From positions 23,133,261-23,197,260 of the forward strand of contig NC_003074.8 in NCBI RefSeq assembly GCF_000001735.4: a stretch of DNA of 64,000 bases, given 5' to 3'. This document shows, in pieces, positions 1 to 64,000 of the stretch (within the stretch, counting starts at the first letter, position 1; each line of letters starts with the position of its first letter). The translations under genes and the position numbers were made by a program. The notes beneath the pieces were generated by a model, which made no database searches, was not told the DNA's origin, and was given only the letters and a program-made list of their open reading frames with translations. The stretch comes from Arabidopsis thaliana (Eukaryota > Streptophyta > Magnoliopsida > Brassicales > Brassicaceae).

Positions 1-253
1 TCACTTTCTCAGTGAAAGAATGATTAATTTTTTTCATTAGAGTGCACAATTGTTAATTAATATTTTCTTGTTATAGAAGCAAATTACAAAAAAGCTATCT
101 GACAGATTCCAATGTGATCAGTTCAGTCCAAGCTGTGCTAGTGAAGTCATATTCTTGATTCAAGTAAGAGTTGTGGCTCGAAAACCAACCATTTGCAGAT
201 AAGCTTTCTCCGAGTGAGTGAGTTGAATGATCCAGTTACCCGCCCCCAAGTTA

Positions 254-2053
254 TCAATCTTCCATGAATCTCTGTTTGCATCTCCTTCTAGTCATCTGAG
301 CCCATCTCGCAAAGATCTCTGCTGCAGCAAACTTACCTGAGAACTTAGCTCTCTGTGCCAATTCCTCAAATATCTCCGGTTGTCCCCCTCTGTGGAAATC
401 AGCTGCAAACTTGTTATAATCAATCAAAGGGGTTTTCATTCCTTTGTCAAGCATCTCCTCCAAGTATCTGCATGCCTCTCTCGACTTCCCTTCACTTATA
501 AGCCCTCTGATCAAAACCGTGTAGGAGTTATCGTCAGGACAAATCCCTTTCTTGATCATCTCGTCCCAAACTGCTCTCCCCATCTCATAGTTTCTCGCCA
601 CGAAGTAAGATTTCATTATCATGTTGAACGTGTGTATCGATGGCTCAATTTCGTTCTGGATCATCTTGTTGTAGATCCTTGTGCCATGTTCCGGCATTTT
701 CTGGTTCGCCATCAGTTTGATCAACGCATTATACGTTTTGCCATCCGGAGGGTGTCCCTTTTCTTGCATCTCCTTGAGCAGTTCGTAAACAGTATCCAGC
801 TTCTTCTGAGTCCCAAACCCCGTGATCAGACACGTGTAAACCGCAGCATCAGGTTGCAACCCGGAATCAACCATGTCATCAAAGTACTCAATGGCAGTTT
901 CCATGCTCGACTGTTTGCAGAAGTCCCGGATCATGATGGTATAGCTACGGACATTAGGGCAAGGTCCCTTGGATTTCATAACATGGAACAATTTGATCGC
1001 ATCTGATTTTTTCATACTCCTCAACAACCCTTCAAGCATTACGTTGTGAGCTACAATGTCAGGTTTCAATCCGTGATCAATCATATCATTCCAGATTCTA
1101 GCTGCTTCTATCAAGTTCCTCACCCTGCACCAACCATTGAGTAGAACAGTGTAAGTCATCATATTAGGTGTAAACCTCTCCTTCAGCTTATCAAACAGAA
1201 CCTGAGCTTCTTTTCCAAGCTTAGCCCTGCCAAGACTATCAAGCAAGCAATTAATGGTTTCAACACCAATCTTAAACTTGTACTTCTTCATCAACTCAAA
1301 GATACCAACAGCTTTCTTCCTCTCTTTCGCAGCAGCGAAAGCTTTCATCGCGATAGTGAATGTCTCCATCGTCAATAGACCTTTCGTACCCATCTCTTCG
1401 AGTACCGAAACCATCGTCTCGAACTGTCTAGTCTTTGCTAAAATACTCATCATGGAGTTATATGTTCTTGAAGCATGAGCAAATCCTTGTCTCTCTGCAG
1501 CCCAACAGAAGAACCTAAATGCAGGCTTCCTAGCATGTCGAAAACGTTCTAAAACCTCAACGATGAGATCATGTGATAAATCTAGTTTCATTTCATCAAG
1601 AACAGCTTCCATATTTCTATCTAACGCAAACAATTCATCAATCACTTTGCAGACTCTCTCTACTTCTTCCGGATTAGTACTTGATTCAACACAACTGACC
1701 CCAGTTTCTTCATCATTATCGCATTCAGATTCAACTTCTTCATCACATCCATCACTAACATTAGAACTACCACTAGAGAAACCTCTACACCCAAGACTCG
1801 CATCAAGCAGTTGTACAGAGGAGTGTGGCAATGGAATTTGACGGTAAGGATGATAAGTAGAAGAATGAATCATACGAGAGAAGAGAGCACCGGAAAATCG
1901 TACTTCCTCTTCTCCTCTCCCGCCGATTACGCGGCTTTGACTGGAAATGAATTCATCGGCATCGAATGAAGAAGAGCAAATGAGGAATCTTCTTAATGAA
2001 GTCTGAGTGGAGCTTCTTCTCCTAGAGAGATAGAGCCATGGAGCAGCAGCCAT
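254..2053 (-). CDS. P-class pentatricopeptide repeat protein, probably mitochondrial
   Basis: Single-exon gene of 599 codons; the ATG is at 2051-2053 and no in-frame extension is needed. The N-terminus (residues 1-30) is rich in Arg and Ser and nearly free of acidic residues, as in mitochondrial presequences. Residues about 80-130 form an acidic linker. From about residue 190 to 545 there are roughly ten 35-residue PPR motifs with recurrent patterns such as TYTVLLNGWCR, SYTIMIRDFC and TYNALIKLM, and no PLS-type, E or DYW C-terminal domain. P-class PPRs bind organellar RNA and act in its processing, stability or translation; the RNA target cannot be read from this sequence. It fits the protein I recall as At3g62540, one of several nearly identical A. 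thaliana copies. It is transcribed divergently from the next gene, across an 880-base spacer. Confidence 0.93.
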   Translation of the reverse strand: MAAAPWLYLSRRRSSTQTSLRRFLICSSSFDADEFISSQSRVIGGRGEEEVRFSGALFSRMIHSSTYHPYRQIPLPHSSVQLLDASLGCRGFSSGSSNVSDGCDEEVESECDNDEETGVSCVESSTNPEEVERVCKVIDELFALDRNMEAVLDEMKLDLSHDLIVEVLERFRHARKPAFRFFCWAAERQGFAHASRTYNSMMSILAKTRQFETMVSVLEEMGTKGLLTMETFTIAMKAFAAAKERKKAVGIFELMKKYKFKIGVETINCLLDSLGRAKLGKEAQVLFDKLKERFTPNMMTYTVLLNGWCRVRNLIEAARIWNDMIDHGLKPDIVAHNVMLEGLLRSMKKSDAIKLFHVMKSKGPCPNVRSYTIMIRDFCKQSSMETAIEYFDDMVDSGLQPDAAVYTCLITGFGTQKKLDTVYELLKEMQEKGHPPDGKTYNALIKLMANQKMPEHGTRIYNKMIQNEIEPSIHTFNMIMKSYFVARNYEMGRAVWDEMIKKGICPDDNSYTVLIRGLISEGKSREACRYLEEMLDKGMKTPLIDYNKFAADFHRGGQPEIFEELAQRAKFSGKFAAAEIFARWAQMTRRRCKQRFMED

Positions 2054-2933
2054 GGAAGCTCGACGGCGATTAGCAATGGCGAAGTCGGTGAAAAGCCACT
2101 GATTTACGGCGGAGAGCTCTTCACGTATTTGGGCCTTTGTTTGATTAGAAGCTTTGAGTGATAATAATTTTGACCCATTAAAGGCCCATTGATCTGGTCA
2201 CATATAACCATTGGGTCCACCAGGAGCATTAAAGCTCAAACGCATAAAGAATTTTTATTTTTTAGTTGGAAGGTATCTGTATGCATCTTATCTTCGTTTT
2301 AGGGTCGTGATATTTTCTCAAGTTTTTCTTAGGGGACCAATTTATTTTTAGATTTATTTGATTCTATCTTACATTTCTCTTAGTTCACGTTGTCTTTGTA
2401 TACGTGTTTATGGATATTACATAACTGAAAATCAAGATCAGTCAATCAGTGTAACATCAATCATCAATAACCCTGCGGGATGTATATAAAACTAAGGGAT
2501 ATATGAGGAAAATCAGATTCCAGATTAAGTTCATAAATATTGATTCACCTAAAATCTATAATAACATAGTAGTTCAGAAGCATGAAATAATTCTATAAAA
2601 AATCATGAATTATCTACATAAAAATATCGCATATTGTAGATAAGAGTCACCCCTGAAAGAAAAACGATAGTTTTCTGTATTTGGTTATCAATCAATCCTA
2701 TGTGGGTTTATATCTTATCTAATGTAAAAATTACACAAAGGATAGTGTCTGCAAATATCTAAATGAAAACACTTAATTCCAAAATGAGAAATCAAGTGGG
2801 TTTTGCCTAGCTAATTGTATAAATAGTAACACAATCATAATCTCTTCTTCCATCAGGTCTTCTTCATAATATATTTCTTCTCTAATAATTGAAAGCAAAA
2901 GAAAACAGTTTTTTTTTTTAGAAAGGTAAAGAA
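2054..2933. other. Divergent intergenic spacer between PPR and USP genes
   Basis: AT-rich spacer holding both promoters. A TATAAATA box for the rightward gene is at 2818-2825. A T-run at 2911-2919 lies in the probable 5' leader of the USP gene. No further coding potential is seen. Confidence 0.6.
2818..2825 (+). promoter_or_regulatory. TATA box of the universal stress protein gene
   Basis: The sequence TATAAATA lies 109 bases upstream of the ATG at 2934, a normal distance for a plant TATA box plus a leader of 70-80 bases. Confidence 0.6.
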
Positions 2934-3814
2934 ATGGAGGAAACAAAGGAGAGAAAGATAGTAGTAGCAGTAGACGAAAGCGAAGAGAGCATGGAAGCTC
3001 TGTCATGGAGTCTTGACAATCTTTTTCCATATGGTTCCAATAATACACTCATCCTCCTCTACGTCAAGCCCCCTCTTCCCGTTTACTCTTCCCTCGATGC
3101 CGCAGGTTAGTCCTCGTTCTTTCACGATTCATATCTTTCCCTAATTATAATCTGTTCACTTTAGTTATAGATTTTTGTTTGGTCGATTTCCAGGGTTTAT
3201 AGTGACAGGAGACCCGGTTGCAGCTTTGAAGAAGTATGAATACGAGCTCGTGGAATCGGTCATGGCTCGGTCTCGAACCGTGTACCAAGATTATGAGTCT
3301 GATGTAAGCTTATTTCTATCGATTTTTTATCACTTAATTTGCTGGATTATACTTGCTTAAAAAACTTGAGAAATTATGAGAAAGTGAATTTAATCAAGTA
3401 GTTATGAGTTAATCTGTTTATCATGAGCAATATTTAGTACAAAAAATATAACATATGATAAGCAAAATATGGTTGTTTTCAAAGAGAGTTGGCGAAATAA
3501 ATGTAAATATAACCAAATTAATGTGCAGATTAATATAGAGAGACGAGTTGGAAGAGGAGATGCTAAGGAAGTTATATGCAACGCAGTTCAGAAACTTAGA
3601 GTTGATATGTTAGTAATGGGCACTCATGACTATGGCTTCTTCAAAAGGTAAGGTTTCAATCTCTTATAAGAAACAAAAATATTTTGGTTTAATGGTTATT
3701 TGATAATCATTTGATATATTTGATAGGGCTTTGCTAGGGAGTGTGAGCGAGTATTGCGCCAAACGAGTCAAGTGTCCTGTGGTTATCGTCAAGAAGCAAG
3801 CTCAAGATAATTAA
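2934..3814 (+). CDS. Universal stress protein A-like (USP) family protein
   Basis: Four exons, 2934-3105, 3194-3303, 3529-3647 and 3727-3814, join with GT..AG introns to 162 codons, a single UspA domain. The N-terminus has the usual beta-strand (KIVVAVDESEES) and the C-terminus has the nucleotide-loop region ending in a GSVSEYC segment and a final VVIVK strand. USP proteins are small alpha/beta nucleotide-binding proteins linked to stress responses in plants; the ligand and partner are not evident here. In the family glycine motif (G-x2-G-x9-G-S/T) the second glycine is Asp (GTHDYG), so nucleotide binding may be altered. I recall it as At3g62550. Gene structure is well supported by splice sites and frame; the biochemical role is inferred from the family. 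Confidence 0.9.
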
Positions 3815-4278
3815 GCTCATATGATTGCATTGTGTATATGTTTCGAAAGAACTGGTGTAACACTTGAATCAATCTTCGTATGCGATAATAAAATACATAA
3901 CGGTTTAAACAAATTTAGCAGATATTTTTGCTTATATAAAACTAGCTGACAATGACATCAATCAACCAATTAAATTCAAATCTACATTCTCTACATACAA
4001 TGCCAAATTAAAAACTAATGTAAACGCAAATTTCAATTTAACGTATAGAAGAATGTAATGAACCATATACCAAGTTTTGAATATTTGCAATTTTGTTGTT
4101 TGAACACTTAATTGTTGTTCGCTTCAAAGTTCAATAAAGGCCTCAAGGCCCAAAGTATATCTGTTACTCATCCAGTCGACACAGTCATACTTAAACGTCG
4201 CCGTTTCCGTGTTCGAAGCTTCGTGAAAATCTTCAATCTCGCGAGAGAGAAGAAGAAGAAGAAGAAGAAGAAGAAGCG
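3815..4278. other. Spacer between USP and SAR1 genes
   Basis: AT-rich 3' flank of the USP gene followed by the short promoter and leader of the SAR1 gene. Nothing coding is seen. The last 30 bases are a GAA repeat that abuts the SAR1 start codon. Confidence 0.5.
4249..4276 (+). repeat. (AGA)n microsatellite in the SAR1 5' leader
   Basis: About nine tandem AGA units end two bases before the SAR1 ATG at 4279. Purine-rich triplet repeats are common in Arabidopsis 5' leaders. Confidence 0.9.
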
Positions 4279-5620
4279 ATGTTCCTGGTGGATTGGTTCT
4301 ATGGAGTTCTGGCAACTCTGGGACTATGGCAGAAAGAAGCGAAGATTCTGTTTCTAGGTCTCGACAACGCCGGCAAAACCACCTTGCTTCACATGTTAAA
4401 GGACGAGGTTCGTTTTCTTCGAGCCATATCAGTAATCGCTGTCTAGAATCTTGTTTCTTTTACTTAGCGCGAACGAATCAAAGTCTTAATCAGCGATAAT
4501 CGTTTGATTTGGGTTTCAGAGACTGGTCCAGCATCAGCCGACACAGCATCCGACATCGGAAGAGCTTAGTATCGGCAAAATCAAGTTCAAAGCCTTCGAT
4601 TTGGGAGGTCATCAGATTGCTCGTAGAGTCTGGAAGGACTATTACGCTAAGGTTTGATCTTCTTTCTTCTTTGGATTTTATTGTTAGGTCAATCAATTTA
4701 GCAAGTCTTTGGAAGGACTATTGCGCTCGTATAGTTGTATGTAGACTCTAAGCTGACTCTGTTATAGATTACAATCTTCCCTGTGCCCATATAAACAATA
4801 GTTAGATGATAGAGGTGAAGTGAAATCTTCAATGAAGTTTGTCATATAGCAATTCTCTTTTGAATGTTGCAGCATGAGGTCCTGTGATTACATTCTGCTG
4901 GTTATGTGTACCTAGTAAGCTCTTGCTGTGTACTACTCCTACTCTGTTCCTTAGCCACTGTGTTGCTCCGTTGGGTTATATAAGTTTGCAGATGATAGTT
5001 TGAAATGATTGAGCTATAGTAAAATCTTCAGATGATAGATATACATATACATCATATACTGTAGTTTAAAATGACATTGTGATTGGTATGTGGAGCCAGT
5101 GGAGGTTGAAAATTAGAAGATTGTATAGCTATAGACTACTCTTACTGTCAGTTTTAGAGTCATGAGGTCCCTTGTGATTTACATTCTCATAGCTGATGAT
5201 TCCAGTGAATCAAGAGATTAATAGACTCCGGTGTTTCTATTAGCTACCCTCTTTGCATTCTATCTTCAAGTTTGTAACTTTATTATTGTCTCGTATTAGG
5301 TTGATGCAGTGGTATACCTAGTTGATGCATATGACAAAGAGAGGTTTGCAGAATCAAAGAAAGAGCTTGACGCTCTTCTCTCTGATGAATCCCTAGCAAA
5401 TGTCCCTTTCCTCATCCTTGGAAACAAAATCGACATTCCGTACGCTGCATCAGAAGACGAGCTGCGTTATCATCTAGGCCTCACCAGTTTCACCACTGGG
5501 AAAGGTAAAGTGAATCTAGCAGGAACAAATGTTCGTCCTCTTGAGGTGTTCATGTGCAGCATTGTCAGAAAGATGGGTTACGGCGAAGGATTTAAATGGG
5601 TTTCTCAATATATCGACTAG
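4279..5620 (+). CDS. SAR1: SAR1-type small GTPase of the COPII coat
   Basis: Three exons, 4279-4407, 4520-4651 and 5300-5620, give 193 residues, the usual SAR1 length. The N-terminal amphipathic helix ([11 protein letters not shown]) inserts into the ER membrane when GTP is bound. The P-loop GLDNAGKT is at residues 27-34, switch II DLGGHQ has the catalytic His at 74, and the guanine-specificity motif NKID is at 129-132. SAR1 is activated by SEC12 at ER exit sites and recruits SEC23/24 and SEC13/31 to form COPII vesicles. H74 and N129 are the positions altered in the classic dominant forms used in plant work, and both are wild type here. All exon junctions are in phase. A. thaliana has several SAR1 paralogs; I recall this one as At3g62560, called SAR1D in some papers, but paralog naming varies. 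Confidence 0.95.
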
Positions 5621-8600
5621 ATCAATCATATTTAAGTCTTATCTATCTATACTGTGTGATTGGTATCTGTACGTGTTATAACCTAATGTATAATTACGAT
5701 TAATGTGTGTATACAACAAGATTTGACGGCTTTTAAATTATCAATTTTGTGTTTACAGACCAAAGTTGAATCCTATGAAAAGTGTGAACCCATTTGTCTG
5801 TGACTGTGTAACTGTGTGGGGCTTAAGAAATGGCTGTATCTTAGCTTTTTTATGAAAATTCGAAAGATGAACACTTTTACTTTAATAATGTAATGTAGAG
5901 AAAACCCCATGTGAATCGAGTTTGACAATTAACAATCACAATGTCCTACACTGAAAACCAATCAATTTGACACATAGATGTACCATAATGAGTGTACGTA
6001 TATTGTTTTACATGTGTTATGTCTCTTTGTGAACTTATCATTATGTCTGTTTTTCTTCTTTCTAGGTATTGTGAAATGAACACAAACAGATCTATGGATA
6101 ACCATGTATTTATTTTCATTAAAATATGTGAACAATAATACTCCAAAATAGTTCACAAAATAAGTAAAAAAATTTGCTTTTTAGCACCATCACAATGCGT
6201 CTTTGATCTCAGCCGCTTCCAAACGTTCAAGTCGCAGCGTAATAAGGCTAATAGATTAGATTTTGCGACTCAAGATTTTGCAGCTCAAGCATATATATGT
6301 CTACGGACTATGCAAATATGGATGTGTAAGAAAACTATTAGGTGCTCACTTTCTCTTTTTATAACTTTTTCAGAACATTTCTCCTTTGGACTGATTCTTC
6401 TCTACGTGGCCCAAAGTTAATATCAAAAGTTTTTTTTTAACGTATTATTTCTATCATTTGTTATTAATTTTTTCTCCTTTGGATTGATTCCTTGTTACAG
6501 TTTTTGCTCTTCTTTTTACTATGCTGTTTCTTTTTTATATTCGCCACTAGCTAGAGACTGGTTCTATGTCCCAGGACCCATGAAATACCAAGCACGAAAA
6601 TGTGACCAAATGAATAATTTGATTTAAGTTTTTTGCTTGAATGAGAAAAGTTTTTTTTATATATAAAAAAATGTCAAAATATTAAAACTCATTCGATTGA
6701 TTGCGTGGAGAAGAGAAAAATAAATTTAGAAGAAGTATTAACTTGGTTTTTGGGGTAAAGGGATGCACATGGATCCCTCATTCCCACGTGATATCTAAGC
6801 CAAGAACACGTGCCTCCCTCTGAGCTATCTGACTTTTATGTGATTGGTTTCAGTTTTTAGTTCAAAACCCAAAGCTTTTGGATCCAAAAGAGGTCTCTAT
6901 CGTATGCATTTGAGCAAAACTAGATGATTGGTTTGATGCCCAACGCAATATTCTCTCTTTTTTACTCAATACTTCAAATTAAATAACGACGTTAATCATA
7001 CAACTAGTATTATTAGTATTTGATAATAGATTCCTATCTTAAAACTTGCGCCAACTTTGACACTTATTTGGTTCTATATAAAACCCATGTCTCGGTGAAA
7101 GTCACCAGTCATAGACAATGCAATCATGTTGCAATGTCGAAACACCCAATAGTGAAAGTGTTATGTACAATATTTTTGGATGTCCACTTGTAGCTAGAAA
7201 GCTTAATATTTTATGATTTTTCAAATAATTTTTGGTTTCTGTTGGACTATATGCATTCCTATAACTTTGCAAGATACTATATAACTTATCAAAATTAAAT
7301 TTAGAACTAAAACATACCATATGATAGAAGGGATTTGACGAAGTATACATATTGATGTGTATGTATATATGAAAATATGAAGGGTATTTACGTATAAATA
7401 TGTATGTACATGTTGTGTGTATGATATATACGCCGTCATGGTGTGCCTCTTAAGATGCTAACATGTTTATAGAATGGGGACAGTTGCCTTTTAAGTAGAC
7501 CCACTTTTAAACCAAATATTTAACTCAACACTAGTTAACTACAATTAACACGTAATCGTCGTCTTTGTAGAGTTTGTTAACTCAAGCCATCCTGGCATAG
7601 TTGTCTCGACCAATGGCACGGTGTGCACTATCATCAACTATTTAATGCTCGACTCTATCTTTTAATTTGTATTATACTAGCAGTTCTCATCTCTTATCTC
7701 TATTCTCAACTAGTTCAATTTCATACGAAAATTCAATCAAGAGTTCATATTTATATACAAATGAATAGAGTTTGGTTTGTAAGAATATAGAGAATCATTG
7801 ATGTAAAAAAATGTTCATATAGCTTTGTAGAAATTCGTTTATTTATCATGGAAATATAGGATTTCAAGGGAAAACTGTATTTTTTACCCATTTTTTATTT
7901 ATACAAGGGAGAATAGAAAATTGTAATACATAGTTAAAGATCGATATTATATTCTGAATGATTAACACCTATGTTGTAAATTGAAGCCAATACACATACA
8001 TTGCCTATAAGTCCAAAAATGTGGAAGGAAGTTGTACCTATAATATAATCATTTTATGAGCTGCATTATTATTATTGCTGTTATATTCAGTTCCCAATCA
8101 TAAAGGCTACCATCCCTTGCTATATAGTTTTTTTTTTTCTTTAAGAATCCTATGAAAAAAGTTGGATATTTATTTGACATTACATATTGTTTTCATACGG
8201 ACCATATGTCTTCTGCTACATACATGTTGACATTGCATTGATTTTAGACCATACAAATTCTACATGATTTGCAATAGCATGCTGTTTTCTAAGAAACATT
8301 AATAACAAGACGTGCCCCGATTAATTAATTACGTAATTTCACAATGGTATAAAATCGGGGAAAGGTAATTATATTCATCATTGAAGCACATAACATGAAT
8401 ATCTTGATACTCGTGTGTAATTTATCAAAAGCTTTTAACGTGCACCATTAAGAAATTCTTGGCATGGCCAACATCTAATTATGATCAATATTATAGGCTC
8501 CATTCTAAATTTTCATTTTTGGCAAAACAATAATAGCCAAAGAATCTGATGAAGAAAATAAAACTCGAAGTATATAGTAAGTAATAATTGAACATGATTA

Positions 8601-9142
8601 CTCGAGAGATGGGTGATGGGAATAATGCAATCATTCGTCATACTATGACGATTTTCAGAATATGACAAAATCACAATGATGTATATAAATTACAAAGTCT
8701 ACTATTTCAATCAGCTGATTTAAAAGTTTCGTAATCGTAGTTTTATGGAAAAAATGTCCCATTTTAAACATGTCACTATACTAAAATTCATTTCAACAAT
8801 TATATATACATATTTGAGGCGTGAATAAACATAAATAAATCAAATCTACAAATCCAAAACTAGAATAAATTTGTCCAAAACCTTTCCTAAATAGTAATTC
8901 AGATTACATTCATTGAAAAAGAGATAAGATAGTATATATATATATAGGAAAAAGTATAGTATTCATGAAGAGATTGTGTACATAAATGACTTATGAGGCT
9001 ATCTAATAAGGTTAAGAGTAATTACAAAAGATATGATTGAGTTACCTAATATGAGTAAGGGTAATTATAGAAGAGATATTATTATTAGACGAGATTGATT
9101 TAAACTTAGCTATAGCAAGAGAATATATACTTTAACAAAGAA

Positions 9143-9150
9143 TATATAAA
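9143..9150 (+). promoter_or_regulatory. TATA box of the TPR gene
   Basis: TATATAAA lies 213 bases before the ATG at 9356. The interval between them contains two CT-rich tracts typical of a plant 5' leader. Confidence 0.5.
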
Positions 9151-9219
9151 AGGAGAAATGGTGCCAGCTAATTTAAGTCGAAGGATCACAACTTTTCTCT
9201 TGGGTCAAAGCTGTCATTG

Positions 9220-9272
9220 CTCTCTCTCTCTCTTTCTCTCATATATACTGCTCTGTATCTCTAAAAAACAAC

Positions 9273-9304
<32 letters not shown>
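9220..9304 (+). repeat. (CT)n tracts in the TPR gene 5' leader
   Basis: A shorter CT run at 9220-9240 and an almost perfect (TC)n run at 9276-9304 lie just upstream of the start codon. CT microsatellites near transcription starts are frequent in Arabidopsis. Confidence 0.9.
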
Positions 9305-9307
<3 letters not shown>

Positions 9308-9355
9308 CTCAAATCTTGGAGGAGAAGAAGCAAAGAATTAGACTACTCTGCAACA

Positions 9356-11303
9356 ATGGCTATTTATTCTGTCCATAACGGCGACAAGAAACATTGGTGG
9401 TTCACTCACAAGAAGGTAACTAAAACCCATAAATCACTTATCTTTCTTATAGTTCCTCGATGATCTCTATAATGGGTTCAGTCAAAAGACATTAACTTGT
9501 TCTCTATATTTGTCAGATTGTTGATAAGTACATTAAGGACGCAAGATCTTTAATGGAGAGTGAGGAGCAAAACGACGTTGCTTCAGCCATTCATTTACTA
9601 GACGCGGCTTTATCAATATCCCCGCGTTCGGAAACTGCGTTAGAACTTAAAGCCAGATCTTTGCTCTTTCTACGTCGCTTCAAAGATGTAGTTGATATGC
9701 TTCAAGATTATATCCCAAGCCTCAAGCTTGCCGTGAACGAGGAAGATGGATCTTATTCATACGAAGGTTCTTCTTACTCTTCCTCCTCTTCTCAGCTCTC
9801 CCGGAAACTTCTCTCTGACTCATCTCCTCGCCGTGACTCATCCTTCAAGTGCTTCTCTGTTTCTTACCTGAAAAAGAAAATTATGGCTGGGATTTGTAAA
9901 AATCGCGATCAAGATAAACAATGGAGGTAATTTCCTTCTTCAGTAAATTAAATTAAAGTTTTCAATTTTAGGAAAACGGTACATTTACTCAAATAGTATA
10001 TTTTCGTAACGGTTTTGCAATTAAATAAATTTTTCTTTGCTAAATATTGTTTTAGACCAATCTGAGTGTAGTTTAGAAATAATAATTAATTAGTGTATTT
10101 TTGAATATTTTCAGATACGTTGTTTTAGGACAAGCTTGTTGCCACCTAGGATTAATGGAGGACGCATTGGTTCTTCTTCAAACCGGAAAACGTCTCGCAA
10201 CAGTCGAGTTCCGCCGTCTAAGTGTAAGCTTGTCAGATGATAGCGTCTCTCTCCTCCTCTCTGAATCGTCATCATCATCATCCTCATCCTCTTATGCTTT
10301 TCCTCCACGCAAAGTCTCCGAATGCGAAACCGTCACTAACCTTCTCGCCCACACGAAAAATCTCCTCCGGCGTCGCTCCGCCGGATTCGCCGCCTTTGAC
10401 GCTGGACTTTTCGCCGACTCGATACGTCACTTCTCCAAAATTCTCGACGGTCGTCGTCGTCCCGCGCCACAAGGATTCCTCGCTGATTGCTATATGCACC
10501 GCGCCGCCGCTTACAAATCCGCCGGGAAAATCGCGGAAGCGATCGCCGATTGTAATAAAACCTTAGCTCTTGAGCCGTCGTGTATCCATGCGTTGGAGAC
10601 TAGAGCCACTCTTTTGGAAACGGTTCGGTGTCTACCGGATTCGCTTCACGATTTAGAGCATTTGAAGATACTCTACAACACTATCTTACGTGATCGGAAA
10701 CTTCCCGGACCACCGTGGAAACGACACAATGTGAAATACAGAGAGATACCGGGAAAGTTATGCGAACTGACGACGAAATCGAAGAAACTGAAAGCAAAAA
10801 TGGCGAATGGAGAAATCGGAAACGTTGATTATTACGGATTGGTCGGAGTTAGACGCGGTTGCACGAGATCGGAGCTTGATCGAGCAAATCTCTTGCTCTG
10901 TCTCAGGCATAAACCGGACAAGGCTTTAGCATTCATGGAACGTTGCGATTTCTTCGATCAGAGTGAGATTAGTTCCGTTAAAGATCGAGCGAAGATGTCT
11001 TCTTTGTTGCTTTACCGATTGATTCAGAGAGGTTATACAGCTTTGGCGGCAGCGATAGCTGAGGAGGAACAGAGGAAGAAGATGATGGTGTTGACTCAAA
11101 TGTCAACGAAAACGGTTGAAGAACATGAACCGGTTGAAAAATCCGGTTCAATTACTTTAACCGATTTTGCAGAAATTAAACCGGGGAATTCGAACGCGTA
11201 CCAAGGAGTTTTCTGCCGAGATCTTGCTGCTGTTGGGAGTTTGTTATCTAGGACCGGATTTAACCAACCGATACCAATGAAATACGATGCGATCAGTTGT
11301 TAA
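9356..11303 (+). CDS. Tetratricopeptide repeat (TPR) protein with a degenerate J-like segment
   Basis: Three exons, 9356-9415, 9517-9926 and 10115-11303, give 552 residues with in-phase GT..AG junctions. Residues about 20-85 and 157-330 contain helix-turn-helix TPR-type repeats (for example the stretch containing DCNKTLALEPSCIHALE). Residues about 394-430 resemble the first helices of a J domain (DYYGLVGVRRGC... LRHKPDKA), as in TPR/DnaJ proteins, but the HPD tripeptide that activates Hsp70 reads KPD, with the His displaced by one residue. Ser-rich low-complexity stretches lie near residues 75-95 and 205-215. TPR domains usually bind Hsp70/Hsp90 tails or other partners. I recall it as At3g62570, described only as TPR-like. 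The function is unknown, and J activity looks lost. Confidence 0.9.
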
Positions 11304-13670
11304 CCGGGAATTTTAGTTTGTATATAATTAAGAATTTTTTGTCACTTTAAAATATTCGTCTCTTTTGAGTTAATTCTCCTACTTTCTCTTTATTTCTGTG
11401 CAGAAAATGCTTTACTTGTCGAATATCAAATCAAAGTAGTGTGAGATTAAAATTACCATTTTTAAAAATTACATGTGTGAGTGTGCGACACACATATGAA
11501 TACTAATCGGATAATTTAGATTTGTTCGATTAAAATGGATAAACTAGTCTGACACAGGAAAATAATATTTCGAGGAATCCTTATCTACAAAGTTTGGCTG
11601 CCATTTATTGGTATTGGTAACGGATTAATCAGTAAGATTACATAAAAGAATGATGCAGTTGATTAATAATCTGATAGATGATGGCTCGTTGAATTTTATT
11701 CGATTGTCAACCGATTGATTAATTAAATTTCTTAGAATCTTGACCAAATTTCGAAGTTTGGTTCGGTTTGGTCAAAGCATCCATTTTCACATTTGGCCAT
11801 TTGGGTTTCAAAATTATAATTGAACACCGCTACAGGGAAAACTTTGTTATTTTATGTTTTCAACAAATGCCACAGGGAATACTATGCAACCTACTTATTA
11901 AATTAACATCACCATCACTCTATAGAATACATATTTTGACTATAACAAGTTCATGTACCAATGTACGTGTCTCCTTTTTCGTTTGTTTCACAAAATTGGT
12001 GTAATATTTGTAAAAGACGAAGGAATAGTCTTTCTTTATTTATTTCCGCTTTCAAAGAGCAGAATTTGATAGTAAAAACAAAAGGAAACGAAACTTGTCG
12101 TGGTCTTAGACTCACTAAGTTAACTAAGACATATACGTGGAAAAAAAAACAAGTTGTTTTGTAATAGTTATATCTTGATAGCATCATCGTAAACGAATTG
12201 GTTACATCTTGAGCTTGAGTTGGGTAAATGTGGTCGTCGAATTAAGATACACATCAGGGTAAAATGAGCAAATAATAAAGTTGAAGGGGGAAAAGCGAAA
12301 ATAAAAGAAGCACGTGATGTATAGGATGTTGGAGACCATTGGAAAGAGGATCAGTCGTGGCCAGGTATATGAATATGAATATGATGATGTCAGTGTGTAT
12401 CCATGTGACCTTATCATGTGTACTTGTTACTTATTTTATGGACTACTTTTTTTTGTGCTGATATAATGTATTGAAAATTGTGAAAATTATTGTTAAAATA
12501 GATGGATATATATATTTTTTTTAAAGATGGAGAAGTAAGAATAACATAAAGGACGGTAAGGTACTCGACGCATCTTTTTTTTTTTTTGAACTTCTGATTT
12601 TATATATTGGATTTTGGAAGACAACGACCTCTACAAAAAATTACAGACTCACTTAAAACATCTCCAGTGAGAATAAACGTCTTCAAGAATCATAATCTAA
12701 GCACTTTTTAAGATTAAAAAGGCCTATACAAAAAATAGTCTCTCGACTTTGCTCCAAGCTCTCAGCTTCAAAGAATCAGAATATCAACTGGTTATATTAT
12801 ATTTAGTGGATGACAGAAATTAGATCGAGTTTTCAGATCTGAAGTACCTTACAAGCATAGATGTTGAACATGTCATAGTTTATCCAACAACCACTACTGA
12901 ATACATCTAGAATATTTAAAACACGATGTTTAGAATAATGACTATTCTTTTTAGCCAAATCGAATATCTAATACTACTACTATACCACTACCAGTAAGAC
13001 AAGACATTTACTGTGATACTATTAGAGTGGTTTGCAATTTTAGTGGATTACAAAAAAAAAAAGAAAAAAAATTGGAATAGTGGTCATAAAGGCAAAAACA
13101 AACAATATGATTCAATTTCTTTTTTGGAGAAAATTAAAATCCACTCTTATCCACCATCTTGGAGATTACAAGTTTTGACTTTGAACCTCCTGATTATCAA
13201 ACTTTGGTTTTATAAAAGCAATTATAATGATGAGTTAGTAGTAAAGAGGTTTTTTCTCTACCAAATTTTCTTAACCTTATGTCTTTGTAAACTTATGGCG
13301 TTGGGCTGAACTTTTCATCACTTGTACAACCCTTTAATGGGCTTTTCATATTATGACAATCTTGGTCGACAAAAAGAATCAATTCTAGCTGGTTAACTTG
13401 TAATATTGTTGCTGGCAGAAAAAACGACAATTTCGATTGTGGATAATGGACCGAACACCTATAATAGGCCTTTTGTCTTTGGCCCCAAAAAAGAAAAAGA
13501 AGCAAATTGAATATGTGCGACATATAGTTATACAAGTCAAGGGGTACTTTAGTCAATGCCAATAGCAACTACCTACCGAAACTCAATTCGACGTTTAGAA
13601 AACGTGTCGCTTCTTCTGATCTCAGCTTCAAAATTCGAGAAAGAGTGATCGGGAAAAATAATCATCGGCA
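11304..13670. other. Intergenic region (2.4 kb)
   Basis: AT-rich spacer with A- and T-runs. No open frame with coding character was seen. The right end (about 13,450-13,670) is the promoter and leader of the TMEM205-like gene. Confidence 0.5.
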
Positions 13671-14475
13671 ATGGGTTGGTATACCAGTTTCTTAGTAGTG
13701 GTGGCGTCCTTAGCCGTCGGAGTTATATTCTCGCCGGAGACATTCGGATCGTTGACGAATGGAGAGAATTCGGCGAAGATTTCGATATTCCTGAAGCTAG
13801 CTCATCTACTCAGTTTCGCTACAGCTTGGGGAGCTGCTCTCTGGGCTACCTTCATCGGAGGAATCATCATGTTCAAGTACGCATCTCTATCTCTATCCAA
13901 TCAATTTGGATTCTGTGTGATTTATTTTTCTCTCTTCTATTGACTGATCAGGAATTTACCGAGGCATCAGTTTGGTAATCTTCAGAGCAAGTTGTTTCCA
14001 GCTTACTTCACTTTGGTTGGTTCTTGCTGCGCAATTTCACTCTCTGCTTTTGGTTATTTGCATCCATGGAAGTCATCTTCTACGGTCGAGAAATATCAGA
14101 TAGGGTTTCTCCTATCCGCTTTTGCTTTCAATCTCACCAATTTGTTTGTCTTCACTCCCATGACCATCGATGTAAGTGGCTATTCCCCTCCAATTGCATA
14201 GAAAAATGCATACAAGATCCTAATGAACCAGTCAATGGCCTTTGCTTTGGTGTATGTAGATGATGAAACAAAGGCACAAAGTAGAGAGGGAAAACAACAT
14301 TGGAGATGAAGTTGGTTGGTCCAAGAACAGAGAAAAGGCAAAGAGTATCCCAAAGCTAGCTGCTATGAACAAGAAGTTTGGAATGATTCACGGGTTATCA
14401 TCCCTTGCTAACATCTTTTCATTTGGAAGCCTTGCTATGCATTCTTGGTATCTAGCTGGGAAGTTGAATCTCTAG
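13671..14475 (+). CDS. TMEM205-like/DUF4149 small membrane protein (annotated as LEA-related in Arabidopsis)
   Basis: Three exons, 13671-13876, 13952-14171 and 14260-14475, give 213 residues. Four hydrophobic segments are visible: residues 4-22, about 42-68, about 82-100 and about 115-138, followed by a charged loop and a final hydrophobic stretch near 185-210. The second segment contains a His/Trp-rich pattern (LAHLLSFATAWGAALW) and the first loop FxPETFGxLxN; both are characteristic of the TMEM205/DUF4149 family. The molecular role of plant members is unknown. I recall this locus as At3g62580, labelled a late embryogenesis abundant family protein; nothing in the sequence is hydrophilic or glycine-rich like classical LEA proteins, so I regard that label as misleading. 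Confidence 0.88.
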
Positions 14476-14712
14476 TTTCCTCCTCAATACTCATCTTGTC
14501 ACAAAGGTCTGACCTTTTACGCCCCCTTAATGAATAAATCTCTTGCATTTCCTCGCCAATCCCTTTGTAAGATTGTGTCAGACTCCAAACATATTTCAGT
14601 GAAATCATGAAAGAAATTGTTACCAAGCACTCTTGTACGAAGATACTTCCTGTCTTTCTCTAAAAATAATCCATGTTTGATAGATTCTATTACAGAATAG
14701 GCCTAAGCTGCT

Positions 14713-16915
<2,203 letters not shown>

Positions 16916-16944
16916 TCAAACAAAAACTCTTTCCTTAAAATTTC

Positions 16945-16974
16945 CTCTTCTTCTTCTTCTTCTTCTTCTTCTTC
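16945..16974. repeat. (CTT)n microsatellite upstream of PLIP3
   Basis: About ten tandem CTT units on the plus strand, read as GAA units in the probable PLIP3 leader, 36-65 bases upstream of its ATG. Confidence 0.9.
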
Positions 16975-17343
16975 CTAAATAGAACCGTATAAAATACGTA
17001 TACACCGGGAATAATCCGGCGTTGGCGTGCAAGTTTGAATGAATCTCTTGTCGTTTTTGTTTTTTTCTCAGCTTCCTCGTCCGATCAAATCTTCCTTTGA
17101 TAGCGATGGATGTGTTATGTATGTTACAAAGCTGGTGAACCAACTTTAACACGCCTTAATGGATGCCCCACCGCATCAATTTCAGAATTTTACTACTACT
17201 TCTCTGGAAACTGGAAAGGTTAATAAATGTATTTGCTGGTTTGATTTCAAGTTTTAATTCCGATTGATTTTTTGGGTTTATTATATAAAGTTTGCAATTT
17301 TTGAGTAATTTAAGGGATCTTTCTGGGTAGAGCTATATGGAGG

Positions 17344-17351
17344 ACACGTGG
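17344..17351 (+). promoter_or_regulatory. Candidate ABA-responsive element upstream of PLIP3
   Basis: ACACGTGG, an ABRE/G-box core bound by bZIP factors, lies about 435 bases upstream of the PLIP3 ATG. This fits the reported ABA induction of PLIP3, but a single core motif can occur by chance and its activity is inferred. Confidence 0.4.
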
Positions 17352-17777
17352 AAGATGAAAGCGCCTAAAGAACTTGTTTGAGTCTCCCACGTATCTTGGA
17401 ACAAAATCAGGTTGTTGGACTCTATTAGTTTCATCGCAACAACTAAAACCTAACTCCATCGCCTAATTAAAAGAGACACAAGTGTTTTCATTATTATTTA
17501 TGTGATAACGTAACTAGCGCACAAAAAAAGAGTATTCGAAATAGGATTCACAGAAATAATTCAAATCGTATTTGGATCATGAATATGCACTAATATGATT
17601 AACAAAGAGCAAACAAAAATGACAACTTGATCAAAACGTCCTTCCGACTTTGTCTCCCCATATCTTTTTTCTTTCTATATTAAAACCTAATCATGTTATA
17701 CATTAGGACCATCACATGTTCTTCTCTTTAATCCCCAAACTTCTAAAGAGAGAGAGAGCGAAAGCGAGAGAAGAGCA

Positions 17778-20086
17778 CTAAGCAAAGACTTCTTTAATCT
17801 TCTTCTTCTGATCGTCAGTGAGAGAAGACGGAAACAAAACCTCAAAAGTGACAAAGAGGTTGCCTTTCTTTGTGCTGTAGTGAAGTGGCATCCCTTCTCC
17901 TTTGAACTTCTTTACTTCCTTCGGCTTTGTAATTCCCTGTTGTCGCCACACAATATTTAACCCATAAGATGATAATTGATGGTCATTGTTTCAAGTGTTT
18001 TGCGTGTATGGGGAAAGATATTAGTGTTACCTTGGAACTGATGTCAACTTCGTGATCATCCAAGTGTTTGAATGATTTCTCAAAACCAACTAGCGCCTCA
18101 ACCTGAAGAAAAGAGATTTGGTGGAATCAGAAAAATGAATCAATTGTTGGTCTATGATGTAGAGATACTGATATAAGAGTAGTTTGTTGAATTTATTTAC
18201 CAGTGTAATGTTCACGTTCATGTGTAGATCGTTGCCATCCCTTCTGAAACGGGCATGTGGTGCAGTTCTGATTCGGAACTGCGAAATGTACAACAATGGT
18301 TTATTCTCTCTGATTTTGATGTTTAGTGAAGTCAAGGATAGTGAAATTTAGGGAAGAGGCTAACCTTAAGGTCACCAGGGTCACCGTCAAGAATGGGTTC
18401 GCCGTCTTCATAGAAAGACACTTCCTGAAAAGTATTTGGTATTTAGAAACTAAGATCGGAAAAATCGATAAGCTCATAAATAAATCAAAATGAATTAAAG
18501 AGCTACTATGAAACGTAGTTTCGATTGATTTTACAATGAGGGTAGTAGAAGTTCGATACTTACTTCTCCATCTTTCATTCCTTTCTCGATATCAACTGTC
18601 ACAAAGTATCCCTCCCGTTCGTATTTGACATTAGGGCATTTGTCACAGACCTGAGGGGAAGAAGAGGATACGTCGTTAAACAGTAATTAGGTTGGAACAA
18701 GACCATCTGTGACAATTGAACATATCCGTCCTTTACCTGCTCTGTCATCTGTTGGAACATTCCAGGACCAATTTGTCTGTGATAGACCTCGTTCCTGCAG
18801 TTACACTTTCTCTTTCCAGGAGCTGGTTTTATCACATTCTTTTCCCTCCATACCTGATAGTTCAATGTGGAACATTCTCACTGAGAACTTAATGCAATTT
18901 CTTTTATTTGCATTAATGTAAAAAAAAAAACTGTCTACTCTAACCAAAACATCGCCTGAACTGAACCTAAAGAATGTCTGAATGACACTATGAAATCTAG
19001 TTTACAAATTTCTATTGATTCTAGTACATTTGGATCAAAGTAACATTTCCCAGATGAGTAACATGTATTAGTGATGACAATAACATCCTGACACGGAGCT
19101 TAACATACCTTCATAGAGCCTCCCATGTACAAATCTTCTAGAGTTGCCTCAAGTTCCACAATTACGTCATCCCCCTTGACAACCTTCTCTTCTTCCTCCA
19201 TCGAACCTCCACCAAAAAACCTATTAAACACATCAATAATCTCTGCAAATTAGCAATCTGCACCCTTTAAACACAAATGTAAAACATTATCCAAATTTAG
19301 GAACTATTCACGCTACAGAGTAAAGTCCCTTCTTTAAACACAAATGTAAAACGTTATCCAAATTTAGGAACTATTCACGCTACAGAGTAAAGTCCCTTAA
19401 CATTACCAAATTCAATTGTATCCACTATCAATAAATAAAACTCACACGAATTCTATGTTAAGATGGGTTCAACAGGATAGAAGATCAGACAGATCCTAGT
19501 GACCCTGTATCTTGTACCTCTAGTTGGATCCTAAAGAGTTACCATTTGCAGAAAACTTACGAGCTGAAGATGTCCTGCATATTCATGCCGCCTCCTCCTC
19601 CTCCTCTTCCTCCATTTGCAGAAAACTGTTTAAGTCCCTCTTCACCATACTTGTTATATATCTCCCTCTTCTCCTCATCCGATAACACTTCATAAGCTAT
19701 TACATCAAACACCAATACGTCAATTCTCAAAACTAAAAACGGGTGAGTTAACAAAGAGAGCAGAATCACACAAGTTGCAAAACGAAAATACCATTGTTGA
19801 TCTCAGCGAATTTGCGAGTCGCTTCCTCATTTCCTTGATTCTTATCGGGATGATACTTCAAAGCTAGTTTCCTATAAGCTCTCTTGATCTGTTCATCAGA
19901 TGCACCTTTCGGGACTTGCAACACATCGTAGTAACTCTTCCTAAATCCACAACACAGATTTTCTAAGCATTCACATTTTCCACACATTTCTGAAGGAATC
20001 GAAAGATGTTCTTACCCGGCAAGGACGCAGATGGCGTAGGAAAGAGCGAACAGTACGATACACAGCTCCGACCACCGAATCGCCAT
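17778..20086 (-). CDS. ERDJ3B: ERDJ3B, ER-lumenal DnaJ co-chaperone
   Basis: Ten exons on the minus strand: 20086-20016, 19940-19792, 19696-19561, 19220-19109, 18853-18737, 18650-18564, 18424-18365, 18278-18201, 18102-18031 and 17936-17778. They give 346 residues. Residues 1-23 are a signal peptide (hydrophobic core about 7-22). The J domain spans about 26-90 with an intact HPD in KYHPDKN, followed by a Gly-rich linker (GGRGGGGGG) and a type-I-like substrate-binding region with a reduced Cys-rich insert (CNCRNE and CDKCPN) rather than four CxxCxGxG motifs. There is no KDEL-type C-terminus. ERDJ3B works with SDF2 and the Hsp70 BiP in the ER lumen and supports maturation of receptors such as EFR. 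A perfect ER-stress element lies upstream at 20331-20349. Its intron 3 holds a 67-base tandem duplication. Confidence 0.95.
19265..19398. repeat. 67-bp tandem duplication within ERDJ3B intron 3
   Basis: Copy 1 at 19265-19331 and copy 2 at 19332-19398 begin with CTTTAAACACAAATG and are nearly identical; the clearest difference is ACATT versus ACGTT. They abut head-to-tail, so this is a recent duplication in intronic sequence. Confidence 0.95.
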
Positions 20087-20330
20087 GGAAACGGAAATCG
20101 GATCTCTCCCAAGGATTACTCCAACCTGAGATTCGTTTCGATTTTAACAATGAAACCTCACAGAATGAACAAGAACGAAGATCTTCTTCGCTGATTTTTA
20201 TGATTGGAAAACTCGAATCACTCTCTCTACTTGTTTTCGTGGAAACGATTCCAAAACTCGAGCCTCGTGGTCGGGTTACGTGTACACTGCAATGCTTAAC
20301 CAATCAGGATTAAGTCTCTGACGATCGTAA

Positions 20331-20349
20331 CCAATAAATATTAGCCACG
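20331..20349 (+). promoter_or_regulatory. ER stress response element (ERSE) upstream of ERDJ3B
   Basis: The sequence fits CCAAT-N9-CCACG exactly: CCAAT at 20331-20335, nine bases, CCACG at 20345-20349, within a CCACGTGG palindrome. It sits about 245-263 bases upstream of the ERDJ3B ATG, in reverse orientation to the gene. ERSE is bound by bZIP28/bZIP60 with NF-Y in plants and drives unfolded-protein-response genes, which suits an ER co-chaperone. The match is seen directly; function is inferred. Confidence 0.75.
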
Positions 20350-21140
20350 TGGATAAACCAACGTCGAATCGCTGACTGTTCTTTTCGTCGACTTTAATGA
20401 GTACGACGTCGTTATACTCATATAATCTATACAAGGCGCATTAATAATGAAGCGGGCCTGTAACTCCCCTACGATTGTTATTCAATAAATGTGGCCTAAC
20501 CCGATTAAAAACCCTAGGTTACTGGGCCCATACAAAATCGAGATTGTTTTATGTAAACCGATCTGGGGAGGCCAGATCCAAACTAGTTTTGCATATTTAT
20601 GCATTATGGATTTTGTACCTACCATATTAAACTTGTTAATATAATGACAAAACCGCTGCTATGAGAAAATTTATTTCTTTAATCTTTATATAATCTAGAC
20701 TATCTTAGTCACACATTACGTTGTGCATTGGTTAAACACTACTGGAGTATAAAACAAAAAAAGGTGGTTAAGTAATAAATACATATTTTGTTGCTTATTA
20801 ATTACATGCAAAGAAACATAGACTGGTTTGGACAATCATGTCATATGTCAGGTCTCTTGATTCTTCGCATCTTCGACGAAACATTATTTACTAGACATAC
20901 AATAATAACTAGACATCTCACACGAGTGGTCCCGATCCCCCACTAATACCATTTTACTGTCCATTGAAAAATAAAGAAACGTTGCTGACAATAGTAAACT
21001 AAATAAAATTGGTGTTTACATATTTTCCACGATACGAAGTAAAATATTGAGAAAGTATTACGCTTATGATTTTATTAATTGTTAGATGATTAACTGAATC
21101 CGAATTGAGCAGTATGATTAGAAACAAGTCAGAAATAATA

Positions 21141-21193
21141 AATGTATAACTAGTATTTAAAAAAAAAAAAAATGTATAACTAGTATTTAAAAA
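21141..21193. repeat. 30-bp-period direct repeat upstream of MYB11
   Basis: The 20-base segment AATGTATAACTAGTATTTAA occurs at 21141-21160 and again at 21171-21190, separated by an A-run. It looks like replication slippage. Confidence 0.9.
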
Positions 21194-21362
21194 CTATAGT
21201 TAGCATCTAATTAGAGACACTAGGACGACCCAGCTGGACAGCTGGTTAGTAGCTCTCGACCTATGATGAGCGCCTACGACTTTTGTTTCAACATAGACAA
21301 ACGTGGCTCGTTCTATCACCTGAATATATAACCCACTCCTCTCTATTCTTGCATGTCACTCC

Positions 21363-21370
21363 TATAAATA
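21363..21370 (+). promoter_or_regulatory. TATA box of MYB11
   Basis: TATAAATA lies 135 bases before the ATG at 21498, within a typical core-promoter distance. Confidence 0.6.
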
Positions 21371-21497
21371 TTTAATACTAAACCAATCACTTTTTGTTGT
21401 GTCGTCACTTTACTTCTCTTTAAATAATCTCTTTCTCTAGTGATTGACTTTAGGAACAAGTGAAGTGAGTGATTTTTAATAATCGCCGGCCGAGAGA

Positions 21498-23111
21498 ATG
21501 GGAAGGGCGCCGTGCTGTGAGAAGGTAGGAATTAAGAAGGGGCGCTGGACGGCGGAGGAAGACCGGACTCTCTCCGACTACATTCAGTCCAACGGCGAAG
21601 GATCATGGCGTTCTCTTCCCAAAAATGCCGGTAAAGTTTTTTTTATCTATACAGTACTCTGTCTCTCGACTATCGCATGCATCTCATAAGATAGTTTTTT
21701 TGTTTGGTCAAAATTTATAAGAGAATCTATATGCATCGAGAAGTTAATTAATCTTACGTACGGTTCAATTATACACCATGAGTTGTAAAAAAAATTAAAA
21801 TAGAGACTTGATTTTTTTTTTTTCTATTTAATGTATCAGTTTCTATAAGGAATGCATAATATTTTAAAGTACATAAAGTGTTTATTGATAATTCAGACCA
21901 AATTGCCTTCTTGTTTTATTTACATGTATATATGGACTGTAACATCACAAATAAAACGATAATTTATTTCAATATTTAGGAAAAGATGAGTAATCGCTGC
22001 AGGCATTATTATGCCTTAATTAAAATCTGACGTACATTTTAAAAAGGGCTAAAGAGATGTGGAAAGAGCTGTAGATTGAGATGGATAAACTATTTGAGAT
22101 CAGACATCAAGAGAGGAAACATAACTCCCGAAGAAGAGGACGTCATTGTTAAACTGCATTCCACTTTGGGAACCAGGTAACTTTTTCATTTGAACAAAAG
22201 TTTATTAATGTCGATATATTTCCAATAGAAAAAGTACACTATCACGTGAAATCATAAATCAAACTGTTGCTGTGTAACGTCGTGAAAAAAAACGTTTTTA
22301 CAACAAAAAATAAGAATAGCGTCAACGCTAATTAAATTGCAGGTGGTCAACAATTGCGAGCAATCTACCGGGAAGAACAGACAACGAAATAAAAAACTAT
22401 TGGAATTCTCATCTCAGCCGTAAACTCCACGGTTACTTCAGAAAACCAACTGTCGCCAATACCGTCGAGAATGCGCCTCCGCCTCCTAAGCGTAGACCTG
22501 GAAGAACCAGCAGATCCGCCATGAAACCCAAATTTATCCTAAACCCTAAAAACCACAAAACCCCTAATTCTTTTAAAGCAAACAAAAGTGACATCGTTTT
22601 GCCAACTACGACAATAGAGAATGGAGAGGGAGACAAAGAAGACGCATTAATGGTGTTGTCAAGTAGTAGCTTAAGTGGAGCAGAGGAACCCGGTTTAGGA
22701 CCATGTGGTTATGGAGACGATGGCGATTGTAACCCAAGCATTAATGGCGACGATGGAGCTTTGTGTCTCAATGACGACATTTTCGATTCTTGTTTTCTAT
22801 TGGACGACTCTCATGCTGTCCACGTGTCCTCATGTGAGTCGAACAACGTAAAAAACTCTGAGCCATATGGAGGGATGTCAGTTGGGCACAAAAATATCGA
22901 AACGATGGCTGATGATTTCGTTGACTGGGACTTTGTATGGAGAGAAGGTCAAACCCTTTGGGACGAAAAAGAGGATCTTGATTCGGTTTTGTCGAGGCTG
23001 TTAGATGGAGAGGAAATGGAATCTGAGATCAGACAAAGGGACTCCAACGACTTTGGAGAACCGTTGGATATTGACGAAGAAAACAAGATGGCTGCTTGGC
23101 TTTTGTCTTGA
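21498..23111 (+). CDS. MYB11: MYB11, R2R3-MYB activator of flavonol biosynthesis
   Basis: Three exons, 21498-21630, 22047-22176 and 22343-23111, give 343 residues and follow the conserved R2R3-MYB intron positions. R2 begins at [10 protein letters not shown] (residue about 13) and R3 at [10 protein letters not shown]; both carry the regularly spaced Trp residues. The bHLH-interaction signature in R3 is absent (the stretch reads DVIVKLHS), as expected for regulators that act without a bHLH partner. Subgroup-7 motif 1 ([13 protein letters not shown]) is at residues about 137-149 and subgroup-7 motif 2 (AAWLLS) is the extreme C-terminus. Subgroup 7 in A. thaliana is MYB11, MYB12 and MYB111, which activate CHS, CHI, F3H and FLS1. 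The acidic C-terminal half is a plausible activation region. Length and locus order indicate At3g62610. Confidence 0.95.
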
Positions 23112-23686
23112 AAGATTTGACACCATGCATATGCCTTTTTCTCCGTTAGATTTTAGCAAAGACCCCACGTGGCAGGATCTGGTCGGTTTGTCAATAGAAC
23201 ATGTTTGTCCCCTAGCGTTCGTTTTTTAGTTTTAAATGTATTTATATTCTTTTTTATTTCTTTTCATGTGTAAATACGATTTTGGCGGTGGCAAATAAAC
23301 AAAATAAAGTCGATCTTCTTAGTTCAATTACATATAAGCGATCCATTGATGATTACACCATTGATAGCCAACTTAAGTAATCTTTCGACTTTCGTATATA
23401 TGTATACAAATATAATAAGAAATTTAAAATACAAAAAAAATATAAATAAAATTCAGTTCCATATTGTGAATCAGCAATTCTCACTATTGGTACATAGTCC
23501 AACACTTGCTAGTTGCATTCTAGGTGGAAGTATTTCAAAGAAACAAGTTTCTCTGATAGACTAATAATAGACCAAAACCCGAGCAAATTTCAAAGCATGT
23601 CGCCAACCACAACTCTTTTTTGTGTGTAAATGTTCACTGGTAAAGTGGTAATTAATGAACGTTTTGAATTTTGATTAAAAGCTATA
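23112..23686. other. MYB11 3' flank
   Basis: AT-rich downstream sequence. No gene is visible before the inverted-repeat element that starts near 23687. Confidence 0.5.
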
Positions 23687-24060
23687 AGACCATCTCCAAC
23701 GAGAGGATGTAATCAAAAAATTGTTGGGCTCTCTTGTTTAATGACAATAAAAATAAATTAAAACTGATAAAAATCAAGAGAGTCGGCTTTCTGGAGAGAG
23801 TTTTGAGAATTTGAGAGAACCGTCGATGTGGCAACATGTGATTGGGTTTTCAATTTCAACAAAAAAATAAATGTGTGCGCGTTCTGTTCTATCTTCTTTC
23901 TCCTCTCTGCCCAAACGAAATTGACCAAAAGATGCAAAGCCCAATCATCGTTTCTTCTGAAAACTTTTCGCATTTGATATCTTTTCTTTGAAACTGAAAT
24001 CAAGATACACAAACTGAAACCAATTTGTTCACCAAAAGAAAATAAAAATGCGTGGGTTTC

Positions 24061-24573
24061 GATTTCAAAGATATTCAGGAAAAGATCTCCGATAGCTTTC
24101 GTCTATGGCAACACTCTTTTCAATTCTGGGTTCGAGCTTCGTGGTTTTAAAAGCTTGTAATTTCGTGTGATCAAGCTCCTGCGACGCCGTTTGATGCGAT
24201 TCAACTTTGAAAATTTGATGAAAAGCCTCTTGGTTATGCTTCTATTGCTCAGGTATTATAGATTATGGTGGAAACTTAACAATTAAGTAAACATGATTGA
24301 GTTAGAGTATTTAGGAGCTTGTAAAGCAGAAGGTCTTGGTGATGGACCCATAATGAAGCTGTATATTTATGTTGTAATTGAGGAAGATAATCTGGTCATA
24401 ATGCTTTCTAGAATTAGCTACTCTTGCCGTAGAATTATTATCTCTTGACGTGGAATTGTAGCAACATTGTCAAACTCTGGTTATGTTTATACTAAGACAA
24501 TATCATTTATTTGCTTTCTTAGGTTCACAGAGGAAGTATAAAGGGTAACAAGATGAATGTTGTTGTAAAGGTG
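24061..24573 (+). pseudogene. Captured fragment of an ABC1/UbiB-type atypical kinase gene
   Basis: Reading 24061-24252 in one frame gives DFKDIQEKISDSF...FQFWVRA, then a KLVISCDQAPATPFDA segment and FDEKPLGYASIAQ, followed by a GT at 24253. An AG at 24521-24522 precedes 24523-24573, which reads VHRGSIKGNKMNVVVKV. These segments match, in order, the N-terminal and early kinase region of plant ABC1K proteins as I remember them, including the ASIAQVHR signature across the splice junction. Two in-frame stops (24148 and 24208) and two apparent internal deletions show it is broken. The retained intron indicates capture as genomic DNA, not retrotransposition. The parent gene cannot be named without a search. 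Confidence 0.7.
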
Positions 24574-24579
24574 AACATT

Positions 24580-24960
24580 ATCGGAAGTTCTAGATGGGGC
24601 TGAAGCCTCTGCTCGAGCTATGACAGAGGTCGACCCCAAAGGAATTTTCAAGTCCACGGGTCTGTTTTCCTTTTACTGATCACTCTGTTTTTTTTCCTTT
24701 AACTTATCTATGGAGTAAATGTGAAGCCATACTAGTCTCATTTGAGCCCTCTAAAATGCAGGCTATGGTAACTATTTGTTTATGCTTGCTCCGTCAACCA
24801 ATGAATCATTCAGACAAATGGTCATTTCCGATGCAGTCTCTGTTTTGATGCCGAGGTAACTGAGATTACTTATGGTAACTCTATGGTTCTTGATCATGGT
24901 TGGATTGACACTTTGAACAAGAAATGGGATTTGGTTCATTGCATTGAGGTTAGCTTAGGT
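24580..24960 (+). pseudogene. Unidentified coding-like fragments within the TIR element
   Basis: Downstream of the kinase fragment, 24592-24660 can be read as an open stretch ending KGIFKSTG. After an intron-like gap with an AG at 24760-24761, reading continues as GYGNYLFMLAPSTNESF, and a shifted frame gives EVTEITYGNSMVLDHGW up to about 24950. Base composition is less AT-rich than the surroundings. I do not recognise the source protein. It is probably a second captured gene, broken by a frameshift. Confidence 0.4.
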
Positions 24961-25247
24961 TTGGCTTTTAATAAAGTTTCTATTTGAGTGGAATTGTAAA
25001 ATAGAATTGATGTCTAGTACGTGTTTGATGAAATTCCTCTAAGAGTGAACCTTAAATCGTGTGTATTAAGCTTTGTTTCTTGATAAACAACTAATGATTT
25101 AGAGTTCTCTTCACGTTATTGTGATGGAAGTTTTATGTTCATACACTCAAATGTTCTTTTATGTTCGAACTCTTTGCTATATATTTGTTGTAACCAAATT
25201 TTAACCATAACACTTAAACACATAATCACAAATTTTCAAAACTTTAT

Positions 25248-25330
25248 CTACAAGTTTAAGAAGCAAAACACTTTAACCATAAGTTTAAGAACCAAAATAC
25301 ATAACCACAAGTTTAAAGAACCAAAAAACA
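25248..25330 (+). repeat. Degenerate short tandem repeat (AAGTTTAAGAA-type)
   Basis: Three spaced copies of a motif like AAGTTTAAGAACCAAAA occur at about 25250, 25280 and 25310. They lie in the 3' part of the TIR element and may be subterminal repeats. Confidence 0.55.
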
Positions 25331-25612
25331 CTTAAATTTTTGTTCTTTTTTCAAATCTATTTTAAAATGTTTGAAAAATGAAAACAATGTATATTTAATA
25401 TTTTATGATTTGCAATAATTATTAAGTTTTAGTAAATAAAATAATTTTAAAAGAATAGTTTTTTTCAGAGAACCCCATTAGAGAGAATCTGTCATTGGAA
25501 TATGAAAAACTAAAAAAAAAATAAGCAAAAGTTCTCTTGTAATTTTTGTTGAAATTTAATCAAAAAAAATTGAGAAAACCTCTCCATGAGCTCTCTCCAT
25601 TGGAGATGCTCT

Positions 25613-26584
25613 AAAAGCTTAATAGGAGCCTTGCCAGTTGCCACAACTTATACGACTAATTCAGACTCTCTCGTTTCTTTTAAAAGGATGATATTGTTCC
25701 TAAGCGTAGAGTAGACGTTTTAGTAAATAGTAATTGAGGAAGAAACAAAAACACATAACGAGGGTCGCTATCTTTCGCTTAGAAGTACGATTTGGTCCAT
25801 TGTCATTGTCACTTTTGTAATGCCTCACGTGATGCCATGCACTTTTGTCTCTCTTATTTATTTCCCCTTTTTTTACCGGGTGACTAAATGATACTTCAAT
25901 ACTTATTTACATAGAATAAAATCTTATTAAGTTCATGGGACCGATGGACCATTTCTACGAATTAACCGCAAACTATCGGACGCATTTCATATGCCGACAT
26001 GGTACTATAGTAGAAGAAAGAAAAACAATTGTAATACAAAATTATGTACATCATATACAGAACTATAAAACGCAGAAAAAATAAATAATACAAAATTGTT
26101 TACATCATGTAAATGCAGAAAATGTAAAGCTCTCTAGTACAAACAAATTATTGATGATAATGTTAAATTCCTATTGGTTAACTCATGAGTTAGATTAATA
26201 GAAAGTTAGAAACGGTAACTGTATATATACCCAAAATAATGAAATATATCAATAGAAGCAGTAATACGATTAGCGGCTAACAAAAAAAAGAATGGTATTA
26301 ATATATATATATTTTTTTTGTCGGCAATGGTATTAAAATGGAATTTATTGTACTATCATTTTAAAGGGCCCAAAAATGGCCTATAAACCAACCAGACAAT
26401 TGCACACATTTGTCGGTAAGAGAGCACAATAAATCGTTTTAACAATGGGTACGAAGAAGCCTCTAGGCCCAATAAAACAGACCTAGTAAGATAAACAGGC
26501 CATCAATACGGCGTCGTTTGATAATATTCAATCGGCGTTAGACCAACTTCTTCTCCTCTCTTTCTTCCCGGCGGAGCGACTACG
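25613..26584. other. Spacer upstream of the RRM-like gene
   Basis: AT-rich spacer. It contains an imperfect 54-base-period duplication at 26033-26128 and the short promoter of the gene starting at 26585. No coding region is seen. Confidence 0.5.
26033..26128. repeat. Imperfect direct duplication, period 54
   Basis: Copy 1 (26033-26082) and copy 2 (26087-26128) share AATACAAAATT, TACATCAT and GCAGAAAA blocks in the same order with a few mismatches and indels. Confidence 0.7.
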
Positions 26585-28346
26585 ATGTTTGCGGCGGTGA
26601 GTGTACGAGCTTCTCTCAAAACTTTGTTCCATGGAAGACACAGCTCATCTTACAGCCGATATTGTACGTTATTCGTTAATTTCTTGTATCAATCCTTGCT
26701 CTTTCGAGAGATTTTCAGATATTTGAATATCTGGAAAATGACACTTTTCGCAATGGCTAATTCGGAGTTTCTCAGGTGAAATTGCAGCGATTTCGAAGCG
26801 TATTTCACAAGATAGGTGAGGTTTGATTTCGTATTTCTCACTTTCGTCAGTGTTTTTGGTTGCTTGACATGGTTTCGTTAGGGTTTTAGATATCTTAAGC
26901 TTAGAAACAATTGCATTTGAGTTTCTTCTTGTTGGTAGATTCAGTGATGGAAATCGGATTCTGAATAGCTTGAAATTATCTGGAAATGGAGTAGGAATCA
27001 AACTGTTCAACTGCGGATTTCATAGTTCTCCACAGTGTTGTACATCAGAATCTGATGTAGGTACGCTTGTTAACCAGAACTTTGGTGATTGAGAATATAA
27101 CAAATTTGTGCTCTTGATAATGGTTTTGCCTTTGATTCTTTATCTGCAGGAGTGAAAACTCATGCACCTGCGTTATTTAGTCATCTTGAGGATGATTATT
27201 TCTCAGAGTTGGGTCCTGTAGAAAAAGAAGTGGATGAGAATGTGATTGTGAAGATGTTAACTGAGAAGCCAGTGATATCTCTGGTACGATTTTTAATCGT
27301 CATTGAGATCTTCTTCTGTGTTCACTGTATCTATCCTTAGGATAGTCAGCGACGTGCTTCACGCAGCTCTGGTTTTATCCAAAAAAGATTATATTTTCTT
27401 AGTTGAGCTGAGTTTGTTTGTTTTGCCAGAAAACTAAAGGCAATAAGAAAAAGAAAACGAAGAAGCAGGAGCTAGCTTCTGATTCTATTTCCAAACCAAA
27501 GTTGTTGACTGAAAAGCCAGAAGTTTCTTGGGTATGTACGTTTACAATATTTGATTTTAAGTAGCAATGTTTGATTCGAAAAGATTTCGAATGCTCATAA
27601 TTGTCCTTAATCCATTTTCTTACCAGAAAGTAAATGGCAAGAAGAAGACGGAAGCAAATGCATCTTCACCAGCAAAAGATGCTACAGATTCAAAGGTTTC
27701 ATTCTCCAAGCCAACTAAGTCATCGTCTCAAGTTCAAGATCAGAAATCCAAATCTCAAAAGAAAATCAGTCCCAGTTCTGAGCCGGAAAACGAAACTATC
27801 TCCAAGGGTTCTGCGACCTCCAATACACTCTCTTCAGTACTCGTTATAAGGATTGGTAATCTAAACTCGAAAACAGCTGATTCATTGATACACTCGATGT
27901 GCTTTTCGATTGGCCCTCTCGAAGGGCTTACTAGGGTTAATGAGGACACTGTTGACGTTTTATTTAGATTGAAAGACCTGAAGGAAGCAGATTCTATACT
28001 GGAAGAGTAAGTATAACTGAAGAAAAACCAGTCTTATATGGTTTTTGATTCAAAAATCCCTAAAGCTTTTCTTAGTTCTTTGTTGAATCACATTGTTACT
28101 TGTTAACTCTCTTTTTTTCTTTCCAGGCTAAACGATGCAACCGTAGATAACTCTCAATGGACGGCTGAGATTGTACTGGAAGCCGAAGAAGCTTCCAAAA
28201 ATCAAATGGGTATGAGGATCACCAGTTGTCTCGAAGATTTGGATAAGCAACTGTTAATGCAACGCATTCTTGGAAAAGACTTGGAAGTTCTGCTCCATTC
28301 AGTTATGCATCTGGAAAATCACCCAATGGCTCGAGGAAGAGACTAA
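26585..28346 (+). CDS. Lysine-rich protein of unknown function with an RRM-like domain, possibly organelle-targeted
   Basis: Seven exons, 26585-26663, 26776-26815, 26939-27060, 27150-27283, 27430-27531, 27627-28006 and 28127-28346, join in phase to 358 residues. The N-terminus (MFAAVSVRASLKTLFHGRHSSS) lacks acidic residues and is Arg/Ser-rich, like a mitochondrial presequence. Residues about 125-225 are Lys/Ser-rich. Residues about 230-303 have a beta-alpha-beta-beta-alpha-beta layout with VIRIGNL in the RNP2 position and DTVDVLFRLKD in the RNP1 position, which suggests a divergent RRM. The ends of exons 4 and 5 (TEKPVISL, TEKPEVSW) and the starts of exons 5 and 6 are alike, so part of the gene was tandemly duplicated. 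The position suggests At3g62620; I do not recognise a function. Exon 1 choice is the least certain part. Confidence 0.75.
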
Positions 28347-30676
28347 TGTCTTTTAGGTAGTTTTTGAGTCTTGCAGTCCCTTTGATAATCAATTGAATTG
28401 GGGGTTGATTTAATCAAATTTTAAAGTAAGGAAGTATAACGAAATTATTACCAATTACAGGCGGTAGTATAAAGTTTTTCAGTCCGTTTTTGATGGCGGT
28501 AGTCTTTGAAAGAGACTGTTTGGGCCTCATTTTTTCAAGCCCGCTAAAGTAGTGCATTAATGTTAAGCCCGTTAATATTTACACTTTTCGAATGAGTGAT
28601 GTTTCTGTTTTGTGTTTGAAAGTAGTAGCTTCTGTTTAGTCTTTTCATTTTCTAATTTCGATTAGTGTTTAAAAATTTTAATATCCCCCAAACATAAAAT
28701 AAATAGTACTATTTATAATTTATATATATTTTGTTTTATTAAGTCCACTTGCAATATATATATCCAGATGTCTGATAGTGATAAAACTGATAATGATTTG
28801 AACTTGAGAATGTATTAAGCGTTTGGTCACTTCACGGCCATCATCCCAGATGTTTTATAAGTTTTCTATATTTGTAAGTATCACAAATGTATAATTTTTT
28901 TTCCCCAATCTTTCTACACCTAAATTATGGTATCAGTCGTTATAAAAGAAATTAAATAAGTATATATATGTATGATATTTTTATTATAGAAAAATAGAAA
29001 CAAAAGCTTACATTGGTTATTGGAATTAGAAAGTTCCCCACTCATAAACAGTGAGACAGATAGATCAGCACAGCTAAGCGATGAAGTGTACAGTTACACA
29101 GACGAGATTGATTGAAGTGACTCTTCCCTCGTCACTTATTTTGCATGCAACTTGTGTTTCTTTTATTTCCCTATAAATTTTTCTAGTATTAATCCAAAAA
29201 TTAAGATAAAAACAAATCTAGGTAAATATTAATGAGACTTAGTTTCTTGTTTAAGTTTCTGTCTTAGAGCTAGTAATGATGTTAGACCGGTCCTATGAAT
29301 GATTATAGTGTTTCCACTTTCCAATACGGTCTTGTATCATACAAAAATAGTTTTGTAGAACTCATTATTTTATTCTGACATGAGTTAAAGAAACAAATAA
29401 GAACAAGTCTCCTTAAAATGTATTAAGGTCCCATGACATGACTGACTTTAATGTAATCTGTCTCAAATTATTACTCTTATTGAGAATCATTTGGAGAAGA
29501 AAGAAAGAAAAGTGAGATTTTCTCTTTTCAGAGTAGTGGGTCATGTTAAGGTATGGACCTCCTCCTCTGTTTTTACTACTAGTCCCTTACGACAACTCAC
29601 GTGGCCTTTTTTCTTTTGTTTTCTAAAATTTCACAAATGTAATCAGAGAGACTACTTAAATAAAAATTTGGGCCCAAACGGAGACAAGTTCATGTGGGTT
29701 GAATCGTATATTTCAGATAGATAAGACAGCTAAATGTTTTCTCTGATGTGCGGTGGATCTTTAAAGTCGCTATACGTGCACGTCATTTCTTTATTCTTGT
29801 TTTATTTTCAACGACACTTTTTTTTGTCGCAGCTGTGGCAGCCAGAAAACGACACCGTTCTTATTCCCGTCACTCGTAATTATTAGTTAGAATTTCACCA
29901 CATTTCAAGATAATGTAGTAATGCGAATCATAACTTTGAACTAGGGACATCCAACCATATGAATTGATTTTGATAATGACAAGTAAATTTGGTATATATA
30001 AGAGCAACTAAAAGTATGATATGTTGTGTTAATCAAGAATAGATATTTTAACTAAAGGAAACAAAAACCATACATAACTCATGGTGGGGTTCTTCTTCTC
30101 AACAACGAGTTGATGTAATATGGTTATGAAGTGTGAAGAAAAATCCCAAATAATAGATAGAGATATTTAACAATAAAGCATATATGATAATAATACTAAC
30201 AAAAAGACAATTAGATAAGACTTAAAAGATGCAGTTTCAATCACCAAATGTTAATAAGACAAACCACAAATGGGTCATGTAGATGACGAAGATGCTCTCT
30301 CTTAACTCTTTGACACACATTACTCCAAAACACAACAACTCACTCATGGCCCCAATTTTTATTTTAATCTCTTTCCTGCAGATCTCACAGAGTAGTACTA
30401 CTTACAAAAAATAATTGCACTCTCTCTCAACAAACTAAAACCCCACCCACCATTATTGTTTTCATTACCTTGTCCACAAGTACACTAAAACAAAACTCAC
30501 AAAGCTGTTACTACAACATTACTGTAAATTTTAGATTCTGAATACATTCCCAAGAACTAGAAGAGAATCATAGTAATCAAATCTAAGAAATGATGGAATA
30601 CAATGACATATACTATAGTCTATATATAACTTAAGGATTCATAATCTATACATAAAACATTTGCTTAATCTATGAT
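28347..30676. other. Intergenic region (2.3 kb)
   Basis: AT-rich spacer holding the 3' flanks of two convergent genes. No feature was recognised beyond T- and A-runs. Confidence 0.5.
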
Positions 30677-31819
30677 TTAACCAGATGAAACTGGGTTTAA
30701 GCTACGGGCTAAACCGTTCAAGGCACTGTAACCTTTGGAACTAAACCCTAAACAACCAAAGAGTCCATGCCTGTAAGGCAAATATGTTCTCTTCTTCATT
30801 TCCTCTGCTTGAGCTCTGTTCGTTGTGTAATGTAGCTCGTGAGCAGACGGCTGCAATCCTCTCCGTTTTGCTATCCCGTTGGTTGGTTTTCCGTTAACCG
30901 GAGCTTTCTTCGCCGGCGGTTGTTTCTGCTTCTGCTTCTTTGATTCCACGGCAGCGTCAACTGTTTCTTGAATCGGTTTCTCTTCAAGTTGAGATGATTT
31001 GAGTTTCTTGTCTTTGAAATTGGAAGGAGAGAAGGAAATGTTGGACCAGAACTTCTCTTTCCCGTTGCCTCTTCCTTCGCTTTTGCTTCTGTGAAGCAGA
31101 TCTTTAAGAAAGATCCATTTCTTAGAGTTTCTACCGTAAGACGATGATCGTGAAGAAGAAGCAGAACAAGACGGTGTCGTTTCAGCTGAAGGCACGTTTT
31201 CGTCTTCTTGAAGCTTTCTTATACACTCTTTAACTTCTCTCTCTCCGGCGACTTCTTCTTCTTCTCCTTCTTCTTGGTTCCATTGATACGCTGCGTTTCG
31301 GAGCGGAGAGAGGGATCTGGCCTTCCGGTGAACAGATCTGCTTCTTAGTTTCAGATCTCTCCCACGCTTCATCTCACCGTTTGGTTTGGTCTCATCATCG
31401 TCGTCTTCTTCCTCGTTCTCCAGATCTAGAAGCGGAGATAAGATCTGAGGTCTCTGAAGATGCGAAGAGAGCTTCATTGGCTTGATCTGGCCATTAGAGA
31501 AAAGCTCTTCAGCTGAAGTCATGGAAACACCGCCTAAAGGACCACTGCTTGAAGACAACCTCGACGAGAAGTCAAACTCAAAGTCGCCGCATGAAGACGT
31601 GTCAAGCTTTTTAGGATTCTCCGATGAAGAAGAAGCAGAGCAAAGGAAGAAATGCATCGGACTCGACGGTGCACTGAAGAAATAACCAGGCGGAGGACCA
31701 CGGCCGGGACTAGACGGAGCGCTAACGAACGGAGTAGAGCAAGCAGAGCCAGAACCGAAGTCGTCACTGAAACGCGGAGTATCAGGATCGCCATGGGAAA
31801 AACTCTCAACAAGATCCAT
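30677..31819 (-). CDS. DUF1645 family protein
   Basis: Single exon of 380 residues; the first in-frame ATG is at 31817-31819, and reading further upstream would need a TTG start. The protein has two SAPSSP motifs near residues 30-55 (FVSAPSSPG, FSAPSSPMHFF), an EELFSNGQIKPMKL block, acidic and basic low-complexity stretches, and an LHRSKSEG..KEKFW block near residues 240-260, all typical of plant DUF1645 proteins. It has no signal peptide or membrane span. Family members are implicated in stress responses in other plants, but their biochemical role is unknown. I recall the locus as At3g62630. Confidence 0.88.
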   Translation of the reverse strand: MDLVESFSHGDPDTPRFSDDFGSGSACSTPFVSAPSSPGRGPPPGYFFSAPSSPMHFFLCSASSSSENPKKLDTSSCGDFEFDFSSRLSSSSGPLGGVSMTSAEELFSNGQIKPMKLSSHLQRPQILSPLLDLENEEEDDDDETKPNGEMKRGRDLKLRSRSVHRKARSLSPLRNAAYQWNQEEGEEEEVAGEREVKECIRKLQEDENVPSAETTPSCSASSSRSSSYGRNSKKWIFLKDLLHRSKSEGRGNGKEKFWSNISFSPSNFKDKKLKSSQLEEKPIQETVDAAVESKKQKQKQPPAKKAPVNGKPTNGIAKRRGLQPSAHELHYTTNRAQAEEMKKRTYLPYRHGLFGCLGFSSKGYSALNGLARSLNPVSSG

Positions 31820-33250
31820 AGTAGAGAGTGATAGAGATTGTGGCTTCTTTCTCAAGAAAATGTTTTATTTTTCTTCTGCAGAGAGCGCGAAGAGCGAGGA
31901 GAGAAAGAAGCAGAGATATGCAGTGTTGTATGTATGAAGCTGCTTTTTTATTCTCCCTATTTATTGACCCTTTTTCTTTATTTATTCTGTAGTAAAAAAT
32001 ATTCTTATGCTATTTTCCTGTAGAGAAAAGTATACGTGATCTTTTTTTTTTAATAATCCTGACATGTTTTGTATGCATGAATTATAAAGTTGAAAATCTA
32101 GTGGTCTTAATTAATATACGTAATTCATTTGATAATTTAGGTACGTAATGCTATGGTTGTTGCTTAGGATTCTGCAGGCTGATCCAATAGAATATAAAAA
32201 AGAAGAAGAATCTCTACGGATGTTTTTGGATTTTCCAATGTCGTTTTTACGAGTTTGCCCTTAACAATCTTTCTAATCTTTCTTTAATTTTCTCATAATT
32301 AACCATTGATAATTCTAATTGGCTTGGTTGATATATTAAGACACAACATTTATTTTGTTACCCAATGACTCGATGAGTAAAAAGACCAATGCTCTAGAGT
32401 CTAGTGACATTCAATAACCAGAATCAATTCAAGTCGGCTTATAACTTTTTCTCCTGACATATAAGCTATAACTTACTTTTCAATTTTAATTTCAAATACA
32501 AAGATCTGATCTCAATAAATAAAACGAGCCCAAAACCATGTTCGTATTTGCGTCTTTATTATCGGATCAGTAAACGATTTCAAATTTTCGAAATGTAAAT
32601 TTTTTTTATCTGGACTTCAATTTGTTGTTTACATTTTTTTTTTACATGCCTACAAAAAGTCCTCATACGTCATTTTTTTTTTTTTTTTTGGTGTAATGTA
32701 TGTTGATAGCAATTTATTTATTGGAAATAAACGAGGGCGTGCAGAATCTGGAGAAAATTACAAATGATTAACGACAATAACAATTTAAAAATCATTCAAT
32801 CACACCAGCGGGGCAATATTGGGAAATCAGTTAAGGTTATTTTAGGTAAAGCGAATAAAGAGAAGACGTGGCTTCACGTGCTCAGCTACGATCGTGCGTC
32901 GAAGGTGCTTTGGTGTCCTCTTTGTTTAGTTAAACAAAAAGATCACAGTTCCCGATACTGTTTAATACTCTCTCTATTCGTACTTACTAAATGGGCCAGA
33001 GTTAGGTGTTATTTGGGCTTCATTAAGATGTAAAAAAGCAATAAATTGGGCCACAAACATGGACCGCGTTTGACCTGAATCGCGTTGTACACTAAATTTA
33101 TTTTCTCTCATACAACGACATCTTGCTTTCAAAATCAAATCAAAACACTCCCTATAACAAATCTCTTTTACGTCAACAAAAAAATAATATGTCGCCGGAG
33201 ATTATCGCCGGTGACAACCCAAGACACGAAAAATCAAATAAAAAGTTAAA
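31820..33250. other. Spacer between the DUF1645 and DUF3511 genes
   Basis: Left part is the DUF1645 promoter and leader. The rest is AT-rich with T-runs (for example 32672-32689). No coding region was recognised. Confidence 0.5.
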
Positions 33251-33583
33251 TCATCCGTGTATAATATGAGAATACCTGTCTTTGATCCAATGAAACCCTT
33301 TCTTGACCGTGGATTTGACTTTTCCTTCCAAAGCGTAAGTCTTGTACGTAGCGATTCTTTTTTTTCTCTTCGTTTCCGCATCGATTAATCTCCAAGGAGT
33401 AGCAGTTGTACGTGTCTTCGATGTAGACCCTGGTGGAGGCGGAATAGACGGTTGAAACTTTGGTGAGTCGGGTCGAGTTGAGTAGACTTGGGTTGTTCCA
33501 CCAACGCCGTAACCTTTACCATTAACTATATCCATCCATTGATCAACGGCGAGTGTTCTTGGATGCGACCCGAACCCGTCCAT
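33251..33583 (-). CDS. DUF3511 family small basic protein
   Basis: Single-exon frame of 110 residues, ATG at 33581-33583 and TGA at 33251. The C-terminal ~45 residues (ETKRKKRIATYKTYALEGK... KGFHWIKDRYSHIIHG) are the conserved DUF3511 block: a basic helix followed by an aromatic-rich segment. The N-terminal part is Gly/Ser/Pro-rich with a PSIPPPPGS stretch. DUF3511 proteins are plant-specific and uncharacterised. Coding status is supported by the domain. Position suggests At3g62640. Confidence 0.85.
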   Translation of the reverse strand: MDGFGSHPRTLAVDQWMDIVNGKGYGVGGTTQVYSTRPDSPKFQPSIPPPPGSTSKTRTTATPWRLIDAETKRKKRIATYKTYALEGKVKSTVKKGFHWIKDRYSHIIHG

Positions 33584-35175
33584 TTTCCGGAGCTTCGTCC
33601 GAATAGGAAAGAAGCACCGGTAAAAGGAACGAAATCAAATGATTCTTGATTTGGGAATGTGAGACTAATAAGGAAAGAGGTGAGAGGTCATGCGATCAAT
33701 GAGGCGTTTTTTCGTTTTTTTGAATGAAGGTTAATTTAAGTAAATAAAAAATAGATTAGTAAGGAATTATTTTCTGTAATGATGACAACCAAAGTTCCAT
33801 CATCCATGTTGTTAATATTTTCGAAATTTTACTGTATTTTTAGATATATATTAAGATTTCATAGTTTATGCTTTTTGTATTTAAGAGTGTAAATTTAAGG
33901 GACATAAAAAAGATTGTTTGTACATGCCTGGAGATGAGAGATGCAATTGGGTTATGTATCCTTAGAATATTCGGCCCAACTTTTAGATAGTGTATTAGTC
34001 TCATAGTAAGAACAACATCTGGTTGATTTATGATTCCAAAACAAAACGAAACTTCTGTCTGGTTTAGGCCCATCTAGTTTCTGAGCACACCACATCACAT
34101 TGGTTTGTGACATATGCATGTGACAATTTTGATTAATTAGTTGCAGAAATGCGTTTGATGTAAACAAAAGACAGTATTGCACGCATTTCCCGCGAGCGGT
34201 GTGTAGGGAATATATCGATTTGATCGAATCACAGCTCGATGATCTCATTAATGTCCCCTCTACGTTTTCTTAAGTCAAATGTTTCCCACCATAACTAATA
34301 ATGTACTTATGTACACATGAAACCGTATGTAGCCTCACCTAAAACATGCTACAATTTATTTGATTTAGACATTAGAATATATAGTAATTTCAAAATATTA
34401 ATACTCGGAAGATCTTATGCAGCACAGAAGAATACAATGCATAATTGTTGTTACATATACATGCGTGTGTCTCTCACCCTCTATCTTATAGATTTGCGAT
34501 GAAGAGAGATCCAACGGTTAGGATTTACTGGAGGCTTTGTCACATGGGCCATGGCCCATAGGGAGTCTCGTCACACATCGCCATTATTGCTACAGCGATC
34601 GATTCGCGCTAAACGCCAGTACTTAAAATAATCAAAGTATTCGTTAGACACTAAATACCAAAATGCTGAAATTAATGACCATTACGCTCATGACATGAAT
34701 CACATATAGTCAATCAAAGAAGGAAATCAACGCTAGTTAACATAAATATAAATCAATGATAACGCTTCTTCATCATTATTCAGACCATTCGTTTCAGATA
34801 AGAATATTCGACTGACACACCGTTACCTGCTTACTTGTAGTGCGGAAAAGAAATTTCATATGCATATGCATAGGTAAAAATATTAACTTTCATTTTCTTT
34901 GACAAAAAAAAGATTTAACTTTCATTTTCTGTAAAAATAAAAGTGAATCGGATGTCCAGAGAGGGACATCGATCATTCATTGTTGGATTTATTACTTAAC
35001 TATAATCGTTGTAATTGAAAAGAAAGCTTTAAAAAAGAAAAGAAAAAAATGTGTATCAATATCATACCGAAAATTATTACGTATAATCGCATATATATAG
35101 ATGCGTGTAACTAATCACGTGTATGCAGCTGCATAGACAGTGGATTTAACCATTTAGGTCTTCTTTAGTCATTAT

Positions 35176-35182
35176 TATAAAT
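35176..35182 (+). promoter_or_regulatory. TATA box of the 35.3-kb gene
   Basis: TATAAAT lies 95 bases before the ATG at 35271 and just upstream of the (TC)n run, an arrangement typical of Arabidopsis core promoters. Confidence 0.55.
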
Positions 35183-35189
35183 CCCAACC

Positions 35190-35202
<13 letters not shown>

Positions 35203-35227
<25 letters not shown>
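35203..35227 (+). repeat. (TC)n microsatellite
   Basis: Uninterrupted TC dinucleotides in the probable 5' leader of the gene that starts at 35271. Confidence 0.95.
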
Positions 35228-35231
<4 letters not shown>

Positions 35232-35270
35232 AATTCCTCGTTCGTCTCTTAAACTTAGCTATAGGGAGTG

Positions 35271-35729
35271 ATGGAGATAACGCCGAAGAGGTACTGGAGG
35301 AGGTGGAGAGGATACGAGAAGCTTGATGGGTCATCGGAGACGACTTCGGGTCGAAGGAAAGGCAAAAGGGTCAAAATGGATCCGACTCGCAAGAAACGTT
35401 TTTGGAGGATCAAGATTGTGCCGAAACTGAGGATCCTTAAAACGGCGTCGCCGAAGAAGTTCTTGGTGTGGCTACGTGATTCATATGTTAAGATGATGAT
35501 GCGGTTGGCTAACTCACGGGTTGTTGGATCTTCTGGATACGGTGGATCCGGATTCGGGTCAGGTCAGATGAAGGAGTACGATGAGAAAATGCTTGTGGAG
35601 ATTTACAAGTCGATACTGATGGTGCAGGCGCAGGGGAATCTCGTGCACCGCGACACACCTAATAATAATCTTAAGCTTCCTTCAGAACCAGCGGTTGTCT
35701 CTGTCGTATCTTCTGTTGTTACTTGTTAG
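35271..35729 (+). CDS. Uncharacterised small basic protein
   Basis: Single exon of 152 residues from the ATG at 35271. The first 60 residues are very basic with repeated Arg/Trp (KRYWRRWRGYEKL, KKRFWRIKI). The middle (residues about 60-85) has a hydrophobic/basic amphipathic stretch (KKFLVWLRDSYVKMMMRLANS). It is followed by a Gly-rich linker and an EYDEKMLVEIYKSI helix. There is no signal peptide or recognisable domain. Codon use and the TATA box with (TC)n leader support it as a real gene, and position suggests At3g62650. I do not recognise a function. Confidence 0.75.
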   Translation: MEITPKRYWRRWRGYEKLDGSSETTSGRRKGKRVKMDPTRKKRFWRIKIVPKLRILKTASPKKFLVWLRDSYVKMMMRLANSRVVGSSGYGGSGFGSGQMKEYDEKMLVEIYKSILMVQAQGNLVHRDTPNNNLKLPSEPAVVSVVSSVVTC

Positions 35730-37975
35730 GTAATAAAGAACAAACAATTATCCTTTCTTCTTTACGATAAATTTCCAATGTTGAGAATCAAAATTGTTGA
35801 CTTGCTTGATACTATTTCGAGATTGATGATAGGCAAAGTTTGTGATTTTGATTTGTATCAAATTTATATATATATAAAAATAGTACAAGAAAGAAAGAAA
35901 GAAATAATAGATGGTGGATTGTGGGTCCAATTTATTTAATGCGTTTTTAATTTATCTTTCAAGTTTTTGTATAAATCTATGCTTCTGAAATTATAAAGAT
36001 TTGCATTTACATCGTAATTATTTATGGTTCGTATAGTTTGTTGTACCAATCTTGTCGTATGTGTAATTTATTTGTTTCAAATCGTCTATATAACTAAACC
36101 TGTAACTAATCTAATTTTGTTGACTGTTTTGTGGAATTTCGGTTGACCACTCTTGTTCAATGAAAGAACGGAAGCTTCTCAATGAGAGGGAGGGTTTTGG
36201 TTTGGCATTTGTAATTTTCAAGTGGATAAGTGATGATGAATCAAAATGAGTCAGCAAGCACGTATTGTGTTTCTTTCAACTAACTTAAAAACCTGAACCT
36301 TAATACCTAATCATGTGAACCAGTGGTCCTAAACCTTACTTTAGGAAGCATATTAACTCCGAGTTTTAATTTACGACACACAAAACTATATAATATCCTA
36401 TTAAACACATGATTAGTTGTTCATCAATAGTTAGATATTATACGATAAACTAATTATTTAGAGACGATGTGTGACCTTTTAACGGATTATTACCATATTT
36501 GGGCTAATCTCTCTGTCTGTGTTGTAAATTTGACTCGTCGATGCTAATCGAGAAAATGTCACGAGGTCTTTAATAATGGACCATGTTGGGTCAAATCCCT
36601 TTTTTTGGGGTGTAATCTTAAATGCTTGGGCTAAGTTTCGAGCATACGAATATACAATGGGCCTAAATGTTTTAAATGTGGCTATTTCTGCCGTAAAATA
36701 GCCTCAGTTATGAACATGCATTTAAACCTGAATTTGGATTGTAAAAGTGTTTTTTTTAATCAAATCATATTTAAGAACTAAAGTACATAAGTAAGGTGTG
36801 ATGTTGTTATCGATCATTTACACATCTAGTACTGACTCAATAAATTTGGCTAATAATTTCTAGAAGAAATTAATAAAATGAAGGACACTTGCTATTAAAC
36901 TCTTCATAATAACTAGGTTAATTACTTATGACGCAAGCAATGAACATAACGAATTATACAGTTTCCATGTGGTTCCTGCCTAAATAAATTAGCCATCGTT
37001 ATGAGTTGTGTGACCAAGTGTTGGAGGCTACACTGAAATTTCATATGCAAATAAATAGTGGACTTTATTATTCTGTTCCCCCACGATAATATATAAATAG
37101 ATCCAATGTGTGCATCTCAACAATTCCGTGGATTTTTAAAACTAGCTGTATATATAACTTCTCCTCACTACTACATTTTATAAGACTCAATAAAGTATCT
37201 AAACGAAACTTAAATAACGACACGATAAAAGAATCTTCCTGATTTATTTATATTAAATTTATCTTAATTGTAATACGTGTATGTATATATATGTGTGTGT
37301 ACCTTTGGTTATATACAAGTTAATCAGGGACTTGACTTGTATACAAAAAGTCCCATTAGCTCATAAGCGTGAATGATAGAATACTTGAACGTTATTGTTG
37401 CACATGGAGTTTCGTGGTCGGTCCATAAAAGAAAACAAGTAACATAATATGAAACATTTATTTATTGATTCTATGATCTTGTACCACGAACATTTCTATA
37501 CTTGTACTGCATTGTCCGGTTCATTTTGTAATAAATTCTTGAAATATAGTATAGTTATACAATGACATATGAACCATTCATGGTTGTTATCAGTTGTGAA
37601 ATATATATGAGTTTACTTGTGTAATGAATCGTATTAGTCCCTCACAATGAACATGTGTATAGTTGTCTTATACGACCATTTTTAATTTAAACAAAATAGG
37701 ACATTTCAACTGTAATATTGGAATATCATTTATATTCGAACTATAATATTAAAAATGATTTCTTTCTTTGTTTTTTAAAAAATAATAAGAAGAAAATGAC
37801 GAGGCTTAAAGTAGACGACGTGTTGTAACCTGATGGTTATAAAAATAATTGTCTTTGGGGTTTGAATTGGCTTCATATATATATGTTACCGACATAGTTT
37901 CCACATATGTTAAGCAATACTATATGATATTCAGTTATAAATGATGACTTATACGTTTGATATACTGAGATCATT

Positions 37976-38005
37976 CACGCATAAGCACGCATAATCACGC
38001 ATAAC
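37976..38005. repeat. Three tandem decamers (CACGCATAAN)
   Basis: CACGCATAAG, CACGCATAAT and CACGCATAAC follow one another exactly, differing only at the last base. Confidence 0.95.
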
Positions 38006-39724
38006 AGTGATTTGTTAACATAATCGTTTCGTCAAATATGCAAACTAATAAAAGAATTCATCCCCCAAATAAGCTAATTAAGTGAAAAACTTGAGCTAGC
38101 AGATCTAACCAACTTGTTTGTTTTGAGATTCTGGTTAAACATCCATAGGTCTGATATAAAGATCTTTCCAACACTGAAAAATCTCTTTATGCTGAGAAAT
38201 CTGAACATAAGAAGAAGAAAAATACAGTTCAAAGATCACAGGAAAGTAACACTCCTATTATCTACCACTCATGAGTCATGAATCATGGGGTTCACTTGAT
38301 CTGAAAATCTACACTTTATCACATCAATAAACAAACTAATATAAAGTTTCAAATGCTTGAGATATGAATGTAATTAAGTTAGCTTGTTACCGAATCAATG
38401 TTTCTAAAGTTTGGTTGTGTGCTACTGCTACATCTCTCTCTATAACTAACAATTACTTGTTCCAGCTGAATTAGAAAATCATTAATTTATGTCAAATGTA
38501 TTTAGCCGGGAAGTAATTAGTAACTCTACTTCGTCTCTACGTTATAAATCATTAAATAAATGTTGGTTTAGTATAAGTAAACAATATGCACATAAGAAGT
38601 AGTAATACTCAAATACACCACCACTTAATTTTGGTTCAACGGACCAGACCGGATTATCCGGGTTGTTGTTGGTCAAAGGTTAGGGATGGTTTTGGTGCCG
38701 AGATGACACATTAACCGCCGAACGGTATTCTAAGCACCTAAATACAAGCTTATCGCTAATGTCATGATGACGATCAATTTCTTTATTTTTCTTAAATCAC
38801 GTATTTGTCAATAAACTCATGAATCTTTTCAGTCTTTGTTTGTCTTTAATTTGGTTTAGTTAAATGTTTATGACACTTGTACCTATATTTATAATTTATA
38901 AAAGTCAGCTATAAGAAATGTGCATAGGCTTATCTAATTCAACCGATGGCTGTTTGATTAGGATTTTGGTTTGCGTTTGGTTTGGAATATTTTTTTTTCT
39001 TTCCATGGATTTTTTTTAAATAGTTTGTATTTTGGTCTAGATTTGGCTTTTAAGCATATAAATAAAAATAATAATATGTATTAGTGTTATTGTTGTGTCA
39101 CTACTTCATATTGGAAAAATAAATAGTACTAACATAGAACTAAGTAAATATTAATCTTAATTTAAAATTTGATTTAATACAGATTAAATTTACAAATTAT
39201 AATTTAAGGGCATTAACATTAAGATTCAATTATAATTAACAGGTATTAATAACAATTTTTTTACATTAAAAATTAATTTGATGGTTATTGAATTTGAAAT
39301 AGTATAATTTACTTATCATTAATTTAAATTATAAAAATGTAGTTAGTATTAAAGTGTAAAGTTTAGTGATTAAATCTGAGATTATAATTAAATAGCCAAA
39401 TATTCTATATACATATTATAATAAATCTGGACAGATTATATATGATATGGTGATGTATTTGCATAAACGCAAAAGATTTTTTCTACCAAAAAAAGAAGAA
39501 ATAAAAAGATATTTTTCCAAAAATATGTCAATTTCAATCACAAGTGACAAAATGAATAGAGATAATATATAAACACAAGCATTAGGCTGTCGAGAAAACA
39601 TAAATTTTCTATGATTAGGCCATACAAATCATAATAAGTAGTAGAAATACAAAAAAATCTGTTTGTTGGCTAAAGAGAAATCGAAGGAATTAGTCTTTTC
39701 ACCCATTTTTCTCTCTCTGTGTGG

Positions 39725-39746
39725 CTTCTTCTTCTTCTTCTTCTTC
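39725..39746 (+). repeat. (CTT)n run in the GATL7 upstream region
   Basis: Seven CTT units. A second run of about six units is at 39998-40016, just before a CAG that could be a splice acceptor or plain leader sequence. Confidence 0.85.
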
Positions 39747-40018
39747 CTATCAAAATCATCATCATCATCTTCTCTATATTACTAAAATAGAGAGAGCCAA
39801 CAAAAGAGAGGAGAGGGCGTAAAACAGCAGACGGTGGCGCACCGTAGCACCGCCCCCTCCTAACCTGCGCCTTTCTTCCTTCTCTTTCATTTTTTTTTTT
39901 TCCGGTTTCAGGAATTATTCCTCTCCTCCTCTCTCAGGTCGCTTCGATCCCAAGGCAAAATAGTTTCCTGATTTTTGATTCTTACCTTCGATTTTGGCTT
40001 CTTCTTCTTCTTCTTCAG

Positions 40019-40063
40019 ATGCATTCACCTAGAAAACTCTGGCGGACATCAAAGGAACCCTAG
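40019..40063 (+). promoter_or_regulatory. Possible upstream open reading frame of GATL7
   Basis: An ATG at 40019 opens a 14-codon frame ([14 protein letters not shown]) that stops at 40061-40063, 95 bases before the GATL7 ATG. If the transcript includes it unspliced it would be a uORF able to lower main-frame initiation. Transcript start and splicing are unknown. Confidence 0.35.
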
Positions 40064-40158
40064 CTTTTCTCCGGTCTTGTTATATCGCCTCTATCGCCGC
40101 CGATCGGTGGTTTGATTTCAAATCCAAGAGAAAGAAACGCAGAGGTTCATTTCTCAGG

Positions 40159-41244
40159 ATGCTTTGGATCATGAGATTCTCCGGTTTATTCTCCGCCGCT
40201 TTGGTTATCATCGTCCTCTCTCCTTCTCTCCAATCGTTTCCTCCAGCTGAAGCTATCAGATCCTCTCATCTCGACGCTTACCTCCGTTTCCCCTCCTCCG
40301 ATCCACCGCCGCATAGATTCTCCTTCAGAAAAGCTCCTGTTTTCCGCAATGCCGCCGATTGCGCCGCCGCAGATATCGATTCCGGCGTCTGTAACCCTTC
40401 CTTGGTCCACGTCGCGATTACTCTCGATTTCGAGTACCTGCGTGGCTCAATCGCCGCCGTTCATTCGATTCTCAAGCACTCGTCGTGTCCCGAGAGCGTC
40501 TTCTTCCATTTCCTCGTCTCCGAGACTGACCTAGAATCCTTGATTCGTTCGACTTTTCCCGAATTGAAATTAAAGGTTTACTACTTCGATCCGGAGATTG
40601 TACGGACGCTGATCTCAACCTCCGTGAGACAAGCGCTCGAGCAGCCGTTGAATTACGCTAGAAATTACCTAGCTGACCTTCTCGAGCCTTGCGTGCGTCG
40701 CGTGATCTACCTAGATTCCGATCTAATCGTCGTCGACGACATCGCAAAGCTCTGGATGACGAAACTGGGATCGAAAACGATCGGAGCTCCCGAGTACTGT
40801 CACGCGAACTTCACAAAGTATTTCACACCGGCGTTCTGGTCCGACGAGAGGTTCTCCGGAGCTTTCTCCGGGAGGAAACCGTGCTACTTCAACACGGGAG
40901 TGATGGTGATGGATCTAGAGAGATGGAGGCGCGTAGGGTACACGGAGGTGATAGAGAAATGGATGGAGATTCAGAAGAGTGATAGGATTTACGAGCTGGG
41001 ATCATTGCCGCCGTTCTTGTTGGTGTTCGCCGGAGAAGTAGCTCCGATAGAGCATCGGTGGAACCAGCATGGGCTTGGTGGAGATAACGTGAGAGGAAGC
41101 TGTAGAGATTTACATCCCGGTCCGGTTAGCTTGCTTCATTGGTCCGGTAGTGGTAAACCGTGGTTTCGGTTAGATTCGAGACGGCCTTGTCCACTTGATA
41201 CTCTTTGGGCACCTTATGATTTGTATGGACACTACTCTCGCTGA
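40159..41244 (+). CDS. GATL7: GATL7, galacturonosyltransferase-like family GT8 protein
   Basis: Single exon of 361 residues. Residues about 5-26 are hydrophobic, a signal peptide or signal anchor for the Golgi lumen. The GT8 fold is marked by [23 protein letters not shown] near residue 85, the metal-binding DxD in [11 protein letters not shown] (D186, D188), an [14 protein letters not shown] block, and the C-terminal HWSGSGKPW that closes the nucleotide-sugar site. The family is intronless and about 340-390 residues, which matches. GATL proteins are linked to pectin and xylan synthesis in the cell wall. Catalytic activity of this member is inferred, not established by the sequence. Locus order agrees with At3g62660. 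Confidence 0.93.
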
Positions 41245-43295
41245 TGATGATTGATGATCTCTGTTATTACATATTATTATAGTCTCAGTCTCAGCTGGTA
41301 AATTCTCTCATCTCCTTTGACAAAAAAAAAAACATTCTTTCTTCTCTCTTTTGATTTTACCAACTTTTGGTTGGAATTTGTTTCGTTACTCTGTATTCTA
41401 TTCGATTGTTCTGTGCATCAAACCATAGGATACAATCAGATTTGTTGTTGTACAAACTTTTTTACCATATGTTTCTTTAATATAATTCTGTCATCTTTTT
41501 TACTTGAACAAAGATTACAAATTAACAGTTCGTTGAAAAGATTCACCGACAGTCTCTATTTGTTTCCCTCTTGAAGAACCTGGTCTACAATGATTTTTAT
41601 TTATGAAATGTTTGAAATTGGAAAAAGATTTTGCTTCAAGTCGGAACAATGATGGAAACATGGCAGAACCAAAGTGGAAGAAGAACACGACACTTTGAAG
41701 AGTACATACGTTCTAGTTAAAACATAGTGTCGGTCTCTTTGCTTACTTCACTTTTTTTTTTTTTTTTTTAATCTTTTTGTTTCTCTAGTGCTTGACTCTT
41801 TTTTTTTTTTTTTTTGATGGGATGATTATTTATAATAAGCTTAGTTTGAATTGATATATAACCTTATGATGGTATAAAAGTAAAGAAAGCGTCACAGTTA
41901 GATTGTTTTTGTCCTCCTCTGGTTGGTTCTTAACCAAAAGTAAAGTGCTTTACACTTTTAATCAGATTAAATAACACAAATTGTATTTGAACATTTGTTA
42001 CAAGGTAGTGGGAGTTATTGATTGATTAATTGATTTCAATATTCGGTGAGGTCTTTCTCCGAAGCATATATGTTCCCCTTTTTTAGAGGAAAAAAAAACG
42101 AATTTTATTAAAATGAAAAATCCTTAATTATTGCGTTAGTGATACGGAAAGCTTCGTTTGATTATTGGGATCATCCATAATGATAGAGTGATAAATTAAA
42201 TATCATAAATTTTGAAAGAAGGCAAAAAAAAAAGTGGGGGCAATTTTTATGATATTTCTTTTTAGGTTGACCCAAATGAGTATTCGAGGTGATGTGGAAT
42301 TTAATCTTTTAAATAAAATAACAATAAAACTGGTTATTTTTTTTTGGGTTTCTGGTAAAAATGGATCCCACAAAAGTGATCTCCTGGCAGCACACGTGGC
42401 CAAGTTGCTGTAACCTTCTCCTGGAATCAGCTGCTTCCATGTGCTCCGTGTCACTCTCCAAGCTGTCTCTCTTTTGTCTTTTGTTTGTTTCGGTTCTTAA
42501 TTTTTGTGGTCATCGGTTCTTAATCCTCAACGTTATCACTCTTTTTCATATATCATAATTTTGGGCAAATGGTCGACTGTATTAAGCCTACTATAGAAGA
42601 AATCTTATATAAAATCAAATAAACTGGTACGACATAGAAAACCTTGTTGGTTCGTTTATCTTTTTTGAATCACAAAAAATAATATAAGTGCTTAATCGTG
42701 AAAATTTGTGTTAAATTCCAAATAACACATATGCCACTGTTTCAGACTATTTATTTTTAACTTCAAAATATTAATATCTCGCAAGGCCCATAATATCCTA
42801 AACTGACATTTCCATGGTAGGTACTTGAAATTTCATTATGCTCAGAAGTTAACATATACAAAATTTGGATACTAAAATGAAATCGCAAATTTTATTGTTG
42901 TAGTTACATAGCCTATATAGTTTTAATGAAAACAGAGAAATAAAATATCGTTTAGTTTCTGTAACAATATCGTCGACTGTAAAAAAACCTTAAAAAAAAG
43001 CCTCTGAGCGTTCGAATACAAAACTACATACTAATCCAAACACAGTGAGTAGTGTCCATGTTGACATTGAGATTACCCACGCCCTAAATCAACTTTATAT
43101 CTACGCAAGTGATTATATAGATCTCACTATTAAACCATAGGTTTGACCAAAGTTTAAAAAAAAAAACCTAGTGCTTATAACAAAGGCATATAGCAACAAG
43201 GTATTGCTATTCGCGTTTGAGGGATTAAAAGAGAGAGACACAAAAAACTAGGATAGATAGATATATAGATGGATTCATCACCTTAGATTGGATAA
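41245..43295. other. Convergent spacer between GATL7 and ARR20 (2.0 kb)
   Basis: 3' flanks of two genes facing each other. T-runs occur at about 41,752-41,770 and 41,799-41,815. A strong ACACGTGGC G-box/ABRE-like core at 42392-42400 is unexpected here because neither neighbour has its promoter in this interval. Confidence 0.5.
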
Positions 43296-45034
43296 TCAAT
43301 TGTGACCAATCTGATCGAAAATGTTGAATCCTGCAGGTGGGAAACACTCGTCGATACCGAAAGGTAGATTTGAATTATAGATCATGAGCGGCTCGGAATT
43401 TTCCATGGCTGATGATGGCACGTGTCTAGATTCTTGCTTGGTTAGCATGGCAGATATACTATTTAGAGTAGACTGGTACTGTTGATGTTGCTGCTGCTGC
43501 TGCAGCTGGTGCTGGAATTGGTCAATATAAGTGGAAGGGTTGGTCATGAAGCAGTTGTTGTTGTTCACTGGCAGGCAACTGGTTGATGGATACGGGATAT
43601 TGTTCATGAAATATGATCCTCTAGGCGCAGCTTGATTGTTTATCAAATACGATGGTGTAGCATGGGAGCTTAGGAGCGTTTTAGAGGCTGCAAGAGTGAC
43701 ATCTGGCCCAGCATTACCCCAGACAAAATCTTCTTGAGGCTCCTGAGGAGTGCAGGTCTTTTTGGAACTTTGACGGTACTTCTGCCATCGGAATCGTTTT
43801 AAATTGTTATAGCCCTTATTACTGGTTTCTTGTCCACTAAGAAACAAGAAAACCCTAAAATAGAATAAAGATCCAAAATTACCTGGAGATGACTGGCTAC
43901 GTTGTTTCTAGTGAGCCCCTGGACATTCAATTCTTCTTGCATATATTTGAGAATCGTCTTTGGAAAAGCCTCTGCAAAATGCAATTAAAAGGTCAGATAA
44001 TAATCAAGTAACTTGCTTATTCACGCAAGATTAATTAGTGTAATTAATTACTCTCAAGGCTGCCCATTTTTTCGACGGCTACTTCAAATTTGTGGTGAAG
44101 TTCAGGAGTCCATTGCATCCGCGGTTTCTTGGTCGGAGACTTCTCTTCTTTGTGATCGCAAGTGTTTTTGGAGCCTTCTTCGTTGCTCTCATAGAGATTG
44201 TCTTGCTCTAAATCGTCGTATTCGTCCGGATCTGATTCAACCGTACCTGATTCACCCGGTTTATCTAAACCAGATTTTGACATCCTTTTTCGATAAACAT
44301 GTCGCCATAGAACTGCAATGACCTCTTTGCTCACCGGCTTCACAAGAAAGTCACACGCACCGTACTTAATCGATTCCATCACCGTTTCCTTCTTGTATTC
44401 ATGAGACATGACTTGACATGAATAATTTCACATTGGATCATATTAAAGATTAGAGAATGTCTTACTACGTTACGTTATATATATCGAGAAGAATACAATA
44501 AAAAATATTGGTATAATTAATAAGGGATATATACTTACTTACTACGGGTAAATCCATCTGTTTACCAATGATATTGAGAGCGTCGAGTCCATTGATATCG
44601 GGCATATGGAAATCCCAAATCACTAGATCGATCTCATGCTTATTCTTCATCAAGAAAGCCATGGCCTCTTCTCCGCTCTCATATTTCGTTACTGAAACAC
44701 GAAATTAAGCATAACCATAGACCGCAATTAATGTAAACCCCTCAATTACCGAAAAAAAAAAAGTAACGTAAAACCCTAACCAACCTTAATTCGTCAAAGA
44801 AACATAAAAAAAAAAAAAACTAACTCAATCTACCTAGATACCTTGATAGGAATACTGTGTCATGAGATTCTTCAAAGACGAATTGGAATCTGCACCGACC
44901 AAAAGAACCCTATTACTTTTAGTCAAGAACTCTTCGTCGTCGTCGTTGATGGGAGATGCAATTCCATCATCACAAGGTATTTCGTTTCGCAAGTTGCGAG
45001 AGTTCTCATCGAGTATGTTCGAAAAAACTGACAT
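43296..45034 (-). CDS. ARR20: ARR20, type-B two-component response regulator
   Basis: Five exons on the minus strand, 45034-44842, 44691-44539, 44411-44052, 43971-43883 and 43781-43296, give 426 residues in phase. Residues about 40-155 are a receiver domain with the phospho-acceptor Asp91 (IWDFHMPD) and the conserved Lys140 (FLVKPVS). Its first-strand acidic cluster, normally DDD or DD, reads VGADS (47-50), so only one Asp remains. An acidic linker follows, then the GARP DNA-binding motif at about 210-268 (RMQWTPELHHKF... NNVASHLQKYR). The tail has a Gln/His-rich run. Type-B regulators are nuclear transcription factors of cytokinin phosphorelay; ARR20 belongs to the small ARR20/ARR21 subgroup, reported mainly in reproductive organs. 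Length and order match At3g62670. Confidence 0.93.
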
Positions 45035-46700
45035 TAAAGATAGAAAATCTAATCTATGAATGCTTGAAGCGCAAGGAAAGAGATAGAGATTGAATTGAAG
45101 AAGGAAGAGAGAATAGAGGGGTTTATGAGCGTGCGAAAAACTAGGTATGCATATATATGGATCACGTGCGAAAAGTTGAATATTGGAAAGTATATATACT
45201 GTTATTAATTGTTAGGTATAGACTTTTTAAAAAAATATATATAGTTATCCATATATTATTTTGAATTAAAAATCGAAAAAAATGAGTTAAGGAAAATAAC
45301 AAAAGAAAAAAAAGAAACAAAAGAGTATTGTTGGCGTTTCTCTCTTTAGCTCCGTTTCGTGTTTACTGTTTGACTAAAACATGAAACTTGAGTCCTCATT
45401 GTTATTGTGAAATGTAATTCCTGTTGAGGAACTTCAGCTTCTGACATCAATTTGTGCCCAGTTTTTCGACATCATAGGGAAATGAGAGAGAGTTCCATGA
45501 AGAAACTGGCTGAAATAAGGGCTATGAATGGTAAACAATGGTATCAGTTATGGTAGTAACTATAGTCAACAATATAAAGATTTCTTCTTCTTCCACTCTG
45601 TTTCGACTTTCCTGTTTACGTTCAGCCGTTTAGGCTATTACTTAGAGGGCACGTTATCAAGGGACAATGCTTATTAAGATTGAGCCTTAGTCACGAGCCC
45701 TGATCGTAATGAGCCGCAGATTTAATTATGGAGACAAGGATATGGAGTTTCTTGAGAAACAAGGAAAGTGCCCTGATGCATGTTGAGTTGAGAAGTGGAC
45801 AGATGACTATTGAGGAGGTTCAAAACCAGAGTTTCCAGCAGCGAGACTAATGTTAAGTCTTTGAAATTTATAAAATACTTATTGATGGACAAAGGGAATA
45901 AAATTAATTTAAAACAAAACACATAAAAACGAAGTTGAATGTCATTTATGAACTTTATAGTTAAATTGTGTAAGAAGGCGTGTCTCTGTACTAGAAAAGG
46001 AAAAATATAATTTGTTTCCATATAGATAAACCGGTCGTTAAACTTTCCAAATACTTCACATGTACTAATGTAAAAGCTTAAGAGGATATATGTATAACAA
46101 TTGCAAAAAGAAATATATACACGAAAAAGTGTGTTTTCCAAATTTTCACATGTACATAATATAAGCCAAATCTTTACATATTTGACGTATATTTCCTTTT
46201 TAAGGAAAGATTCGCTCGATACGATATAATGTATCCAACCACATGTGCACCTTATTATAAAATTGTATAAAGACGAAGTTAAACCATCTGTATTCTGTAA
46301 TTTCTAACTAAAAACCGACAGAAACTGCTTAAACTAATGAATTGCACAGGTATGTTCCGTCAGCTTCTCCAAATTGTATGAATTATTTATGGTTCTAACA
46401 ACGTCTTTTCCTCTATCAACGACAGGTTTCACCCATATGTCGTCTCCGCCTTTTGATTTATTTGAGTCCTTTACTGAACCTGGAAGTGGGCCGAAAATTT
46501 TCTCTCTAATTTTATTCTTCACGTTGACGACCTCCATTGCCGCAGAATTCACTAGGGAGTGGATAATTTTAAGTTACCCTTACATGAAGTGTTATTTAAG
46601 GCGTCGTAGGCAACACAGTAAACTTGAAGGAATTAAACTCTTCGCAAAAAAAAAAACTAGTACTCATCATCCAGTTGGCACTCCTATCTATGGTAGCTGA
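45035..46700. other. ARR20 upstream region with coding-like debris
   Basis: Contains the ARR20 promoter. Coding-like fragments lie at about 45,414-45,860: one reads PVEELQLLTSICAQFFDIIG, another METRIWSFLRNKESALMHVE, both closed by nearby stops. No complete gene could be assembled. Confidence 0.4.
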
Positions 46701-46857
46701 TCTTATGCTCTCTTTGTTTAAAGAGCAAACCAAAATTGTTATTTTGTTGACTTTTGTGATCAGGGTTTGTTGGGTCCTTTTCTCAGTTGGGATGATACTC
46801 ATATTTCCCGTTGAAGTCGAAATTGTGGCACCCACAAAGTCGAAGAAATTGGATTGA
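46624..46857 (+). pseudogene. Possible decayed small membrane-protein gene
   Basis: An open stretch ending at a TGA (46855-46857) encodes about 77 residues with two hydrophobic segments (KLVLIIQLALLSMVADLML and a segment ending VLFSVGMILIFPVEV) and a Lys-rich tail. A related but broken version of its last part occurs about 900 bases downstream (near 47690-47755), where the frame soon stops. It has no recognised family and no clear start codon. It could be a small gene, a last exon, or a chance frame in a duplicated segment. Confidence 0.25.
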
Positions 46858-48380
46858 GATGGACAAAAGTAACAAACTAAATCCAACACTTTGATTTTGT
46901 CCTTCTACTATTAATATAGTTTGGTCTTCTATTTAGCGTGTTAATGTTTTGATTTGTGGTTTTGTTTTATTTTAGGGTTTTGTTTTGGGTTGAGATTCTG
47001 CTTTATCATTTTTTAATATATTTAAAATCTATACTAATAAAAAGGGAATATTAAGAATTATGAACAACCAATGTTGTGTTGAAAAAGAAACGAGCAAACC
47101 ATTGTTTTTCTACTATCCTAGTAAAAGTTCCAAAAAGAAAAGGTATGTAATCTTATGTATAAAAGACAAAAGATACAGTATAAACAAAATTACGTTGTGT
47201 CTGAATGAAAACTTGTTTTGGTTTTCATGTTAGCATCTTGCTTCTCTTTCAATGATGATGACATGTTAAGCCCATTTCTATACGTAGTGTAAATATATTA
47301 TGCATCATGGCATTGCATATGTTTTGGGCTCACAATTCGATATCGAATTGAGCTTAAAAAATATTCACCAGTCCCATTGGTATCATCATTTAGCTTCAGT
47401 TGGATTTTAAAGTAACAAAACTTAAAAGCCGCCTTAACCTGTCCGTGCCTAAATACTGGAACTTTCACTGTTTGATCCAATCCCGTAAGTCTAAAATTTT
47501 GTGACTTTTGAGTTTACAGCAAAGACATGAATAAACAAATAATGAATATGTATACATGTTAGCTTTCTCTAAAGCTTATTGCCATTAAATTGAAGCAAGA
47601 CACAAAAACTGCAAAACGATAAGAAGATTAACCAAAACTATTTGGCTAAACCAAATCAATTACTCTTATTTTGAGGGCTTTTTGTCTGGCCATTGTCTCG
47701 TGATAATCACACTCATTTCCGTTCATGTCGTCAAACCTGTTGAATCCACGAAGTCAAATTAAAATGTACGGAGATGATGAAGAAGAGAAACAAGATAGAA
47801 GAGTTGTAACGCAAGCTGTGGTTGTGGGTGACGATCTTCCTTATTTCGATATTGGCTATCCATTCAAGTTTAGGTTGTTGCTTTGTTCTACTATTAATAT
47901 AGCTCGGCCTTGTGATTATCTAGTTACGTTTATTGCTGTGTCTTTTGTTCATGCATATTATTTCATTGCTTTATAATGATACATAATATCATACTTTGGT
48001 AATTACTTAGGGATGTCTTTTTGAAATTATTAATCAGTCATAGAACATATATATTCATCCAACTCTAATAGATGGTATATGATATGAATGTTTACCATAC
48101 CACACAACATACGATGGAAAAATGATGAGTTGATGACAGGTCATATATTATTATGTATCTTGGCATGCCATATGTTTTGGGCTCACAATTATATTTCAAT
48201 TCTTAACCAAATTGGGCTTCTTAAACATTCACCAGGCCCATTGACATAATCATTTCGATTCAGTTTTCAGAAGGGTTTTTGACTCTAGGATCCCTTTCTC
48301 TAAAGCTCATTGCCATTAACGTTAAACAAAAACACTAGAAATCAACAAAAACTATTTACCTAAACCAAAACAATCACAGT
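46790..48380. repeat. Diverged tandem duplication, about 0.7-0.9 kb per copy
   Basis: Four blocks occur twice in the same order. A: 46794-46852, 46904-46935, 47293-47410 and 47561-47663. B: 47701-47763, 47884-47910, 48143-48262 and 48292-48379. Shared stretches include CTACTATTAATATAG, ATATGTTTTGGGCTCACAAT and CTAAAGCTNATTGCCATTAA. The offset drops from about 980 or 910 to 730 bases, so one copy has gained or lost sequence. The unit carries the tail of the putative membrane-protein frame. Confidence 0.8.
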
Positions 48381-49294
48381 TTATACAGAGTACAAAATAG
48401 TGTCATAAAACCCAAGTAAATTAGAGAATTGATTAGGGAATATATATGTAAGCAGAGTTACTAATAAAACACCTTCTGGGATAAAAGAGAAGAAGGTATT
48501 ATCAGCGAAACTCGCAGCTTTAGTTTAGGCCTCACATGAATCAGATAAGTACTTCATCAAACTTAGCTGGGATTAAGAAAGGCCCTTCCATCTCTCTAAT
48601 TTCTCTTCTCTATTTGAAAACAACTTTTAAACTATGAATCAAACTGCGAGCCTTAAACATTCTCTAAGCATATGAGAAAACAAAGACGAAGAACCCTAAT
48701 TCTAAGATCCAACATAAGAAAATAAACAAAAACCGAAGAGAAAAATATATCGCCGAATATATATAACAAATCTCCGATCATTAGTCAATCGCCGCTTGAG
48801 CTTGGATTTGAGGCAAAGACAAATATATAGGATTTGCTTTTTTCATCATTAGGGTTTCCAGTTTTCAATGTTTTGGGCTTATATTATCGGGCCTTTAGGT
48901 TTAATTGGCCCATTAGTTGAAACTATACACGGATGGTTTTCTTACTTTCTAATTGCTACAAACAACAGACTAATCTGTTTTTACATATTTAATGGTTCAG
49001 ATGTCATCAAAGATTATCTGTCCAAATATTTATATTATAAGATACATTTTAATATTTAATTATGATTTAGTAGAGCGGCCGATCCGTTTTGATATGTTTA
49101 GAACTAAAAATTGAAATATACTAAAATCAAAATTGGCAAACATTTGAACGAGTCTCATTTATATGTCCTCTGACCATATTATTTAATGGGCCTATCACAT
49201 TTCCCGAGCCCAGATAACGTCTTTTCAGTTCTCCTATCCTTTTGGTCAGCTTGTGCATGGTTGTTACTTGTTAATGATGGCCAACATGTTTTTG

Positions 49295-49311
49295 ATCGTG
49301 CATTACACTTA
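49295..49311 (-). promoter_or_regulatory. Root hair-specific cis-element (RHE) upstream of PRP3
   Basis: Read on the minus strand the site is TAAGTGTAATGCACGAT, which satisfies every position of the published consensus WHHDTGNNNNKCACGWH. It lies about 207-223 bases upstream of the PRP3 ATG. RHE is bound by RSL-class bHLH factors and drives root-hair genes, and PRP3 is known to be expressed in root hairs. The match is direct; activity is inferred. Confidence 0.7.
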
Positions 49312-49413
49312 GGTATGAGAATCTCAAACATACATGATTATCATCAATTACTCACTTTTAAGATAACGTTTCTTTATTTCATATTCAAATTTTTAATACC
49401 CCAAACATTTTCT

Positions 49414-49420
49414 TATAAAG
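49414..49420 (+). promoter_or_regulatory. TATA box of PRP3
   Basis: TATAAAG lies 104 bases before the ATG at 49518, a normal core-promoter position. Confidence 0.55.
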
Positions 49421-49517
49421 CCCCATTTGGTGAAATCGTTTTCCTCATCACAATTTAAATACAAAGAACACAACAAACGAACTAGCTTAAGGCAATATAC
49501 AAGCCAAGCGCTCAGCA

Positions 49518-50559
49518 ATGGCGATCACACGCTCCTCCTTGGCCATTTGCCTCATCCTCTCTTTGGTTACCATAACCACCGCCGATTACTACTCTCCCTC
49601 ATCTCCTCCGGTTTACAAATCACCGGAACACAAACCCACGCTCCCGTCTCCGGTTTACACTCCACCCGTTTACAAGCCTACCCTCTCCCCTCCAGTCTAC
49701 ACTAAGCCAACTATCCCACCTCCGGTTTACACCCCACCGGTTTACAAGCATACACCCTCACCTCCGGTTTACACTAAGCCAACTATCCCACCCCCAGTGT
49801 ACACCCCACCCGTTTACAAGCCAACTCTCTCACCTCCGGTTTACACTAAACCCACTATCCCACCTCCCGTTTACACCCCACCGGTTTACAAGCCAACTCC
49901 GGTTTACACTAAGCCAACAATCCCACCTCCGGTTTACACTCCACCGGTTTACAAGCCTACTCCCTCTCCCCCGGTCTACAAAAAGTCTCCAAGCTATTCG
50001 TCTCCTCCTCCTCCATACGTACCAAAACCAACCTACACTCCAACCACCAAGCCATACGTCCCAGAGATTCTTAAGGCCGTTGATGGCATCATTCTATGCA
50101 AAAACGGCTACGAAACCTACCCTATTCTAGGTATATATACATACTTAACTAAGCCTCCCTGATTAAATAAATTTATTATAACAACAGCATTGCTAATTTA
50201 TAAAACTTTTGGTTTATTAAATTCATGTAGGAGCAAAGATACAGATTGTGTGTTCCGACCCAGCATCATACGGTAAAAGCAACACCGAGGTTGTGATCTA
50301 CAGTAATCCAACTGACTCTAAGGGATACTTCCACTTGTCGTTGACCAGTATTAAGGATCTAGCTTACTGTCGTGTCAAGCTCTACTTATCTCCGGTCGAG
50401 ACTTGCAAGAACCCGACCAATGTTAACAAGGGTCTCACAGGAGTTCCCTTGGCGTTGTACGGATACCGTTTCTACCCGGACAAGAACTTGGAGCTCTTTA
50501 GCGTCGGACCTTTCTACTACACTGGTCCCAAGGCTGCCCCCGCCACTCCCAAATACTGA
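49518..50559 (+). CDS. PRP3: PRP3, proline-rich cell wall protein of root hairs
   Basis: Two exons, 49518-50130 and 50231-50559, give 313 residues. Residues 1-22 are a signal peptide. Residues about 25-180 are proline-rich with repeated PPVYTPPVYKP and PPVYTKPTIP units. Residues about 195-305 form a Cys-containing globular region of the Ole e 1-like type (ICLNGY-like start IILCKNGYETYPILGAKIQIVCSD, ending in FYPDKNLELFSVGPFYYTG). The protein is secreted and likely cross-linked in the wall through Tyr and Lys of the VYK motifs; prolines are probably hydroxylated. A. thaliana PRP1 and PRP3 share this architecture and are linked to root hairs. The single intron separates the repeat exon from most of the globular domain. 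Length and order match At3g62680. Confidence 0.95.
49677..49955 (+). repeat. 72-bp coding tandem repeats in PRP3
   Basis: Residues 54-146 consist of three 24-residue units (of the type PTLSPPVYTKPTIPPPVYTP followed by PVYK) plus one 21-residue unit that lacks SPP. Nucleotide copies are very similar, so the array is expected to vary in unit number between accessions. Confidence 0.9.
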
Positions 50560-52568
50560 TCGTGATGATCATATTATGATGATGATGATTATGATTTTGC
50601 ATGCATTATATAAGAGGTCACTTTAATCAATTTATTATTTGGAATTTTTTCCCTTGAAAATGTTCTTTTGTTTGTTTGTTCCGATTTCATTTGATTCCAA
50701 TGCAATCTATCCTTTTGGTTATGCTTTTCATTTCATATAATAAAATTGCAAGAGTAAATTCTTTTTTTTTTTTTTTGTTTATGCGACTACTTTTATATGA
50801 GAAATTTAATTTAACGAGTATTATTTGTATGAATGATAAAAAAAATAATTTTAATTTATTGCCATTGCGTCAACACGAGTCTACTAAACACATAAACAGC
50901 GATTTTTCTAGCTTTTAAAACCGATAAACAATAGTTTACGAGTTTAATGCTCTAGGCATTTACCACAGATGGATTGCACGATATATTTTGATTTTTTTTT
51001 TGTTTCCTTCTGAATGTGTAAAAAAAACATATGAGATGTTACATGAACAACAACTTAAAAGAATCTTCTCAGCCAACGAAAGCCTTCTATCTAATGAGGA
51101 CCTAAACAAAAGCCAAAACAACTCTTTATCTTTCAAAAACAAAGCTGCGAGAAAACGAGAAATGAATCAGGTTTAGTTTTAATCGTGCAACCAAATCTCG
51201 CTCTTGCATATTACGGCATATATAGCGACAAAATTATTATTTTTGTATCGCCTTGTCAAATTCATTGCTGCAATACATAAATCATCGTGCACCAGGATCT
51301 TGCTGCACCATTATTCTAAGGTTAATTTACCTAGCAATTTGACTTTGTCTTCTTATTTTTATTTATTAAATCAGATTTTATCAGAATCTAATCTTTACAT
51401 ATCTAACTCAAACCGGATCACTTGGCTAGTTGGCTCCACTCCTGAAATTGGTAAGTTTTTGAATATCGAATTAGTTCTAATGATGTGAATGATGTTTTCC
51501 TTTGTCCTTTTTAAGCTTTAACAAGAGTATGGGTTATAGAAGAAAGAAGAGAGTCAAATATGTGATCAGATTTTTCCTTTTTGGTCGACATGTTATATCA
51601 TTACATATATGTATTGGTAATTTGTCCCCACAAATCAATTTGAAAATTGGAGACATGTGCTCAAGAAATAGCTTTTTAATTAACTTAAAGTCGCCTCGTC
51701 GTTATACTTTGTTTACTAAGAAATGAATCAGATTCCACTTTCTTTACCCATGCACACCGCACGCGAGTCGGTCGGATGGTCCCTCTTAGACTGTTTGAGT
51801 CCATGTCACTTTGTGTACGTGTCACTGAGTCAAAACTCCATCCTACTCCTACCTAATACCACAATTGTGGTATATTGACATATCAATTAAGTTCTAAAAG
51901 TTGCTTGAGTCGTGTTTGTGTAACTTGTAAGTAACCACTATAGCCAAAAAACAATTAAGTAAAATCCTCAGCAATTTTAAAGGATTTGCATTGTGTATCC
52001 ATTTTCTCATAATACGATTATACAATATACATGCATGCCCTGAGAGTTTTACAATTTGAAACAACATTTGACCAAAACTAGTAGATGGATTAAACTTTAC
52101 AAATCGATACACTAGCATTTAAGGCTAACATTCGGTTAAATTAATAATAATGAATAATATTTTAATTTTAATTACAGAAGTAAGATAAAATCTTGATCAA
52201 ATTACATTCACTTATTTTAATTAAATTTTAAGAGAAGAAGAAGGAAAAAAAACAAAGAAAATCGTTTTGGTGGGAGAGCTTCGCTTAGCGATTTGCTCCA
52301 CTCTCCACTGAACGACGCCGTCTGCTTCTTCTTCATCAAACGGCTCCGTTACTTTAGATATCACTTCCGTTCATTTTTCCCAAACGGTGTCTTTTTGTAA
52401 AGCAAACGTCCCAGTGATTGCCATGTGGATCCCCAAAAACGCCACGTGTCGTCTTCCATGCCAGTAATACGATTCTGCCCGCTGCGTCATATTACCGGAT
52501 CTTCAGAATCCGAATTATTATGCCCACCCATTTACCGGGTCGGATTCAGTCACTATCCAATTATGTGA
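50560..52568. other. Convergent spacer between PRP3 and ATL5
   Basis: 3' flanks of two genes. A (GAT)n run follows the PRP3 stop. Otherwise AT-rich with T-runs; the open frames seen are short and lack domain features. Confidence 0.5.
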
Positions 52569-53342
52569 TCAAATAATCCATAGCCTTTTCAACGAAGCCC
52601 GACGATTCGACCCGTTATCTGCGGGTAGATCCGAATTAGAATCTTGAAATTCCCTGGGAATCTCCACAATGATACCGACTAAATCAATCGGTTCTCTCTC
52701 ACAAGCTTCCATCGGAAACCTCACCGGCGAACCAGAGGAGGAAGACGGCGTCGAGGATTCGGATTCGTCCGATGAAGAGGAACTTCCGGCTTCGGTATCC
52801 TCAATTGGTTTAACCGATGGAAACACAGCAGCAACCGGTTCGGGTTCGGTAACCGGCTGTGCGGGTTGAACCGGAGCTCTACAAAGAGGACAACTTGATC
52901 TGGACCGGAACCACGTGTCTATACAATCGACATGGAACACGTGGCCGCATTTGGGAAGGACACGTCCTTCGTCGTCTTCTTCGAATTCCGACAAGCAAAC
53001 AGAGCATTCCTCAAGCGGAGATTCATGGGTTTTAACGGAGTAGACGAAGATAGGGATCTTCTCGAGCACCGTCGGATCAAGAGGAGAGAGGGAGGATGAT
53101 GATTGGGTGGGGTCTCTAGCGGCGGCGAGTGATCGGAGGTGAGCACTGATACGGCGGCGAATACGGCGGTTTTGACGGCGGAATAACCATCTAGCGTAGC
53201 TGTGGAAACAGAGGATTAAAATGACGGCGACGAAGAGGATGATGACGGAAGCAAGCATGATTTTGCCGTTTAGAGAGTAACGTGACGATCCATGGTTCAT
53301 GTTTCCCCATAAAGTCTTGCTACTGTCAAACAGGTTTCCCAT
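52569..53342 (-). CDS. ATL5: ATL5, membrane-anchored RING-H2 E3 ubiquitin ligase
   Basis: Single exon of 257 residues, ATG at 53340-53342. Residues about 28-48 are one transmembrane helix, followed by a basic stretch ([16 protein letters not shown]). A GLD-like region ([15 protein letters not shown]) precedes the RING-H2 finger at about 112-153: CSVC, then C-G-H, H, C and a final CPLC, with the ATL-typical Pro two residues before the third Cys and the Trp after the sixth ligand. The C-terminal third is Ser/Glu/Pro-rich. ATL proteins recruit E2 enzymes and ubiquitinate substrates at membranes; substrates of this member are not evident. Length and locus order match At3g62690. Confidence 0.94.
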
Positions 53343-53479
53343 TGTTTTGAAGATAGATAGAGAAAGTGAAGGTTTTAGAGAGAGAATGAAGTGAGTGGGT
53401 GAAACGATGAAGAAGAAGCAAACGAGAGAGAGAGTGGGAAGTTTCTAATGTGGTATAATTCTGTGGGTTTGAATCTCTT

Positions 53480-53487
53480 TATTTATA
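53480..53487 (-). promoter_or_regulatory. TATA box of ATL5
   Basis: On the minus strand the sequence reads TATAAATA, about 138-145 bases upstream of the ATL5 ATG. Confidence 0.6.
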
Positions 53488-55856
53488 GACAAATACTATA
53501 TGAATTATTGGCTTCTCTTTATTTTATTTATTTTCATCTTCTTTCTATTTGTTTTTATTGTTGATTGTTAACGTTTATACGAGTTTTATATATTGCTAGC
53601 TAAGAGGGAAAAATTATCACAAAGAAAATATAATATTTTCAAAAGTGATTAAAGCTTTTGCGACCTTTTTTTTTTTTTGTTTTTTTGTTTTGTGTTTTCA
53701 TAGAACATATATTCGTCTAATAAGTACTCTCTTTTTTGTTTTTGTCAAATGTCTAATAGCTACTTTATACTTGAGCTTTAAACCCACTTGTAGATGTGAG
53801 TTCTAATAAATATCGTGGAGACATTACTTTTGCGCAAGTCTTTGACCGTAGTTTACTTTATTAGTTTTAACATCTTGCTCACCGAATCTTTATTTTTTTG
53901 CTAATATTTGTTCAACCGATTTTTTTTCAAGGCATATCAGACGTATAAAAAATACTGCCAATTTTCAAACCATCATTCTACTAAAATTCGAAGTATATAA
54001 AAAAAACACCTAAAACGATCATATGCAGTTTACCAAAAAAAAATAAAACGATCTTTTGCATGTTTGCTAGAGCACATCGGTAGATTATCTCATGCATGTC
54101 TTTACACTGTTTATTTAAGAAATTCATAAATATTATTGAGCAAATAACATACGTTGAAAATCTAAAAAAAGAGAGAAGTAGCAAGATGGAATAAACACAC
54201 TAATAGTATAGGCGAAGAAATGCATGGTCCAAACCAATTGAAACGAAACTGAAAAATGCATAACTAAATAAACCGAAACGAATAAAATCTAGTAAGGAAT
54301 AGCTTTTGGATCTCCATGAGTCATGGGACTCCTCAAGCGTGGTCTTTCAAAAGTTTTTTTTTTTTTTTTTGCTTAAATGCTAAGAGAAAGACTGTCCCTA
54401 TCTGGCGGCTCTTTATTTCTTTCTTCTTCTTCTTTTTTTTTTTTTGCTTTATTTCTTTCTTTCTTTTTGAGTTTTTTCTATATTTTTTTTGGGTTTAATT
54501 TCCGTCAACTATAACTTTATTTGGGGAAGTCTTTTTCAGAAAATGTCTTTAAGACCGTTTTACACATCAGAAACCTACTAATTTTTTTGTCGTGAAGAGG
54601 ATTTTTAAATGACCCGTCCTTGCTAACGACCTTTGATGCCTTCACCTTTTTTTGTGTCTTGTTTCTACTTTAAATAACATTGGAATTCTTCTCTCTTTTT
54701 CCCGTTCCTATTTCCACTTTCCTTCATTTTCAATAACACTATAACAATTTATTATTAATTTTTATAATGATAAATAACATATCTTTTGGAAAACTGAATA
54801 AAATATCTAAGAACTTCGTAGGCCAAAATGATTAGAAGATACCCCAACACGAATATTCCAATTTAACCTTACTTAACGGTGGTCCATTTTTGTAGACAAA
54901 TTAATAATAACAAAATCTTGTATATAGAGGCTAGAGATTCACGTAGTATTCGATTGCACAAGTCACAGCTAATGTTGAAAAAAAAAAAAGGTCATAGCTA
55001 ACGAACCCTCACATGCTTCTAACTATGTAACACACTAACACATATATTAATATCTTGACTATCGTAATAATTTTTATTTTACTTTTGACATATAAATAAC
55101 ACACGAAGATAAAACAATAAACAACTATTTCAACCTGTTTCGGTTGTGATATTCGGTTAATTATAATACAAAAAAATGGATTGTAAATTCTTTTACTAAT
55201 TGATTTAGCTAGGGAAAAAGAGTGTATAATTAGACTTGTTTCTACGTTGAGAAATTATATTTAATCTTGTTGGTCAGTGAAAAGTTAATTTTATGATAAG
55301 GTCGGCCATTGGTCAAAACATTTTACAACTTGAGAGAAAAACTCAAAAGGCTACATAAACCCATGTGCCGTGCTCGTGCGGGTTAACATGAATATCATAC
55401 TTTATATAGGTCTGATGATAGTTACTCGTCTTCTACTTTTATTTCAGTACAGTGCAACTTTCTTATTTCCTAGACACACACTATATTATATATATTTCTA
55501 AATTATCATAAAGTACTTAAAAATTGAATTCGAATATCAATATGCAATACAGATTATCACCTTTTATATAAAAAGAAATACCATTGACAGGTTTATCCAC
55601 CAAAATTGTATTAAAGCTGGGAGGTTTCTTAATAGTCAAGAAAAAGAGAAAGAAATAAAAAGACACATTTGAAAAAGAGTTAGAACGAAAAATGGATAAT
55701 TCCGAAAAAGTAAAATGGATTCATAAGTAAAAAAACTAAAAACATAAAATTGATTAAGAGATTGTATTTCACAACGTTTAGAATACTGCTAGCTAGGCGC
55801 ACAATAAGTGTTAGAATGGTGTTTAGCGTGTAAGCTGATTAATCGTCGCTTCAAAA

Positions 55857-55872
55857 TGCATGCATGCATGCA
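55857..55872. repeat. (TGCA)n run of overlapping RY-type motifs
   Basis: ATGCATGCATGCATGCAT is a self-complementary run that contains several overlapping CATGCA motifs, the core of the RY element bound by B3 factors such as ABI3 and FUS3. It lies about 2.5 kb upstream of ATL5 and 1.3 kb downstream of ABCC14. Confidence 0.8.
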
Positions 55873-57167
55873 TATTATTAGTTCGTGATTTCTCTATATT
55901 CAATGTTTTTGTTTAATTCAAAATGGCTAAACTTTAAGAAGCTCTGATATTTTACAATCAACGGAACCGTGTGAAAGTCGTAAATAAATGATGTAACAGC
56001 CAGTGAAGTTACACTTCGCTAGAAGTCGTGGCCAGCTCATTCATCTCCCTTTTTCAAATTGCTTTTTTTTTATTTTTCAACTTTAACTTTTTCAGTCTTT
56101 TTTTTTGGGATTTTTTTTGTTTTTATTTTTCATTTTTAAAATGTGAAAATAATTAATAAATTGGAAAATCAATAATAAACACTTACCTGCTTTTAAGCAA
56201 ACAGAAAGGCAAAGCGATACCAATAGAAAATTACATGATGAAATCAATAATAAACTTTTAGCTTCTTCAGAGAATGTTCTTTAAATTTGTATTCGGTTTT
56301 GGTTACAGTTTGGTGAAATAATGGACAAAAAAACAGTTTATTTCTTTTATATGTTCCGATAGCGTCATGCACGTAATCGCCGCAGTGATCCAAATTTAAA
56401 TCCCGTGACCTAACAAACAAGCCGTGAGGAAAAAGGAAAGAGTAACTTGTGTGTGTGGATCAATAAAATCTATCGATAGTGAAACCACAAAAGATTAATT
56501 ATAAGTATATTTGATCTAATCCAAAACCGGATAATGTGCAGAAAAAGAAAAGCGTTAAAAAATAGAAATGATACTTGTTAACATCGTTTTATTTCGTCGG
56601 AATGTTCAGTACGGAATCTCTGCCGACCAAAATTGAGCTCCTTTCTATGTATTTTCAGAATCTTTTCTCAAGATTCTGATTGAATCAACACTGACTACAT
56701 TATGACCAGTCGTAAGTCTCGTATATCTAAATCGAATCAACTCTAGTTACATTTTTTCCTAATGTTCGAATTGCTCATCTTTGGCTTACGGTTTATGTTC
56801 TAGAGTCTAGATTGGTCGACATATTTTCGAAAGATAGTTAAGTCTTTTAGTTTCATACATGAAGTATGTTGGTTTCATATACCTGTATAATTAATTTTCC
56901 TGGTATTTAGGGTTTAAAACTAAATTAATCCAAATATCGAGCAGAGAGTTTTAAAAGACTTTTTTTAACCAAAAAATCAAAGCATTCGGAAGAACAATAG
57001 AGCATTGCCAAAGGAATCTTGTGATTATTGAAATCTTATTAAATCTACATAAACCGTCAATTCTCAACTAAATTATAAAGACAAGGTGTTTTCATATTCA
57101 TATTAGTTGAGTCAACAAAGTTGACTACTAAGAAAAGAAACGAAAAGCAAAAAAAAAAGAAGTGGTC

Positions 57168-60100
57168 TCATATTCCGGCAGATCGGAGAGCATACTCTTG
57201 AACCAATGCAGCAAACAACGACTGTCTCTCCAGTAAACGGACTGGACTATCATACTCTTTCGCTTTACCTGCAGATTTCACAAACCGTTACAAACTCCAC
57301 TAATCAACCAAAAAGGTAAACAACTTGTATGTTCTGTTTTGTTACCTGCGTCTATGACAAGAACGCGATCACAGTCCATAACTGTTGGAATCCTATGAGC
57401 AATGCTGATAATGGTACAGTCCGAGAAATCCTCCCTGATGATCTTTTGGATCATAGCATCAGTCTGCGAATCAACCGACGCAGTTGCTTCGTCTAGAAAC
57501 AGAATCCTGCTTCGTTTCAGCATAACCCTTCCTAAACACAGTAATTGTCTTTGACCAACACTCCAGTTCTCGCCATTATCCGCCACTGTGGCAAATATTC
57601 ACCAATGTTAATGATCATCTCAAGTAACATCTGTGAATTAAGTTTCAAAACAAGTAACTTTTAACTCACCGAGAGAGTCGAGCTTCTCGGGCTTGGAAGC
57701 AACAACATCCTTAAGTTGACATCGCTCGAGACTCTATAAACCAAAGAAATAACAGAACAAATTTTATAAAATGTTGGATCAAGAATCGAATAAAAAAGGT
57801 TTAATCTTTTAAACCTCTAACCTTCCAGATTTCTTCATCAGAGTATTTCTCTGTTGGATCAATGTTACTCCTTACGGTTCCTTCGAAGAGAACAGGTTCT
57901 TGAGGAATGATACCGAATCTTGACCTTAGATCATGAAGTCCTAAAGTGCAGATATCGATTCCGTCGATGATTATCTTCCCACCAGATGGCTCCACAAGTC
58001 TAAACAAAACCTGAATCAAAGTCGACTTGCCGCTTCCTGTTCTGCCAACTACACCAATCTTCTCTCCTCCTTTGATGTCTATTGTAAGTCCCTTGAGCAC
58101 AAGAGGCGTGTTTGGTCTATATCGTACCTTGACATCTTCGAGACGTATGTTACCTTTGTATGGCCAATTTGGAGGTGGACGGCTCTCTTTGATCTCCCAT
58201 TTCGCTTCCGCGGGAATGTCAGTGAACTGTTTGATTCTCTCAACAGAAACCATCTTGTTCTCAATGAAACAGCTTAGATATATTGCCCAAAACAGAACAC
58301 CGTTCAGCGATAGTCCGTAAGAAAGTGATAGCCCAACATTCTCTGCATTGAATCCCAAGAAAAAATCATCACAAGGAAAACTAATGTTGTGCTATAAAAC
58401 AAGCTTAGTCACTCTTCTTCATACCTGGTTTGATAATGTTGCTTGGTAACATGACCATGAACAGAGCCGAGATGCAGAGTACCCAGCTCCCAATCAGCTC
58501 TAACCGAAACCCGAGCCATTCGTTTGAACCATTGTTGTGGAAGTCCATCCTGAGATTGGCGTTCACTCGCTTCACATTCTCTTGCCTAAACATTGGCTGT
58601 TTCTTGAAAGCTCTGATTGTCATCACTCCGGCTATGCTCTCGGAGAAATGGTGGATTACTGGAGCCTTGGTGATTGAGTCAAGACGAGTTAGTTCCCGAG
58701 ATGATGCGAGGTAATATCCCTGTTGGATCCAAAAACTCAATCAGATGAAGAAAACAGTAGAAACAGCAGAATGATATAATCTCTTTTAATAATATAATCA
58801 GAAACAAATAATATAATCTCTTTTAGCCACTTACCCGGTACCAAATGTTAAGCCATCCAAGCGGAATTATGAAGAAAACAGTAGGCCAAGCGTATTGACA
58901 TGTTACTATGAAGATGCTGAGAAGAGTAGTATACATTGTGGCCACTAGTCCTATCATGAACGGGATAAAGATATCCACATTGGTCTGATCAGTAGATGCC
59001 TGCAAAAACATATTATAGAGATTACTATCTTTAAGTTGAAATCTCCCTGGTTTTCTAGATTTTAAATGGAGAAAGTTATCTACTAACCCGACTGAGAATT
59101 CTTCCCGATGGCGTGGTGTCGAAGAATGACATTGGTGCATGCACGAGACTGTTGAGAATCTGTTTGAAGAAGATCTGAGCAGTCTTGAGGCCTAAGTGAG
59201 TGACATAAAATGCCCGGAGGCACACAAGAACAATAGAAACAGCAGCGATAATGACATAGACGCGGATGAAGACTGTAGCGTCGAATGAAACCTCGTTTTT
59301 GGCTGATGTTTCATAGGCAAGCCAATAATCGCTGGCCATTAAAGAGGCTTGCCAAGCCACAGAGAAGAAGACAACAAGTATCATTCCCCACCAGCCATAA
59401 GCTTCTGTTGAGTAGAGTTTGTAAACTTGAAAGCTCACTTGTCCTACTTCTCTTTCTTCTTCTTTGATCAGTCTTGATCCATCTTCTGGTATGTTGGAGC
59501 CGAGAAACGACTTGATGCTTTCATCGTTTAGCTCGCTTAAACGAGGAGACTCCATCGAAGTAGTTCTAAGTACTCTTGGAGACTCCATTGAAGTAGTTCT
59601 ATGTACTTTTGGTGATTTTGGTTGACGGGGAGACTCTATTGAAATACTTCTCTGTGTTATTGGTGATGCCATTGGCACATTTGCTGCAGTGGCTGATGCC
59701 GAGCCAGCTTCAACTAGCTCCATTGATGTCTCGTGCGCTGCTACCAATTCCCCAAAGTCTAACCCCGAGCTCACTAATTCGTCGTATTTTCCTGACTGCA
59801 CAATCATTCCATCTCGCATAACCTGTAAAATGGAACCACTCATTAGCAAACCACTCAACAAGTTTTAATCTTTACTTCCATCTAACCGTACCAAGATGCG
59901 ATCAACGTTGTGAAGGAAGTCTACTTGATGAGTTACTAGCAAGATAGTCTTTCCTTTTAATGCTCCCCTTACACATTTCTGCAGAAACATAATCACAAAG
60001 AAACAAGATTCAGCTTTTGACTTTGATGAACTTAACTGATAATTTAAGTGCTCACCTTGAATATGTCTGAACCGGTATGAGCATCCACCGCGCTAAAGAC

Positions 60101-62467
60101 ATCATCAAGTAAATACACATCTGATTCCTGATAAACCGCTCGCGCAAGTTGTATCCTCTGCTTCTGCCCTCCACTAAGGTTAATTCCGCGTTCTCCGATC
60201 TCAGTCTGGTCTCCAAACTCCATAATCTGCATATCTTTTTCTAAACAACAAACCTTGAGAACTTCATTGTACTTGCTTCTATTCATAGGAAGACCAAACA
60301 AGATATTGTCTTGAACCGTTCCATTTTGAATCCACGAAGTTTGCGCTACATAAGCAGTTGTCCCACAAACCCGAACCTTGCCTGAAAGTTTGTGCATTTC
60401 GCCAAGAACTGAAGCTAACAATGAAGACTTCCCTGAACCAACGGTCCCAACAATCGCAGCGAGCTCTCCTTTCTTAACTTCAAAGTTGATGTTTTCAATT
60501 GCAGGCTCGTCATCTTCATCATCCCAACTAAAGCTTCCATCTTTGATCTCCACAGCGACATTCCCATCACACCCTTGACTCCTTTCCACAGTCTCTTCCG
60601 ATAGCTCCCTGCTCATCATGTAAGCATCGAGTCTTCCGAGAGAGATCATAGCCTGCGAAAGAGAGATCATAGACTGCGGAAACGTCCTTATCGGTTCTTG
60701 AAGAATCTTGAAAATCGTCGTTGTGGTGAAAACCGTTCCTGCATCAAGCTTGACACCCAAGAAAACCGCGGTTGTGAAAGTTAGCGCCGAGATCAACACC
60801 GGTGTGCTCCAAAGCACGATAATGTTACCGGCAATCGAATAAAGAAACTTAGATAGCCAACCAAACTCCATTTCTCTAAACTTGAGAATCCTCTCGTTGA
60901 AATGATCTTCCCAAGCTTGAAACTTGATCACTCTCATGTAATTAAGCATCTCATTAGTTGCTTTCATCCGTGAATCACGATTCATCATCAAACTGAATTG
61001 ATACCTATTGTTTCGTTTCGTTCCCAAGAGAATAAACACGAAGATTCCGGTTAAACCGATAACAGTAGTGACCACAGAAGGTCCAAGAGTGTTATAAAGA
61101 AGCACAATAGCCGCAGCTACTTGCAACGGCATGAGCCAGATTGCGTGTAGCTGAAGCATCATATCAGAAAGTTGCTGAGCATCAACGGCCATGTAATTAA
61201 CGATTTGACCAACGCCGTGATTCTGACGAGCAGAGCCGGTTAGCTTTAAACCTTTCTTGTAGAGAGCTGTTATGAGAGTGGATCTTATAAGCATCCCTAG
61301 CTTCTGTGAATTGAAATTGAACTGATGAGTAGATAACACTTCGACGAATTTGGCTATTAGGAGGATAAGAACGAGGTAGTAACCCTGTGACGGCGATGAT
61401 CTTTTGCCGGAAGTGAAATCGACGAAGCTTTGGATGAGAACTGGTCCGACGTAGATGACACTGAGACGGATGATGGCTAGAACCGCCGTGAATGCGATCT
61501 CTTTCCAGAAACATCTGATTAGAGTTGTACGGACGGGGTTTCTCGAGTTCTCTTGAGGTTTGGGCCATTTCGATTCGAAGAGCGTCGCGAGCTTCTCTGC
61601 TCTGTGCTCCGGTGATAGAGTCGGAACTTGGTCGAGGTTTAATGGAGATTTGTAGCCTTTTCTTAGTAACGGATTCATCCATAACCAGAAAGTTTTCGAT
61701 ATAAACGATGCTGATGCGTATAGTGAAACGTTTTCGGATTTCTCTACAACGACGTCGTTTGATTTCGCCGGAGCTGTGACGTTGCTGGTGGTTACTACAA
61801 CTCCGGTGGATCCTTTGATGGAGACGAGGAGTAGAACGGCGGTTAAAGGGAAGGAGATGAACGAAGCGACGTCGTCTGCTCTTAGACTCGCGGCGGCGGG
61901 ATCGTCGGAGAGAAGATGGAGAATTCCGGAGACGGTGAAGAGAGTTGTGACGACGAAATTGAAAACCCAGTAGATTCGTAACGTTAACGGATGAGACGGA
62001 GATGCGAATCTTTTTAGGTGGAGAACTAAAACGGCGATGACGACGTTAGTAACGGCGTGGATTAGCCAAAACAGAGTATCAACGAGCTTTAATTTCGTCC
62101 GAGTGGTGAAAAAAGCCGAAACGCAGAGCACGAGAGAGCAAAACGACAGGACAATGGTTACCACGACTGTCGTTTTGAACAAACCGGTTGTTCTGGTTCG
62201 TGTTCTTCTTCCGAGTAGAGGTTTAGTGATGTCAGCTTCACCGTTGGTTCTTGAAGACGATGAAGAACAGAGTTTTTGGATAGCGAAGAAGAAGAGGATG
62301 AGGAGGAAGAGGACATCGACGGTGGAGGAGAGAAGTCGTTGTGGGCAAGGAGAGAGTAGAATGAATCTTAGCCATTGGATTGGAGCGGGAAGAGATGAAG
62401 ACGGTTCTATGACGGACGATGAAGAGCAAGAGAGATCGGAGAGCCACGTAGAAGAAAGCCACCGCAT
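57168..62467 (-). CDS. ABCC14: ABCC14 (MRP10), multidrug resistance-associated ABC transporter
   Basis: Nine exons on the minus strand: 62467-60056, 59978-59892, 59822-59088, 58999-58835, 58719-58425, 58342-57822, 57733-57670, 57585-57346 and 57268-57168. They give 1539 residues. Order: N-terminal TMD0 helices (residues about 30-210), TMD1 (about 310-590), NBD1 with Walker [10 protein letters not shown] (K680) and signature LSGGQKQR, a Ser/Pro-rich linker (about 860-930), TMD2 (about 950-1240) and NBD2 with Walker [10 protein letters not shown] (K1337) and Walker B ILFLDEA. The NBD2 signature reads WSVGQRQ rather than LSGGQ, as in plant ABCC members. ABCC proteins pump glutathione conjugates and other organic anions, generally into the vacuole; the substrate of this member is not shown by sequence. 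The first exon encodes half the protein. Length and order match At3g62700. Confidence 0.94.
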
Positions 62468-64000
62468 CGTCTCTCTCTGAAGATGATAAACTTGAAGATA
62501 ATACTATCTCTCTGAATTTATTACTAGTATTTATGATCGTTCTTGGTTTGTTATCAACTTTAATGTTTTGTGTGATGCAAGAAGAACTTGTATTTTATTA
62601 TTAATTGTTTTACAAGTATTAAACATTTGAAAAGATTGATAATGATATCAATCAAAGGCTGCTTTCATATTGATTACTTATAGCCGACTAGAAAAAGAAG
62701 ACAAAAATACGACTCTAATCAGTAGCTAAATTAGTAATTTAATGATGTGAATGTATTGTCTCTGCATGACACGTGTGAGGAAATCAGTTATGAAAATTGA
62801 GTGGAAACGAATAATTAACTTGGACTTGAGAGAGTGGGAGTAGAGAAAATGGATGTCACTTTCTATACAAGATTAGTTTGGACTCAAGTGTTGAGATCTC
62901 TCCTTGTTTGATAACTCGTATCCAAGGACCATGTGAGTCATGTGACGTTTAGTTTCAGTCTCTTGGGTTTTTCTTTTTGTTATTAAAATTGACAATCCAT
63001 TAAAGAGTGTTTAATAGCTTGATACTAACGACATTCTGATCATAGCATGGTCAATTATCTTCTTAGCCTTGCTTTGTTAGCTATTTTTGACTAATTGAAA
63101 ACTTAACATTATTCAAATTTTTTTAACAAATATAACAATCCTAAAGTCCCAATACATCTCCCGTTGGAAGATTAAGCTTGAACTCTAAAATGAGGTAAGG
63201 TGTTTTTGTTCGATCAATGTAATCGTATAAAAATGGTAGTTCATGCGTGACCTTATCATGAATGGAACCAATGCATATGTCCTTGGATCTATGCTTATGT
63301 ATTTATGGAAACGAACATAGATTCTCTTATGAGCTCTATTGCTCTAATCCTATTTTAAAATTTTACTAAATTAAGAAAAGAAAAATGACATTGGAGTAGA
63401 GAATATGCTTTGTACATAGAAATTGATTAATTATTATCTCAACAACAAACCTCGAACCAAGTGAAAATTGTAGAGAATTTTAGTGAATTACAAAATAATT
63501 TCCTCACGTGTTTAAGATCCTGAAGAATCACCAAACGTTTCTGTCATCGGACAAAAGGTTATGCATTATTGCTACCATTGTTTTGTCTATAACCTAGAAG
63601 TTTTTTGGACCTATATATCACCTATGGCCTAGCTAGTGATTTTGAAATGCACATTCTCTTTAAAAACATCTACGACACCAACAAATCTACATATTATTGC
63701 TCTCGTTTGATTTACTACAGTTCAGGATATTCAATTAAACACATGATATTAATCATCATCATCGTTGTTGATCACATTATATGAAAAGCCGACTTGTCTC
63801 TTTTTGTATATCCGTTTCCCTTCTGCGTATGAATGAAAATAGGACTGAGAGCGACTATATGTTCCCTCGTAATGGGATATTTTTCATTAATTCTTATTTA
63901 TGAAAGTCATCCCAAAATTAATAGATTTTTTTTTTTGGTTTAAAAATTAATAGATTTAGGAGAGCAAACTTAACGTTTTAATTACACAAATCTTATACTC
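62468..64000. other. ABCC14 upstream region to the window edge
   Basis: AT-rich promoter and spacer sequence. No further coding region is visible before the window ends. Confidence 0.5.

Follow-up and report, generated by a model that had tools for sequence, protein, structure and literature searches.

Next to a Myb gene on chromosome 3 of Arabidopsis thaliana lies what is in all probability a PIF/Harbinger transposon that carries no transposase and in which a patchwork of host DNA has taken the place of the interior, that is, a Pack-PIF (we put the probability of this reading at roughly 90%). The element occupies positions 23688–25611 (1924 bp) of the window, the 64,000-nucleotide stretch C3:23133261-23197260 that was analyzed, and by the duplication rule of its family, it is flanked by TAA on both sides. 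All genome searches covered the 119.7 Mb of the A. thaliana genome in 7 contigs. A frame with a Pfam match to the Myb DNA-binding domain ends at 23111, 576 bases before the element, so the initial annotation was right in placing the element ∼0.6 kb downstream of a Myb gene. We take this frame to be MYB11, a flavonol regulator, following that annotation. The link between the element and MYB11 is one of proximity alone.

Results

The element opens with a 14-base terminal inverted repeat (TIR) at 23688–23701 on the plus strand (GACCATCTCCAACG) and closes with its counterpart at 25598–25611 (GAGCATCTCCAATG on the minus strand). These ends had been described as imperfectly inverted, and they are: 12 of the 14 bases are identical, an agreement equaled by 1 of 200,000 random pairs of 14-mers from the window. 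A 17-base terminal motif, allowed at most two mismatches, occurs twice in the window, at the two ends of the element (mean in shuffled sequence, 0.11). With the same tolerance, an 18-base motif has 378 matches across the genome, compared with 14 for a reversed-pattern control. Beyond the TIRs, the left family end (23688–23871, plus strand) is common to 11 other places at 70–92% identity, and the right family end (25339–25611, plus strand) is common to many. These results uphold the earlier expectation that other genomic copies share the ends. When the left 241 bases were used as a genome query, the 11 other places and one row at E 1.1 were returned; the right 311 bases gave 46 rows, including the element itself. 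Three of the right ends (C4:860929-861165, C5:10901815-10902080, and that of C5:12268171-12272934) each lie ∼220 bases from a transposase match. Divergence among the family ends is about 20–30%. The closest left-end relative, L010 (C3:17000608-17000729), is 92% identical, and its match stops after ∼113 bases.

The target-site duplication was established from the family as a whole. Of the 378 motif matches, 100 were listed, and among these we paired neighbors that face each other at distances of up to 8 kb. In each of the 10 resulting pairs, the left and right trinucleotides agree, as TAA in four pairs and as TTA in six; the motif pattern itself favors TAA or TTA (TWA), and the free part of this comparison is the agreement between left and right. 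Right-end trinucleotides read T[AT]A on a strict reading in 18 of 21 cases, with a TWA background of 5.2% in the window, the 21 being distinct alignment rows with duplicate loci merged and with L033, whose alignment is shifted by one base, left out. Counting L031, which has an A in place of a T and so falls outside the strict reading, the figure becomes 19 of 21. Exceptions to the rule are C2:4871082-4872576 (TTA on one side and TAG on the other), L017 (TGA on the right), and L010 (TCA on the left in place of TWA). An empty site was reconstructed for a single sibling, C2:1876742-1878770 (L018 and L025), which lies inside a P450 gene. Rejoining its flanks with one TAA yields a continuous 119-residue frame that contains no stop and matches the Pfam p450 profile over positions 330–445 with 119.8 bits. 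Because the family pairs and the sibling's empty site both give a TWA duplication, we read the window copy as TAA (23685–23687), element (23688–25611), and TAA (25612–25614). Both copies of TAA were read from the sequence. The initial annotation had given 23687–25612, which has the place right but extends one base beyond the element at either end.

One relative retains what the window element lacks. The locus at C5:12268171-12272934 (L055, L058, and L042; 4764 bp) is homologous to the window element at its left end as well as its right, is flanked by TTA on either side, and encodes a 450-residue frame, counted from the first start codon, that matches PF04827 (375.8 bits) and PF13359 (37.4 bits). 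Both scores lie above the cut-off, and both identify a DDE transposase of the PIF/Harbinger type. The A. thaliana transposable element catalog, as given in PMC7385966, contains three Harbinger families, of which one probably includes this relative. Full PIF/Harbinger elements also have a second, Myb/SANT-like protein, according to a passage of PMC8616336. Upstream of the transposase at C5:12268171-12272934 are two frames with a stop between them, which have only subthreshold Pfam matches and a Myb-like look by eye. None of the 63 PF13359 and 71 PF04827 matches in the genome falls within the window element, which agrees with the initial statement that there is no transposase inside.

Other classes of element were compared with these features. 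Helitrons have neither TIRs nor a target-site duplication, and the window element has both. CACTA elements have ends that start with CACTA, as PMC8903248 describes them; the window ends begin with GACCA and GAGCA. For PIF/Harbinger elements, the traits named in PMC2213677 are TIRs of 14–25 bp and a 3-bp TTA/TAA target-site duplication, and the window copy has TIRs of 14 bp flanked by TAA. A G(N)5GTT motif is absent from both window ends, GACCATCTCCAA and GAGCATCTCCAA; where PMC2213677 introduces this motif, it serves as a criterion for mining Medicago elements and is not stated as a requirement of the superfamily. Like elements of the Pack-TYPE, the window copy has no transposase and holds fragments of three identified genes between its TIRs and target-site duplication.

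The initial annotation had called the element Pack-MULE-type, with AAAAGCT as the duplicated flank. Pack-MULEs have Mutator ends and a duplication of ∼9 bp, longer than that of PIF/Harbinger elements, and here the duplication would be AAAAGCTAT / AAAAGCTTA. The gene fragments in the interior would suit such an element, as would the seven shared flank bases, which are rare by chance (a shared stretch of at least 7 bases between 12-base flanks arose in 74 of 20,000 random pairs), and Pack-MULE-like structures in Arabidopsis are recorded in the text of PMC7385966. However, the relatives duplicate TWA only, the two 9-bp flanks agree at no more than 7 positions with the left flank one base off the initially annotated end, the ends are ∼14 bp long, and the transposase of the relative with both ends is of the PIF/Harbinger type. 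The 3-bp TWA duplication, the short ends, and the transposase-bearing relative therefore point to PIF/Harbinger and not to Mutator, and we consider a Pack-MULE highly improbable. What survives of the earlier designation is a gene-capturing TIR element without a transposase; its Mutator class does not. The AAAAGCT repeat is probably a coincidence and not a duplication, since the family duplicates TAA or TTA and there is a gap between the left AAAAGCT and the end. The flank of L010 also aligns loosely at AAAAGCT (as AAGAGCT).

Between the family ends of this Pack-PIF, the interior matches four places on three chromosomes, and the three identified gene pieces all run sense along the plus strand. 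The first two pieces match an ABC1-kinase gene on C5, whose frame matches PF03109. Piece 1a (23945–24138, plus strand) comprises sequence upstream of that gene, its start codon, and part of its first exon (donor C5:20488474-20488652, minus strand; 21 mismatches in 178 gap-free columns). Piece 1b (24135–24582, plus strand) comprises an exon, an intron, and an exon (donor C5:20487650-20488101; 38 mismatches in 397 columns). Together, they begin ahead of the start codon and reach into a second exon, and they meet at a shared AGCT, where about 376 donor bases are missing. The kept intron, GT...AG at 24253–24522 on the plus strand when the sequence is read against the aligned donor, means that DNA and not mRNA was copied. 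It also bears out the coding debris with splice sites that had been noted initially.

Immediately after piece 1b come 130 exon-like bases (24583–24712, plus strand; EVLDGAEASARAMTEVDPKGIFKSTG) that matched only the element itself in the genome DNA search, and a search of solved structures with 26 residues likewise returned nothing; the sequence from which they came may have disappeared or diverged too far. The stretch also contains a possible GT splice site. A GH17/X8 glucanase gene whose frames match PF00332 and PF07983 (donor C4:14451592-14451899, minus strand) contributed its 3′ end as pieces 2a and 2b (24713–24853, plus strand), which overlap the domain-bearing frame by its last ∼16 bases only and then run downstream. 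Piece 3 (24858–24934, plus strand) is a 77-bp sucrose-phosphatase exon, 92% identical to C2:15054260-15054336, with 20 of 25 residues identical and a PF05116 match in the donor frame. Piece 4 (24935–25069, plus strand) spans 135 bases and matches C4:5804275-5804418 at 84%, a place where the one nearby frame tested gave no Pfam match. A genome query with 25030–25215 found only itself, even though its first 40 bases belong to piece 4, so a search of this kind misses short or diverged matches. Over all pieces, 95 of 932 gap-free columns differ from the donors, about 10% (the 932 count 15 window bases at overlapping junctions twice), and with this divergence, the capture may be old and the element may also be present in A. 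lyrata. A whole-genome search revealed no second copy of the interior.

We also considered whether the captured chimera has an output. From the locus numbering after MYB11 (AT3G62610), the element is presumably AT3G62620, and it could then be an expressed functional gene or act on MYB11. An RNA-seq table in PMC7170825 includes AT3G62620 as "Sucrose-phosphate related," and the 77-bp piece is the sole significant phosphatase-like stretch in the window (one further alignment has E 0.74), both of which would fit such a gene. However, the phosphatase piece amounts to ∼25 residues, and the captured kinase start runs into a stop after 15 codons. With its frame broken in this way, the kinase protein is most likely not made, and a functional role for the chimera, or an effect on MYB11, appears improbable. 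The annotated sucrose-phosphatase–related gene is probably explained as transposon debris.

Three further members of the family, not picked at random, were searched for captured DNA. Fragments found elsewhere in the genome are present in four of four members, counting the window element, with gene status tested for few of them. For the member at C2:1876742, a genome search with its first 1679 bases found interior pieces that match a place on C5 and a gene for an LRR receptor kinase at C1:9447912, the only identified donor of the three. Another stretch of this member matches C3 at 94%, C2 at 92%, and several more places at 71–80%, about ten in all, and it may be a repeat or a gene family. A copy of the same member at C5:7512973-7515004 is 99.2% identical over the full lengths; the two lie at different sites, each with TAA, and the flanks of the C5 copy hold no long open frame. 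In the member at C2:4871082, one match is to C5:21325876 and another to C5:15414384, the latter with weaker relatives on C3; the member at C4:11699263-11700351, which lies between two copies of TTA, includes pieces that match C2, C3, and C1. We did not count C5:21325876 among the captured host genes: a frame close to it shows a weak, subthreshold NAM-associated match and is like the second protein of C5:12268171-12272934 by eye. This resemblance was seen for the frame in L063 (C5:21325300-21326600), which may be a Harbinger-derived gene. We propose tentatively, and with somewhat less than even confidence, that a little-noticed Arabidopsis PIF/Harbinger family habitually builds multidonor chimeras from short pieces of unlinked genes by template switching at the DNA level and keeps spreading them, as in the 99.2% identical copy pair, one of which sits in the P450 frame.

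Discussion

The structure of the window element suggests a route for its formation. A PIF/Harbinger transposase supplied by another locus and similar to that of C5:12268171-12272934 would bind the ends and excise the element, mobilizing it in trans, and insertion would follow at TAA or TTA, which would be duplicated on both sides. Host DNA would be taken up by repair of a gap in the element or left by it, with the repair switching among several unlinked templates. Clear microhomology is present at one junction only, the AGCT within the kinase gene. Alternatively, two nearby insertions could move as one unit together with the intervening DNA, and several rounds of such fusion could build a mosaic; this is the route proposed in PMC8903248 for Pack-CACTA and maize Pack-PIF elements, and later deletions could make its products mimic abutting fragments. 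However, the fragments from three chromosomes abut with no family sequence recognized between them, and ∼376 bases were lost from one donor gene at AGCT. Neighbor fusion fits less well than template-switching repair because the fragments abut in this way, and we regard it as unlikely. With donor sequences available from unlinked places, the junctions would allow neighbor fusion and template switching to be tested against each other.

The Pack-PIF kind is already known, and the window copy is a newly described Arabidopsis member of it. Among the open-access titles and abstracts listed, none reports this element; one paper mentions At3g62620. Published accounts differ in the sources of Arabidopsis Pack elements that they name: MULE and CACTA in the text of PMC7385966, and MULE, CACTA, and Harbinger in a passage of PMC8616336 that gives no locus for A. 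thaliana. The survey part of PMC8903248, which used its own TIRs, reports no new Pack superfamily in Arabidopsis. The Pack-PIFs presented in that paper (Gisby and Catoni 2022) are those of maize and rice, and they share with the window element the PIF/Harbinger TIRs, the TTA/TAA duplication, the lack of a transposase, and the gene fragments. In contrast, its maize example has captured stretches of 163 and 58 bp and exists in many copies, whereas here, the interior is single copy and matches four places.

Elements from other superfamilies resemble the window copy in different respects. The Arabidopsis Pack-CACTA elements (Catoni et al. 2019), as they are described in PMC8903248 and PMC13317346, come from the same species and also combine gene pieces with the lack of a transposase; however, they have CACTA ends, and their movement was observed directly, whereas the window element is known from sequence alone. 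The rice Pack-MULEs and the Arabidopsis MULEs with gene fragments that are treated in PMC7385966 likewise combine fragments of several genes into a mosaic, but Pack-MULEs belong to the Mutator superfamily. Most descriptions of gene shuffling by transposons concern grasses and other transposon families, and the window element adds an Arabidopsis case from PIF/Harbinger, with its boundaries placed to the base and its donors named.
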